Origin: Lysobacterales bacterium
GTDB taxonomy: Bacteria > Pseudomonadota > Gammaproteobacteria > Xanthomonadales > Marinicellaceae
DNA: 52,652 nucleotides
Assembly (NCBI GenBank): GCA_026982315.1
Contig: JALSHI010000061.1
Coordinates: forward strand, 83,018 to 135,669
Direction of reading: 5' to 3'
The notes under the pieces were generated by a model, which made no database searches, was not told the DNA's origin, and saw only the letters and a program-made list of their open reading frames with translations. Both the position numbers and the translations under genes were made by a program. Shown here piece by piece: positions 1 to 52,652 of this stretch (positions are counted from its first letter, which is position 1; each line of letters begins with the position of its first letter).

Positions 1-762
1 ATGCGAGTCATCGCAACAGGTTGCTCTCTGGGTGAAAGCCGGAACGGGACTTTCACCCAGAACACAATCACTGCGCCGGGTGACTGCGCCATTGAATTAC
101 CACCGGACTGGCCGCTGGAACTGGCCGCAGCGGTGGGAACCGCCGGTTTTACCGCCGCTTACGCCTTGCTCAAAATGCAACAGGCTGACCAAAAACCGGA
201 AGATGGCCCAATTCTGGTGACAGGCGCCAGTGGCGGGGTCGGTAGTCATGCCTTGTTGTTCCTCCGCCAGAAAGGCTTTGAGATTGTCGCCTTGAGCCGC
301 AAAAACCACTGCCATTCCTGGCTACGTTCCTTGGGCGCGGCTCACACACTCTCTGCCTTGCCTGACATGCCACTGGCGGCGGAAAACCCGCTGCTGCCAC
401 CCCAGTGGGCCGGCGTTATCGACACACTCGGTGGGCAAACCTTGTCCTATGCCTTGGCCAGCACCCAATCCCAGGGCAATGTGGTCTGCGTTGGTCTGGC
501 CCAAGGCGCACACTTTAGCACCACAGTTTACCCCTTTATTCTCCGCGGCATCAATTTACTGGGGCTCACCGCTAGTCATGCCCCGTCTCGCTGGCGCCAG
601 CGCATTTGGTCGTTCGTTTTTTCACATATCACACCGGCAAACTACCCCATCCCCTATCAAATTCTCCTCCTGAGCGAAGCGCTGAATGCCGCTAAAAAAC
701 TCATCTCAGGTGACAATTTTGGTCGACTTGTGCTGAATTTGGGCACATCATCACAGCTTTAA
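1..762 (+). CDS. AcuI/YhdH-type zinc-free medium-chain reductase, N-terminally cut by window edge
   Basis: This is the C-terminal part (253 residues) of an NADPH-dependent medium-chain dehydrogenase/reductase of the YhdH/AcuI type. Characterised members reduce acryloyl-CoA or quinone-like acceptors in the cytoplasm. The GTAGFTAA segment near residue 46 and the nucleotide-binding GASGGVG loop near residue 75 are both visible, and the C-terminal cofactor-domain order fits the family. Family members are about 325-330 residues, so roughly 75 are missing upstream. The ATG at base 1 is probably an internal methionine, not the true start. No zinc-site cysteines are seen. Family assignment is firm. 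The substrate (acryloyl-CoA or a generic quinone) is inferred only from the family. Confidence 0.8.
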   Translation: MRVIATGCSLGESRNGTFTQNTITAPGDCAIELPPDWPLELAAAVGTAGFTAAYALLKMQQADQKPEDGPILVTGASGGVGSHALLFLRQKGFEIVALSRKNHCHSWLRSLGAAHTLSALPDMPLAAENPLLPPQWAGVIDTLGGQTLSYALASTQSQGNVVCVGLAQGAHFSTTVYPFILRGINLLGLTASHAPSRWRQRIWSFVFSHITPANYPIPYQILLLSEALNAAKKLISGDNFGRLVLNLGTSSQL

Positions 763-792
763 GGGCGAATAGAAAAAAAACCAGCGCTTTTT

Positions 793-821
793 TTGAACTC
801 CCTTGGACGCTGCATTAAGAT
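793..821 (+). promoter_or_regulatory. Candidate sigma70 promoter of pilH
   Basis: TTGAAC and TAAGAT are separated by exactly 17 bases, ending 33 bases before the pilH start codon. Each hexamer matches 4 of 6 consensus positions. The element lies between the stop of the upstream reductase and the pilH ribosome binding site, so pilH can be transcribed alone. Confidence 0.4.
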
Positions 822-854
822 ATACGGGATGTTCACTCTCTGGAAGATGATGAC

Positions 855-1220
855 ATGGCACGAATTTTAATTGTTGATGACTCTCCCTCTCAGCTTTATG
901 GCATGCAAAAAGTCATTGAAAAAATGGGGCATGAAGTCCTGACCGCCAGCAATGGCGAAGAAGGCGTGCAAATGGCCAAGGAGCAACTGCCCGACCTGAT
1001 TCTGATGGATGTGGTCATGCCCGAGTTAAATGGCTATCAGGCCACGCGCAAAATCAGCAAAGATGAGCGCACCAGCCATATTCCTGTCATTATGGTGACC
1101 ACCAAAGGGCTGCTTACAGACAAGGTCTGGGGGATGCGCCAGGGCGCCAAGGAATATTTGGTCAAGCCGGTGGCGGACAAGGACCTGATTAACGCCGTCA
1201 ATGAAAATCTCGCCAGTTAA
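855..1220 (+). CDS. pilH: Twitching motility response regulator PilH
   Basis: A 121-residue stand-alone CheY-like receiver domain with no output domain. Acidic pocket residues D8 and D9, phosphoacceptor D52 (in LMDVVMPE), T82/T83 and K104 (in KPV) are all in place. The wording around them (VDDSPSQ, MVTTKG, DKVWGMRQGAKEYLVKPV) follows PilH of the Pil-Chp chemosensory system, which tunes type IV pilus extension and retraction. A GGAAG ribosome binding site precedes the ATG. Unusually, it stands alone: pilG, pilI, pilJ and chpA are not adjacent. It is followed by a strong terminator shared with orn. A generic CheY-like protein is the alternative, but the PilH match is good. Confidence 0.85.
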   Translation: MARILIVDDSPSQLYGMQKVIEKMGHEVLTASNGEEGVQMAKEQLPDLILMDVVMPELNGYQATRKISKDERTSHIPVIMVTTKGLLTDKVWGMRQGAKEYLVKPVADKDLINAVNENLAS

Positions 1221-1238
1221 TTTATCCGCCATAGCCAA

Positions 1239-1270
1239 CAAAAAAACCGGAGTCTAACTCCGGTTTTTTT
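1239..1270. terminator. Bidirectional rho-independent terminator between pilH and orn
   Basis: Perfect stem CCGGAG/CTCCGG (1247-1252 with 1258-1263) around the loop TCTAA, flanked by an A-run on the left and a T-run on the right. It can therefore end transcripts from both sides: pilH on the plus strand and orn on the minus strand. Confidence 0.9.
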
Positions 1271-1304
1271 GATTCCGCCGCATCGAGAATAATTACGCTG
1301 GCGC

Positions 1305-1862
1305 TTATTTCATTCCGCCCAGCTCACCCATAAACCGGCGATAGTGTTTAAGCTCATCAATGGATTCGCGGATATCATCCAAAGCCCGATGTGATGATTT
1401 TTTTTCCAGCCCCTGAAGCACATCCGGTTGCCAGCGCATGGCCAGCTCCTTGAGCGTGCTGACATCAATGTGGCGGTAATGAAAGTAGTTTTCCAGCTCT
1501 GGCATCCAGCGAGCCAGAAAGCGGCGGTCCTGACAGACGGTATTCCCGCACATGGGAGAACAATGAATGGGGATATGTTCCTGCAAAAAATCCAGTGTCA
1601 TTTGCTCGGCTTCACGGCAGGAAATGTCCGACTCCAGCACGCGATCCCACAACCCGGATTGCTTGTGATGCGTCCGGTTCCAGTCATCCATACTTTCCAG
1701 CACAGAAGCTTTTTGCGCGATAGCGAGATTGGGGCCTTCGGCCACCAGATTCAGATCTTTATCAGTAATGATGGTGGCAATCTCAATAATTTTGTCTTTT
1801 TTGGGGTCCAGCCCGGTCATTTCCAGATCTATCCAGACCAAATGGCTACGGTTTTGACGCAA
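1305..1862 (-). CDS. orn: Oligoribonuclease
   Basis: DEDDh 3'-5' exoribonuclease that degrades 2-5 nt RNAs and pGpG at the end of RNA and cyclic-di-GMP turnover. The first exonuclease motif (WIDLEMTG), the central [12 protein letters not shown] block with [13 protein letters not shown], and the terminal [10 protein letters not shown] motif are all present. The reading frame opens at a TTG at 1892, but a second TTG at 1862 follows GAGGA by 7 bases and gives 185 residues, close to the usual 180. I chose 1862. No ATG exists before the catalytic motif. The gene is divergent from rsgA, a common gammaproteobacterial arrangement, and ends at the shared terminator with pilH. Confidence 0.93.
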
Positions 1863-1962
1863 AACGGTGTCCTCGGCAAGAGTAATTTGCAACGCTTTAT
1901 TGTATCATTGATACCCTTATCACCGGAGCGCATACCGGCTATGTCATTAACGAACCGCGTTC

Positions 1963-2871
1963 ATGCCTAAAACAGCAACCATCATGACACCATCACCTTA
2001 CCGGGTGATGTCCACCCACAAAAAAGACGCCCATATTATTGACCTGAACAGCAATCAAACGCTCACCGCTCACTTGAGGCGAAGCACCCGCCCGGTTTGT
2101 GGCGATTATGTGGAGCTTGATCAGTTTCAGAACAACAGCACCCGAATTGCCAGGATACTGCCACGGAAAAACCACTTTGCCCGGGCGGACCGCAACGGTG
2201 AGCCACAAATCATTGCTGCCAATATTGACTGCAATATTATTGTGGTGGCAGTACAACCCGAACCCACCCGGGACTTGATTAACCGCTATCTGGTCGCCAG
2301 CCATCATTGTGGAATCACCCCCCTGCTGGTATTCAACAAAACCGACCTGGACCCGGATTTTTTTTCCCGAACACAGGCAAAATATCAGAAACTGGGCTAC
2401 CGCACCTTTGCACTTTCAGCCAAACAACCGGAAACAGTTCAGCCCCTCCTGGATACGCTGCATGATAAGACCAGCATTTTTGTGGGCCAATCCGGTGTGG
2501 GAAAATCCTCATTAAGCCGGATTATTCTGCAGGACGACACACTGAAAACCGGGGCCTTATCCCAAAAAACCGGCAAAGGCGCGCATGTCACATCCGTAAC
2601 ACGCCTTTACCGCTTGCCTGAAAGCAACGGCTTTCTCATTGATTCTCCGGGTGTTTGGGAGTACGGTTTATGGCGCATGAGCGCACAGGAAATTGCCGCA
2701 GGCTTTATCGATTTTCATCCCTTTCTGGGTCAATGCAAATTTAATGACTGCAGTCATCTGCATGAACCGGATTGCGCCATTCGAACAGCCGTCAAAACGG
2801 GGCTGATTGAACCGGATCGCTATCAATCCTACACACGCATAGTGGAGTCAATGAAACACCATGAGCGCTGA
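1963..2871 (+). CDS. rsgA: Ribosome small subunit-dependent GTPase RsgA
   Basis: A 302-residue circularly permuted GTPase that assists late 30S subunit maturation. The motifs come in the permuted order: G4 NKTD (125-128), then G1 GQSGVGKS (175-182), then G3 DSPG (227-230). The C-terminal zinc-binding set is C258, C263, H265 and C271. The N-terminal region is a short OB-fold, and the protein lacks the longer N-terminal extension of E. coli RsgA. The last 11 bases overlap the start of the NUDIX gene, so the two are probably translationally coupled. It diverges from orn. Confidence 0.95.
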   Translation: MPKTATIMTPSPYRVMSTHKKDAHIIDLNSNQTLTAHLRRSTRPVCGDYVELDQFQNNSTRIARILPRKNHFARADRNGEPQIIAANIDCNIIVVAVQPEPTRDLINRYLVASHHCGITPLLVFNKTDLDPDFFSRTQAKYQKLGYRTFALSAKQPETVQPLLDTLHDKTSIFVGQSGVGKSSLSRIILQDDTLKTGALSQKTGKGAHVTSVTRLYRLPESNGFLIDSPGVWEYGLWRMSAQEIAAGFIDFHPFLGQCKFNDCSHLHEPDCAIRTAVKTGLIEPDRYQSYTRIVESMKHHER

Positions 2872-3430
2872 TAACCTGCCAATCAAATTTTGCACCCAAT
2901 GCGGCCACAGTGTGGAATATCGCGTTCCAGAAGGAGACGACAAATTGCGCGCGGTGTGCCCTGCATGCGGTTTTATTCATTACCAAAACCCAAAAATTAT
3001 CAACGCTTGCATTGTGGAGTGCAACCGCCGGATTTTGCTGGGAAAACGCAGTATTGCGCCGCGCAAAGGCTACTGGGGAATTCCTGCCGGGTTCATGGAG
3101 CTGGGAGAAACCTGCCGGGAAGGCGCTTTGCGTGAATGCCGGGAAGAGCTTTGTGCCAGCGTAGGGCACATTGAGTTATTCGGCATTTACAACGTCGTTC
3201 CCCGGAATCAGGTTCACGTAATCTTTCGCGGGCAATTATTGGATGAGCACTATCAGGCCGGCCATGAAACAGTCGAGGCCCGCTTGTTTCGTGAAAACGA
3301 AATTCCCTGGGAAAAAATCGCTTTCCCTGTGGTCACCCAGGCACTGCAACGCTATTTCCAAGAACGCGCCTTTGGACAGTTCAGCATTCAAGAAGAGAAT
3401 GTGCTGGAAGACTTTGAGGAGTGTGAATAA
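2861..3430 (+). CDS. NUDIX hydrolase with N-terminal zinc ribbon
   Basis: A 189-residue pyrophosphohydrolase of the zinc-ribbon NUDIX type. Two CxxC pairs (C11/C14 and C33/C36) form the ribbon. The Nudix box runs from G77 through E83 to R91-E92 and E95-E96, which are the metal-binding glutamates. One consensus position differs: the glycine expected just before the last hydrophobic residue is C98. Family members hydrolyse NADH, ADP-ribose or FAD-like dinucleotides, but the substrate cannot be set here. The gene overlaps rsgA by 11 bases and is followed by the tRNA-Asp terminator on the other strand. Confidence 0.88.
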   Translation: MSADNLPIKFCTQCGHSVEYRVPEGDDKLRAVCPACGFIHYQNPKIINACIVECNRRILLGKRSIAPRKGYWGIPAGFMELGETCREGALRECREELCASVGHIELFGIYNVVPRNQVHVIFRGQLLDEHYQAGHETVEARLFRENEIPWEKIAFPVVTQALQRYFQERAFGQFSIQEENVLEDFEECE

Positions 3431-3514
3431 ACCTCGTCAAAGATACACCGGCTTTTTCGCGACATCTACGAGTAGGACTCATCAAAAAGGTTATCAGCAG
3501 GCCGTTTATCGCGC

Positions 3515-3547
3515 ATAAAAAAGCCCTGTTACCATGCAACAGGGCTT
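3515..3547 (-). terminator. Rho-independent terminator of the tRNA-Val/tRNA-Asp transcript
   Basis: Perfect 10-bp stem AAGCCCTGTT/AACAGGGCTT (3521-3530 with 3538-3547), followed on the minus strand by six T. It begins 8 bases after the CCA end of tRNA-Asp. Confidence 0.9.
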
Positions 3548-3554
3548 AGAATAA

Positions 3555-3631
3555 TGGCGGAGCGGACGGGACTCGAACCCGCGACCCCCGGCGTGACAGG
3601 CCGGTATTCTAACCAACTGAACTACCGCTCC
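3555..3631 (-). tRNA. tRNA-Asp (anticodon GTC)
   Basis: A 77-nt cloverleaf on the minus strand: acceptor GGAGCGG/CCGCTCC, discriminator G and a genome-encoded CCA. The anticodon stem CCGGC/GCCGG holds the loop CTGTCAC, so the anticodon is GTC. The T arm contains GGTTCGA. It is the last gene of the tRNA-Val/tRNA-Asp unit. Confidence 0.97.
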
Positions 3632-3651
3632 AAAGTCTTAAACAATACCGC

Positions 3652-3718
3652 CCAAAGTAAAACCACGCTTTACCTTGGTGATATTTGTGCTGGCCACGGA
3701 TGGCCAGTCACAGTCATT
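3652..3718. repeat. tRNA-spacer two-hairpin repeat, copy 1
   Basis: About 67 bases, repeated at 3762-3827. Hairpin A pairs CCAAAGTAAA with TTTACCTTGG around a 7-base loop, with one mismatch. Hairpin B pairs CTGGCCA with TGGCCAG around CGGA, extended by TTGTG and CACAG. The same two hairpins recur in copy 2 with different paired bases, so the structure seems to be kept. Confidence 0.75.
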
Positions 3719-3741
3719 CCATGCAGCACAGGAAGTGCTGC

Positions 3742-3757
3742 CACGGCGATAGCCGTG
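3742..3757. other. Small perfect hairpin between the two repeat copies
   Basis: CACGGC/GCCGTG with loop GATA lies between the two copies of the spacer repeat. It adds to the dense secondary structure of the tRNA-Val to tRNA-Asp spacer. Confidence 0.6.
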
Positions 3758-3761
3758 CAAA

Positions 3762-3827
3762 CCAAAGGGAAACCACGTTTTCCTTTGTGATATCTGTGCT
3801 GGCCACAGATGGCCAGTCACAGTCATT
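3762..3827. repeat. tRNA-spacer two-hairpin repeat, copy 2
   Basis: Second copy of the 67-base unit, ending just before tRNA-Val. Hairpin A pairs CAAAGGGAAA with TTTTCCTTTG around CCACG. Hairpin B pairs CTGTG-CTGGCCA with TGGCCAG-T-CACAG around CAGA. Several differences from copy 1 fall in paired positions and are compensated on the other arm. Confidence 0.75.
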
Positions 3828-3830
3828 ATA

Positions 3831-3906
3831 TGGTGGGTGCTGAGGGGATCGAACCCCCGACCCTCGCCTTGTAAGGGCGATGCTCTCCCAGCTGAGCTAA
3901 GCACCC
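3831..3906 (-). tRNA. tRNA-Val (anticodon TAC)
   Basis: A 76-nt cloverleaf on the minus strand: acceptor GGGTGCT/AGCACCC, discriminator A and encoded CCA. The anticodon loop CTTACAA gives TAC. The D arm is GCTCAGCTGGGAGAGC and the T arm has GGTTCGATC. It is probably cotranscribed with tRNA-Asp, with about 200 bases of structured spacer between them. Confidence 0.97.
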
Positions 3907-3948
3907 AGTTAATGACAAACACTGGTCATCCTGGCCAGGTTTGATAAT

Positions 3949-4018
3949 GGTCATCCGGCACATGCCCGGGTGACCTCACGGAATTCTTCCGAATTCCGGC
4001 CAGCCATCCATGGCTGGC
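3949..4018. other. Hairpin-dense leader upstream of tRNA-Val
   Basis: Three consecutive inverted repeats. 3949-3975 pairs GGTCATCCGG with CCGGGTGACC (one G-T pair). 3979-3998 pairs CGGAATTC with GAATTCCG around TTCC. 3999-4017 pairs GCCAGCCAT with ATGGCTGGC with a 2-base centre. They lie between the predicted tRNA promoter and the mature 5' end, so they would be part of the precursor transcript. Confidence 0.65.
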
Positions 4019-4020
4019 GT

Positions 4021-4049
4021 ATTTTAAGGACTTTTTACCTCTTCCGCAA
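4021..4049 (-). promoter_or_regulatory. Promoter of tRNA-Val/tRNA-Asp
   Basis: On the minus strand, TTGCGG and TAAAAT are separated by 17 bases. The -10 matches 5 of 6 consensus positions. Transcription would start about 110 bases before tRNA-Val and pass through the hairpin leader. Confidence 0.6.
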
Positions 4050-4084
4050 CAAGTGAGAATTCACTTATCCATTTTAATATAAGC

Positions 4085-4160
4085 AAGGGTGGGATGAGCT
4101 CGCCTCCTGCCCTCGGGCCTTTGGCCCGCGTTTACGCACGCTGCGTTTCAATCCCGGCGA
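4085..4160 (+). repeat. Dispersed tRNA-upstream repeat, copy 1
   Basis: Starts with AAGGGTG, then GATGAGCTCG, TCCTGCCCTCGGGCCT, a GGCC-GCG segment and CTGCGT. It contains the hairpin CGGGCC-TTT-GGCCCG (4114-4128). A diverged copy lies at 44967-45048 in the same orientation, and both sit a few tens of bases upstream of a minus-strand tRNA promoter. A 68-codon open frame across this copy is not credible as a gene. Confidence 0.65.
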
Positions 4161-4259
4161 AACAATCGAATTCAAACGAGGGTTCCCACCCTCCTCTGAA
4201 AATAATTCGACTATCTCATCACCTACCAACCAGTGATACCACAACAATCCCTGTTAATA

Positions 4260-4350
4260 TGGCGGTGAGGGAGGGATTCGAACCCTCGATACGCTATTAA
4301 CGTATACACACTTTCCAGGCGTGCTCCTTCAACCGCTCGGACACCTCACC
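4260..4350 (-). tRNA. tRNA-Ser (anticodon GGA)
   Basis: A 91-nt class II tRNA on the minus strand with a long variable arm. Acceptor GGTGAGG/CCTCACC, discriminator G, encoded CCA. The anticodon loop CTGGAAA gives GGA. It has its own promoter at 4402-4430. Confidence 0.97.
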
Positions 4351-4401
4351 GGAGTTTGGTTGCTGTTTGTTGTCGGCCTCGATGACCTCAACAGGATGCG
4401 C

Positions 4402-4430
4402 ATGATACTGGAAAACAATTAAAAGCTCAA
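4402..4430 (-). promoter_or_regulatory. Promoter of tRNA-Ser
   Basis: On the minus strand, TTGAGC, a 17-base spacer and TATCAT, followed by the GC-rich discriminator GCGCATCC typical of stringently controlled stable-RNA promoters. The -35 overlaps the last codons of the phosphatase gene upstream. Confidence 0.75.
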
Positions 4431-4900
4431 GGCCGTTTTTGTTCTAATTGAGAAATCAATCCCTCGCAGGCATCTTCCAACAAATCCAGCACCCGATCAA
4501 AGCCGTGCTCGCCTCCATAATACGGGTCTGGCACCTCATCAAAGAGTTTGTTACGGGCAAAATTCATCATGCGCTCAACCTTGTCCACCATGGATTCATC
4601 ACACATGCCCAGCAGATGATGATAATTGTCATTATCCATGGCCACCAGCATGTCGAAAATCTCAAAATCCGCCAGACTGACTTGTCTGGCCCGATAATGC
4701 GATAAATCAATCCCCCTGCGAGCCGCTGCCTCAACCGCTCGTGGATCCGGGGCGCTACCCACATGGTAACTGTGGGTTCCGGCAGAATCCGCCAGGTATT
4801 TCCCCACCAAGCCCTTTTCAGCCAGTTTTTTTTCAAATACGCCCTGGGCCGTCGGCGAGCGGCAAATGTTGCCCATGCAGACAAACAGAATTCTTTTCAT
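4427..4900 (-). CDS. Low molecular weight protein-tyrosine phosphatase
   Basis: A 157-residue cytoplasmic phosphatase. The active-site loop C8-MGNIC-R14-S15 gives the CX5R signature, and the general acid D125 lies in DPYYGG. These enzymes often reverse tyrosine phosphorylation by envelope polysaccharide kinases, but no partner kinase is visible in the window. The ATG overlaps the kdsB stop by 4 bases (ATGA), making it the last gene of the exbB-to-phosphatase operon. Pseudomonads carry a phosphatase in the same position after kdsB. Its stop lies inside the tRNA-Ser promoter. Confidence 0.92.
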   Translation of the reverse strand: MKRILFVCMGNICRSPTAQGVFEKKLAEKGLVGKYLADSAGTHSYHVGSAPDPRAVEAAARRGIDLSHYRARQVSLADFEIFDMLVAMDNDNYHHLLGMCDESMVDKVERMMNFARNKLFDEVPDPYYGGEHGFDRVLDLLEDACEGLISQLEQKRP

Positions 4901-5682
4901 CGGTTCTCCCTGTGTTCTTTAAGATAGTTCTCAAATTTCTTGATATCTTCGGGGGTATCTATGCCATGTGGCATGGGTTCTGGCGCCGAAACCGCAATAA
5001 TGGTTTCTCCCATTTGTAATGCACGTAGTTGTTCCAGCGATTCTGTCTGCTCCAGTGAACCCGGTGACGTCCGGGAAAATCGCTTGAGAAAACCCACCCG
5101 ATAGGCATATAGGCCTATGTGGTGTTTATATTGCCTATTTGCAATACTCACCACCTGTTTTTTTTCCATTTGTTGCCACAAATTCCTGTCCCATGGAATC
5201 GGAGCGCGACTGAAATACAAGGCGCGGTGACTATCATCCACCACCACTTTAACCGTGTTGGGGTCAAACACCAATGCAGGATCTTCAATATACTGGAACA
5301 ACGTCGCCATGCTCGCCCCGGGATGACTACGCAAAGCCTCAATCACCGCTTGCAGATTGGCCAACGGCGCCAATGGCTCATCCCCTTGATAATTGAGAAC
5401 AATGGTGTCATCCTCCCAGCCACATAGCGCGGCGGCTTCAGCCAGGCGATCAGTGCCTGTTACATGCCCGGCATCAGTTAGAACCGCCCGGTAACCAGCA
5501 GCCTCAACGTAATCCTGTATGCGGCGGTCGTCAGTGGCCACCACACATTCACGCGCGGGCAAGCGCGAAGCCGACGCCAGCGCCCAGGCAATCAGAGGCT
5601 TTCCGGCGATGTCCATGAGTGGTTTGCCCGGCAACCGGGTGGATTCATACCGGGCTGGAATACACACCACAAAGTCTGTCAT
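4897..5682 (-). CDS. kdsB: 3-deoxy-manno-octulosonate cytidylyltransferase
   Basis: Transfers CMP from CTP to Kdo, activating it for attachment to lipid A in the cytoplasm. The N-terminal motif IPARYESTRLPGKPL and the central DEPL and VKVV segments are diagnostic. An upstream in-frame ATG at 5697 overlaps lpxK by 8 bases. The ATG at 5682 follows GAGGA at a good distance and gives the family start (MTDFVV) and about 261 residues, so I chose it. It sits after lpxK and before the phosphatase, overlapping the latter by ATGA. The small trm112/ycaR gene often found between lpxK and kdsB is absent. Confidence 0.95.
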   Translation of the reverse strand: MTDFVVCIPARYESTRLPGKPLMDIAGKPLIAWALASASRLPARECVVATDDRRIQDYVEAAGYRAVLTDAGHVTGTDRLAEAAALCGWEDDTIVLNYQGDEPLAPLANLQAVIEALRSHPGASMATLFQYIEDPALVFDPNTVKVVVDDSHRALYFSRAPIPWDRNLWQQMEKKQVVSIANRQYKHHIGLYAYRVGFLKRFSRTSPGSLEQTESLEQLRALQMGETIIAVSAPEPMPHGIDTPEDIKKFENYLKEHRENR

Positions 5683-5689
5683 TTTTTCC

Positions 5690-6787
5690 TCAGTCATGGC
5701 GATTATTGCCTGTACAGGTGGCTGGCAACGGTTTTAGCCGGTGTTTAAAAGCCGCTTTCAGGCAAGCGCTAATAGTCTCCTGAATTTGCTCGGGCACTAA
5801 CAAGGTCATGGGCACCACCCACACCCGTTTTTTCCACTTTCCTTCCATGTCACGACACTTCACGGCGTCTTTTTCAGTAATCAGGATGGGATAATCATTG
5901 TCTATTGCAAAATCTTGCGGGCGAAAGAGATGATGATCCGGCAGTGGCCGTTTATAGGCCGCCACTCCTGCTTCAGCCAGTAAGCGAAAAAAATGCTCTG
6001 GCTGCGCGATGCCAGCCATGGCATTGACTGGCTGGCCAATAAAGCTTGCAAGCGGTCGGGTTTGGGCCGGATGCGCCAAATTCCATGCGTCCATCAACGC
6101 CGCCTGAAAGCAACGGCCTGATGGATGTTCACCTTTATAAACCACCAAATCCACCTCATCCAAACGTGCTTTCGGTTCCCGCAATGGTCCCAACGGCAAT
6201 AAATGGCCATTACCCAATTGCAAGCGACTATCCAGCAAGGCGATTTCCACATCCCGCCGCAATGCGTAATGCTGCAGGCCATCATCTGAAACAATTACAT
6301 TCACCGGGTGATTGGCCACCAGTCTGGCCGCCGCCTGGGCACGCTTTTTGCCCACCATCACGGGTACTTCTGTGCGCCTGGCTATCAGCAAAGCCTCATC
6401 TCCACTGGCATTGGGATTGGTATTTGGCGTAACCAGCATGGGCTCAACAGTTCGCTTGCCGCCATAGCCCCGGGACACCACACCCGGACGAAATCCCAGT
6501 TGTTTGAGATATTCCACAAGCCAAATCACAAAAGGCGTTTTCCCGGTGCCACCAGCTGTGATATTGCCCACCACAATCACCGGCACCGGCGCGGTATAAG
6601 CCCGGAGCCATCCCATGCGATACAGACGCCGCCGCCACCGGCTGATGGTGGCAAATATTTTTTCGGCCGCATACATCCAGACTGCCGGTGGCTCACCCTC
6701 GTACCAAATGGATTTGTAGTACTGATGGCGCCGATCAGACGATTGTTTTCCTTGATGCTCACCCTGCCTAGAAGATGAAGCATTCAT
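5690..6787 (-). CDS. lpxK: Tetraacyldisaccharide 4'-kinase
   Basis: Phosphorylates the 4' position of the lipid A disaccharide at the inner membrane. The P-loop GNITAGGTGKTP is at residues 74-85. The VSRGYG block, the SDDGLQHY motif and a late ITEKDAVKC segment are all seen. At 365 residues it is longer than the usual 330 because of a hydrophilic N-terminal stretch of about 22 residues, so the start could lie further in. The chosen ATG overlaps the msbA stop (ATGA), which supports it. Part of the LPS operon. Confidence 0.93.
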   Translation of the reverse strand: MNASSSRQGEHQGKQSSDRRHQYYKSIWYEGEPPAVWMYAAEKIFATISRWRRRLYRMGWLRAYTAPVPVIVVGNITAGGTGKTPFVIWLVEYLKQLGFRPGVVSRGYGGKRTVEPMLVTPNTNPNASGDEALLIARRTEVPVMVGKKRAQAAARLVANHPVNVIVSDDGLQHYALRRDVEIALLDSRLQLGNGHLLPLGPLREPKARLDEVDLVVYKGEHPSGRCFQAALMDAWNLAHPAQTRPLASFIGQPVNAMAGIAQPEHFFRLLAEAGVAAYKRPLPDHHLFRPQDFAIDNDYPILITEKDAVKCRDMEGKWKKRVWVVPMTLLVPEQIQETISACLKAAFKHRLKPLPATCTGNNRHD

Positions 6788-8607
6788 GTGGCTTGGTTTC
6801 CCTTGTTGGGCATCGGTGAGACGTCATTCCGCGCATGCTGCAAAGCATGCAGTTGTGCATATAAACCACCCCGGGCCAACAGGGCCTGATGACTGCCTTC
6901 CTCGACAATACGGCCGCGCTCAAAGACCACGACTTTATCGGCGTTCTCAATGGTGGAAAGGCGATGGGCCACCACCAGTGTGGTACGATTCTTCATGACC
7001 TTGTGCAACGCTTCTTGTATTGCTCGCTCAGAACGGGTATCCAGTGCCGATGTGGCCTCGTCCAATATCAAAATGGGCGCATCCTTGAGAATTGCGCGGG
7101 CAATCGCCAGACGCTGCCGTTGACCGCCAGACAAACGCGCACCATTTTCACCAATGGGCGTATCAAAGCCATTAGGCAAGGCTTCAATAAATGCCAGCGC
7201 ATTGGCTTTACGCGCCGCCTCGCGAATCGCTTCACGGCTATATTTTTCAGCACTCCCATAGGCGATATTGTTCGCCACAGTATCATTGAAAAGCACCACA
7301 TTTTGGCCCACATAAGCCATCCGGTTGCGCAGGCTATCCAGACGGTAATCCCGCAAATCCGTACCATTGATCGTTACCTGACCCTCAGTGGGGTCATAAA
7401 ACCGGGGCACCAGGCTCACCAATGAGGATTTTCCACTGCCGGACTGCCCCACCAACGCCACCACCGAGCCGGCCGGCACTTCCAGATCCACCTCATGCAA
7501 GGCCCGGGTTCCATCCGGGTAATCAAGACTGACACCATGGAAACGCAAATCCAGCGCGGTTTCCGGCACTGCCTTATCGCCGGTGTCCTGCTCTGATGGC
7601 TGGTCCAGCACGTAGAAAACACTATCGGCTGCCGCCAGCGTACGCTGAACAGTAGAGCTGATGTCCGACAGGCGTTTCAGGGGCGGAATCAGCGCCAGCA
7701 TGGCGGAAATAAAGGACATGAATGCACCGGGAGTAATCTGGTCGATGTATGCCGGCCGAGTGGCAAAATAAATAATGACCGCCAGCGCACAGGCGGCCAG
7801 AAACTGCACCAGAGAGGAGGATGCCGCCTGAATCGAAGCGATTTTCAGGTTAAAGCGGCGATTATCGTTATTGATACGCTCAAATCGTTCCAGTTCTTCT
7901 GCCTGCCCACCATAAATACGCACTTCCTTCTGGCCCCGGACCACTTCTTCGACCACCTCGCTCACACCGGATACCGACTGCTGAATCCGGTGGGAAATTT
8001 GCCGAAAGCGTTTGTTGACATAGGCAATAATCCAGGCCACCAGCGGCACAATCGCAAAAACGATTAGCGTCAATTGCACACTTTGGTAAAACATGACGCC
8101 GAGAAGAAACACAATGGTCAGAAAATCCCGGGCAATCACAATGACCGTGCGCGAGACACCCAAGGCCATCTGCTCGATATCGAATGTCATGCGGGCCATC
8201 AAATTGGCCGCAGGATGGCTGTCAAAGAAATGCGCCGGCAAACTCAGATATTTACGAAAAACCCGGTCACGAATGTCCATGATAACCCGGCGCCCAACCC
8301 AGTTCACACCGTAGGTGCCAACATAGTTACCAATGCCACGCAAAAGAAACAGCACCACAATGGCCCAGGGAATGACGCGAATATAGAACGGGTCATGGCG
8401 ACCAAATACATCATCAAGAATGTGCTGCAGCAACAATGCAAAAGCACCCTGGACGGCCGCGTCCAGCGTCACCCCCAGCACAGCCACAAGCAGTGCCCAG
8501 CGATAAGGGCGTACAAACTGCCACACACGCCGCCAGGAAGTTCGTTTGGCTTCTGCGCGCTGGCCTATTTTTTGCGAATCGCTATTCACACCCGCAAGCC
8601 TGCTCAC
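6784..8607 (-). CDS. msbA: Lipid A flippase / ABC exporter MsbA
   Basis: A 607-residue half transporter that flips core-lipid A across the inner membrane. The N-terminal half has six predicted membrane helices starting near residue 37. The nucleotide-binding domain has Walker A GQSGSGKS (387-394), Q-loop region AYVGQNVVLF, signature LSGGQ (492-496), Walker B ILILDE (512-517) and switch VAHRLST. Its position directly before lpxK is the classic msbA-lpxK pairing. It overlaps exbD and lpxK by ATGA at both ends, so the block reads as one coupled operon. Confidence 0.95.
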   Translation of the reverse strand: MSRLAGVNSDSQKIGQRAEAKRTSWRRVWQFVRPYRWALLVAVLGVTLDAAVQGAFALLLQHILDDVFGRHDPFYIRVIPWAIVVLFLLRGIGNYVGTYGVNWVGRRVIMDIRDRVFRKYLSLPAHFFDSHPAANLMARMTFDIEQMALGVSRTVIVIARDFLTIVFLLGVMFYQSVQLTLIVFAIVPLVAWIIAYVNKRFRQISHRIQQSVSGVSEVVEEVVRGQKEVRIYGGQAEELERFERINNDNRRFNLKIASIQAASSSLVQFLAACALAVIIYFATRPAYIDQITPGAFMSFISAMLALIPPLKRLSDISSTVQRTLAAADSVFYVLDQPSEQDTGDKAVPETALDLRFHGVSLDYPDGTRALHEVDLEVPAGSVVALVGQSGSGKSSLVSLVPRFYDPTEGQVTINGTDLRDYRLDSLRNRMAYVGQNVVLFNDTVANNIAYGSAEKYSREAIREAARKANALAFIEALPNGFDTPIGENGARLSGGQRQRLAIARAILKDAPILILDEATSALDTRSERAIQEALHKVMKNRTTLVVAHRLSTIENADKVVVFERGRIVEEGSHQALLARGGLYAQLHALQHARNDVSPMPNKGNQAT

Positions 8608-9026
8608 GCGCCATCAGTTTCCGGCACCGTGGCGATGGCTGTTTTCTTGAACCCCAGGCGGGTCAATACATCAATAACACGAACCACATTTTTGTGCGCC
8701 GCATTGGCATCGGCGCGAATCACCACCGGCATATCCCGGCGATCCTTGACCACCAACAACAATGCATTGGTCAATGTCTCCCGGCGGTTGTCATGCACCT
8801 GGTTATTGTTCACAAACACTTTGCCATCGGCTGTTACTGTAATGACCACCCGCTCGTTCTCGGCTTGTTGCGCCTTGGGTGTGGCCTCCGGCAACTCCAG
8901 CTTGAGCCGCGCCTGTTTCTGGAAAGTGGTGGTGACCATAAAGAAAATCAGCAACAAAAACACCACATCAATCAGTGGTGTCAGATTCATGCGGCGTTCC
9001 TGGTTGTCGTGCTTGCCAAAATTCAT
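8604..9026 (-). CDS. exbD: ExbD/TolR-family proton channel subunit
   Basis: A 140-residue protein with one N-terminal membrane helix (about 18-36) carrying the conserved proton-path aspartate D20 in NLTPLIDVVFLLLIFF, followed by a periplasmic domain. With ExbB it uses proton motive force to drive an outer-membrane process. No tonB lies next to it, so it may serve a distant TonB or a Tol-type task. It overlaps exbB (ATGA) and msbA (ATGA). The exbB-exbD pair before lipid A genes is known from several gammaproteobacteria. Confidence 0.9.
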   Translation of the reverse strand: MNFGKHDNQERRMNLTPLIDVVFLLLIFFMVTTTFQKQARLKLELPEATPKAQQAENERVVITVTADGKVFVNNNQVHDNRRETLTNALLLVVKDRRDMPVVIRADANAAHKNVVRVIDVLTRLGFKKTAIATVPETDGA

Positions 9027-9646
9027 GCGGCCGGTTCCCGGTTTTGACTAGTATCCAGCGAGTCGATCAGATCCATGACCTGCTGTTCCATCACAATGGC
9101 CATGTCCTCCACCCGGCTTTTGAAATACCGGTAAAGCAAAAGCGCCGGAATGGCCACCATCAAACCAGCCGCCGTGGTAATCAGCGCCTGGGAAATGCCG
9201 CCAGCCAACACACCGGCATCACCAACCCCGTTTTCCATGATGCTGGCAAATACCTTGATCATACCAACAACCGTACCCAAAAGCCCCAAAAGCGGCGCCA
9301 CATCCGCAATCACACTGAGCCAATTAATGGGTTTTTCCATTTCATGCAACACATGCCGACCGGCATCCTCTACACTGTCCACAATCACCTCCCGCGGCTG
9401 GTGCCGGTATCGCAAGGCCGCTGCCATGATAGCACCCAAAGGGGAAGATTCTGCCAGCTTCTCCAGGTGTTTTTCATCCAACCGGCGCTTGCGCGCCCAT
9501 TCAATGACCTGGGTTTTCAAAGCCGGTGGAATCACCTGTTTGCGCCGCAGCGCCCAGAGCCGCTCGGCGGTGATGGCGATGGTGACCACCAGGGCAAGCA
9601 GAATAAACAACATCACAACACCGCCGGACTGGACAAATTCAAACAC
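9023..9646 (-). CDS. exbB: ExbB/TolQ/MotA-family proton channel protein
   Basis: A 207-residue inner-membrane subunit with an N-terminal helix (FVQSGGVVMLFILLALVVTI), a cytoplasmic loop, and two further helices around ADVAPLLGLLGTVVGM and ALITTAAGLMVAIPALLLY. This spacing and the GLLGTV motif are typical. The start is GTG, supported by AGGAG 7 bases upstream. It is the first gene of the exbB-exbD-msbA-lpxK-kdsB-phosphatase operon. TolQ is excluded only weakly, but absence of tolA, tolB and pal nearby favours ExbB. Confidence 0.9.
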   Translation of the reverse strand: MFEFVQSGGVVMLFILLALVVTIAITAERLWALRRKQVIPPALKTQVIEWARKRRLDEKHLEKLAESSPLGAIMAAALRYRHQPREVIVDSVEDAGRHVLHEMEKPINWLSVIADVAPLLGLLGTVVGMIKVFASIMENGVGDAGVLAGGISQALITTAAGLMVAIPALLLYRYFKSRVEDMAIVMEQQVMDLIDSLDTSQNREPAA

Positions 9647-9789
9647 CGTGATTCTCCTGATTGCAGATTAAGTACAATAAGCCCAAAAGCCCGCTATTCT
9701 ACGCCAAACAGATAAAAATAATGTAAACCCGCAGGCTGACTTCTCTTATTCGGAACCCCGCTAAAACAAGACCTGTCGATGGGAGTTTC

Positions 9790-11775
9790 TTACCAGTGAA
9801 CCCCGCGCATAAGGCTGGCAAAAGCCATTTGTTCAGTCGAAGCCGACTGACCGATCTTGCCTTTTTCCCCTTTGGCCGCCGGTGTATCCGGGAACATATT
9901 GAACGCCGTATTCATCACCACTTCCATGGTTTTGGGCGCCACCATGTGCATCACCTGGGCAAAAATGCCCAAGCGGGTTGCGATTCGTTGCGGGCGGCGA
10001 ATAATGGCTTCCCTAATCAGGTCAGCGGCTTCTTCCGGTGTTAGTGTGGGCACGTTTTCGTAAATTTTTGTGGGCGCAATCATAGGCGTACGCACCAAAG
10101 GCATGTTTATGGTGGTAAAAGCCACATTGACATCGTTAAACTCTGCCGCCGCACAGCGGGAGAACGCATCCAGCGCCGCCTTGGAAGCCACATAAGCGGA
10201 AAAACGCGGGGCATTGGTCAACACTCCAATCGAGGAAATATTGATCACCTGCCCCCACCGTTGCTGCTCCATCTGCGGCAAAAAGCCCAAAATCAACCGC
10301 AACGCGCCAAAATAGTTCAAACGCATGGTGCGTTCATAGTCGTGAAATCGCTCATAAGACAAGCGGATAGACCGCCGAATGGAATGCCCGGCATTGTTAA
10401 TCAGGATATCCACACCACCATGATCTTCCGATACTTTTTGGATAAGAGCGTCGGCCGAATCCATATCAGACAAATCCGCCGTATAAGGAAAGGCAGTCCC
10501 GCCGCGGGCCTCGATTTCCTTTTGGGTCTCGCGTAACTTCTCCTCCCCCCGGGCGACAATAATAACTTTGGCGCCGGCCTCACCCAGCATCAATGCGGTG
10601 GCTTTACCAATACCCGAGGAAGCCCCTGTGACCATAACGCGTTTGCCAGCCACCCGGCTTTCCAGTGACTGGTCAATAAACAAATCAGGGTCCAGATGGC
10701 GCTCCCAGTAGTCCCACAGCCGCCAGGCGTATGACTCGAGCTTGGGCAACTCAATACCAGATCCCTTAAGCGCCTTGACGGTTTCCCGGTTATCAAAGCG
10801 TGTGGGATAATTGATAAAACTGAGGATTCCGGCGGGAATCCCCAAATCCTTGAGCGCCTGTTTGCGAATCCGGCGAACCGGGGAAAGCATCATCATGCCC
10901 TGTTTGACCGCTGCGGGAATAAAATTGAAAATGCGCGCATCAATGCGCATATTCATTTCCGGCGCGTGGGCGGCTCGGGCAAAAATATTCAGGGTCTCGC
11001 CAATGCGCTTGGGCTTGGGGTCGGTCAAATGAAAACACTTTCCATGATTACCCTTTTTGTGGGCAATACGGTCCATGGCCGCCGCCACATAATCCACCGG
11101 CACCATATTCAGACGCCCGCCTTCCAACCCCATCATGGGCATCCATTTGGGGAAGTTGTCGCGCATTTTCTGAATAATCTTGAAGAAGTAATATGGACCG
11201 TCGATTTTGTCGATATAGCCGGTTTTGGAGTCACCCAGAACGATGCCTGGGCGGTAAATCTGCCAGGGCACCTGGCATTCACGCCGCACCACGCCCTCTG
11301 ACTCATGCTTGGTGCGAAAATAAGGATGGTCCAGCCCTTCGGCTTCTTCAAACATGTCTTCGCGAAAGACGCCGTTATACAATCCAGCCGCGGCAATGGA
11401 TGAGGTATGGTGAAAACATCCCGTACCCAGGTCTTCTGCCAGTTGCACCGCATTGCGCGTCCCTTCCACATTGGCAGCTTCTTGTTCCTCGACTGAGGCG
11501 CTTAAGTCATAAATGGCCGCCAAATGGAAAAAATGATCAATCTTTTCCCGCATGGCATCGCGATTTTTTTTGCTGATACCCAGATTTTTTTTTGTCAAAT
11601 CACCGGTAAACGCAATGACCTTGCCTTCAGGCGCGTTCAGTTGCTTGAGCTTTTCCTTGAGTTTTTTGCGCGAACCGCTGCGCACCAGAACATAAATTTC
11701 GCCGTCTCGCTGCAGCAGTTTTTCCAATAAAAACCCACCAATAAAACCGGTCGCGCCCGTGACAAAATAAGCCAT
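9790..11775 (-). CDS. Two-domain fatty acyl-CoA reductase (alcohol-forming type)
   Basis: A 661-residue fusion of two Rossmann reductase domains, the same length and layout as the fatty acyl-CoA reductase of Marinobacter (locus Maqu_2507 type), which reduces acyl-CoA to fatty alcohol for wax esters. Domain 1 has the NADP loop TGATGFIG (6-13) and the Y152-FRT-K156 catalytic pair. Domain 2 has TGASSGIG (383-390), NNAG (460-463), S515 and Y528-K532. Long stretches such as INISSIGVLTNAPRFSAY match the Marinobacter enzyme from memory. AAGGGGA precedes the ATG. It diverges from an acyl-CoA-binding protein gene. The product could stop at the aldehyde, and no wax synthase is visible here. Confidence 0.87.
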   Translation of the reverse strand: MAYFVTGATGFIGGFLLEKLLQRDGEIYVLVRSGSRKKLKEKLKQLNAPEGKVIAFTGDLTKKNLGISKKNRDAMREKIDHFFHLAAIYDLSASVEEQEAANVEGTRNAVQLAEDLGTGCFHHTSSIAAAGLYNGVFREDMFEEAEGLDHPYFRTKHESEGVVRRECQVPWQIYRPGIVLGDSKTGYIDKIDGPYYFFKIIQKMRDNFPKWMPMMGLEGGRLNMVPVDYVAAAMDRIAHKKGNHGKCFHLTDPKPKRIGETLNIFARAAHAPEMNMRIDARIFNFIPAAVKQGMMMLSPVRRIRKQALKDLGIPAGILSFINYPTRFDNRETVKALKGSGIELPKLESYAWRLWDYWERHLDPDLFIDQSLESRVAGKRVMVTGASSGIGKATALMLGEAGAKVIIVARGEEKLRETQKEIEARGGTAFPYTADLSDMDSADALIQKVSEDHGGVDILINNAGHSIRRSIRLSYERFHDYERTMRLNYFGALRLILGFLPQMEQQRWGQVINISSIGVLTNAPRFSAYVASKAALDAFSRCAAAEFNDVNVAFTTINMPLVRTPMIAPTKIYENVPTLTPEEAADLIREAIIRRPQRIATRLGIFAQVMHMVAPKTMEVVMNTAFNMFPDTPAAKGEKGKIGQSASTEQMAFASLMRGVHW

Positions 11776-11795
11776 TTGTTTTCCCCTTTACATAT

Positions 11796-11845
11796 TTGAC
11801 GCTGGCAGTTCAGCGTGTCACAATTCCCACTCATATCCCTATAAC
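11796..11845. promoter_or_regulatory. Divergent promoter region with operator-like dyad between acyl reductase and ACBP genes
   Basis: A perfect dyad ACGCTG-N6-CAGCGT sits at 11799-11816. On the plus strand it lies between TTGACG (11796-11801) and CACAAT (11819-11824) with 17-base spacing. A second option is TATAAC at 11840-11845. A protein bound to the dyad would cover the promoter. The TetR gene two genes downstream is the natural candidate, which is inference. Confidence 0.5.
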
Positions 11846-11867
11846 TCACCAAAAAAGAGGAGTCGCC

Positions 11868-12125
11868 ATGAGTGATCTGGATCAGTCTTTCCAACAGGCC
11901 ATTGACAGCCTCAAGGGACTGGATGTGGAACCCGATGATAATACCAAACTTCACTTGTACGCGCTATACAAGCAGGCCACCGTCGGTGATGTACAAGGTG
12001 AAAAACCGGGATTTTTTGACTTTATTGGCGCCGCCAAGTATAACGCCTGGGAAGAACTCAAGGGCATGTCCAGCGACGAGGCCAAACAAAAGTACATTGA
12101 TGCGGTGCGCGTACTCACAGGCTAG
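11868..12125 (+). CDS. Acyl-CoA-binding protein
   Basis: An 85-residue cytosolic protein of the ACBP family, which binds long-chain acyl-CoA esters with high affinity and buffers or delivers them. The family hallmarks LYALYKQATVGD, GFFDFIGAAKYNAWEELKGMS and the final KYIDAVRVL are clear, and length fits the usual 85-90. ACBP is patchy in bacteria. The start is set by GAGGAG eight bases before the ATG. It diverges from the fatty acyl-CoA reductase and is followed 30 bases later by a TetR gene, suggesting supply of acyl-CoA to the reductase. Confidence 0.92.
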   Translation: MSDLDQSFQQAIDSLKGLDVEPDDNTKLHLYALYKQATVGDVQGEKPGFFDFIGAAKYNAWEELKGMSSDEAKQKYIDAVRVLTG

Positions 12126-12155
12126 CACCTGCCATAGACCCGGCCTGAATATCCC

Positions 12156-12797
12156 GTGACCACGAAAAAAACCGGCAAAACCAAAGAACGCATTCTGGCA
12201 ACGGCCTTGCGCTTGTTTAACGAGGAAGGCGAACCCAACGTCACCACCAATCACATTGCCGATGAAATGGATATCAGTCCGGGCAACCTGTACTATCACT
12301 TCCGCAACAAGGATGAAATCATCTGGCAGATATTCCTGCGCTATGAGGAACAAATCAAGCAAGCATTGCATTCCCCTGACTTGCGGACTGCCAATGCCGA
12401 GGACATGTGGAAATACCTGAATGTCATTTTTGAAACCATCTGGGAATACCGCTTTTTGTATCGGAACCTGATCCAGCTCATGGAGCGTATCGAGTTCCTC
12501 AAGCGGCACTTTCGCCATATTCTGGCGCTGAAATCGAAAACCGCCTTGCGGATTCTCCATGACCTCGCCAGCCTCGATTTGCTAAAAGCCGATGAGGAAA
12601 CCATTGCCTCACTGGCTGACCAGATCGCCCTGACAGCCACTTTCTGGCTAAACTATTCCATCGCCATCTATGACGACCGTTTTGATGAAGGCAAACGGCT
12701 GAACCACGGCATCTTTCATATCATGCGCATGGTATCGCCTTTTCTGATCGAAGAAGAAAAAGCGTATTTGAACAAAATATCCCAGCAATACCTGTAA
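12156..12797 (+). CDS. TetR/AcrR-family transcriptional regulator
   Basis: A 213-residue regulator starting with GTG. The N-terminal helix-turn-helix covers roughly residues 10-55 (RILATALRLFNEEG, then VTTNHIADEMDISPGNLYYHFRNKDEI). The C-terminal ligand domain is all-helical and ends near ISQQYL. It probably shares a transcript with the acyl-CoA-binding protein. Acyl-CoA or fatty-acid ligands are common for TetR members beside lipid genes (FadR and FabR-like types), so control of this locus via the dyad at 11799-11816 is likely but not shown. Confidence 0.88.
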   Translation: MTTKKTGKTKERILATALRLFNEEGEPNVTTNHIADEMDISPGNLYYHFRNKDEIIWQIFLRYEEQIKQALHSPDLRTANAEDMWKYLNVIFETIWEYRFLYRNLIQLMERIEFLKRHFRHILALKSKTALRILHDLASLDLLKADEETIASLADQIALTATFWLNYSIAIYDDRFDEGKRLNHGIFHIMRMVSPFLIEEEKAYLNKISQQYL

Positions 12798-12839
12798 AAT
12801 AAGGCGACTCTTCAACCCGATCTTCAACATCATTGTTCC

Positions 12840-13328
12840 ATGACCCAACAAAAGAAACCCCGCACGCCGGAAGACTTCATGCGGTTGGCCATCGAGCTAT
12901 CGCAAAAAAACGTGGCCGAAGGCGGTGGCCCGTTCGCCGCGGTAATTGTCAAGGACGGAGAAGTTATTGCCACCGGCTGTAACCAAGTGACACGCGCCAA
13001 TGATCCCACCGCCCATGCCGAGGTGGTGGCCATTCGCAACGCCTGCGCGACGCTGGACGATTTTCAACTGGAAGGCTGCGAGCTCTACACATCCTGCGAG
13101 CCCTGCCCCATGTGCCTGGGCGCCATTTACTGGGCGCGTCCGGCCAAGGTGTATTATGCCAACAGCAAGGAAGACGCCGCGGCCATAGACTTTGACGACC
13201 AGTTCATCTATGAAGATCTGGACAAACCAACAGAAAAGCGAAAACTGCCCATGATCCGCCTGCTGGCAGACGAGGCCATCGAGGCATTTCGGGACTGGCA
13301 AAACAAAATCGACAAAGTGGCCTACTAG
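12840..13328 (+). CDS. Guanine deaminase-like nucleoside/base deaminase
   Basis: A 162-residue zinc deaminase of the CDA fold. The metal and proton-shuttle motif is H59-A-E61, and the second zinc motif is C89-P-M-C92 in TSCEPCPMCLGAIYWARP. The overall pattern, including NDPTAHAEV near 55-62 and FDDQFIYEDLDKP in the C-terminal third, follows the small guanine deaminase GuaD of Bacillus, which converts guanine to xanthine. It stands after the TetR gene and converges on the beta-propeller gene, whose stop is 8 bases away. tRNA adenosine deaminase TadA is less likely given the C-terminal region. Confidence 0.82.
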   Translation: MTQQKKPRTPEDFMRLAIELSQKNVAEGGGPFAAVIVKDGEVIATGCNQVTRANDPTAHAEVVAIRNACATLDDFQLEGCELYTSCEPCPMCLGAIYWARPAKVYYANSKEDAAAIDFDDQFIYEDLDKPTEKRKLPMIRLLADEAIEAFRDWQNKIDKVAY

Positions 13329-13335
13329 CCGGCAA

Positions 13336-15486
13336 TCACTCAAAACCGTGGATAAAAATCAAATCGCCATTGGCCCGGCGAAAAATGCCGGCACCTGGCG
13401 AACCAACATACAACCAGGCGCCATCCGGGCTGAAATCCGCCGCAATGGCAAAAGGCCAGGCAATGGCGCCGGTGATATTCTGCCAGGTAGCGCCAGTATC
13501 GTGACTCTCCCACACGCCTTGCGAGGCCGGATCATAACCGCCACTGTCAAATGCTGAAGACGAGGTGACCACCAGATGCGACTCGTCCAGAGGGTCCACG
13601 GCAATGCGCCATACAAAAGGGTCGCTCAAAATCAATTGCCACTGGGCACCACGATTTTCACTGCGATAGACACCCACGCCGTGAACCACGGCATAAACCC
13701 GGTCGGTGAAGTTCGGACCGGGGTTGGCCAAAACATGACTCACTCCCTGCCAGCCCCAGGCCAACGGTAAGTCGTTGACTGTGCCGGCCATACCGGCAAT
13801 GGTCAGGTCAACGGAAAAATTGACTCCATCATCAGAACGAAAAACGCCAAACTCGCCCCCGACATACACACGTCCATCCTGGGCCACCGACGTGCTGCGC
13901 ATGCCGCCATTGGCGAACACCCGAGACCAATTGTCGCCATCATCCACACTCCGCCAGACATCGCCGGCAGCGGTGATGTACAACGTGCGCGCCCCCGTGC
14001 CTGAACTACTGGTATCCATGGACAAACCCAGCAAGGGCGCCGCAGGCAAACCTGCCCCCACCACCTGCCATTGCTGGCAATCCGGGCCAGCCCGGTTGCT
14101 GCTTCGCAATAAAATCGCCGGGCCGTCTTCCTGTTCGGATTGCATGGTCCACACCCAGCCGTCCCGATCCGGGTCGGTCAGTATGGTCCAACTGTTACCA
14201 CCAAACCCGTCCCAATTGCCCGTGTCTTGCGGTCGGTTGCACGCAATCCAACTGGCGCCATTGTCGTCACTGCGCCACACGCCCATATCGATAAAACCAG
14301 CCCACAGAACAGCAGGCGACAATTGATCGGCTTCCAGCTCGATAATTCCCACATTATCAATGCCGCGGGAGCGCCAATGTCCCGGGCTCACTTCGCGTGT
14401 ATAGAGCTGGGTGGCGCTCAAGCCACCGTCGAAGCTGCCATAAACCGCCTGTGAATTCACCCAAAACAAACGCTCTCCATCCACCGCCACTCCATGCGGC
14501 CAGCCATTGCGAATGTAAAAATTGGCCTGCCAGCCAAGGGTCATATCCGCGGCTTCAGAAATCTGGCTCCAGGTCTGCCCGCCATCCAGGCTTTGCCAGA
14601 CGCCATCGTCCTGTTCACTGGGAAAAAGGAACTGCCGCCGGGAGTTGAACAGGCGGATACTGTTCGGTTCGCCCGGCTTCAACCAAATCACACCGCCATG
14701 CTGGGCCTGTTCAATAAAACTGTTGCCTTCATCATCACTGCGGTGCAAGCGCCCAAAAAAACCACTACCCGCATCACCTGTGGTCACCCACAGGCGACCG
14801 GGAACGCTGGGGTCCACGGCAAAATCCAGAATATCGTCCGGCAAACCGGAAGCGATCACATTCCATGTGATACCACCATTGGTAGAACGGTACAAAGCGT
14901 TGATGCCCGTGGCGAAACGACCTTCTCCGCTAAGAAAAAACACGGTGTCCGGATTGTCGGGCGATGCCTGTATTTTGAGTATGCGCAAACCCGTGGCAGG
15001 CAGGTTCGCAGAAACCGCAAACCAGGTATCACCACCATCAAGGGTTTTATAAATCATCCCGTCCGCCACATTCCACTGGGAATGAAAGGCCGCATAGGCA
15101 ATGTTGTCATCGACCACGGCCAGGGTTTCTATATAACCAAAAGACAGGGGCTGGGTAAAACTGGCGCCACCATCCACTGTCTTGTAAATGCCCTCGTCGG
15201 TACCCACAAAAAATCGTAATGGGTTGACCGGATGCATACCAAACCCCGCTACGTGAGTAGACACCATTCCCTGCAGGGGGCCGAGAATCGACCAGCTCTC
15301 GCCATCATCATGACTCACGTAAGCGCCGGACAGATCACTGGCCACGTAAAGCCCTCCGGCAGCATCCACTGCTACCCGTTCAAACCAGCCACCACCGCCA
15401 ACATTAATGGGTTGCCAGGCAACAATGGCTCTTGGCATCATCGAACAGGACGCAATTAAACACGTCAGTACAGCCTTTTTCATCAT
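13336..15486 (-). CDS. Exported Asp-box (BNR) beta-propeller protein
   Basis: A 716-residue exported protein built almost entirely of sialidase-type Asp-box repeats. At least eleven S-x-D-x-G-x-x-W/F-like motifs are visible, such as SHDDGESW, TLDGGDTW, STNGGITW, SLDGGQTW, SDDNGASW, SVDDGDNW and SHDTGATW. This predicts one or two large propellers of the YCF48/VPS10/xyloglucanase type. No sialidase catalytic set is recognised. The start is placed at 15486 because AGAGG lies 5 bases before it and a signal peptide follows. A possible lipobox IASC is present, but type I cleavage is also possible. The gene diverges from ppiA. Function unknown. Confidence 0.72.
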   Translation of the reverse strand: MMKKAVLTCLIASCSMMPRAIVAWQPINVGGGGWFERVAVDAAGGLYVASDLSGAYVSHDDGESWSILGPLQGMVSTHVAGFGMHPVNPLRFFVGTDEGIYKTVDGGASFTQPLSFGYIETLAVVDDNIAYAAFHSQWNVADGMIYKTLDGGDTWFAVSANLPATGLRILKIQASPDNPDTVFFLSGEGRFATGINALYRSTNGGITWNVIASGLPDDILDFAVDPSVPGRLWVTTGDAGSGFFGRLHRSDDEGNSFIEQAQHGGVIWLKPGEPNSIRLFNSRRQFLFPSEQDDGVWQSLDGGQTWSQISEAADMTLGWQANFYIRNGWPHGVAVDGERLFWVNSQAVYGSFDGGLSATQLYTREVSPGHWRSRGIDNVGIIELEADQLSPAVLWAGFIDMGVWRSDDNGASWIACNRPQDTGNWDGFGGNSWTILTDPDRDGWVWTMQSEQEDGPAILLRSSNRAGPDCQQWQVVGAGLPAAPLLGLSMDTSSSGTGARTLYITAAGDVWRSVDDGDNWSRVFANGGMRSTSVAQDGRVYVGGEFGVFRSDDGVNFSVDLTIAGMAGTVNDLPLAWGWQGVSHVLANPGPNFTDRVYAVVHGVGVYRSENRGAQWQLILSDPFVWRIAVDPLDESHLVVTSSSAFDSGGYDPASQGVWESHDTGATWQNITGAIAWPFAIAADFSPDGAWLYVGSPGAGIFRRANGDLIFIHGFE

Positions 15487-15513
15487 TAGCACCTCTTGCA
15501 GACACGCAGCGCG

Positions 15514-15543
15514 CTGACAAAAACAGGGGGTATCTACTATAAT
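15514..15543 (+). promoter_or_regulatory. Sigma70 promoter of ppiA
   Basis: CTGACA (5 of 6), an 18-base spacer and a perfect TATAAT at 15538-15543. Transcription would start about 25 bases before the ppiA start codon. lpxH lies 9 bases after ppiA and probably shares this promoter. Confidence 0.7.
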
Positions 15544-15575
15544 GCCATGTTCCCCATGTAATAAAGTGACGCACA

Positions 15576-16256
15576 ATGCAAAGAATCGTTATATCTACCG
15601 CACTGCTGCTTTTGATGGCGTTTGCCATCCCATCGGCATCCGAAGACAACAAAAGCACAAAACAACCCGTTTATGTCAAGCTGACCACCAACAAGGGTGA
15701 TATTGTGCTTGAACTGTACCCTGACAAGGCGCCCAAGACCGTGGCCAATTTTGTCCAGTACGTCAAAGACGGATTTTACGACAGCACCATTTTTCACCGG
15801 GTCATCCCCAGCTTTATGATTCAAGGCGGTGGCTACGACCGCGATCTGATGCGCAAGCCCACTCGGCCGCCTATCGAAAACGAAGCCGCCAACGGCCTGA
15901 AAAACCTGCGCGGAACCATTGCCATGGCCCGCACCGGCGACCCCCACTCCGCCACCGCCCAGTTTTTTATTAATGTGCAAGACAATCCGGCCCTGGACTA
16001 TACCGGCCCGCAAAACAGCCGCACCTGGGGCTATGCCGTGTTCGGCAAAGTCATTGATGGCATGGATACCGTGGATGCCATCCGCTTTCAGCCCACAGAA
16101 GCCCGCGGCCCCTTTCGCCGGGATGTCCCTGTCAAGGACATGATTATCAAAAAGGCCATGGTGATTCCCCAACCAAAACCTGCCAGCACACCCGCCTCTG
16201 CCACACCTGAAGAAAAGCCGGCAGCGGCGAATAGTGCCCAGCAAAAAACTCAATAA
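15576..16256 (+). CDS. ppiA: Periplasmic cyclophilin-type peptidyl-prolyl isomerase
   Basis: A 226-residue cis-trans prolyl isomerase for folding of exported proteins. An N-terminal signal peptide (MQRIVISTALLLLMAFAIPSA) precedes the cyclophilin domain. Catalytic and binding blocks FHRVIPSFMIQGG, RGTIAMART, SATAQFFIN and YAVFGKVIDGMD are intact. A Pro/Ala-rich tail of about 30 residues follows the domain. lpxH begins 9 bases downstream, a cyclophilin-lpxH pairing common in gammaproteobacteria. A strong promoter lies just upstream. Confidence 0.92.
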   Translation: MQRIVISTALLLLMAFAIPSASEDNKSTKQPVYVKLTTNKGDIVLELYPDKAPKTVANFVQYVKDGFYDSTIFHRVIPSFMIQGGGYDRDLMRKPTRPPIENEAANGLKNLRGTIAMARTGDPHSATAQFFINVQDNPALDYTGPQNSRTWGYAVFGKVIDGMDTVDAIRFQPTEARGPFRRDVPVKDMIIKKAMVIPQPKPASTPASATPEEKPAAANSAQQKTQ

Positions 16257-16265
16257 TCAGGCTCC

Positions 16266-17033
16266 GTGAATACCGAGGCTGCCTCCTCTGCGCCAGCGGT
16301 TTTCTTTGTATCTGACGTACACCTGGATGCCGCGCGCCCGGAAATCACCGAACGTTTCGAACGATTTCTGTGCAACACAGCAAAAACATGCCGGGCGCTT
16401 TACTTGTTGGGTGATATTTTTGAAAGCTGGATTGGCGATGATGACCCCTCGCCACTGGCTAAAAATATCCAGCAGCAGTTACGGCAATTGGCCGATAGCG
16501 GCATCCGCTGCTACTTCATGGCCGGAAACCGGGACTTTCTGCTGGGCGAAGCCTGGCTCCGGCAAGCCGGTCTTACCCGGCTCCCCGACCCATGCCTGCT
16601 GCCTCCAGAAGACGCGCCTGAAGGCTTGTCGGCGCGAATTCTGCTGTCTCACGGGGATGCATTATGCACTGATGACACGGCTTACCAGAAGGTTCGCCAC
16701 ATGCTGAGAGATCCCCAGTGGCAAAAAGACTTTCTGCAGAAACCACTGGCTGAACGGAAGCAGTTGGCCGAAGCCGCTCGCGCCCAAAGCCGGGCCTATG
16801 TCAGCGCCGCCAATGACAGCATCATGGACGTCAATCAGGCCAGCGTGGACACATTGATGGACGCCTATCAGGCTGACATTCTGATTCACGGGCACACTCA
16901 CCGACCTGCCATTCACCGCTGGCACGCGCCCACAAGCCGCCACTGGCGCCAGCGGCTGGTGCTGGGTGACTGGCACCATCACAGCCCCTACCTACGGTTG
17001 GAGGACCATAAATTCCGCCTGATTACATGTTAA
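16266..17033 (+). CDS. lpxH: UDP-2,3-diacylglucosamine diphosphatase
   Basis: A 255-residue metallophosphoesterase that cleaves UDP-2,3-diacylglucosamine to lipid X in lipid A synthesis at the inner-membrane face. Metal motifs appear in order: FVSDVHLD, GDIFESWIGDD, AGNRDFLLG, LSHGDALC and HGHTHRP. The start is GTG, 9 bases after the ppiA stop, with a CAGG element before it. Length is close to the 240 typical. The second lpx gene in the window, away from the msbA-lpxK operon. Confidence 0.94.
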   Translation: MNTEAASSAPAVFFVSDVHLDAARPEITERFERFLCNTAKTCRALYLLGDIFESWIGDDDPSPLAKNIQQQLRQLADSGIRCYFMAGNRDFLLGEAWLRQAGLTRLPDPCLLPPEDAPEGLSARILLSHGDALCTDDTAYQKVRHMLRDPQWQKDFLQKPLAERKQLAEAARAQSRAYVSAANDSIMDVNQASVDTLMDAYQADILIHGHTHRPAIHRWHAPTSRHWRQRLVLGDWHHHSPYLRLEDHKFRLITC

Positions 17034-17127
17034 AATGAGCCGTTTTGAAACACTCTTTCGTGCAAAGTCGAACATACCCGACATTTGCGCCTGTAGCCTG
17101 CTGACGAATATTTTGTGGAGAAGATAA

Positions 17128-18624
17128 ATGAACGCCCTGGAAAAACTCAAAGCCATCCGTTCTGCTGGCGGCAAACGCCTGACAACCGGCCTGGATGATG
17201 CCACCATCAATCACTTTCTCGCCAATGACCCTGCCTTGGCCCAAGCCATTGACCTGGCCTATGACGAATTCCAGCGCATCGCTGCTGACTACCCGGCTTT
17301 GATTGATATGGATGAGAGCGAGCAACTGCAAGCTATCCAGGGTGATTTTGTCAATTTTTATGCCGATGACGCGGTCAATCCCTATGTTTCCCTGGGGGCC
17401 AAGGGCCCGTGGCTTGTCACTCTGAAAGGCGCCGTGTTGCACGACAATGGCGGTTACGGCATGCTAGGCATGGGGCACGCCCCTGACAGTGTCATCGAAG
17501 CCATGGCCCGCCCGCATGTGATGGCCAATGTCATGACACCAAATATCCATCAAAAACGCTTTACTGAGGCGATGAAAAAAGAGGTGGGTCACAGCCGTGG
17601 CGAATGTCCTTTCGACAAGTTTCTGTGCCTGAATTCCGGCTCCGAGGCCGTCACAGTGGCCGCCCGCATTTCCGATATCAACTCCAAGAACATGACCGAT
17701 CCGGGCGGCCGTCATCATGGCAAAATCATCAAAATCATGAGCCTCAAAGGTGCTTTCCACGGCCGTACAGACCGCCCTGCCCAGTACTCTGATTCATCCA
17801 TCCGCAACTACCGCGAGAACTGCGCCACTTTCCGTGATCGCGATAATCTGATTACGGTTGCGATCAATGATGTTGACGATCTGAAACGCGCTTTTGCAGA
17901 AGCCGAAGCCAATAATGTCTTTATCGAATCCTTTTTTATGGAGCCGGTCATGGGCGAAGGCAACCCCGGCGAGGCCATTACGCCCGAGTTTTACCAGGCT
18001 GCCCGTAAGCTGACCCGCGAACATGGCAGCCTGTTTCTGGTGGACTCCATCCAGGCCGGCCTGCGCGCCCAGGGCTGCCTGTCAATTGTCGACTACCCCG
18101 GCTTTGAGAATGTTGAAGCCCCGGATATGGAAACCTACTCCAAGGCGTTGAATGCCGGTCAATACCCCTTGTCGGTCCTGGCCATGAATGAAAAGGCAGC
18201 CAATCTGTATGTGAAAGGCGTGTATGGCAACACCATGACCACTAACCCCCGCGCCATGGATGTGGCCGTAACCGTACTGGAAAGCATTACCCCTGCCTTG
18301 CGACAAAACATTCGCCGCCGAGGTGAGGAGTTTGTCAACAAACTCAAGGCATTACAGGAAAAACTTAATGGCGATATTACCGGCGTGCAGGGCACCGGAA
18401 TGCTGTTTTCCTGTGAGCTGAACCCGAAATTCAAGGCCTATGGCAAAGACAGTATCGAGGAATATTTGCGTATGCATGGACTGGGCGTCATCCATGGCGG
18501 CGAGAATTCATTGCGCTTTACACCGCACTTCAATATCACCTCTGATGAGGTCGATCTGATTGTAAAATCGGTGGAAAACGCCATTCTCAACGGGCCGCGC
18601 CTGCGTATGGACAAGGCCAGCTAA
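17128..18624 (+). CDS. Class III PLP aminotransferase, probable L-lysine 6-aminotransferase
   Basis: A 498-residue fold-type I aminotransferase. The PLP lysine is K339 in TYSKALNAGQYP, the ring-binding aspartate is D306 in LFLVDSIQAG, and the phosphate-binding SGSEAV is at 170-175. The usual class III D-E-V/I-Q-T-G-x-G-R motif is altered to DSIQAGLRAQG, so it is a divergent subgroup. The lysine assignment rests on the ALDH7-type dehydrogenase gene 4.7 kb downstream, the known partner that oxidises the resulting semialdehyde. Activity on another omega-amine is possible. GGAGAAG gives a good ribosome binding site, and a strong terminator follows. Confidence 0.7.
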   Translation: MNALEKLKAIRSAGGKRLTTGLDDATINHFLANDPALAQAIDLAYDEFQRIAADYPALIDMDESEQLQAIQGDFVNFYADDAVNPYVSLGAKGPWLVTLKGAVLHDNGGYGMLGMGHAPDSVIEAMARPHVMANVMTPNIHQKRFTEAMKKEVGHSRGECPFDKFLCLNSGSEAVTVAARISDINSKNMTDPGGRHHGKIIKIMSLKGAFHGRTDRPAQYSDSSIRNYRENCATFRDRDNLITVAINDVDDLKRAFAEAEANNVFIESFFMEPVMGEGNPGEAITPEFYQAARKLTREHGSLFLVDSIQAGLRAQGCLSIVDYPGFENVEAPDMETYSKALNAGQYPLSVLAMNEKAANLYVKGVYGNTMTTNPRAMDVAVTVLESITPALRQNIRRRGEEFVNKLKALQEKLNGDITGVQGTGMLFSCELNPKFKAYGKDSIEEYLRMHGLGVIHGGENSLRFTPHFNITSDEVDLIVKSVENAILNGPRLRMDKAS

Positions 18625-18648
18625 GCGCTGCTTTTTCTGGAAATCCGC

Positions 18649-18680
18649 ACAAGCCTGGCCTTGCCGGGCTTGTTGTTTTT
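18649..18680 (+). terminator. Rho-independent terminator after the aminotransferase
   Basis: Stem ACAAGCC/GGCTTGT (18649-18655 with 18667-18673), followed by TGTTTTT on the plus strand. It isolates the aminotransferase from asnS. Confidence 0.8.
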
Positions 18681-18733
18681 GGCAAAGCCTGCAAAACAGG
18701 CCAAAAATAAACGAATATCACCGAGCATAAACC

Positions 18734-20134
18734 ATGACTGAAGTTTCCGTTAAAGAAGCACTCACCGGCCAGGTCGCCACTGGCGAAAAGATCACACTCA
18801 AAGGCTGGGTACGCACCCGGCGTGATTCCAAAGGCGGCTTTTCCTTTATTAATCTGCACGACGGCTCCTGCTTTGATCCAATCCAGGTGGTGGCTGATGC
18901 GGACCTGCCTAACTATGACAAGGAAATCAAACGCTTGACCACCGGCTGCTCCATAGCAGTTCAGGGCACACTGGTGGAATCACCCGGCAAAGGTCAACCG
19001 GTGGAAGTCAAGGCCGAAAATGTCAAAGTCATCGGCTGGGTGGAAGACCCCGACACATATCCGGTGCAACCCAAACGCCACACCATGGAGTTTCTGCGTG
19101 AAGTCGCACACCTGCGGCCACGAACCAACACCTTCAGCGCCATGACCCGTGTGCGCAATACGCTGGCCCAGGCAGTGCACCGTTATTTCCACGAAAACGG
19201 TTTTTTCTGGGTAGCCACCCCGATTATCACCACCAGTGATTGCGAAGGCGCCGGAGAATTATTCCAGGTATCTACGCTGGACTTGCTTAATTTACCCACA
19301 ACCGAATCCGGCGCTGTGGATTTTTCCAAGGATTTCTTTGGCAAGGAAACCTATCTTACCGTCTCCGGCCAGTTGAATGCTGAAACCCATGCCTGCGCAC
19401 TCAGCAAGGTCTACACCTTTGGGCCGACATTCCGGGCGGAAAACTCCAACACCAGTCGCCATCTGGCTGAATTCTGGATGATTGAACCGGAAGTCGCCTT
19501 TAATGACCTGGAAGACAACGCGCAATTGGCCGAAGACTTTCTCAAATATGTTTTTCGAGCCGTCCTGGAAGAAAACGCCGATGACATGGCCTTTTTTAAC
19601 AAACACGTGGACAAACAGGCCATTGCGCGGCTGGAAAGTTTCGAGCACGGCGCCTTTGAACGAGTCAACTATGCCGATGCCCTGGAGATTCTGCAAAAAT
19701 CCGGCCAGAAATTTGAGTATCCTGTCAAATGGGGGCTTGACCTGCAAACCGAGCATGAACGTTTTCTGACCGAAAAGCATTTTAAAAAGCCCATTGTCAT
19801 TATGAACTATCCAGAGGAAATAAAACCTTTCTACATGCGCGTGAATGACGATGGCAAAACGGTAGCCGCCATGGATGTGCTGGTCCCGGGCATTGGGGAA
19901 ATTATCGGCGGCTCCCAACGGGAAGAGCGCCTGGACAAGCTACTCGAACGCATGCAAAAGCATCAGCTGAACCCCGAAGATTACCAGTGGTACATTGATT
20001 TGCGCCGCTACGGCACTGTCCCCCACAGCGGCTTTGGCCTGGGGTTTGAACGACTGGTGTCCTATGTCACCGGCCTGGGAAATGTGCGTGACGTTATTCC
20101 CTTCCCGCGCACACCCGGCAATGCCCGTTTTTAA
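18734..20134 (+). CDS. asnS: Asparaginyl-tRNA synthetase
   Basis: A 466-residue class IIb aminoacyl-tRNA synthetase. The N-terminal OB-fold anticodon domain (residues about 15-110, with [18 protein letters not shown]) is followed by the catalytic core. Class II motif 2 is in [21 protein letters not shown], and motif 3 is GFGLGFERL near the C-terminus. Length equals the family norm. The genome therefore charges Asn-tRNA directly, at least in part. No coupling to its neighbours is evident. A degenerate gene remnant lies just downstream. Confidence 0.96.
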
Positions 20135-20149
20135 CACAACACTGCTATA

Positions 20150-20221
20150 AGCCTTCCTGGTGGACATAACTGGCCAACCCCTCTCTGAACTGGTGTGTTG
20201 CGAGCACCAACCAGGAAGGCT
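20150..20221. repeat. 12-bp perfect inverted repeat at the edge of a gene remnant
   Basis: AGCCTTCCTGGT (20150-20161) and ACCAGGAAGGCT (20210-20221) are exact reverse complements 48 bases apart. They flank the point where the beta-propeller remnant becomes open, starting 15 bases after the asnS stop. It could be a long hairpin ending the asnS transcript or a scar of a rearrangement. Confidence 0.5.
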
Positions 20222-20433
20222 ACCGGGAAGTGTTTGCCCTGCGCATCAATTATGCTGACGAAATCCTGCATGTGGTCAACCGCTTTGCCCAGACCCACAC
20301 CACTGGAGCCTACAATGCCTTAGGTGGCGTCAGCCCGGATGGCCGCCGGGTTATTTTCTTTACCAGCTGGGGTGATGCCAGCCTCAACTACTATGACCAA
20401 GACAGCTATCAGGCGCAAAAAGAACCAAACTAG
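20168..20433 (+). pseudogene. Remnant of the C-terminus of a beta-propeller (TolB/WD40-like) protein
   Basis: The frame is open from just after a stop at 20167 to the stop at 20431. No convincing start or ribosome binding site is present; a GTG at 20230 could only give 67 residues. The translated text (NWCVASTNQEGYREVFALRI, later GGVSPDGRRVIFFTSWGD) reads like the last blades of a periplasmic PD40/TolB-like propeller. The missing N-terminal part is not in the window, since asnS ends 33 bases upstream. I read it as the leftover of a deleted gene. A short expressed peptide is unlikely. It converges on ppc with a 4-base overlap of stops. Confidence 0.5.
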
Positions 20434-23216
20434 CCAGTATTACGCAAACCCGCGGCAATACCATTAATGGCGATAATCAGGGCATCATCAATCAAGCCGT
20501 TTTGGCCCGCGCGATGGCGTGCCAGCAATTCAACCTGCAATATGTTCAACGGGTCAATATAGGGGTTTCTGACTTTGACTGACTGGCGCAAGGCCGGATT
20601 GTTTTCCAATAGTTGATCATGATCGCTTGCTTGCAGCACCTGATCCCGAGTCAAATAAAATCGCTGGCGCAAATCATGCCCCAATGGTCGCAAACGCGAT
20701 TCCACCAGACGATCTTCATACCACTTGGCCACTCGGGGATCGGCTTTGGCCAGCACCATTTCCATCAGGCTAAGAAAAGTATTCCAGAAAGGCCAGTGCT
20801 GCTGCATGATTCGTAACGCAGATAACTGCCCTGCATTTTCGGCTGTCTGCAGAGCCTCTCCCACACCCAGCCAGGCCGGCAGCATTAACCGGGTTTGCGA
20901 CCAGGCGAAAATCCAGGGGATCGCGCGCAAATACTTGATACCGGTACCCAAACGGCGACGCGCCGGACGGGAGCCGATTTTCAGAGAGCCCAGTTCCGGT
21001 TCCGGCGTGGCCTGCTTGAAATATTCAACAAAATCCGGTTGCTCTCTCACCACACCGCGAAATGCCTGCAACGCCACGGTGGACAATTTTTCCATGTGTT
21101 CCCGCCAGCTATCCTCAGGCGAATTCGGCGGCGATACTGTGGCCTCCAACACAGCGCCAAGATACAGCTCCAGGGTTTCCTCCGCCAATCCGGGCAAGCC
21201 ATATTTCGCCTGTATCACCTCGCCCTGCTCTGTCACCCGGAAACGGCCATCCACCGAGCCTGGCGGTTGAGACAAAATGGCTAAATGGGCAGGCCCACCA
21301 CCCCGGGCCACAGTGCCGCCTCGGCCGTGAAATAAAGTCATGCGAACCTGGTGCTGGCGTGCTGAATGCACCAGCTTTTCCTGGGCTTTGTACAGGGTCC
21401 AGGCGGCTGTGAGCTGACCGGCATCCTTGGCTGAATCGGAATAACCAATCATGACTTCCTGCTCATCCTGATGCCAGACATGCAGGTGTTTCCGGTACCA
21501 TGGCATGGCATACAGGGCGTTCATACAATCGGCGGCTGTACACAGGGAGTCCAACTGCTCAAACAAAGGAACGATGCGCAGTGGCTGGCTCAGGCCCGCT
21601 TCTTTTTGCAGCAAGGCCACCAACAGCACATCCGAAGGCTGTTCAGCCATGGAGATCACATAGGCGCCCAACGCTTCGGGGTGGATATTGGCCAACAGGG
21701 CAAAAGTGTCCAGTACATCCTGCGTTTCATCACTGCCGGTAAAGTTTTTGGGTATCAAAAGACGCGGATTTTCAAGCTCCTGCAGTAAAAAATTCTGCCT
21801 CTGATTTTCATCCCATTGGGCATAGTCGCCTAACCCCAAAGAGCGGGTCACCTCGCTGATAGCCTGCGTATGACGCGCCGCTTCCTGGCGGATATCCAGC
21901 GGCATCAGCGTCAATCCGAACGCATGCACCCGGCGAATGATATTCTGCAACCGACCATCAGCTATCAAGGCATCCCCGCAAGCGCGCAGAGAGCGATCAA
22001 CCAACGATAAAGGCTTCAGCAAGTCTTCTTTGGCCAGCAGGGGCAAACGGGATTCCACACCCTGCCAACGGCCATTTCTCAGCGCCTCATCCGTGATTGT
22101 CTTAATTTGTTCCAGTTGCCCCAACAATGGTCGCAAGAAAGCCCGGTAAGGCTCCAGATGGGGCTGACCGGCCTCAGCGGGATTTATCTTTTGCAATTCG
22201 GCCAGAAAGGTTTCACTGGCCTTGCGCATGGACAACTCCTCACGCAAGGCGCGGATTTCCCGGGCAAACAACTCCGCCGCCTGCCAACGGGAAACCAGTA
22301 TCACTTTCGCCGTCACCGCCGGTGTCACATTGGGATTGCCATCACGATCGCCCCCCATCCATGAGCCCAGGCTTAAAGGCACAGCCTCCAGGGGCAAGCC
22401 GCGGCCGGTATGGCGAAGCAAAGCCTCGTCCAGATTCCGCAACACTTTCGGCACCGCGTCCCACAGCGTCTGGTCAATCAGCACCAGACCGGTGCGGGCT
22501 TCATCCAGCGGTGTCGGCCGATGGCGGTGAATCTCGTCTGTTTCCCAGATTTCAGCAATCACTCGCTTCAGCTGGGTGCGGATGATTTTTTGCTCCACAG
22601 GCGTCAAGTCGCACCGATCGCGTTCCGCCAGCATGCGCGCCATGCGTAAATGCTTCATGGACACGGTGCGGCGGCGAACCTCGGTGGGATGCGCGGTCAA
22701 AACAGGTTCCACCCGCAAGGCGCATACTGCGGCATGCAGGTCATTGGCTGAAACCCCAGAGCGCAGCAAAGCGGCCAAATGCGCATCCAGAAAACCGCTA
22801 AAGCCCTCATCCGCCAGGCGAAAGGCTTGCTGACGCCGCCGGCGAATTTTGTGGTGCTGCTCGGCAATATTGGTCAGGTTCAAAAAATGGCTGAAAGCCC
22901 GCGCCAACAGCAGCATATTCTCCGCATCAAGTCCTGACAGTAAGCGAAACAAATCGGTGCGCGCCTGCTCATCCCCATTGCGCGCCTGCTTGGCCAGTTG
23001 CCGCACCTTTTCCACCTGCCCGAAAAGGGCTTCACCATGCTGGCTTTTAATCACCTCGCCCAGCAAGGCGCCCAGCATACGCACGTCATCCCGCAAGGGC
23101 GCCTCGGGTTTATCCAGAGTTGTTGCGTTTTCCTGGTGCTGTTCAGACTGAAATTTTTTCGTCACGGGAAACGTCTTTTCGCCAGTTTCAGAGTGGGTCT
23201 TATTCATACCTGGCAT
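20430..23216 (-). CDS. ppc: Phosphoenolpyruvate carboxylase
   Basis: About 928 residues. Makes oxaloacetate from phosphoenolpyruvate and bicarbonate to refill the TCA cycle. The catalytic histidine lies in VLTAHPTEVRRR (about residue 176). Other signature blocks are GSWMGGDRDGNPNVT, the FHGRGGTVARGGGP loop and QPPGSVDGRFRVTEQGE. The C-terminus NGIAAGLRNTG is canonical. The frame opens at a GTG at 23294, which would give 954 residues. I prefer the ATG at 23216; an ATG at 23207 is also possible, as no strong ribosome binding site decides. It diverges from the ALDH7-type gene. Confidence 0.95.
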   Translation of the reverse strand: MPGMNKTHSETGEKTFPVTKKFQSEQHQENATTLDKPEAPLRDDVRMLGALLGEVIKSQHGEALFGQVEKVRQLAKQARNGDEQARTDLFRLLSGLDAENMLLLARAFSHFLNLTNIAEQHHKIRRRRQQAFRLADEGFSGFLDAHLAALLRSGVSANDLHAAVCALRVEPVLTAHPTEVRRRTVSMKHLRMARMLAERDRCDLTPVEQKIIRTQLKRVIAEIWETDEIHRHRPTPLDEARTGLVLIDQTLWDAVPKVLRNLDEALLRHTGRGLPLEAVPLSLGSWMGGDRDGNPNVTPAVTAKVILVSRWQAAELFAREIRALREELSMRKASETFLAELQKINPAEAGQPHLEPYRAFLRPLLGQLEQIKTITDEALRNGRWQGVESRLPLLAKEDLLKPLSLVDRSLRACGDALIADGRLQNIIRRVHAFGLTLMPLDIRQEAARHTQAISEVTRSLGLGDYAQWDENQRQNFLLQELENPRLLIPKNFTGSDETQDVLDTFALLANIHPEALGAYVISMAEQPSDVLLVALLQKEAGLSQPLRIVPLFEQLDSLCTAADCMNALYAMPWYRKHLHVWHQDEQEVMIGYSDSAKDAGQLTAAWTLYKAQEKLVHSARQHQVRMTLFHGRGGTVARGGGPAHLAILSQPPGSVDGRFRVTEQGEVIQAKYGLPGLAEETLELYLGAVLEATVSPPNSPEDSWREHMEKLSTVALQAFRGVVREQPDFVEYFKQATPEPELGSLKIGSRPARRRLGTGIKYLRAIPWIFAWSQTRLMLPAWLGVGEALQTAENAGQLSALRIMQQHWPFWNTFLSLMEMVLAKADPRVAKWYEDRLVESRLRPLGHDLRQRFYLTRDQVLQASDHDQLLENNPALRQSVKVRNPYIDPLNILQVELLARHRAGQNGLIDDALIIAINGIAAGLRNTG

Positions 23217-23341
23217 GGTAACACAGGCATATATTTTGCCGCTAAAAAATGGCATAATAACTGGGTTTGGCACTGATGTTTCATTGACCGGCACACGCTG
23301 GCCGGTTGCCTTTGATACTCCAGCATTTCGAGGATAAATCC

Positions 23342-24850
23342 ATGAATTTCCTGCAAGAACTTGGTCTGAAAGAGATAAACCCGGGCACTTACTACGGTGA
23401 ATGGTCCGACGATACCCGTGGTGGACTGATTGAATCCTATAACCCGGCCACCGGTGAGCTGTTGGGGAAAGTCTATTCAGCCACAGAAGATGATTACGAA
23501 AAAGTCATTACCAAGGCCCAGGAAGTGGCCCGTCAGTGGAGAAATGTCCCGGCGCCCAAACGCGGCGAAGCCGTGCGTCTGGTGGGCGAGGCCTTGCGCA
23601 AACACAAGGATGCCCTGGGCTCACTGGTCACCGCCGAAATGGGGAAAATCAAGTCCGAAGGTGACGGCGAAGTGCAGGAAATGATTGATATGGCCGACTT
23701 TGCCGTAGGCCAGTCGCGCATGCTTTATGGCCAAACCATGCACTCGGAACGACCGGGGCACCGCATGTATGAACAATGGCACCCGCTGGGCGTAGTGGGC
23801 ATCATTTCCGCCTTTAACTTCCCGGTGGCTGTCTGGAGCTGGAACGCTTTTATTGCCGCCATTGCTGGCAATGCTTCGGTGTGGAAACCGTCCCCCAAAG
23901 TGCCACTGTGCTCGATTGCCGTGCAAAACATTGTTAACGAAGCCCTTGAAAACAGTGGTTTTCCGCCCGTGTTTCTGCTGTTTAACGATGCCACCAATGA
24001 ACTGGCCAAGAAATTTGTCGATGACCCGCGGGTAAACCTTGTGTCTTTTACCGGTTCTTGCGAAGTGGGCAAACAAGTGGGCGTACAAGTCGCCAAGCGC
24101 ATGGGGCGCTCCCTGCTGGAGCTGGGTGGCAACAATGCCATCATTGTCGACAAGAGTGCCGATTTGAAGCTGGCGATCCCCGCCATTACTTTTGGCGCCG
24201 TGGGCACGGCCGGGCAACGTTGCACCAGCACCCGCCGCCTGTTTGTGCATGAAGACATTCTCGATGAAGTGGTGGAACGGCTTAAAAATGCCTATGGCCA
24301 GGTCAAAATCGGCAATCCTCTGGACGAAAGCACACTAATGGGGCCACTTATTGATCAGCAGTCCGTCAACACCTATAAACAGGCTGTGGAGAAAGCCCTG
24401 GCCGAAGGCGGAAAACTGGTCACCGGCGGCAAGGTGCTGGAAGGCAATTATGTGGAACCCACCATTATTCTCGCCGACAAGGATATGGAGATTGTCAAAA
24501 CCGAGACTTTCGCCCCTATCCTGTATGTCATGCCTTTCAGGGATTTGGATGAGGCCATTGAGGCGCAAAACGATGTGGCTCAAGGGCTCTCTTCAGCCAT
24601 CTTTACCCAAGATTTGAAGAATTCTGAAAAGTTCCTCTGCTGTGGTGGCAGCGACTGCGGTATTGCCAATGTCAATATCGGCACCAGCGGCGCGGAAATT
24701 GGCGGGGCATTCGGTGGCGAAAAGGAAACCGGCGGCGGCCGCGAAGCCGGCTCCGACGCCTGGAAAGCCTACATGCGCCGACAAACCAATACCATTAACT
24801 ACAGCGATGAACTGCCTCTTGCCCAAGGCATCAAGTTCGATATTGAATAA
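23342..24850 (+). CDS. amaB: ALDH7-type aldehyde dehydrogenase (alpha-aminoadipic semialdehyde / piperideine-6-carboxylate dehydrogenase)
   Basis: A 502-residue NAD-dependent dehydrogenase similar to antiquitin (ALDH7A1) and Pseudomonas AmaB. It oxidises alpha-aminoadipic semialdehyde to alpha-aminoadipate in lysine breakdown. Catalytic residues are E260 (LELGGNN) and C294 ([11 protein letters not shown]). ALDH7 features such as [10 protein letters not shown], the [31 protein letters not shown] stretch read in segments, and the terminal RRQTNTINY are seen. GAGGA precedes the ATG at 23342. With the aminotransferase at 17128 it forms a plausible two-step route. It is followed by its own terminator. 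Confidence 0.85.
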
Positions 24851-24878
24851 GCCGTGAATGGGCTGAGATAAAATCATG

Positions 24879-24904
24879 GGGAGGCTTAACCGCCTCCCTT
24901 TTTT
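24879..24904 (+). terminator. Rho-independent terminator after the ALDH7-type gene
   Basis: Stem GGGAGGC/GCCTCCC (24879-24885 with 24892-24898) followed by six T on the plus strand. It separates the dehydrogenase from pyrD, whose start is 33 bases further on. Confidence 0.9.
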
Positions 24905-24936
24905 ACGACCAATGGATCGTGACTGCAGGAACAACT

Positions 24937-25992
24937 ATGCTCGAAAGTCTTTCACGCGCCCTGCTGCACCGGTTGGATCCGGAAACGGCTCATGACTTGT
25001 CTTTGCGCGCTCTGGCTGCGCTTGCGAAAACACCGGCCCGTCTGGTCGTTGGCCAGCCCATGCCCAGGCAGCCAGTGACCTGTCTGGACATCACCTTTCC
25101 CAATCCGGTGGGCCTTGCGGCCGGCTTTGATAAAAACGCCTGCGCCCTGGATGGTTTGGCGGCCATGGGTTTTGGTTTTATCGAGGTGGGTACGGTCACA
25201 CCCCGCCCTCAGCCTGGCAACCCAAAACCCCGCCTGTTTCGCTTGCCCGAAGATCAAGCCATTATCAATCGCATGGGATTTAACAACGCCGGTGTGGACG
25301 CACTGGTCAAAAACATCAAAAAAAGCCGCTATTTCCAGCGCAAAACAGGGATACTGGGTATCAATATCGGCAAAAACAAGGACACACCCAACGTCCAGGC
25401 ACTGGATGATTACCGGGTGTGCTTTGAAAAAACCCATGAGCTGGCTGACTACATCGCCATCAATGTGTCTTCTCCCAACACACCGGATTTGCGCGCCCTG
25501 CAAAACGATGATGCTTTCCAGGCGCTGCTGGATGGCATGAAATCCGTGCAGCACCATGCGCAAACCGCCTGTGGAAAGTACACACCGCTTGTGGTCAAAA
25601 TATCGCCAGACCAAACACCCGAACAACTGGGAGTTATGGCCTCGATCATAAAAAACAGCGGAATTGACGGGCTAATTTGCACCAACACCACCATTGCCAG
25701 ACCAGCATTAAAGAACCGCCGGTGCGCCAATGAAACCGGTGGTTTGAGCGGCCGCCCCCTGTTAACCCCGGCTAACGAAGCGCTCAGCCATTTACGCGCG
25801 GCCTTAGGGCGAGAATTTCCCATTATCGGATGCGGCGGCGTATTGACCGGCGCTGACGCCAAGAGCAAACAAGCCGCCGGCGCTAACCTGGTGCAAATTT
25901 ATACGGGTTTTGTTTATCGCGGCTCTCCCCTGATTACCGAGGCAGCCAATGCCTGGGTGGCAAGCGGCAACCAGCCCTCTGAACCGGCATGA
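24937..25992 (+). CDS. pyrD: Dihydroorotate dehydrogenase (quinone), class 2
   Basis: A 351-residue FMN enzyme of pyrimidine synthesis that passes electrons to the quinone pool at the inner membrane. The N-terminal amphipathic helices (LESLSRALLHRLDPETAHDL) are the class 2 membrane anchor. The FMN/substrate blocks FDKNACALDG, NRMGFNNAG, NVSSPNTPDLR (with the class 2 catalytic serine) and GCGGVLTGADAK are present. AGGA 6 bases before the ATG sets the start, not the in-frame GTG at 24919. The stop overlaps the murB ATG (ATGA), so the two are coupled. Confidence 0.95.
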   Translation: MLESLSRALLHRLDPETAHDLSLRALAALAKTPARLVVGQPMPRQPVTCLDITFPNPVGLAAGFDKNACALDGLAAMGFGFIEVGTVTPRPQPGNPKPRLFRLPEDQAIINRMGFNNAGVDALVKNIKKSRYFQRKTGILGINIGKNKDTPNVQALDDYRVCFEKTHELADYIAINVSSPNTPDLRALQNDDAFQALLDGMKSVQHHAQTACGKYTPLVVKISPDQTPEQLGVMASIIKNSGIDGLICTNTTIARPALKNRRCANETGGLSGRPLLTPANEALSHLRAALGREFPIIGCGGVLTGADAKSKQAAGANLVQIYTGFVYRGSPLITEAANAWVASGNQPSEPA

Positions 25993-27023
25993 AAGTCACC
26001 CAGCAGACGGCACTGAAAAATCGTAATAGCCTGTCTTTGCCAGCCCGGTGTCAGCGCCTGATTGAAATTGAAAACAGGAGTGATTTCAATGACTTGCCAG
26101 CCCTTATAAAAGCAAATGAGCCTGTCCATATTCTGGGCGGCGGAAGCAATACCGTCCTCACCCAAAGCCACCTGCCCCATACTGTTATCACCCAAACACC
26201 GCCTGAAACAGCAGAACAGGGCATCACTCTGGAAGGTGAACTAGTTCTGGTAGATGCCGGAGCGCCATGGCCCGAGATGGTTCACTGGGCAGTCAACCAT
26301 GGTTTAGGCGGCATTGAGAACCTGGCCGCCATCCCCGGCAGCTGTGGCGCCGCACCAATCCAGAATATAGGCGCCTATGGGGTGGAATTAAAAGATGTGT
26401 TGGAGTGGGTGGAAATCTTTGACTGGCGCTTGGGCCGGTTTTTTACTGTGAATAACGCCCAATGCCAATTCGGTTATCGCAACAGTTATTTCAAACGCCA
26501 CCCGGAAAAACCATGGATTATCACCCGGCTGGCCATGCGCCTGCGCTCAGACTCGCCATTACGCTTGCATTATTCAGGCGTCAGGGAAACATTGATACAC
26601 CTGGGACATCAACCAGAAACCGCCAGCTACGCTCAAGTGGCCCAAGCCATTACCACACTTCGCGCGCAAAAACTGCCAAATCCCGCCATACTGCCCAATG
26701 CCGGCAGTTTTTTCAAAAATCCGGTTATCTCTGATGCGCACTATGCCGCCCTCAAACACAATTTCCCCGCTCTACCCCATTGGCCCCAGGAACACGGCGG
26801 GCACAAAATTTCCGCAGCCTGGTTGATTCAGCGCCTAGGCTTACAGAATATTCGAGTGGGTGATGCCGGCTTTTATCGGAAACATGCCCTGATTGTGGTA
26901 AATTACGGACAAGCCAGTGGCGCTGACGTGCTGGCGTTGGCCCGGTATGTGATTACCCGGGTCCAGAAAGCCACGGATATTACCCTGGAAGTCGAGCCGG
27001 TCTGTCTTCCCGAAACAATCTGA
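25989..27023 (+). CDS. murB: UDP-N-acetylenolpyruvoylglucosamine reductase
   Basis: A 344-residue FAD-dependent type I MurB. Reduces the enolpyruvyl group made by MurA to give UDP-MurNAc for peptidoglycan. The FAD-binding LGGGSNTVL segment, NLAAIPGSCGAAPIQNIGAYG, the Y-x-Y region (FGYRNSYFK) and the active-site GSFFKNP are intact. In pseudomonads murB closes the lpxK-kdsB-phosphatase operon; here it follows pyrD with an ATGA overlap instead. It converges on rapZ with 21 bases between stops. Confidence 0.95.
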   Translation: MKVTQQTALKNRNSLSLPARCQRLIEIENRSDFNDLPALIKANEPVHILGGGSNTVLTQSHLPHTVITQTPPETAEQGITLEGELVLVDAGAPWPEMVHWAVNHGLGGIENLAAIPGSCGAAPIQNIGAYGVELKDVLEWVEIFDWRLGRFFTVNNAQCQFGYRNSYFKRHPEKPWIITRLAMRLRSDSPLRLHYSGVRETLIHLGHQPETASYAQVAQAITTLRAQKLPNPAILPNAGSFFKNPVISDAHYAALKHNFPALPHWPQEHGGHKISAAWLIQRLGLQNIRVGDAGFYRKHALIVVNYGQASGADVLALARYVITRVQKATDITLEVEPVCLPETI

Positions 27024-27044
27024 CTGCGGCTGGCAAAAATGGCT

Positions 27045-27908
27045 TCAGTCATCCAGTTCGCGGTGCTGAACCAACACATTGCCTCGCTGCCCCCCCAGAT
27101 AACGGGCCAGTTCCTCGGCAAGAAAGACCGAGCGATGCTGTCCGCCGGTGCATCCAATGGCGACAGTTAAATAAGACCGGTCATTTTCTTCAAAACGCGG
27201 TATCCACTTTTCCAGCCAGTCATGCATGTCGTTCAAATATTCTTTGACCATTGGCTGTTGGCCCAGGTATGTCTGGATTGCCGTGTCTTTGCCGGTAAAA
27301 CCACGTAACTCAGGCACCCAGTACGGGTTGGGCAAACAACGGGCATCAAAAACGAAATCGGCGTCAAACGGCACGCCACGTTTAAAAGCAAAAGACTTCA
27401 CCAGAATGGAAACCTGCGGCTGTTTTTTGCTTAACTGCTGCACCAGTTGCTGGCGCAGTTGATGTACATTGCTTTCCGAGGTATCCAGCAACAGGTCTGC
27501 ACTGGCAGCCAACGGCTCCAGCAAGTCCCTTTCTGCATCAATGGCCTGGGTCAGGCTGTATTTAGTGTTTTTGCTGGACAACGGGTGGCGGCGCCTGGTT
27601 TCACTGAAGCGTTTGAGCAAAACCCGGTTATTGGCCGTCAAAAACAAAACAGTCGGGCGAACCTGCCGGTGGCCCAGATTAGCCAGAATATCGGGCAGTT
27701 TTCGTAAGGCCTCGCCGGAGTTACGGATATCAATGCCCACAGAAACCCTGGGGTAAAACTCCGCATCTACCGCAATGTGATCGACAAACGTCTCCAGCAT
27801 TTCCACAGGCAAGTTATCCACGCAATAGTAGTCCATGTCTTCCAGGGAGCGCAGGGCGATGGTTTTTCCGGAACCGGACATGCCGGTCACAATAATCAGT
27901 TCCTGCAT
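27045..27908 (-). CDS. rapZ: RNase adapter protein RapZ
   Basis: A 287-residue nucleotide-binding regulator. In enterobacteria RapZ guides RNase E to small RNA GlmZ and so sets glucosamine-6-phosphate synthase and amino-sugar supply for the envelope. Walker A is GMSGSGKT (9-16). The C-terminal domain has the conserved SFAFKRGVPFDADFVFDAR and AIGCTGGQHRSVFLAEEL blocks. It follows ptsN by 10 bases, the standard hpf-ptsN-rapZ order. Whether a GlmZ-type small RNA exists here cannot be told. Confidence 0.95.
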   Translation of the reverse strand: MQELIIVTGMSGSGKTIALRSLEDMDYYCVDNLPVEMLETFVDHIAVDAEFYPRVSVGIDIRNSGEALRKLPDILANLGHRQVRPTVLFLTANNRVLLKRFSETRRRHPLSSKNTKYSLTQAIDAERDLLEPLAASADLLLDTSESNVHQLRQQLVQQLSKKQPQVSILVKSFAFKRGVPFDADFVFDARCLPNPYWVPELRGFTGKDTAIQTYLGQQPMVKEYLNDMHDWLEKWIPRFEENDRSYLTVAIGCTGGQHRSVFLAEELARYLGGQRGNVLVQHRELDD

Positions 27909-27918
27909 ACTTCAGAAC

Positions 27919-28365
27919 CTAGGTGGAGTTGGATAAAATGGCCAGAACTTCATCACTGTTTTTGGCGTTTTTCAGCCCCCGATAAATGCGGTGATTGCGT
28001 AACATGCGCGCGGCATCCTGAAGAATCTCTTCATGTTCCGCCCCACCTGTGCGCGGAAATGCCATGGCGATGATAGTGTCCACGTCAATATTATCCGGCG
28101 ACTCGTAATCAATGCCTTTTCTTAGACGAAACATCGCCACCCGGGTGTCCGGCGAACCCAGTGCCTGACCATGTGGAATCGCCACTCCATTACCCAGTGA
28201 CGTGTTCCCCCGTTTTTCCCGCTGAATCAGGCTGTCATAAATGGCACGGGCCTCACCCGCCTGGCCACCCAGTTTTCTGGCGATCTCTTCAAACAGGCGT
28301 TTTTTGCTGGAAATAGGCGCATCAAGCACAATATCCTGTCCTTCAAGCAAATCGATCAGGCGCAT
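27919..28365 (-). CDS. ptsN: Nitrogen PTS component EIIA(Ntr)
   Basis: A 148-residue PTS EIIA type 2 domain. The phosphorylated histidine is H65 in NGVAIPHGQA. It takes phosphate from EI(Ntr)/NPr and regulates potassium uptake and other targets rather than moving sugar. It sits between hpf and rapZ. A hairpin with a weak T-rich tail lies in the 66-base gap after hpf and may lower its expression relative to hpf. Confidence 0.94.
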   Translation of the reverse strand: MRLIDLLEGQDIVLDAPISSKKRLFEEIARKLGGQAGEARAIYDSLIQREKRGNTSLGNGVAIPHGQALGSPDTRVAMFRLRKGIDYESPDNIDVDTIIAMAFPRTGGAEHEEILQDAARMLRNHRIYRGLKNAKNSDEVLAILSNST

Positions 28366-28380
28366 GGCTGTTATCCGCTA

Positions 28381-28411
28381 ATAAAACAGGGGAAACCCGG
28401 CCGGTTTCCCC
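28381..28411 (-). terminator. Hairpin with T-rich tail between hpf and ptsN (partial terminator or processing site)
   Basis: Perfect 9-bp stem GGGGAAACC/GGTTTCCCC (28389-28397 with 28403-28411) around CGGCC. On the minus strand the 3' flank reads TGTTTTAT, a weak T-tract. Partial read-through into ptsN-rapZ is likely. Confidence 0.55.
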
Positions 28412-28431
28412 ATTATCGTTGTCAAGAATAA

Positions 28432-28758
28432 TTAATGCGCCTGGCTCAGGCGAACAGCTTCTGCACGATGCTTGTTGGTCAGTTTGTCCTTGTGCCGGCG
28501 AATCTGCTTGTCCAGTTTGTCCATTAACAAGTCCAGCGCCGAATACAAATCATCCTCGGTAGACTCGGCAAAAAACTTGCGGCCACCAATCAACACCGTG
28601 GCTTCCGCCTTATGGCGGACTTTATTTTCTACATTCAAAATCACGTGTACATCAATAAGCTGGTCGAAGTGGCGTTTGATGCGTTCGAATTTCGTATTGA
28701 TATAGTCCTTAATGGGCTGAGTCACTTCAACCTGATGACCGGTAATATCGATATGCAT
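28432..28758 (-). CDS. hpf: Ribosome hibernation promoting factor (short form)
   Basis: A 108-residue short HPF/YfiA-type protein that binds the 30S subunit and helps form 100S ribosomes in stationary phase. It begins MHIDITGHQVEVTQPIKDYI and contains the conserved RHFDQLIDVHVIL and ADLYSALD-like segment. The open frame extends upstream to 28920, but GAGGAG 7 bases before the ATG at 28758 fixes the start. It normally follows rpoN; here it follows a terminator after lptB, so it must have its own promoter. Confidence 0.95.
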   Translation of the reverse strand: MHIDITGHQVEVTQPIKDYINTKFERIKRHFDQLIDVHVILNVENKVRHKAEATVLIGGRKFFAESTEDDLYSALDLLMDKLDKQIRRHKDKLTNKHRAEAVRLSQAH

Positions 28759-28812
28759 AAGACTTCTCCTCATGAATAAATGTTGGGAGGAATACCAGAC
28801 CTGACAAGGCCT

Positions 28813-28842
28813 GCAAAAAGCCTGACCCAGACGGCGGGTCAG
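28813..28842 (-). terminator. Rho-independent terminator downstream of lptB, where rpoN usually lies
   Basis: Stem CTGACCC/GGGTCAG (28822-28828 with 28836-28842), followed on the minus strand by GCTTTTTG. The 229-base lptB-hpf gap holds this terminator and no credible gene. It cuts the LPS export operon from hpf-ptsN-rapZ. Confidence 0.7.
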
Positions 28843-28987
28843 AAGAATACAAACTTGGGAAAGTAAAGACGCTGAAAACGCGCGAGACAACGGAGCTGAG
28901 AGCAAGGATTGAAAACACAAAAGATATCCGCTGTATCATGCTTTCACCATACACAAGCCCCGGAGTTTTCGCAAGCCCGCCCACTGC

Positions 28988-29707
28988 TTACAAACGAAAA
29001 TCATGACCCAGATAAACCTTGCGTACTTCTGGGTTACTGATAATCTGCTCGGGCGTGCCTTCTGCCAGCATGTAACCATCATTGAGAATATAGGCCCGGT
29101 CACAAATACCCAGAGTCTCGCGCACATTATGGTCTGTCACCAAAACCCCAATGCCCCGCTTGCGTAAATGGCAGACGATTTTCTGAATATCTATCACAGA
29201 TATGGGATCCACCCCGGCAAAAGGTTCATCCAGCAGAATATATCCGGGGTTCATGGCCAGCGCACGGGCTATTTCTACGCGTCGGCGCTCGCCACCGGAC
29301 AAGCTGACGCCCAGTTGCTTGCGTACATGGCTGATATGCAGCTCATCCAGCAAGGATTCACACAAACGCTTGCGTTCGGCTGCATCCAGTTCCTGGCGTA
29401 ACTCCAGCACCGCCATGATGTTTTGCTCCACTGTCAATGCGCGGAACACTGAAGCCTCCTGCGGCAAATAACCCAGTCCCAGACGGGCCCGAATATGCAT
29501 GCCGGCTTCGGTGGCATTGTTTTTGTCAATGCAAACCACACCGGCATCTGGCTTGACCAGACCGACAATCATGTAAAAACAGGTGGTTTTACCAGCGCCA
29601 TTGGGCCCCAGCAAGCCCACAACCTCACCCTTGTTCAAAGTGAGGGAAACATCCTTGATAATCTCGCGTTTCTTATAAGCCTTTTTTAAATGCCGTGCTT
29701 CAATCAT
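28988..29707 (-). CDS. lptB: LPS export ABC transporter ATPase LptB
   Basis: A 239-residue cytoplasmic ATPase that powers LPS extraction from the inner membrane with LptF and LptG. Walker A GPNGAGKT (about 34-41), signature [15 protein letters not shown], Walker [14 protein letters not shown] and switch TDHNVRET are present, the last being typical of LptB. The final HDFRL is in keeping with the family. It overlaps lptA by 8 bases. rpoN, normally next, is missing. Confidence 0.96.
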
Positions 29708-30383
29708 CAGCCGATTCCATAGCCTGCGGTTTTTCAGGGTGAGACTTGAGCGGCGGCTTTGCCTTCATCGGAGAAGCAGCTGACTTCCCAGCAGTTCCAG
29801 TGCTTTCCGGTTGCTCTGCCACACTCTGTGCCGAAGAATCCGCTTTTTTTTCATCAGCAGGACTGGCATTCGACAAATTTTCAGCATCCGGTTCCACCAC
29901 CATATGCACACGCTGATCGCCATCGCCCTCTCCGCCGGTGATTTCCTCGGTTCTCAGATTGATGACCATTTTTTCGCCGCTAAAGGTACCCAACGTGGGG
30001 TTTTTTACCATCACATTCCCCTTCAGAATCAACAGATCTTCCGCCTTGCGATAATCCATGTAGCGGGCTTGAGCCACCATCAAGCCGTCTTGCGGGTTGA
30101 TAACGTACCGGAAAACCGCCGGATTCCCGTGTAGTTCAATGCGCACAACGCGTTTTCCCTGACGAAAAACAGTGCCTTTTGTGGCGTCAATGTGCAAACT
30201 CCCTTGTCGCACCTGCATACCGCCAGCACAACGGGATTGATTGCTTTTCATGTCAAAAACACACTGCCCGGCATCCACATATAAAGGTTGCCGGTTATCG
30301 GCCGGCGCGGCGTTGACAGTCAACACATACCCTGAGAACACCAGGGCAATACCGAGACCGCCAGGAAGAAAAAGCAGATTCAT
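29700..30383 (-). CDS. lptA: Periplasmic LPS bridge protein LptA, with extended C-terminus
   Basis: A 227-residue protein that oligomerises to carry LPS across the periplasm. A signal peptide (to about residue 26, VNAAPA) precedes the OstA/LptA beta-jellyroll (about 30-160). The family is usually 170-185 residues. Here about 60 extra residues rich in Ser, Pro, Lys, Glu and Ala follow, probably disordered. It lies between lptC and lptB and overlaps lptB by 8 bases. Sequence similarity is modest, but position and fold pattern make it secure. Confidence 0.88.
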
Positions 30384-30410
30384 AGAAAAATCCCTGCAAT
30401 CAATATCGGG

Positions 30411-30992
30411 TTATGGTGACGGCCATCGGCCAGAGTCTTGATACTGCATATGCACTTCAGACAGCAGGCGGTGACGATTGTTTCCCAAATCAAACTCCGC
30501 GCCGCGAGCGGTCGCTTCCATTGCCTGAGCATTGATGTGGACCACCGATTTGGTATATGCCTGGCGCGTACTCGCATCAACCCACAAGTCCGGCGAGGAA
30601 AAATATAAAAGTTCTCCCGGATTGTTGGTGACGCGGCGGGTTTCGACCTGCTGCTGAAAAAAAATATTCTGCTCCTGCCGGTCAAAGACACCTTTATGGG
30701 CGCTAAAACGCCATGACGGCTGACCTTGTTCCAGCATAGTGACCCGGGGGGCCAGTATATCAACATCCTCCTTGTGGTCATACTGGATCAGTTCGCGGGC
30801 CTGAAAACGGATATGGTATTCACCCGTATCATTACTGAGCGTGCCTGTCACCCGCGTAGCCGCATACCCTTTGGTAAAGGCTTCCGGACGAGTCTCGGCT
30901 GGCTGTGGCCGGTTGATCACCCACAACAAATAACTCAGCGCCGCCACCATGGCCACTGCCAGCAAACGTTGCCATGCAGGCCGGCCATCCAT
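30411..30992 (-). CDS. lptC: LPS export protein LptC
   Basis: A 193-residue bitopic inner-membrane protein. One N-terminal helix (about 10-26, LLAVAMVAALSYLLWVI) is followed by a periplasmic jellyroll that receives LPS from LptBFG and passes it to LptA. The domain text (TGTLSNDTGEYHIRFQARELIQYDH, then LLSEVHMQYQ at the end, read in segments) fits LptC. Its ATG overlaps the kdsC stop by one base. 27 bases separate it from lptA. Confidence 0.9.
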   Translation of the reverse strand: MDGRPAWQRLLAVAMVAALSYLLWVINRPQPAETRPEAFTKGYAATRVTGTLSNDTGEYHIRFQARELIQYDHKEDVDILAPRVTMLEQGQPSWRFSAHKGVFDRQEQNIFFQQQVETRRVTNNPGELLYFSSPDLWVDASTRQAYTKSVVHINAQAMEATARGAEFDLGNNRHRLLSEVHMQYQDSGRWPSP

Positions 30993-31564
30993 CAGCGGTA
31001 CTTGTCCAGCAAGCGGGGTAAAATGCCTTGCGCTGCAAGCAGCAGGTCACACACTTCCCGCGCTGCCGCGCGGCCACCTTCCCGTTCGGTAACCCAGCGA
31101 GCCTGTTGCAATACCAGAGGGTGTGCATCCCGCACAGCCACCGGCAAGGCGCAACGATTCATCACCGGCAAATCAATGATGTCATCACCGGTATATACCA
31201 CCTGGGAATCATCCAGATTCAGGGCTTGTAACAGGTTCTGGTAAGTTTCCAGCTTGTCCATGCGGCCCTGATAAACATGGTCAATGCCTAATTGGGCCAT
31301 GCGTTCAGTAATAATCAAGGAGGTGCGGCCAGTGATAATGGCCACTGTAATGCCATTTTCATTCAACCATTTCAGTCCCAATCCATCCCTGACATTGAAA
31401 CTTTTTATTTCCCGGCCATCGTCAGTAAAGTGCAAACCGCCGTCGGTCAATACCCCATCCACATCAAAAATGGCCAGGCGGATTTGCTTGGCCAGCGACA
31501 ACACATCTTGTGGCCAGTTTTGAATCAGTTTGTTCGCAAGTTCCGAGCCGCTACCTGAAGACAT
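30992..31564 (-). CDS. kdsC: 3-deoxy-manno-octulosonate-8-phosphate phosphatase
   Basis: A 190-residue HAD-superfamily phosphatase that makes free Kdo. The nucleophile and acid aspartates are D34 and D36 in FDVDGVLTDG. Later HAD motifs are IITGRTS and YTGDDIIDLPVM. It has no cap domain, which is typical of the tetrameric C0 KdsC type. Directly after kdsD and overlapping lptC by one base, it links Kdo supply to LPS export in one operon. Confidence 0.95.
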   Translation of the reverse strand: MSSGSGSELANKLIQNWPQDVLSLAKQIRLAIFDVDGVLTDGGLHFTDDGREIKSFNVRDGLGLKWLNENGITVAIITGRTSLIITERMAQLGIDHVYQGRMDKLETYQNLLQALNLDDSQVVYTGDDIIDLPVMNRCALPVAVRDAHPLVLQQARWVTEREGGRAAAREVCDLLLAAQGILPRLLDKYR

Positions 31565-32554
31565 TTACACCACTCCCAGTTTAAGCAAATCATGAATGTT
31601 CAAGGCGCCGACCAGACGACCGGCTTCATTCACCACCAGCAGACCATGGATTTTATTGGCTTCCATGAGCTGAGCCGCCTCCACGGCCAGTTTATCCGCC
31701 GTGATTGTCACCGGATTGGGCGTCATGACCTCATTAATGGGCGTGTGGCGCAAATTCACGGCTGAATCCAGCGATCGGCGCAAGTCGCCATCGGTATAAA
31801 TGCCGAGAACCTTATCATCCGCATCCACAATAGCTGTCATTCCCAAACCCTTGCGAGTCATCTCCAGCAAGCCATCCTTCAGAGCGGTGCCGGTGCGGAC
31901 TTTAGGAATGTCCTCGCCGCTTCGCATCACATCACTAATGCGTAAAATCAGCTTTTTCCCCAAGGCACCGGCCGGATGCGACCGGGCAAAGTCTTCTTCG
32001 GTAAAACCGCGAAGTTTCAACAAGGTCACTGCCAGAGCATCACCCAGCACCAGTGTTACTGTTGTGCTGGTGGTCGGCGCCAGCCCCAATGGACAGGCTT
32101 CTTCATCGACTTTGGCGTGCAAATGCACGTCTGCGGCCCGGGCCAACGTGGAGTTTTCGTTACCGGTAATGGAAATCAGAGGAACGCCCATGCGCTTGAT
32201 AACCGGTAAAATGGTCAGAACTTCTTCAGTTTCACCGGAATTTGACACCATAATCACAATGTCCTTGGGCGTAATCATGCCCAGGTCACCATGACTGGCT
32301 TCACCGGGATGGACTGAAAAAGCCGGCGTGCCCGTGGAGGCCAGCGTGGCTGAAATCTTGTTGCCAATGTGACCAGATTTACCCATGCCAATGACAATCA
32401 CATGCCCTTCACAGGCCAGAATACGCTCCACAGCCGCCACAAACTCCTCACCAATACTGGATTCCAGTTTGTCAAGGCCGGCTTTTTCCACACGCACCAC
32501 CTGCCGGGCCAGTCCTATGATTTCATCAAATTTCTGCATGGAAGAATGTTTCAT
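31565..32554 (-). CDS. kdsD: D-arabinose 5-phosphate isomerase
   Basis: About 329 residues. Interconverts ribulose 5-phosphate and arabinose 5-phosphate, the first step of Kdo synthesis. An N-terminal SIS sugar-isomerase domain (GMGKSGHIGNKISATLASTG, MVSNSGETEEV) is followed by two CBS domains from about residue 210. The open frame extends to 32647, but the ATG at 32554 overlaps the stop of the upstream antiporter gene (ATGA), which supports it. The next ATG, at 32539, is possible too. Confidence 0.94.
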   Translation of the reverse strand: MKHSSMQKFDEIIGLARQVVRVEKAGLDKLESSIGEEFVAAVERILACEGHVIVIGMGKSGHIGNKISATLASTGTPAFSVHPGEASHGDLGMITPKDIVIMVSNSGETEEVLTILPVIKRMGVPLISITGNENSTLARAADVHLHAKVDEEACPLGLAPTTSTTVTLVLGDALAVTLLKLRGFTEEDFARSHPAGALGKKLILRISDVMRSGEDIPKVRTGTALKDGLLEMTRKGLGMTAIVDADDKVLGIYTDGDLRRSLDSAVNLRHTPINEVMTPNPVTITADKLAVEAAQLMEANKIHGLLVVNEAGRLVGALNIHDLLKLGVV

Positions 32555-33516
32555 CGAGTCGCCAGCCACACCATATAGACACCATAACAGAGCAGGAGTA
32601 ACAAGCCAATGGGCCGGGAAAGCACTTTCCGCTTTTGCACATGCCACCAGGACACCAGAGCAAAGCAGACTGTCAATATCGTCATAAACAGATAATCATG
32701 CTCCAGAAACCCTTGGGGAAGGCGGTAGGGGTTAATCACCGCACTGATACCCAGAACACCCAGCAAGTTAAACAGGTTGGAGCCGACGATATTGCCCAGC
32801 AACAGGTCATGCTCTTTTTTGACCGCACTGGCCACCGTGGCCGCCAACTCGGGCAAACTGGTGCCCAGGGCCACAATAGTCAGACCAATGACAACATCGG
32901 AAACGCCCAGGGCGTGGGCGATTTCGGTGGCGCCATAAACCATAAAATGTGAGGCCAGTGGCAACAACACAATACCAAGAAACAACCATCCCAAGGCCGC
33001 CTGTCGGGACATATCGGTGGGAATTTCCTGCAGAATCTCATCTTTCAAAGGGTCGGATCTGTTCGTTTTTCGGGTACCCAGCCAGCCCATCCATAAAGTG
33101 ACAACAGCCATCAGCCCCAGCAAAACAATGCCATTCGTTCGTGACTGTTCGCCATCAAGTATCAACAGCAGCACCAAAAACGTCACAGCAATCAACAGCG
33201 GCAGTTCACGCCGGACCGTCTGCGAGCTCACCAGCAATGGTGCCACCAGAATACCGATACCAAGCACCAGTGTGGTATTGGTGATATTGGAGCCCACGGC
33301 ATTGCCCAAAGCCAGCTCCGAATTCCCTTGCCAGGACGCCACGGCGGAAACGACCATTTCCGGAGCGGAAGTGCCAAAGCCAATGATAATCAAGCCGATG
33401 ACCATACTGGATACCCCCAGATAGCGGGCGGTAACCGCAGCCCCTGCAATAAATTTGTCAGCGGAATAGACGAGAAGAACAAGGCCAAAGAGCAAGGCCG
33501 CAGCAGCAAGCAGCAT
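32551..33516 (-). CDS. Calcium/sodium antiporter, YrbG/CaxA family
   Basis: A 321-residue inner-membrane K-dependent-type Ca2+/Na+ exchanger with about ten helices. The two inverted alpha repeats are visible: FGTSAPEMVVSAVASWQG with GNAVGSNITNT in the first half, and ALGTSLPELAATVASAVK with GNIVGSNLFNLLG in the second. This gene (yrbG) begins the yrbG-kdsD-kdsC-lptC-lptA-lptB operon in E. coli too. Its stop overlaps the kdsD start. It diverges from ibaG. Confidence 0.93.
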   Translation of the reverse strand: MLLAAAALLFGLVLLVYSADKFIAGAAVTARYLGVSSMVIGLIIIGFGTSAPEMVVSAVASWQGNSELALGNAVGSNITNTTLVLGIGILVAPLLVSSQTVRRELPLLIAVTFLVLLLILDGEQSRTNGIVLLGLMAVVTLWMGWLGTRKTNRSDPLKDEILQEIPTDMSRQAALGWLFLGIVLLPLASHFMVYGATEIAHALGVSDVVIGLTIVALGTSLPELAATVASAVKKEHDLLLGNIVGSNLFNLLGVLGISAVINPYRLPQGFLEHDYLFMTILTVCFALVSWWHVQKRKVLSRPIGLLLLLCYGVYMVWLATR

Positions 33517-33599
33517 AAGAGATGGTTCCGGTTTTTGAGGGAAATCCTTTCTAATCGGGGCATTATAAAAGATAATATGCCCTCATTTAAGCCAAAGTG

Positions 33600-35137
<1,538 letters not shown>

Positions 35138-35144
35138 CTGGATA

Positions 35145-37595
35145 ATGCCGTCTGCCAGCACACAATCAGCAGGAAGCCACCGGATTGGCTGGTGGCTGGC
35201 GCTGTTGCTTGTGGCCGCAGCCGTTTTTCTCAATCAGATACGCGCCCTGCCAGATACTGACAGCGGCACTGCCGTGGCCCACGGCTTTTCCTCCGCCAAA
35301 GCCCTTGAGCATGTCAAAAAACTGAGCTCATCGCCCCGTATAGGCGGCACATCTTCCTGGCGTCAGGCGCGCTCCTATCTGGCCAAAGAATTACAGTCGT
35401 TGGGCTTCTCGGTCCAGACACAAAACACGCTCATCACCGATGGGCACCATCTGCGCGCACAAAAGGTGCATAACCTGCTGGCCCGGCTACCGGCAAATAC
35501 CCCTGCCACAGATAGCGGCGATGCTCTCTTGTTAATGGCCCATTACGATTCAGTGCCCCGCTCGCCCGGCGCAGGCGATGACGCCAGTGGCCTGGCGGCG
35601 GTTCTCGAATCCCTGCGCGCCTGGCTGGCCGAAAACCCCATACGCCGCCATGATGTCATGGTGTTGTTCAGCGATGCCGAAGAAAACGGCCTGTTAGGCG
35701 CCCGGGCTTTTGTGGAGCAACACCCATGGTTCAAATCGGTGCGGCTTGTTATCAACCTGGATAACCGGGGCAGTGGCGGCCCGGCCTATTTGCTGCTGGA
35801 GACAAAACAGGGCAATCGCCAACTGGTCGAGCACATGGCCCGCGCCGACTTGCCCCGGCCCAATACGTCTTCCCTGGCTTACAGCGTCTACCGGTGGTTG
35901 CCCAACGATACCGATCTGAGTGTGTTTCATACGGATGGCAGGGACATTTCCGGCTACAATATCGCTTTTATCGGCGATCCTTTCGACTACCACACACCAC
36001 TGGATAACGCCCGGCGGCTGGATATGGACAGCCTGGCTCACCAGGGCGAAAACCTGTTACCCCTGTTACGCTATTTCAACACTGTTGACGCCTTGCGCAG
36101 TCATGCCCGCGAAGACAGCATTTTTTTCAGCATCCCCCTGTGGGGCGGACTGATCCACTTTCCACAAAAATGGGCTTATCCCATGGCCCTGGTCATTCTT
36201 CTTGCCGGGTTGGTTGTTATTCTTTGGGGAATCAGGAAAAAATCACTGCCCTTGAGGACCTTCTGGCAGGCGGCATTGCCACTGGTTCAAACCCTGGTCC
36301 TAACCACGCTGATAATCCGCTTTGGCTGGAGACTGGTTCAATCTCTCAATCCCCACTTTGTGGATATGGGCCTTGGCTTTCCCTACTCGGGATACTGGTG
36401 GATGGCGTTCTTTCTCTTTCTGAGCGCCTGTATCAGCCTGTTTATCTGGTGGCGCTGGCTCAACAAGGAAGAGAGTAACACCCGCACCACACGCTTGAAC
36501 GCCGCTGTGGCCACGGCGTTATTAATCTGGCTGTTACTGGATGCTTTGTTACTGACCATACTGCCCGGGGCCTTTTTCCTGTGGCTGTTGCCGTTATCAC
36601 TCCTGCTGATATTGGCGCTGAGACTGCGCCACCGGCTAACGCCGTTATGGTGGGCGATTGCAACATTGGGCAGTGGGCTGGTGCTGGCGCCTGTCTTGTG
36701 GCAGCTTCCCGTGGCCATGGGGCTGAGCGCCCTGTTTGCCGTGGCGGGCCTGCTGGCATTGGCCATACCACTGTTTTTGCCGCTTATGGCAGCCCTTTCG
36801 CCCCGTACCGCACGACCCTGGCTTGTCCTGTGCCTGATTGGTGCCGGGATTTTTGTGCTGGCGCAATGGCACTCTGGCATCTCACCTGAGCAGCCCCAGC
36901 AAAACAGCCTGTTTTACTTGCAGGACAACCGGAACCGCACCGCCTGGTGGCTGAGTCTGGACACTGCTGATGATCCCTGGAAAGCAGGAATCATGGGCGA
37001 AAATGTCCGGAAATCCGGCCCATTCAGCCACATAGACAACCGCTATGGGCCATGGATAACGCAAGCCGCCACTGCGCCTTTTGCGGCCATTCCCGGCTTT
37101 GCCGTCGACCACTTTCAGCTAGAAAAAATCAAGGCGGCACAACCGGAATACCGCCTAACCATGACGCTTACGCCCTTGCGCCGGGTTAGCCGGGTAGACC
37201 TTGTGACCAGTACGGCAGTCACAATTCACAGCATGCGTCTCAATGGCGCGAATTTCACACTCAAGCCTGCGGGGATCACCCGCCAGCCTGGTCAGTCCAT
37301 ACTACGCTACTGGTTTGAAAATCAGGAAAGTCTGGGCATTGAGATAACATTCACCAGCACACAAGCACCACATTTTCAGCTCTATGGGCTATCTGGCGAC
37401 CTCATGCGCAATGCGGCCTTGAACATCCCGCCCCGTCCAAAAACGCTGGTTAGCCGCCCCTCAAAAATCACCGACAGCATCATCACCCGGCAACCCCTGC
37501 CAAACCAAAACTCAACCCAGAAGGCGGCGCCGGTACGCCCACCAGCGCCACAGCGCCAGAAAAACAAAAGCCAGCGGCACGCCAAACAGCAATAA
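35145..37595 (+). CDS. Membrane-anchored M28-family peptidase
   Basis: An 816-residue protein. An N-terminal membrane helix (about 14-33) is followed by an exported M28 zinc aminopeptidase domain. Metal ligands: H133 (MAHYDS), D145/D146 (GDDASG), E179/E180 (DAEENG) and a later H in DYHTPLD. Then come about eight or nine membrane helices (residues roughly 340-590) and a C-terminal soluble domain. This layout resembles the vacuolar membrane protease Pff1 and its bacterial relatives. The frame opens inside murA, but ATG 35145 is the first sensible start. The basic, Pro/Gln-rich tail overlaps the opposite-strand gene by 84 bases. Substrates are unknown. Confidence 0.82.
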   Translation: MPSASTQSAGSHRIGWWLALLLVAAAVFLNQIRALPDTDSGTAVAHGFSSAKALEHVKKLSSSPRIGGTSSWRQARSYLAKELQSLGFSVQTQNTLITDGHHLRAQKVHNLLARLPANTPATDSGDALLLMAHYDSVPRSPGAGDDASGLAAVLESLRAWLAENPIRRHDVMVLFSDAEENGLLGARAFVEQHPWFKSVRLVINLDNRGSGGPAYLLLETKQGNRQLVEHMARADLPRPNTSSLAYSVYRWLPNDTDLSVFHTDGRDISGYNIAFIGDPFDYHTPLDNARRLDMDSLAHQGENLLPLLRYFNTVDALRSHAREDSIFFSIPLWGGLIHFPQKWAYPMALVILLAGLVVILWGIRKKSLPLRTFWQAALPLVQTLVLTTLIIRFGWRLVQSLNPHFVDMGLGFPYSGYWWMAFFLFLSACISLFIWWRWLNKEESNTRTTRLNAAVATALLIWLLLDALLLTILPGAFFLWLLPLSLLLILALRLRHRLTPLWWAIATLGSGLVLAPVLWQLPVAMGLSALFAVAGLLALAIPLFLPLMAALSPRTARPWLVLCLIGAGIFVLAQWHSGISPEQPQQNSLFYLQDNRNRTAWWLSLDTADDPWKAGIMGENVRKSGPFSHIDNRYGPWITQAATAPFAAIPGFAVDHFQLEKIKAAQPEYRLTMTLTPLRRVSRVDLVTSTAVTIHSMRLNGANFTLKPAGITRQPGQSILRYWFENQESLGIEITFTSTQAPHFQLYGLSGDLMRNAALNIPPRPKTLVSRPSKITDSIITRQPLPNQNSTQKAAPVRPPAPQRQKNKSQRHAKQQ

Positions 37596-38804
37596 CAGAC
37601 TAAAAATTAGCAAATGACGCTGCGTAAAAACCAGCGACATTTGCTTGCCCGAATCCGGTGGCACATGATGCGGCCAGTCCAGCAAAGCGTCCAGTAACCG
37701 CGCTGCAAATACCTGATTGCCTCCCTGACCCACATAAGCATTGCTGACAAAATCGGCATCGCCAACCACAGCCGCATGCGGCCGTAACCAGGCCACGTAT
37801 TGGCCTTCGCTATTGGCCAATAGCGGCTGCCATAACTCTTTCGATGACGGCGACTCACTGGCATCCAGGGACAATGGGATGAATGCCACCGCATCCGGCA
37901 TCACCACCGGGGCTGGCATATTCTTCACCAGCGGCTGTTGGGTAAAACCATCCAGCCCCACAAGCTGCGAATGGCCATCTTGTGCTTGACCGGGTGATTC
38001 CAGGCTCATCATCCCAAAAGCCAGTTGCAATTGCCCCCCGGCAGGATCTGTGTCCGGTTCGGCCAGCCACAAAAAACGAAGTGATGACTTCTCTTGAGAA
38101 ATCAATGCCAGTAAATCCGCAGGCAAATGCCTCACTGGCGCGGGAAACACTATTAGCGCCTGAGTTTGATCTTGTACCAGCGCCGCCAGTTGTGATATCG
38201 ATAGCGCACCAACCCGATATCCCCCCTTCTGTAAACTCCGCACCCACCGGCCAATATTCTGGGATTTAGTCTCATCAATGGCCCGGGCGCCATTTCCCTG
38301 GGCCACAAAAATCCAGCCAGGCCGATGCCCTTTGGCCGCCTCGGCCAACCGCCACCAGGTATTCAGGAACAACTCCTTGTCCAGAGCCTGTACGTGCAGT
38401 ACCTCATCTGCGGCAGAGGCGTCCCGCAAGCGCAATAACATTTCCCCGTTGACATCCACCTTGTTCATGCGAACACGGGCGGGGTGACTGGCCGGATCCA
38501 CAAACTGCACCCGCACGGCAGGTTGGCCATTGATCATTTTCCGGGTAAAAGGCGCCAGAAAGGCGTTCACCAGGCGCCCCACCCGGGACTGAGGATTGGC
38601 ATACACCGCCACATCCACAGGCGGCAGGGAACGCACAAACCCATCAGTGGTTTCCCGGGAATCATGGGTAACTGGCATCTCCCCCCTGGGCCATAGCAAA
38701 ACAGGTCCCGGACGATTTTCCAGCCAGACAAAAACCGCCAACAGAACCACAGCGCACACCATCCAGAGGCTCAGTTGCCGCCACAGAGCACGCCGGGCAC
38801 TCAT
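37512..38804 (-). CDS. GldG-like auxiliary protein of an ABC transporter
   Basis: A 430-residue membrane protein with an N-terminal helix (about 10-27) and a C-terminal helix (about 396-420) around a large periplasmic domain. The pattern matches the ABC-type auxiliary family (GldG/IFT52-like): SLPPVDVAVYANP, VQFVDPASHP, and GWIFVAQGNGARAI are typical. The ATG at 38804 overlaps the permease stop (ATGA). The open frame before it is ignored. It is the third gene of a GldA-GldF-GldG-like set whose cargo is unknown. Its last 84 bases overlap the M28 gene tail to tail. Confidence 0.78.
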   Translation of the reverse strand: MSARRALWRQLSLWMVCAVVLLAVFVWLENRPGPVLLWPRGEMPVTHDSRETTDGFVRSLPPVDVAVYANPQSRVGRLVNAFLAPFTRKMINGQPAVRVQFVDPASHPARVRMNKVDVNGEMLLRLRDASAADEVLHVQALDKELFLNTWWRLAEAAKGHRPGWIFVAQGNGARAIDETKSQNIGRWVRSLQKGGYRVGALSISQLAALVQDQTQALIVFPAPVRHLPADLLALISQEKSSLRFLWLAEPDTDPAGGQLQLAFGMMSLESPGQAQDGHSQLVGLDGFTQQPLVKNMPAPVVMPDAVAFIPLSLDASESPSSKELWQPLLANSEGQYVAWLRPHAAVVGDADFVSNAYVGQGGNQVFAARLLDALLDWPHHVPPDSGKQMSLVFTQRHLLIFSLLLLFGVPLAFVFLALWRWWAYRRRLLG

Positions 38805-39541
38805 GCAACACGCAACCGTTTCAACGCCATGACGGCCAGCCCGAACAAAACCACCCCGCCACCAACAAAAAACACCAATGACGACAGTGGCACGATACCA
38901 TGCTGTATCCATTCAAAGTGACTGCGAGGAGAAAAGACCCGCAACCAGTTTTTTCCCCACTCAGCGCCGCCGCCTGCTTGCCCGGCCAACCATAACACCG
39001 CCAGCAGCAATACGCCCAGTAACGCCGCCAGACCCGGCTGGGACATATTGATGGATAACCACACGCTGAGTGCGGAAAACCACAGCAACAGCAACAGCCA
39101 GGCCAGGAAATTCCAGCCCACCACCGGCCAGTTCAAGGCAGCAGCCCCTGACCAGCCCCATAAAGCCACGGCCACCGGAACCAGCAGCGGAACCACCAGC
39201 AACAGCAAGGCAAGAAACTTGTGCGCCATGACACGCATATCACCCAATCCACTGTGCAACAAACACACCAGGGTGCCCTGAGCCCGTTCCGCCGACAACA
39301 ACTGGCCAGCCAGTAACGCCACCAGCACCAGACTGACAAGGCTAACCACGGAAAAAAACGGCGTAATCAGCTGATTGGCCAGAGACATTGAGGCGAGAGG
39401 CCCTGTGTTTGTTTGCTGGGCAAGCAGCAGATCTGTCATGACCAGGGCAATCCAGCCCAATAAAAATGACAACACCGCCATCACCAGCCAGTAGGATGGC
39501 CGCCTCCACATGCACGTTATCTCCCGTCGAAGCAGGGTCAT
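38801..39541 (-). CDS. ABC-2 type permease (GldF-like)
   Basis: A 246-residue integral membrane protein with six predicted helices, beginning with the short cytoplasmic MTLLRREITCMWRRPSYW leader common to ABC-2 permeases. The segment LLSAERAQGTLVCLLHSGLGDMR, read in parts, is the usual coupling region after helix 2. It lies between the ATPase and the GldG-like gene with ATGA overlaps on both sides, so the three act as one complex. Confidence 0.83.
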   Translation of the reverse strand: MTLLRREITCMWRRPSYWLVMAVLSFLLGWIALVMTDLLLAQQTNTGPLASMSLANQLITPFFSVVSLVSLVLVALLAGQLLSAERAQGTLVCLLHSGLGDMRVMAHKFLALLLLVVPLLVPVAVALWGWSGAAALNWPVVGWNFLAWLLLLLWFSALSVWLSINMSQPGLAALLGVLLLAVLWLAGQAGGGAEWGKNWLRVFSPRSHFEWIQHGIVPLSSLVFFVGGGVVLFGLAVMALKRLRVA

Positions 39542-40593
39542 GTGCTGATATCCTCACTGGCCCGGTGCAGTATATGCCGATAGGCGGAAAACCAGGCACC
39601 CCCTTCCGGCACAGGGCCAGAATCCCGATAAGGTGAAACCGCATACAAGCCAAGGGGGCCAAGAACCTGCATCAGTTGGCGATTGCGCTCAGGGTCTGAT
39701 TCCACCACCACCGCCTTGGGCATGGTTTTCATGATCGGACACAAAGCCTCAATACGCTGCCTGATTTCAGTCGTCAGGCCACCTGCAAAAGCCAACTGCC
39801 ATTGCCGCAGAAGCCCGGCTTTAGAGGTGTCTCCATGTTCAACTGAAAGCGGAGACAACTCACCGGCAATGCGGCCATTGTGCATCACCACAACACGATC
39901 AGCCAGATCAGCAAGCTGATCCAGCAAATGGGTTGACATGAGAATAATGTGTCGGCTTTTAAGCCGTTTCAGAATATCCACAAAATAGCGGGCATTTTCC
40001 GGATCAAGGCCATTCATGGGCTCATCCAGCAATAATAACAATGGGCGATGAACCAGCGCACAAGCCAACCCCACACGCTGGCGATACCCCAGCGACAAGG
40101 TTTCCACCGGCCTGTGGGCATGCTTTTGCAAGTCACACAGCGCCAACACGTCCTTGACTGCCTGTGTGTTCATCATGCCGGTTTTCAGATAAGCCGCATG
40201 GGAGACGGTTTCATGCACTGACAACCGGGGTAACAGCCGCACATGCTCCGGCATATAGGCTGTATGCCGGTTCCAGGCAGAAATGTCATGACGCTGGCAA
40301 AGGTATTCTTTTTCCTGAGCGGAATCATCATCCGCAGGCCGGAATACCAGCTTTATCTGGCCATTATCAGGTAGTAAAAGGCCCGCCAACGCATTCAGCA
40401 AAGTGCTCTTGCCCGCACCGTTTGGCCCAAGCAACACGACAATTTCTCCTTGACGAAGACGTAAATTAACAGCCTCAAGCCGCCTGCGCAAGGCGGATGG
40501 AGCTCGTGACGATCCAATTGGATCTCCGGTCATCCCCAGAGACAAATCACTCACCTCAAGAGAAAAACATACGGTTTGCGTATGGTCTGGCAT
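39538..40593 (-). CDS. ABC transporter ATP-binding protein (GldA/NosF-like)
   Basis: A 351-residue ATPase. Walker A GPNGAGKST, Q-loop region AYMPEHVRLLP, signature LSLGYRQRVGLACAL, Walker B LLLLLDEPMNGLDP and switch MSTHLLDQ are clear. After residue 250 there is a C-terminal domain of the kind seen in GldA and related ABC-2 exporters. First gene of the three-gene set, reading away from the desaturase. In Bacteroidota such sets are linked to gliding, but in gammaproteobacteria the role is open. Confidence 0.88.
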   Translation of the reverse strand: MPDHTQTVCFSLEVSDLSLGMTGDPIGSSRAPSALRRRLEAVNLRLRQGEIVVLLGPNGAGKSTLLNALAGLLLPDNGQIKLVFRPADDDSAQEKEYLCQRHDISAWNRHTAYMPEHVRLLPRLSVHETVSHAAYLKTGMMNTQAVKDVLALCDLQKHAHRPVETLSLGYRQRVGLACALVHRPLLLLLDEPMNGLDPENARYFVDILKRLKSRHIILMSTHLLDQLADLADRVVVMHNGRIAGELSPLSVEHGDTSKAGLLRQWQLAFAGGLTTEIRQRIEALCPIMKTMPKAVVVESDPERNRQLMQVLGPLGLYAVSPYRDSGPVPEGGAWFSAYRHILHRASEDIST

Positions 40594-40600
40594 TTTTATA

Positions 40601-40629
40601 TGGACACTGGGCTAAAAGCTGATTATAGT
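40601..40629 (+). promoter_or_regulatory. Sigma70 promoter of the acyl desaturase gene
   Basis: TGGACA (5 of 6), a 17-base spacer and TATAGT (5 of 6). It would give a leader of about 110 bases before the desaturase ATG. Confidence 0.65.
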
Positions 40630-40746
40630 ACCCCCATTCATCAGGAGATGCTACGCTTATATGACGAACAATAATCGTCACCATGACAGCATGGCGGCAC
40701 TGATGATTCGCGTATTGACTCACTGCTAACCGAGATAACACACATC

Positions 40747-41958
40747 ATGCAATTCCTTGATTTCCTTCAGAACGGCTTACTGCATTTCAGCCCGGGCCAG
40801 AAGATTCTGACTTTCCTCATTGCCACTCAAATCACGATTCTGGCCGTCACCCTTTACCTGCACCGCGAACAAACCCATCGCGGTGTGTCACTGCACCCGG
40901 TGTTACAGCACTTTTTCCGTTTCTGGCTGTGGCTGACCACCGGCATGCAAACCCGTGACTGGGTGGCGATACACCGCAAACATCACAGCCATTGCGAAAC
41001 CGAGAACGACCCGCACAGCCCCCAGTTTTATGGCATCAACCGTGTGCTGTGGGATGGCGTGGAGTTATATACCGACGAGCGCAAAAATACTGAAACCCTG
41101 GAAAAATATGGCCAGGGCACGCCGGATGACTGGCTGGAAAACAATGTCTACAGCCATTTTCGCTACTTGGGGGTTTCCCTGCTACTGCCGCTTGATTTCA
41201 TGCTGTTTGGCGTAGCCGGTATCGCCATGTGGGCGTTGCAAGTGATCTGGATTCCTTTTTTTGCCGCCGGTGTGGTCAACGGCATTGGCCATTACTGGGG
41301 CTATCGCAATTACAAAACCAATGACTGCTCCCGCAACATCACCCGTTTTGGCCTGTTTATCGGTGGCGAGGAGTTGCACAACAACCATCATGCTTTTCCG
41401 GCTTCTTGCAAATTTGCCCATAAAAAAGGCGAGTATGACCTGGGCTGGTATGCGATTCGCTTGCTGAGCTGGCTGAAGCTGGCCACCATTCGCAAGGTGG
41501 TGCCCGAACTGGTCACCAACCAGAACAAGGACTCCATCGACAAGGAAACCGTCATGGCCATTTTGACACATCGCTTTTCCGTGGCGCAAATGTACTACCA
41601 GGAAGTGGTCAAACCAGCCGTCCTGAATGAATACCGTAGCACCTCCAGAAAAATGCGCAAAACCGCGAAAAAATGCCTGGATGCCCTGTCGGTTGACTGG
41701 CGCTTTGTGGACGCCAATACCCGCGAAACCATCAGCCACTGTCTGGCCAACAACCACACCGTGGAAACAGTCCTGGCTTATCGCCAGGAGTTACAAAAAA
41801 TCTGGGAGCAAAAAGGCAAAAATGCCGAGCAAATGATTGAAGCGCTCAGAGAATGGTGCCAACGTGCCGAACAAAGTGGCATTGATACATTGCAGAATTT
41901 TGCCCAACAACTCAAAAGCATCAGCTTGAAAAACAACCAGGCACCCAGTCACTCATAA
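40747..41958 (+). CDS. Membrane acyl desaturase (delta-9 type)
   Basis: A 403-residue membrane di-iron desaturase that introduces a cis double bond in acyl-CoA or acyl-lipid. Three histidine boxes are present: H39-REQT-H44, H76-RKHH-SH82 and ELHNNHHAFP near 216-225. Membrane helices flank them. The C-terminal third (after about residue 260) is a charged helical extension without histidines, longer than in the minimal family. RBS is weak. Oxygen-dependent unsaturation complements the acyl-CoA chemistry of the reductase locus. Followed by a strong terminator. Confidence 0.9.
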   Translation: MQFLDFLQNGLLHFSPGQKILTFLIATQITILAVTLYLHREQTHRGVSLHPVLQHFFRFWLWLTTGMQTRDWVAIHRKHHSHCETENDPHSPQFYGINRVLWDGVELYTDERKNTETLEKYGQGTPDDWLENNVYSHFRYLGVSLLLPLDFMLFGVAGIAMWALQVIWIPFFAAGVVNGIGHYWGYRNYKTNDCSRNITRFGLFIGGEELHNNHHAFPASCKFAHKKGEYDLGWYAIRLLSWLKLATIRKVVPELVTNQNKDSIDKETVMAILTHRFSVAQMYYQEVVKPAVLNEYRSTSRKMRKTAKKCLDALSVDWRFVDANTRETISHCLANNHTVETVLAYRQELQKIWEQKGKNAEQMIEALREWCQRAEQSGIDTLQNFAQQLKSISLKNNQAPSHS

Positions 41959-41983
41959 AATACTCGCTTTTATGGGGACAAGA

Positions 41984-42016
41984 AACCCCGGCATCTGACG
42001 GTGCCGGGGTTTTTTT
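41984..42016 (+). terminator. Rho-independent terminator of the desaturase gene
   Basis: Perfect 10-bp stem AACCCCGGCA/TGCCGGGGTT (41984-41993 with 42002-42011) followed by T on the plus strand. It separates the desaturase from the converging radical SAM gene. Confidence 0.92.
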
Positions 42017-42049
42017 GTGTTTGTCGCCAATCACATCAGGTGGCTCACG

Positions 42050-43186
42050 TCACCGTACTGTCTGGCCGGGATTTCTTCCAAAAGGCGATTGCGTAAAGTA
42101 ACGCATGTCCACCGTATAGCGTTTGCGCCCCCAGTCACCGGGCTTGCCTTCGAACACACCCGCACAGGGCGTGCCACACTGTTGGCACTTGCCATCATCA
42201 GTCAAATTCCAGGCGGTGATCTCGTACCAGTCCCGGCCTATCAGCAAGGCGCCACAGTGATGACACCAGGTGGAGTCTCCCTCGGTGTTATGCACATTGC
42301 CGGTATACACATAGTGCAAGCCTTTCTCCAGAGCGATATTGCGGCATCGGATCAGGGTCTCAGGCGGTGTTGGCGGGATATCCCGCATCTTCCAGTCCGG
42401 ATGGAAGGCCGTAAAGTGCAACGGCACGTCAGGCCCCAGTTTATCCATAATCCATTCACTCATGGCATGAATTTCTTTTTCCGAATCATTATGGCCAGGG
42501 ATAATCAAAGTGGTGATTTCCAGCCAGCAGCGGGTTTCGTGGCGAATAAACTCCAGCGTATCAAGCACGTATTGCAATTTTCCACCACACAAACGGTAAT
42601 AAAAATCCTCATCAAATGACTTCAGGTCCACATTGGCCGCATCCATGTGCGTAAAAAACGCCTGGCGTGGCTTTTCAGTGATATAACCAGCGGTCACCGC
42701 CACCGATTTAATGCCCTGTTCGTGACAAGCCTGGGCCGTATCAACAGCATACTCGTGGAAAATCACCGGGTCATTATAGGTAAACGCCACGCTCCGGCAG
42801 CCGGTGGCTTGAGCCGCGCGGGCGATATCCTCCGGAAATGCTTCGGCCGTCAGCGTGTCTTGTTCGCGGGATTTGCTAATGTCCCAGTTCTGGCAAAATT
42901 TACACGCCAGATTGCAACCGGCTGTTCCAAATGACAACACCGGCGTTCCTGGCAGGAAGTGATACAGCGGTTTCTTCTCAATGGGATCAATGGCAAAACC
43001 ACTGGCCTTGCCATAAGAGGTCAAAACCACTTGCCCGCCGATATTGGCTCGCACAAAGCACAAACCACGCTGGCCTTCCTTCAGTTTGCAAAACCGCGGG
43101 CACAGGTCGCACTGCACCCGTCCATCGGCTAATTTGTGCCAGTATTTTGTTGGCACCACATGCTTGTCACTCAACTGTATGTCCAT
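42050..43186 (-). CDS. amrS: AmmeMemoRadiSam system radical SAM enzyme
   Basis: A 378-residue radical SAM protein. The iron-sulfur cysteines are C91, C95 and C98 (CNLACKFC). Extra cysteines lie at the N-terminus (C26, C29, C33, C43) and as CxxC pairs at the C-terminus (CHHCG, CQQCGTPC), likely further metal sites. It belongs to the pyruvate formate-lyase-activating-enzyme-like group found with Memo and AMMECR1 proteins. The reaction is not known. AAGGTG precedes the ATG. It diverges from the amrB-amrA pair across an intergenic region with a large palindrome. Confidence 0.93.
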   Translation of the reverse strand: MDIQLSDKHVVPTKYWHKLADGRVQCDLCPRFCKLKEGQRGLCFVRANIGGQVVLTSYGKASGFAIDPIEKKPLYHFLPGTPVLSFGTAGCNLACKFCQNWDISKSREQDTLTAEAFPEDIARAAQATGCRSVAFTYNDPVIFHEYAVDTAQACHEQGIKSVAVTAGYITEKPRQAFFTHMDAANVDLKSFDEDFYYRLCGGKLQYVLDTLEFIRHETRCWLEITTLIIPGHNDSEKEIHAMSEWIMDKLGPDVPLHFTAFHPDWKMRDIPPTPPETLIRCRNIALEKGLHYVYTGNVHNTEGDSTWCHHCGALLIGRDWYEITAWNLTDDGKCQQCGTPCAGVFEGKPGDWGRKRYTVDMRYFTQSPFGRNPGQTVR

Positions 43187-43188
43187 CG

Positions 43189-43278
43189 TGCACCTTGAAA
43201 TATCTCAAATTGAACCTTACTTCTGTTAACAGAAATAAGGTTGGCAGGTGCATAATTCAAGCCCTTCTCGCACCTGCC
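43189..43278. promoter_or_regulatory. AmmeMemoRadiSam intergenic control region with 30-bp palindrome
   Basis: 43213-43242 is a 30-bp dyad: AACCTTACTTCTGTT then AACAGAAATAAGGTT, one mismatch, centre GTTAAC. A perfect 9-bp inverted repeat GGCAGGTGC/GCACCTGCC lies at 43243-43251 and 43270-43278, and TGCACCT at 43189-43195 is a further inverted copy. On the plus strand CATAAT (43251-43256) is a good -10 whose -35 position falls in the palindrome. On the minus strand TTGAAT (43255-43260) and TATTTC (43232-43237) are 17 apart. Confidence 0.65.
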
Positions 43279-43307
43279 TGAACCCCGAACACAAGCAAGG
43301 AGAGACC

Positions 43308-44096
43308 ATGAAAGCATCTATTCGACCTGCAGCGATGGCCGGTATGTTTTATCCGGCTGATCCGCTGGAGCTGGATCGCATGATCAAGCAGCTCATCACC
43401 GAAGCCAAAACTGAAGGCGAACCACCCAAAGCCATTGTCGCGCCCCACGCCGGATATATCTATTCCGGGCCGGTGGCCGCCAGTATCTACAAGCTGTTAT
43501 TGCCCTTGCGCGGCAAGATCAAGCGGGTGGTCATTCTTGGCCCCGCCCACCGCGTGCCCTTTTTCGGCCTGGCCGTACCGAGCATGGACGCTTTCGCCAC
43601 ACCGCTGGGGCTGGCAAAACTGGACAAACCGGTCATTGAACAATTGGCCCGCCTGCCCTTTGTTCAGGTCTATGATGAAGCGCACAAGCTGGAACACAGT
43701 CTCGAAGTCCAGATTCCCTTTATTCAGGAGGTGTTGGGCGATGTACAGATAGTGCCCATCGTCATTGGCCAGGCCGACCCGGACATGGTCGCGGCCGTGA
43801 TAGAACCGTTTTTGCTGGATGATGAAACCCTGGTTGTCATCAGTTCCGATCTCAGCCATTACCATGATTACAACAGCGCCAACACCATTGACCTGATGAC
43901 CACAAAAGCCATTGAAGAATTGCGCGACGACGCCATTAGCCACGAACAGGCCTGTGGCGCCACAGGCATCCGCGGCTTGCTGAAACTGGCAAAAAAATAC
44001 GGGCTGACACCCAAAACCGTAGACTTGCGCAACTCAGGCGACACCGCTGGTGATAAAGACCGCGTAGTGGGTTATGGAGCGTATGCCTTTTATTAA
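43308..44096 (+). CDS. amrB: AmmeMemoRadiSam system protein B (Memo-like)
   Basis: A 262-residue Memo-family protein with a fold like class III extradiol dioxygenases. The motifs RPAAMAGMFYP, APHAGYIYSG, LGPAHRVPF, EHSLEVQIPF and ISSDLSHYHDY are present, including the histidines that would bind metal. Human MEMO1 is the distant relative. AAGGAG sets the start at 43308. amrA follows after 31 bases. The molecular role in bacteria is not established. Confidence 0.94.
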   Translation: MKASIRPAAMAGMFYPADPLELDRMIKQLITEAKTEGEPPKAIVAPHAGYIYSGPVAASIYKLLLPLRGKIKRVVILGPAHRVPFFGLAVPSMDAFATPLGLAKLDKPVIEQLARLPFVQVYDEAHKLEHSLEVQIPFIQEVLGDVQIVPIVIGQADPDMVAAVIEPFLLDDETLVVISSDLSHYHDYNSANTIDLMTTKAIEELRDDAISHEQACGATGIRGLLKLAKKYGLTPKTVDLRNSGDTAGDKDRVVGYGAYAFY

Positions 44097-44127
44097 TCCC
44101 GAAAATCAAATCCCTCAGGAGTAAAAA

Positions 44128-44700
44128 ATGACAAGTGCACTCAGCCCCCAGGAAAAAGCCATCGCCCTCAAGCTGGCCAAAGAATCCATCCGCTATGGAC
44201 TGGAAAGCGGAAAGCCATTGCTGGTAGATATCAGCTCATTACCGGAAAACCTGCAACACACCCGCGCCTCTTTCGTCACATTGCACAAACACGGCCAGCT
44301 TCGCGGCTGCATTGGCAGCATCATTCCCACCCGGCCACTGGCGCTGGACATCAGTCACAATGCCTTTGCTGCCGCCTTTCAGGATCCGCGTTTTCCCCCT
44401 GTACAGGCCGATGAACTGGACGATCTGAACATTGAAATTTCAGTGCTTTCCATGCCAGAACCCCTCGAATTCACCTCAGAAACGGATTTGCTGGAAAAAA
44501 TCCGCCCCGGTATCGACGGGCTTATTCTCAAGGAAGGCCCCTATAGCGGCACATTTTTGCCATCTGTCTGGGAACAGATTCCCGACAAGCGCGAATTTTT
44601 ACGCCAGCTCAAGCGCAAGGCCGGCCTGCCCGCAGACTACTGGTCGCCAACCATTCGTGTGTTTCGCTATACCACGGACAGCTTTTCCCAACCGGATTGA
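44128..44700 (+). CDS. amrA: AmmeMemoRadiSam system protein A (AMMECR1-like)
   Basis: A 190-residue AMMECR1-domain protein. The family's most conserved motif LRGCIG appears at about residues 56-61, followed by the FAAAFQDPRFPP and LPSVWEQIPDKREFLRQLKRKAGL segments. It is next to amrB and has CAGGAG ahead of the ATG. The three-gene combination with amrS is the defining set of the system. No catalytic activity is known for this component. Confidence 0.94.
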   Translation: MTSALSPQEKAIALKLAKESIRYGLESGKPLLVDISSLPENLQHTRASFVTLHKHGQLRGCIGSIIPTRPLALDISHNAFAAAFQDPRFPPVQADELDDLNIEISVLSMPEPLEFTSETDLLEKIRPGIDGLILKEGPYSGTFLPSVWEQIPDKREFLRQLKRKAGLPADYWSPTIRVFRYTTDSFSQPD

Positions 44701-44795
44701 TAACCCAAAGTCTGGGTGCACGACGCACGGGCGCGAGCCATAACCCTGACAGGCCAGAAAAATTGAAGGTGAAAGAAGAACCGAAAGTAAAAGAA

Positions 44796-44872
44796 TGGTC
44801 GGGGTGAGAGGATTCGAACCTCCGGCCCCTGCCTCCCGAAGGCAGTGCTCTACCAGGCTGAGCTACACCCCG
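44796..44872 (-). tRNA. tRNA-Pro (anticodon CGG)
   Basis: A 77-nt cloverleaf on the minus strand: acceptor CGGGGTG/CACCCCG, discriminator A and encoded CCA. The anticodon stem CTGCC/GGCAG encloses TTCGGGA, so the anticodon is CGG. The T arm has GGTTCGAAT. Confidence 0.97.
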
Positions 44873-44889
44873 ACACAGGTGGAAACGCG

Positions 44890-44918
44890 ATTATAACAAA
44901 ACCGCCATACAAAACCCA
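44890..44918 (-). promoter_or_regulatory. Promoter of tRNA-Pro
   Basis: A perfect TATAAT (44890-44895, minus strand) is followed by a GC-rich discriminator CGCG, as in stable-RNA promoters. The -35 is poor at the expected distance. Transcription would start about 10 bases before the mature 5' end. Confidence 0.6.
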
Positions 44919-44966
44919 TCCAGTTTCAAAAAACCGCAAGAGTTAAAAAGTTTTTGCTGGCGCAAA

Positions 44967-45048
44967 AAGGGTGAGAGGATGAGCTCGGGCTTCCTGCCCT
45001 CGGGCCTGCGGCCTGCGCTGGCGCGCACTGCGTCGTCATTATGCGCCG
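44967..45048 (+). repeat. Dispersed tRNA-upstream repeat, copy 2
   Basis: Diverged copy of the element at 4085-4160: AAGGGTG, GATGAGCTCG, TTCCTGCCCTCGGGCCT, GGCC-GCG and CTGCGT in the same order. Its hairpin CGGGCC-TGC-GGCCTG keeps pairing through one G-T pair. It lies about 50 bases upstream of the tRNA-Pro promoter, the same relative placement as copy 1 to the tRNA-Val promoter. Confidence 0.65.
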
Positions 45049-45082
45049 TATCCATTAACCATTCTGCTGAATCTCTTACAGC

Positions 45083-46240
45083 TTAGCCCAGCGCCTGATC
45101 CAGATCAGCAATCAAGTCTTCCACATTTTCAATGCCCACAGACAGGCGCACCAAATTGTCGTGAATGCCGATTTCCCGCCGTTCATCCGCTGGAATGGCC
45201 GCATGTGTCATAATGGCCGGATGATTAATCAGACTTTCAATCCCGCCCAGGCTTTCAGCCAACGCAAATACCTGGCAGCGTTCCATCATGCGTCGGGCTT
45301 CGGCTTCGCCACCTTTTACCAGAACCGTGATAATGCCACCAAACCCACGCATTTGCCTGCTGGCCAAGTCATGCTGCGGATGGCTGGCCAGCCCCGGATA
45401 AATCACTCGTTCTACCCTGGGGTCATTCTCCAGCCACTGGGCAATGGACTGGGCATTGGCGCAATGGGCTTGCATTCGCAGCGGCAGGGTTTTGGCGCCA
45501 CGCACAGCCAGATAACTGTCAAAAGGCCCCAAAACTGAACCAATGGAATTTTGCAGAAACGCCATACGCTCAGCCAGGGCATCATCATTGACCACAGCCA
45601 CGCCAGCCACCACATCGGAATGACCGTTAATGTACTTGGTGGCCGAGTGCATCACAATATCGAAGCCATAATCCAGCGGGTTTTGCAAAACCGGAGAAGC
45701 AAATGTGTTATCCATGACCGCCAACAACCCGTGAGCCTTGGCAAATGCCGCCACTTGCTGCAAGTCCACCAGTTTCAACATGGGGTTGGTGGGCGATTCA
45801 ATCCAGATCATGCGGGTGTTTTCGCGCACAGCCGCCTCCATGGCGCCGGGACGGGACAAGTCGGCAAAGGTAAACCGCAAGCCGGCGCTGCGCTGACGAA
45901 CCCGGTTAAACAGCCGGTTGGTGCCGCCATAGAGGTCATCCATGGCAATAATGTGGTCGCCGGAGTCCAGTAATTCCAGAATGGTGGCAGTGGCGGCCAT
46001 GCCGGAAGAAAAGGCAAAACCGTGGCTGCCATTTTCCAGATCCGCCACGCACCGTTCAAAAGCAAAACGGGTGGGGTTGTGGGTGCGGGAATATTCAAAA
46101 CCCTGATGCACGCCCGGGGATTCCTGTGCATAGGTAGAAGTGGCGTAAATCGGCGGCATCACCGCGCCGGTGCTTGGGTCCACCTGCTGGCCAGCATGAA
46201 TGGCCCGGGTTTGCAGCCCTTGTTTGCTGTTCTTGTTCAT
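45083..46240 (-). CDS. Cystathionine gamma-lyase / trans-sulfuration PLP enzyme
   Basis: A 385-residue Cys/Met-metabolism PLP enzyme. The PLP lysine is K202 in HSATKYINGHSD. Other marks are YSRTHNPTRFAFE, the FSSGMAATATILELL segment and the terminal RLSVGIENVEDLIADL. Alone it could be cystathionine gamma-synthase or lyase. Its ATG overlaps the stop of a cystathionine beta-synthase gene (ATGA), which favours gamma-lyase and the reverse transsulfuration route from homocysteine to cysteine. Confidence 0.9.
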   Translation of the reverse strand: MNKNSKQGLQTRAIHAGQQVDPSTGAVMPPIYATSTYAQESPGVHQGFEYSRTHNPTRFAFERCVADLENGSHGFAFSSGMAATATILELLDSGDHIIAMDDLYGGTNRLFNRVRQRSAGLRFTFADLSRPGAMEAAVRENTRMIWIESPTNPMLKLVDLQQVAAFAKAHGLLAVMDNTFASPVLQNPLDYGFDIVMHSATKYINGHSDVVAGVAVVNDDALAERMAFLQNSIGSVLGPFDSYLAVRGAKTLPLRMQAHCANAQSIAQWLENDPRVERVIYPGLASHPQHDLASRQMRGFGGIITVLVKGGEAEARRMMERCQVFALAESLGGIESLINHPAIMTHAAIPADERREIGIHDNLVRLSVGIENVEDLIADLDQALG

Positions 46241-47616
46241 TGGTTTTCGTCTCTGCGTCTGAGGTAATTTAACAGGTCAATGCGGGTAATCAGCCCGTGG
46301 AATTCATCTCCTTCCTTGACAATGGCCACCTTACCGGCATCAAAAATCGGCAACAGGTCATCAATGGAGGCGTTCAGGCCCACAAACTCCAGCTTGCTGG
46401 TCATGGCTGTGCGCACCGGCTCATTAAAGCGCGAGGCATCCTTGTGGACGGCCATAAGCACATCAGATTCATCAATAATGCCCACAATCCTGCCGTTTTC
46501 AATCACCGGCAACTGGGAAACATCGTAAAGCTTCATACGCTGGTAAGCGGCGTTCAGGGTTTCCTCCGGCCCAATGGTGATGGTGTCATGGGTGCTGTAA
46601 GGGCGGGAGATAATATCGCGTAAATCCCCGTAATGCGGCGTTTCCAGAAAGCCCTGATCCTGCATCCAGTAGTCGTTATACATTTTTGACAGGTATTTGT
46701 TGCCCGTGTCCGGCACCAGCGCCACCACGCGCCGGGGCTGGTCTTGCTCACGGCAATAGCGCAAGGCCGCGGCCAGAATCGTGCCAGTGGATGAACCGCT
46801 CAGCACACCTTCCTTGCGCAATAATTCCCGCCCGTGGTGGAAGCTGTCCTTGTCAGAAATGGCATAAGCCTTGCTCACCTGGGAAAAATCACTGATGCTG
46901 GGCAAAAAATCCTCACCGATGCCCTCCACCTTCCAACTAGCGGACTTTTCCGACAGCCGGCCCGCGTTAATGTATTCGGCAAGAATACTGCCTTGCGGGT
47001 CCGCCAGAATGATTTCGGTGTCTGGAGAGTGCTCTTTCAGATACTGCGACAAGCCGGTCATGGTGCCGCTGCTGCCCACGCCCAACACAATGGCGTCCAC
47101 ATGGCCGTCCATCTGCTGCATGATTTCCGGGCCGGTGGTTTCATAGTGGGCCTTGGGATTGTCAGGATTGCCAAACTGGTTGATAAAATAAGCCCCGGGC
47201 GTTTCCTCGGCGATGCGCTGGGCCAAATCCTGATAGTATTCCGGGTGTCCCTTGGCCACATCCGAGCGCGTGAGCACAATCTCCGCCCCCATGGCTTTCA
47301 GGTTGAATATCTTTTCCTTGCTCATTTTGTCGGGAATCACCAGAATGAGCTTGTAGCCTTTTTGCGCCGCCACCAGCGCCAGGCCAATGCCGGTGTTACC
47401 CGCCGTACCTTCCACCAGGGTATCCCCCGGTGAGATTTTGCCCGCCGCCTCCGCCGCCGCGATCATGCTGCGGCCAATGCGATCCTTGATGGAGCCACCG
47501 GGATTCTGGTTTTCCAGTTTCAAATACAGCTCACAAGGGCCTGTATCCAGATTTTTCACCTTGACCATCGGCGTATCGCCAATGAGTTCAAGGACGGAAT
47601 TAACAACTTTAGCCAT
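46237..47616 (-). CDS. Cystathionine beta-synthase with C-terminal CBS-domain pair
   Basis: A 459-residue PLP enzyme condensing serine and homocysteine. The PLP lysine is K44 in NPGGSIKDRIG, with the EGTAGNTGIGLAL phosphate loop and the GSSGTMTGLS glycine loop. The N-terminal heme-binding segment of animal enzymes is absent. Two CBS domains fill residues about 335-459, a likely regulatory module. The ATG at 47616 follows GGGGA by 5 bases. The frame extends a little upstream but crosses a terminator-like hairpin. It is coupled to the gamma-lyase by ATGA. Confidence 0.92.
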   Translation of the reverse strand: MAKVVNSVLELIGDTPMVKVKNLDTGPCELYLKLENQNPGGSIKDRIGRSMIAAAEAAGKISPGDTLVEGTAGNTGIGLALVAAQKGYKLILVIPDKMSKEKIFNLKAMGAEIVLTRSDVAKGHPEYYQDLAQRIAEETPGAYFINQFGNPDNPKAHYETTGPEIMQQMDGHVDAIVLGVGSSGTMTGLSQYLKEHSPDTEIILADPQGSILAEYINAGRLSEKSASWKVEGIGEDFLPSISDFSQVSKAYAISDKDSFHHGRELLRKEGVLSGSSTGTILAAALRYCREQDQPRRVVALVPDTGNKYLSKMYNDYWMQDQGFLETPHYGDLRDIISRPYSTHDTITIGPEETLNAAYQRMKLYDVSQLPVIENGRIVGIIDESDVLMAVHKDASRFNEPVRTAMTSKLEFVGLNASIDDLLPIFDAGKVAIVKEGDEFHGLITRIDLLNYLRRRDENQ

Positions 47617-47626
47617 GGTTTTCCCC

Positions 47627-47676
47627 AAAAAAGCCCGCACAGGCGGGCATGCCAAAGACGCGGCACAGGCCGCATC
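47627..47676 (-). terminator. Tandem GC hairpins with T-run between the ompA-like gene and CBS
   Basis: On the minus strand, GATGCGGC/GCCGCGTC (47657-47676, one G-T pair) is followed by GCCCGC/GCGGGC (47633-47648) and six T (47627-47632). Both loops read CTGT. The T-run ends 10 bases before the CBS start codon, so it ends the upstream operon and may also act as an attenuator in the CBS leader. Confidence 0.75.
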
Positions 47677-47692
47677 TAAAAAAATTTACGTG

Positions 47693-48706
47693 TTATTCGT
47701 TGGCTGGATAGGGCTTGTCCAGAACGATAATTTCCACCCGGCGGTTTTTCGCCTTGCCCGCCTCGGTGCTGTTATCGGCCACGGGAAAATCCTCACCCAT
47801 TCCCACCGCTTCAATGCGATCCGGGGCGATGCCATTTTCCACCAACAAAGCCTTGAGCGCATCGGCCCGTTGTTGCGACAGCCGTAAGTTCAGGCGCGCA
47901 CTGCCAGAGCTGTCGGTATGCCCCTCAATGCGAATCATCCGGTCGGGATACGCATCAAGAAACTCAAGCACCTTGCCAAAATTTTCCCGCGCCTCAGGAC
48001 GAATGCTGGCCTCGCCTGAATCAAAAACAAAATCACCCAAGGTCATCACCAGGCCCTTGTCCGTCCGGCGGGCCGCCAGTGCTTCCAGCCGACGCCGGAG
48101 CGAATCCGCTTCTTCGGCCGCCAGCCGGGCTTCCGCCTTGGCCAGTTCGGCCTCGCGGGCCTGGGCCTCGGCCAACCGCTTGGCGGCTTCTGCCTCCATG
48201 CGCGCGCGCTCGGCCTCGCTCATGTTCTCCGCAGCCAGTTGCCGCGCCCGCTCAGCTTCTGCCCGGGCGCGCTGGGCCTCCTCGCTTTGCGCCATATACT
48301 GACGCCTGGCTTTTTCGGCCTCCCGCCGCGCCACTTCGGCTTCTGCCCGGGCGATTTCCAGTTGCAAGGCGCGGTAGTCCTCATCCTGGGTATCCAGTTG
48401 CGCTTGCAACCACTCGGCTTCTGCCGCCAAGCGCGCATTGCTGAGCATCTGCCGCGCCCGCTCGGTGGCGTGGGCCCGCTGGCCTCGCGGTGCTTGCGCC
48501 AACGCATCAATGGCCTGCTTGGCCCGCAGCTTGCCCCCCTGGCCATAACCAGCCAGTTTTTTATCCGCCATCAAATTCTGATATTCCAGTTGCAGGCTTT
48601 CGCTTTGCAGATTTTTTTTGGGGGTAGCGCCACAACCACCCAGGCTGAACAATGCACTGATAAAAACCAGAAAAAAAACTGTGCCAATGGCTGAGCGGCT
48701 ATTCAT
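47693..48706 (-). CDS. OmpA-family lipoprotein with long coiled-coil and DUF4398-like N-terminus
   Basis: A 337-residue outer-membrane lipoprotein. The lipobox is LGGC near residue 25. Residues about 35-110 are a helical DUF4398-like region. Residues about 110-210 are a highly charged Ala/Glu/Arg coiled coil. The C-terminal OmpA domain (about 215-330) contains FVFDSGEASIRPEARENF and IRIEGHTDSSGSARLNLRLSQQRADALK, read in segments, for peptidoglycan binding. It overlaps the smaller lipoprotein gene by 8 bases. The likely role is tethering the outer membrane to the wall at a set distance. Confidence 0.88.
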   Translation of the reverse strand: MNSRSAIGTVFFLVFISALFSLGGCGATPKKNLQSESLQLEYQNLMADKKLAGYGQGGKLRAKQAIDALAQAPRGQRAHATERARQMLSNARLAAEAEWLQAQLDTQDEDYRALQLEIARAEAEVARREAEKARRQYMAQSEEAQRARAEAERARQLAAENMSEAERARMEAEAAKRLAEAQAREAELAKAEARLAAEEADSLRRRLEALAARRTDKGLVMTLGDFVFDSGEASIRPEARENFGKVLEFLDAYPDRMIRIEGHTDSSGSARLNLRLSQQRADALKALLVENGIAPDRIEAVGMGEDFPVADNSTEAGKAKNRRVEIIVLDKPYPANE

Positions 48707-49142
48707 GCAGGGCCTCCTGAAGCTCGTTTAACTGCTGTTCGGCCTGGGCATTACGCCGCTTGGCCGCTTCCAGCGCCCGGTTCAGGCGATTCACCCGGGC
48801 GCGCAAACGGGCTGTTTCCAGCTCCACCTCAATGTCTTTCAGCAAGGTTTCCGCCTGCCGGTGGTCGCCATGCTGCATGGCCAGTTCGGCAGCGGCCAGT
48901 TTTTGCTGAACAAAACGCATCTCCACCGGCGCCGCATCGGACAAACCGGCCGCATGCGCATCCAACACTTGCTGACGCACACGCTGATAATGTTCCGGAT
49001 CGGGCCGTGTGGTGGCTGAACACGCCGCCAAAGCCGTCACCATAATGGCCAGAGCACCGGCTTTGATGGCCTTTATCCAGAAACCGGCACGATCTGCGGC
49101 GCCACAACCTGCTGAACTGGGTGTTGGTTCTGCTGTCTGCAT
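48699..49142 (-). CDS. DUF4398-type helical lipoprotein
   Basis: A 147-residue protein with an unusually long N-terminal stretch before the hydrophobic segment (AIKAGALAIMVTALAAC). The lipobox LAAC puts the lipidated cysteine near residue 41. The remainder is alpha-helical with heptad-like Glu/Arg/Leu patterning and matches the DUF4398 type often found next to OmpA lipoproteins. A later start is possible to shorten the signal peptide. It is the first gene of the pair. Function unknown. Confidence 0.75.
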   Translation of the reverse strand: MQTAEPTPSSAGCGAADRAGFWIKAIKAGALAIMVTALAACSATTRPDPEHYQRVRQQVLDAHAAGLSDAAPVEMRFVQQKLAAAELAMQHGDHRQAETLLKDIEVELETARLRARVNRLNRALEAAKRRNAQAEQQLNELQEALHE

Positions 49143-49244
49143 AAGGATATCCGGTGTGATGTGGTCAAGCGGCTATTTTCCGGTGAAAACCGCTTTATTT
49201 CAAGCACAGCCTGCCCACTTGACAAAATGGATTAAAATAAAGCC

Positions 49245-49925
49245 ATGACTCACTGCATACAAAAGCCACTGACAAGCGCCACCGTACCCAATCGATCAGC
49301 GACGCACCACCGGTGGCCGTATGCCCTTGTGGCCGGGGTGATCCTGCTACTGAGCGTCACCGCCCAGGGCGGCAAAACCCTGAAAGTCTACAAACACGTG
49401 GACGAAAACGGCGTCACCCATTATTCCTCCAAAAAACCCCGTGGCGTCAAATACTCCATCCTGCGTATCCGCTGCCCGGAATGCCGGTGGAAAAACCGGG
49501 TCAACTGGCACAACACCCCGCTGATTACCGACAAATTCAGCCAGATTATCACCCGTGAGGCCCGCCAGGCCGGCTTTGACCCCGCCCTGATTCGCGCCAT
49601 TATTCACGCCGAATCCGCCTTCAAACCCCATTCCCGCTCCAGCGCCGGTGCCCAGGGCCTGATGCAACTCATGCCAGCCACGCAACAGCGCTACGGCGTT
49701 ACCGCCGCCTATAATCCACAACAAAATATCCGCGCGGGCGTTGCCTACCTGCGCGATTTGATGAAACAGTTTAACGGCAACCTCGACCTGGTGCTGGCCG
49801 CCTACAACGCCGGCGAAAACGCCGTACTGGCCTACAACCGCCAAATCCCCCCCTTTGACGAAACCCGGCAATACGTCAAACGCGTCAAAACCCTCTACCG
49901 GCGCTACAAAAAACTCACCCGCTAG
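49245..49925 (+). CDS. Lytic transglycosylase with N-terminal DUF4124
   Basis: A 226-residue exported muralytic enzyme. A long signal region ends near VTAQGG (about 43). A DUF4124 domain (VYKHVDENGVTHYSSKKP, about 48-65) comes next, then the SLT catalytic domain with E123 in IIHAESAFKPHS, the SAGAQGLMQLMPAT block and LAAYNAGENAV. It cleaves peptidoglycan to 1,6-anhydro products. It diverges from the OmpA lipoprotein operon and is the last clearly core-genome gene before the restriction region. Confidence 0.92.
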   Translation: MTHCIQKPLTSATVPNRSATHHRWPYALVAGVILLLSVTAQGGKTLKVYKHVDENGVTHYSSKKPRGVKYSILRIRCPECRWKNRVNWHNTPLITDKFSQIITREARQAGFDPALIRAIIHAESAFKPHSRSSAGAQGLMQLMPATQQRYGVTAAYNPQQNIRAGVAYLRDLMKQFNGNLDLVLAAYNAGENAVLAYNRQIPPFDETRQYVKRVKTLYRRYKKLTR

Positions 49926-50101
49926 TACTTCTGCTGTGAGAATTCAGCCCAAGAAAACAGGACGCTACAGCGCATAGTGCTCCAATGCCCGCCGAGGGGT
50001 GTATGTACTCAGCAAAAATGGTTTAGCCACTGTTTCTAAATCTCACCCAATCCCGTATGATTACCAAAACAGCCGTCACGTCTCTCAGTAAAAGCGGAAT
50101 G

Positions 50102-50276
50102 ATGTCCGAGAAAACTGCTAAGCGATTTATTCCGGAGGAAATAGATGGCGGATCTAAAGGTCGGTAGGCTTGCAGTTTATCGCCTGGCTGCGGAGAAGAG
50201 GATTCCGGTCTTCAAGGTGGGTGGAGCCTGGCGATTCTCGCGCTCAGAGATCGACCAGTGGATTCGGGAGGTGTGA
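50102..50276 (+). pseudogene. Excisionase-family helix-turn-helix gene, frameshifted
   Basis: The first frame begins at 50102 (a second ATG sits at 50099) and reads MSEKTAKRFIPEEIDG before going to a stop. A second frame from about 50151 reads DLKVGRLAVYRLAAEKRIPV and on to GGAWRFSRSEIDQWIREV, stop at 50276. Joined by removing one G in GGCGG (about 50148-50152), they give a 57-residue HTH_17/excisionase-type DNA-binding domain of normal length. An ATG at 50145 with GGAGG upstream could still give a 43-residue product lacking helix 1. Such small HTH genes often travel with restriction or mobile cassettes. A sequencing error at one base would also explain this. Confidence 0.6.
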
Positions 50277-50398
50277 CAAGGGCCACAAAACAATTACCGG
50301 ACCTAACCATTGCACCTGCTTCGATACGGATATCCGAACAACGATCCGGTCATCTTTTTTGTTGCGCTGCAAACTCGCTTTATGGAACCAATAGAAAA

Positions 50399-52652
50399 AT
50401 GTCAAAAGAACAAGAGATCGAACAAGGACTGATCAAAAAGCTGGAAGAACTCAAGTACACCTACCGCCCCGACATCCGCGACCGCGAAGCGCTGGAACAC
50501 AATTTCCGCGAAAAGTTCGAATCGCTCAACCGGGTAAAGCTGACCGACAGCGAATTCGGGCGTCTGCTGGAAGAGATCGTGACGCCCGATGTGTTCGCAA
50601 ACGCCGAGCGCCTGAGAAACCGCAACACCTTCGAGCGCGAGGACGGCACGCCGCTGCACTACCAACTGGTCAACCTCAAGGACTGGTGCAAAAACACTTT
50701 CGAAGTCGTCAACCAGCTGCGCATCAACACCAAGAGCAGCCATCATCGCTATGACGTCATCCTGCTGATCAACGGCCTGCCGCTGGTGCAGATCGAGCTG
50801 AAATCCTTGCAGGTCTCACCGCGCAAGGCGATGCAGCAGATCATCGACTACCGCAACGACCCGGGAAATGGCTACACCAACAGCCTGCTCTGCTTCATGC
50901 AGTTGTTCATCGTCAGCAACCGCAGCCAGACCTGGTATTTTGCCAACAACAATAACGAGCACTTCGTCTTCAATGTCGAGGAGCGGTTCTTGCCCATCTA
51001 CCGCTGGGCTACGCCGGACAACAAGAAAATCACCCACCTCGACGCATTCGCCGATGCCTTCCTCGCCAAGTGCACCCTGGCGGAGATGCTCAGCCGTTAC
51101 ATGGTGCTGATCCAGAACGAGCGCAAGCTGATGATGATGCGCCCGTATCAGATCTACGCAGTCAAGGCCATCATCGACTGTATCCACGAGAGCCGGGGCA
51201 ACGGCTATATCTGGCACACCACCGGCAGTGGCAAGACGCTGACCTCATTCAAGGCCTCGACGCTGCTCAAGGACAACCCCGATATCGAGAAATGCCTGTT
51301 CGTCGTCGACCGCAAGGATCTCGACAAGCAGACCCGCGAGGAATTCAACCGCTTCCAGCCGAATTGCGTCGAGGAGAATACCAATACCGAAACCCTCGTG
51401 CAGCGGCTGCTCTCGGAGGATTACAAAGACAAGGTCATCGTCACCACCATCCAGAAGCTGGGTCTGGCGCTGGATGCCAATCACCGCAAACAGTACCGCC
51501 AGCGGTTGGAGCCCTTGCGCGATAAACGCATCGCTTTTATTTTCGACGAATGTCACCGCTCCCAGTTCGGCGAGAACCACAAGGCCATCCGAGAGTTCTT
51601 CCCCAAGGCACAGTTATTTGGCTTTACCGGCACCCCCATTTTCGAGCAAAATGCTACCTATCGCCGTATCGAAGGTGATGAGGCCAGTCTGGCCACCACC
51701 AAGGACATCTTCGAAAAGCAGCTTCATGCTTATACCATCACCCACGCTATCGATGATGGCAATGTGTTGCGTTTCCATGTCGACTACTACAAGCCCGAGG
51801 GGGTATCGATCAAGCCGGGCGAGCCGCTTGCCAAGCGCGCTGTGGTCGAAGCAATCCTTGACAAGCACAATGCCGCCACTAATCAACGCAAGTTTAATGC
51901 CCTTTTTGCCACCGCCTCCATCGACGACGCCATCGAATACTTCCATCTATTCAAGGAGATTCAGGCCGAGCGGGCCGAGATGGATGAGGATTTCATCCCT
52001 CTAAACATTGCCTGTGTTTTCTCGCCACCCGCAGAAGGCAACCGAGATGTTGCCCAGCTGCAGGAAGACCTGCCGCAGGAGCTGGCAGACAACAAGGTGG
52101 AGCCGAACCGCAAGAAAGCCGCGCTCAAGGAGATCATCGCCGATTACAATGCCCGCTACGGCACCAACCACGACCTGGCCAATTTCGACAGCTACTACCA
52201 GGACATTCAGAGCCGCATCAAGGACCAGAAATATCCCAACAGTGACCTGCCTCGCGAGAAGAAAATCGACATCACCATCGTCGTGGACATGCTGCTCACC
52301 GGCTTCGATTCGCAGTATCTCAACACCCTCTACGTCGACAAGAACCTCAAGTATCACGGCCTGATTCAGGCCTTTTCCCGCACCAACCGGGTGCTGAACG
52401 ACTCCAAACCCTACGGCAATATCCTCGACTTCCGCGCCCAGAAGGCGGCGGTGGACGAGGCCATCGCGCTCTTCTCCGGCGAGGCGCCCGAGCGGGCCAA
52501 GGAGGTCTGGCTGGTTGACCCCGCGCCCAAGGTCATCGAAAAGCTCGAAGAGGCCACGCAACAGCTCAAGGAATTCATGGCCGCCCAGGGCCTGGAGGCC
52601 CGCCCCGAGGAAGTGCCCAACCTCAAGGGCGACGAGGCGCGCGCCGGCTTCA
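50399..52652 (+). CDS. hsdR: Type I restriction enzyme R subunit, cut by window end
   Basis: The first 751 residues of HsdR, the ATP-dependent translocase and nuclease of a type I restriction system. The PD-ExK nuclease site is D119 with E133-L-K135. The helicase part has Walker A HTTGSGKT (about 272-279), the DECH box (about 382-385), the FTGTP motif and a later LTGFDS / QAFSRTNRVL region. The frame is open to the last base; about 250 residues are missing. The ATG at 50399 has only a weak ribosome binding site. No hsdM or hsdS lies upstream, so they would have to be downstream or elsewhere. GC content and codon use are higher than in the neighbours, which suggests transfer. Confidence 0.93.
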   Translation, partial: MSKEQEIEQGLIKKLEELKYTYRPDIRDREALEHNFREKFESLNRVKLTDSEFGRLLEEIVTPDVFANAERLRNRNTFEREDGTPLHYQLVNLKDWCKNTFEVVNQLRINTKSSHHRYDVILLINGLPLVQIELKSLQVSPRKAMQQIIDYRNDPGNGYTNSLLCFMQLFIVSNRSQTWYFANNNNEHFVFNVEERFLPIYRWATPDNKKITHLDAFADAFLAKCTLAEMLSRYMVLIQNERKLMMMRPYQIYAVKAIIDCIHESRGNGYIWHTTGSGKTLTSFKASTLLKDNPDIEKCLFVVDRKDLDKQTREEFNRFQPNCVEENTNTETLVQRLLSEDYKDKVIVTTIQKLGLALDANHRKQYRQRLEPLRDKRIAFIFDECHRSQFGENHKAIREFFPKAQLFGFTGTPIFEQNATYRRIEGDEASLATTKDIFEKQLHAYTITHAIDDGNVLRFHVDYYKPEGVSIKPGEPLAKRAVVEAILDKHNAATNQRKFNALFATASIDDAIEYFHLFKEIQAERAEMDEDFIPLNIACVFSPPAEGNRDVAQLQEDLPQELADNKVEPNRKKAALKEIIADYNARYGTNHDLANFDSYYQDIQSRIKDQKYPNSDLPREKKIDITIVVDMLLTGFDSQYLNTLYVDKNLKYHGLIQAFSRTNRVLNDSKPYGNILDFRAQKAAVDEAIALFSGEAPERAKEVWLVDPAPKVIEKLEEATQQLKEFMAAQGLEARPEEVPNLKGDEARAGF

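Follow-up and report, generated by a model that had tools for sequence, protein, structure and literature searches.

Promoters of the heat-shock sigma factor RpoH (sigma-32) follow the consensus CTTGAAA-[N11/16]-CCCCAT in the passage of PMC545781 that sets it out, and the −35 element of Pseudomonas aeruginosa sigma-32 promoters is given as TTGAA in the corresponding part of PMC9866376. The same passage of PMC545781 describes a second heat-shock element, the palindromic HrcA/CIRCE operator, as TTAGCACTC-N9-GAGTGCTAA. Symmetric DNA is also a property of the bidirectional promoters of Escherichia coli studied by Warman, Grainger and others, in which the common distances between the two start sites are 18, 10 and 23 bp according to the sections of PMC12825309 considered here.

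Here we compare with these systems a palindrome that lies between the divergent amrS and amrB–amrA genes of an AmmeMemoRadiSam set, and we conclude that it very probably consists of two sigma-32 (RpoH) promoters that overlap face to face as mirror images of each other. Like known sigma-32 promoters, the amr sites combine a −35 element of the form CTTGAAW with a −10 element that starts C-rich and a spacer of 13–14 bp, as in the model trained below, and their scores equal those of groES, clpB and hslV in the same genome; the outer CTTGAAA/T and the inner CCTTATTT, 14 bp apart, reproduce the consensus excerpted from PMC545781 with T for C twice. Unlike the usual sigma-32 promoters, the two face each other and overlap within one palindrome, and their −10 element, CCTTAYTT, is a T-rich variant that is also found at grpE of the genus (CCTTATTT). 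With the E. coli bidirectional promoters, as those sections of PMC12825309 portray them, the locus shares pseudo-symmetric DNA between divergent genes and orientations that should exclude each other, but its elements are those of sigma-32 and its −10 blocks lie 10 bp apart. The pseudo-symmetry and the overlapping, opposed polymerase sites are read from the bases only, and the start sites, estimated in three species with a fixed discriminator, are 2–3 nt apart rather than 18, 10 or 23 bp; the palindrome would work like a bidirectional promoter without being classed as one in the sense used in that part of PMC12825309. With HrcA/CIRCE it has in common that a palindrome stands at heat-shock genes, but the amr region holds no CIRCE sequence; CIRCE-like repeats are present at groES of some related genomes.

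A two-tier palindrome between amrS and amrB–amrA

In the window, the whole 52,652-base stretch of DNA analysed, amrS on the minus strand and amrB–amrA on the plus strand are separated by a divergent gap of 121 bases (43187–43307; Table 1). An earlier, sequence-only reading had described in this gap a near-perfect 30-bp dyad with one mismatch, followed by a perfect 9-bp inverted repeat, and both are there as described. It had also argued that a regulator, for which no gene lies adjacent, must act in trans; in agreement, searches with 13 proteins encoded in and around amr matched no transcription regulator. Besides the amr proteins, these include a desaturase, ABC transporter parts, an M28 peptidase, cystathionine enzymes, an OmpA-type protein and a lytic transglycosylase, and two of which gave matches to domains of unknown function only, all below cut-off. 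The desaturase (DesA-type, acting on fatty acids; 40747–41958) has a tail domain shared with ISL3 transposases (NF049918, NF049919). An Rfam search of the window returned four tRNAs and nothing else.

Table 1 Features of the amr locus, in window coordinates
Feature	Position	Strand	Basis and remarks
amrS, AmmeMemoRadiSam radical SAM enzyme	42050..43186	-	TIGR04337, 5.7e-195, 647 bits, cut-off 220
Two-tier 68-bp palindrome	43194..43261	.	Outer tier 9/10, unpaired 9-bp gaps, inner tier 14/15; centre 43227/43228
Candidate sigma-32 −35, CTTGAAA	43194..43200	+	Pattern match; whole-site matrix score 19.2
Inner 30-bp dyad, as first reported	43213..43242	.	14/15 pairs (93%), centre GTTAAC
Candidate sigma-32 −10, CCTTACTT	43215..43222	+	Start ~43229, discriminator length assumed
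Candidate sigma-32 −10, CCTTATTT	43233..43240	-	Start ~43226, estimated
Hairpin, predicted amrBA mRNA leader	43243..43278	+	Arms 43243–43251 and 43270–43278; ends ~30 nt before amrB start codon
Candidate sigma-32 −35, CTTGAAT	43255..43261	-	Pattern match; whole-site matrix score 21.0
amrB, MEMO-like AmmeMemoRadiSam protein B	43308..44096	+	TIGR04336, 262 bits, cut-off 26
amrA, AMMECR1-like AmmeMemoRadiSam protein A	44128..44700	+	TIGR04335, 216 bits, cut-off 99

The 30-bp dyad is confirmed; it stands alone in the genome and is far from what chance would produce. No other gapless even palindrome in the window reaches 14/15 pairs, none of that quality arose in 3.16 Mb of Markov-1 sequence for each of two compositions, and among 105 divergent amr regions only the window has a 14/15 dyad, the runner-up reaching 12/15. 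In the 2.24-Mb genome, where further copies had been suggested as a route to a regulon, it occurs once when up to three mismatches are allowed. Around the dyad, and unremarked in the sequence-only reading, the outer arms CTTGAAATAT and ATAATTCAAG (43194–43203 and 43252–43261) pair at 9 of 10 positions about an identical centre, both coordinate sums being 86455. The 9-bp gaps between the tiers are without symmetry; in simulation, a 9/10 stretch concentric with the dyad arises within 35 offsets with a probability of about 0.0005.

We then compared three genomes of the genus (G000, G001 and G002), one species each, all of which have the amr region. Symmetry of the inner dyad across the three species is 14/15, 12/15 and 9/15, and that of the outer arms 9, 7 and 9 of 10. 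Because the inner dyad decays in the sister species and two unrelated amr regions of the 105 (L283 and L209) attain 12/15 as well, symmetry is not the best-conserved property of the locus. What the alignment of the three species keeps are the blocks CTTGAAWTAT, CCT..TT, AGAAATAAGG and a mirrored TTCAA. A DNA similarity search in the genus matched the dyad only to its own reverse complement and to the orthologous regions.

Sigma-32-like sites on both strands

The candidate amrS promoter on the minus strand is CTTGAAT-N14-CCTTATTT and the candidate amrBA promoter on the plus strand CTTGAAA-N14-CCTTACTT. Their −35 elements equal the consensus CTTGAAA on the plus strand and depart from it by the final T on the minus strand; their −10 elements, at a 14-bp spacing inside the 11–16 bp range, agree in a degenerate form only, at 5/7 (CCTTATTT) and 4/7 (CCTTACTT) of the fixed positions of CCCCATNT, which falls within the trained matrix. 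The minus-strand elements TTGAAT and TATTTC had already been placed correctly in the sequence-only reading.

Both sites were scored with a two-block matrix trained on 67 of 88 upstream regions of groES, clpB and hslV (30, 28 and 30, respectively, from 33 genomes) and on no amr sequence. The 88 exclude matches without loci and those that fell short of the clpB cut-off, and CIRCE-bearing groES upstreams and sequences shorter than 100 bases were dropped from training; an earlier matrix that included groES of the CIRCE type was replaced because sigma-70-like sites had leaked into it. The core of the trained matrix is CTTGAAA-N13/14-CCCCATaTa. Neither window score, 19.2 on the plus strand and 21.0 on the minus strand, was reached by any of 300 shuffles, and the sister regions scored 19.4 and 15.0 (L083) and 19.7 and 20.2 (L084) on the two strands; the low value of 15.0 belongs to the minus-strand site of G001 (shuffle p 0.017), whose −35 is ATTGAAA. 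A matrix trained without the genus gave the window 19.2 (plus) and 20.1 (minus), and gave five of six heat-shock upstreams of the genus 18.3–22.2. The exception was hslV of G001, with 7.8; the groES upstream of G002 did not have the length needed for scoring. A score of 19.2 was attained by 1 of 311 control upstreams, taken from the exploratory loci described below and the window, and the likeness of the amr sites to heat-shock promoters of the same genome thus exceeds that of control upstreams.

Despite the decay of the palindrome, high-scoring sigma-32 sites occupy both strands in all three species. The minus-strand −10 is invariant in the genus at 8/8 columns, the only fully invariant block, and the −35 elements are invariant at 6/7 columns on the plus strand (CTTGAAA) and 5/7 on the minus strand (CTTGAAT). 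Two patterns, both designed with the amr sites already in view, place these sites among heat-shock promoters genome-wide. TTGAAWN{13,15}CCYYAYTT matched the 2.24-Mb genome five times (reversed control, 0), before grpE, clpB, an FKBP isomerase and amr on both strands. CTTGAAWN{13,14}CCYYAYNT gave 15 matches in the three genomes of the genus (reversed control, 0), before FKBP isomerase (3), grpE (2), dnaK (2), groES (2), hsp20 (1), yfdX (2) and amr (3), so that 10 of the 15 precede grpE, dnaK, groES, hsp20 or FKBP isomerase; downstream genes were identified by Pfam on seven representatives and, for one groES, by place. This second pattern misses the amr region of G001 altogether and the plus-strand site of G002. 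The yfdX matches put a sigma-32-like promoter before the gene for a YfdX-family protein (PF10938) in G000 and G002, two of the three genomes (L298 and L301). The sigma factor itself is encoded in all three, where rpoH (TIGR02392) is above cut-off, with 403.9 bits against a cut-off of 323.1 in the genome of the window.

Since the two halves of the palindrome read as sigma-32 promoters in mirror image, RpoH, and not a dedicated repressor, is the most likely trans-acting regulator, and the most economical account would be that RpoH drives transcription of both amr units out of a single palindromic stretch. RNA polymerase carrying RpoH would bind in one orientation to the plus-strand elements (−35 at 43194–43200, −10 at 43215–43222), starting near 43229 towards amrBA, and in the opposite orientation to the minus-strand elements (−35 at 43261–43255, −10 at 43240–43233), starting near 43226 towards amrS. 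As the two polymerase sites overlap almost completely, binding should be mutually exclusive, by analogy with the bidirectional promoters covered in those sections of PMC12825309. The palindrome would then be a two-way polymerase loading point, used as RpoH rises with heat or misfolded protein, and heat induction of both amrS and amrBA is predicted.

The 9-bp inverted repeat is probably a feature separate from the palindrome, forming a hairpin in the amrBA leader. Its arms pair in 26 of 27 cells across the three species, with two pairs changed on both sides and further G·U pairs on the plus strand, and slid controls are 33–48% paired; letter shuffles reached those counts in 56 of 500 cases, there being only three sequences, and the covariation is no more than suggestive. 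In each of the three species, the two arms are also base-paired in the fold predicted for the amrBA leader. Since the hairpin needs a start upstream of 43243, it agrees with a sigma-32 start near 43229 but not with the CATAAT −10 that had been proposed for the plus strand, a transcript from which would be without the left arm; CATAAT is CATTTT or CATATT in the sister species, and its sigma-70 score lies within shuffles (p 0.17). The amrBA transcript would begin about 14 nt before the hairpin, which may protect or tune the mRNA. Pairing of the Shine–Dalgarno sequence is inconsistent across the folds of the three species, and we make no claim of an RNA thermometer.

Other explanations of the symmetry

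Promoter elements cover 8 of the 15 inner-arm positions, and the sigma-32 reading leaves unexplained an AA at the edge and the central symmetry CTGTT/AACAG, which decay in G002. One explanation is that the palindrome is largely mutational, a product of template switching between imperfect arms over a single amrS promoter, with the plus-strand site incidental. Consistent with this, four differences separate G000 from G001 in the inner left arm, three of which, whichever way the change went, make G000 more symmetric and one less, and the one fully invariant block belongs to the minus strand. Such an origin is nevertheless unlikely, given that the plus-strand site scores 19.2, 19.4 and 19.7 in the three species although its sequence has changed, and that the outer arms are largely symmetric throughout.

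The sequence-only reading had favoured a dedicated regulator that binds the palindrome, that is, an operator for a dimeric or tetrameric transcription factor that co-regulates both units and could coexist with the promoters. A 14/15 dyad with concentric outer arms is indeed very improbable by chance, and 7 of 15 inner-arm positions are symmetric though they lie outside the −10 block. We consider an operator decidedly unlikely, however, as its half-sites are neither conserved at the orthologues, where the palindrome falls to 12/15 and 9/15, nor repeated in a regulon: within three mismatches it occurs in the genome only once, DNA similarity in the genus leads only to the orthologous regions, and outside the window's own region nothing among the 105 rises above the 12/15 of the two unrelated loci. 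No transcription regulator was found among the neighbours searched, and the blocks that are conserved are explained by the sigma-32 reading. The bases outside −35 and −10 at which the operator reading can be put to the test are the central CTGTTAACAG. FNR-like, CueR, SoxR, BirA and LexA sites, compared by eye, were rejected, their half-sites being misfits or not conserved.

A sigma-70 bidirectional promoter, either a symmetric TTGAAW-N17-TAYTTC or TTAACA-N19-CATAAT on the plus strand, is very improbable, for although bidirectional promoters are ubiquitous in prokaryotes by the account in those sections of PMC12825309 and TTGAAW has TTGA in common with the sigma-70 −35, the best scores (from a matrix of base frequencies) lie within single-base shuffles in three species and on both strands (p 0.08–0.53), the −10 TATTTC is without the final T, and the sigma-32 score is exceptional, with genome-wide matches mostly at heat-shock genes.

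Recurrence in the class and meaning for AmmeMemoRadiSam

The AmmeMemoRadiSam set is widespread in the class of the window, with amrB in 184 of 369 genomes sampled. AmrS is patchy among 61 order-level genomes, with at least 67% identity only in the genus (3), in G036 and, as a partial match, in G023, and with 22–26% identity in the remaining matches; gain by transfer is possible.

Sigma-32-like sites recur at a minority of amr loci. Our exploratory list comprised 44 of 45 divergent amr regions, with the window and its two sisters included and the window's own duplicate, L001, removed. At shuffle p <0.05, 19 of the 44 have a plus-strand site and 16 a minus-strand site (16/41 and 13/41 without the three regions of the genus), and 12/77 amrS and 8/49 amrB exploratory upstreams exceed the 99% quantile of controls. 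That quantile, 13.42 in the first control set (140-base windows), served unchanged as the threshold for a fresh set, whose own control 99% quantile is 14.1. The fresh loci came from among the matches listed in a class-wide amrB scan (30 loci and 59 chosen stretches, one per family); three duplicates of the exploratory set were dropped, the remaining genomes are not all new, the contigs of L285 and of the exploratory L042 being equally long, and some may also be training genomes, an overlap of heat-shock genes only. Starts of amr genes were extrapolated from tblastn and those of control genes were mechanical longest-ORF calls, so that some windows may include coding DNA. Above the threshold were 20/86 amrB and 15/63 amrS upstreams and 2/125 controls (one-sided Fisher, 3.8e-7 and 1.6e-6, respectively), and 15/86 and 10/63 exceeded even the top control at 14.4.

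Counted with one genome per family, 14/66 amrB and 10/49 amrS upstreams pass the threshold; at least one amr gene does so in 20/66 families and neither in 46/66, and 37/61 fresh divergent regions are without any such site. Most amr loci have no site over the threshold. A miss is weak evidence, because the threshold also misses many heat-shock upstreams: with a 190-base window and the family held out, it recovers 11/28 groES (CIRCE types included), 19/28 clpB and 8/30 hslV.

Sites scoring at least 11 on both strands are found in 26 of the 105 divergent regions, 21 of them back to back and five face to face. The five are the three of the genus, L261, and L002 from a Methylothermaceae MAG, whose AmrS is the best match of the AmrS scan (75% identity); overlap of this face-to-face kind is largely confined to the genus. 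Among the back-to-back regions, a conserved CTTGAAA-N14-GCACATTGT stands before amrB in L006, L010, L012 and L013, whose hosts are two Sulfuricaulis MAGs, a Muproteobacteria MAG and another gammaproteobacterial MAG. Symmetric elements resembling TATACT/AGTATA were seen by eye in several amr regions, among them L018, L041, L043 and L073, and are perhaps sigma-70 bidirectional promoters.

The MEMO-like and AMMECR1-like proteins of AmmeMemoRadiSam have human homologues, and to our knowledge no function of the set has been established. 'Memo-Ammecr1 systems' with a radical-SAM domain are named in the relevant part of PMC7159879. In the literature searched, AMMECR1 and RpoH appear nowhere in one paper; the titles and opening lines of abstracts that join AMMECR1 with 'heat shock' show no bacterial RpoH topic, and the term is absent from the available main text of the AmmeMemoRadiSam papers examined. 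'Bidirectional promoter' and RpoH do co-occur, judged by term match only.

The early idea that the regulator would be a clue to function gains support with RpoH as the likely candidate. The recurrent sigma-32 promoter sets AmmeMemoRadiSam beside DnaK, GrpE, GroES, ClpB and Hsp20, and its putative membership of the sigma-32 regulon hints at a part in the response to misfolded or damaged protein. We regard it as an even question whether the set is a regular member of that regulon across the Gammaproteobacteria, serving stress repair with a joint start of both units that is achieved here through the palindrome. If true, the amr geometry would be a sigma-32 case of the two-way promoter, and the link to sigma-32 makes a role for AmmeMemoRadiSam testable by exposing cells that have or lack amr to heat or to protein misfolding.
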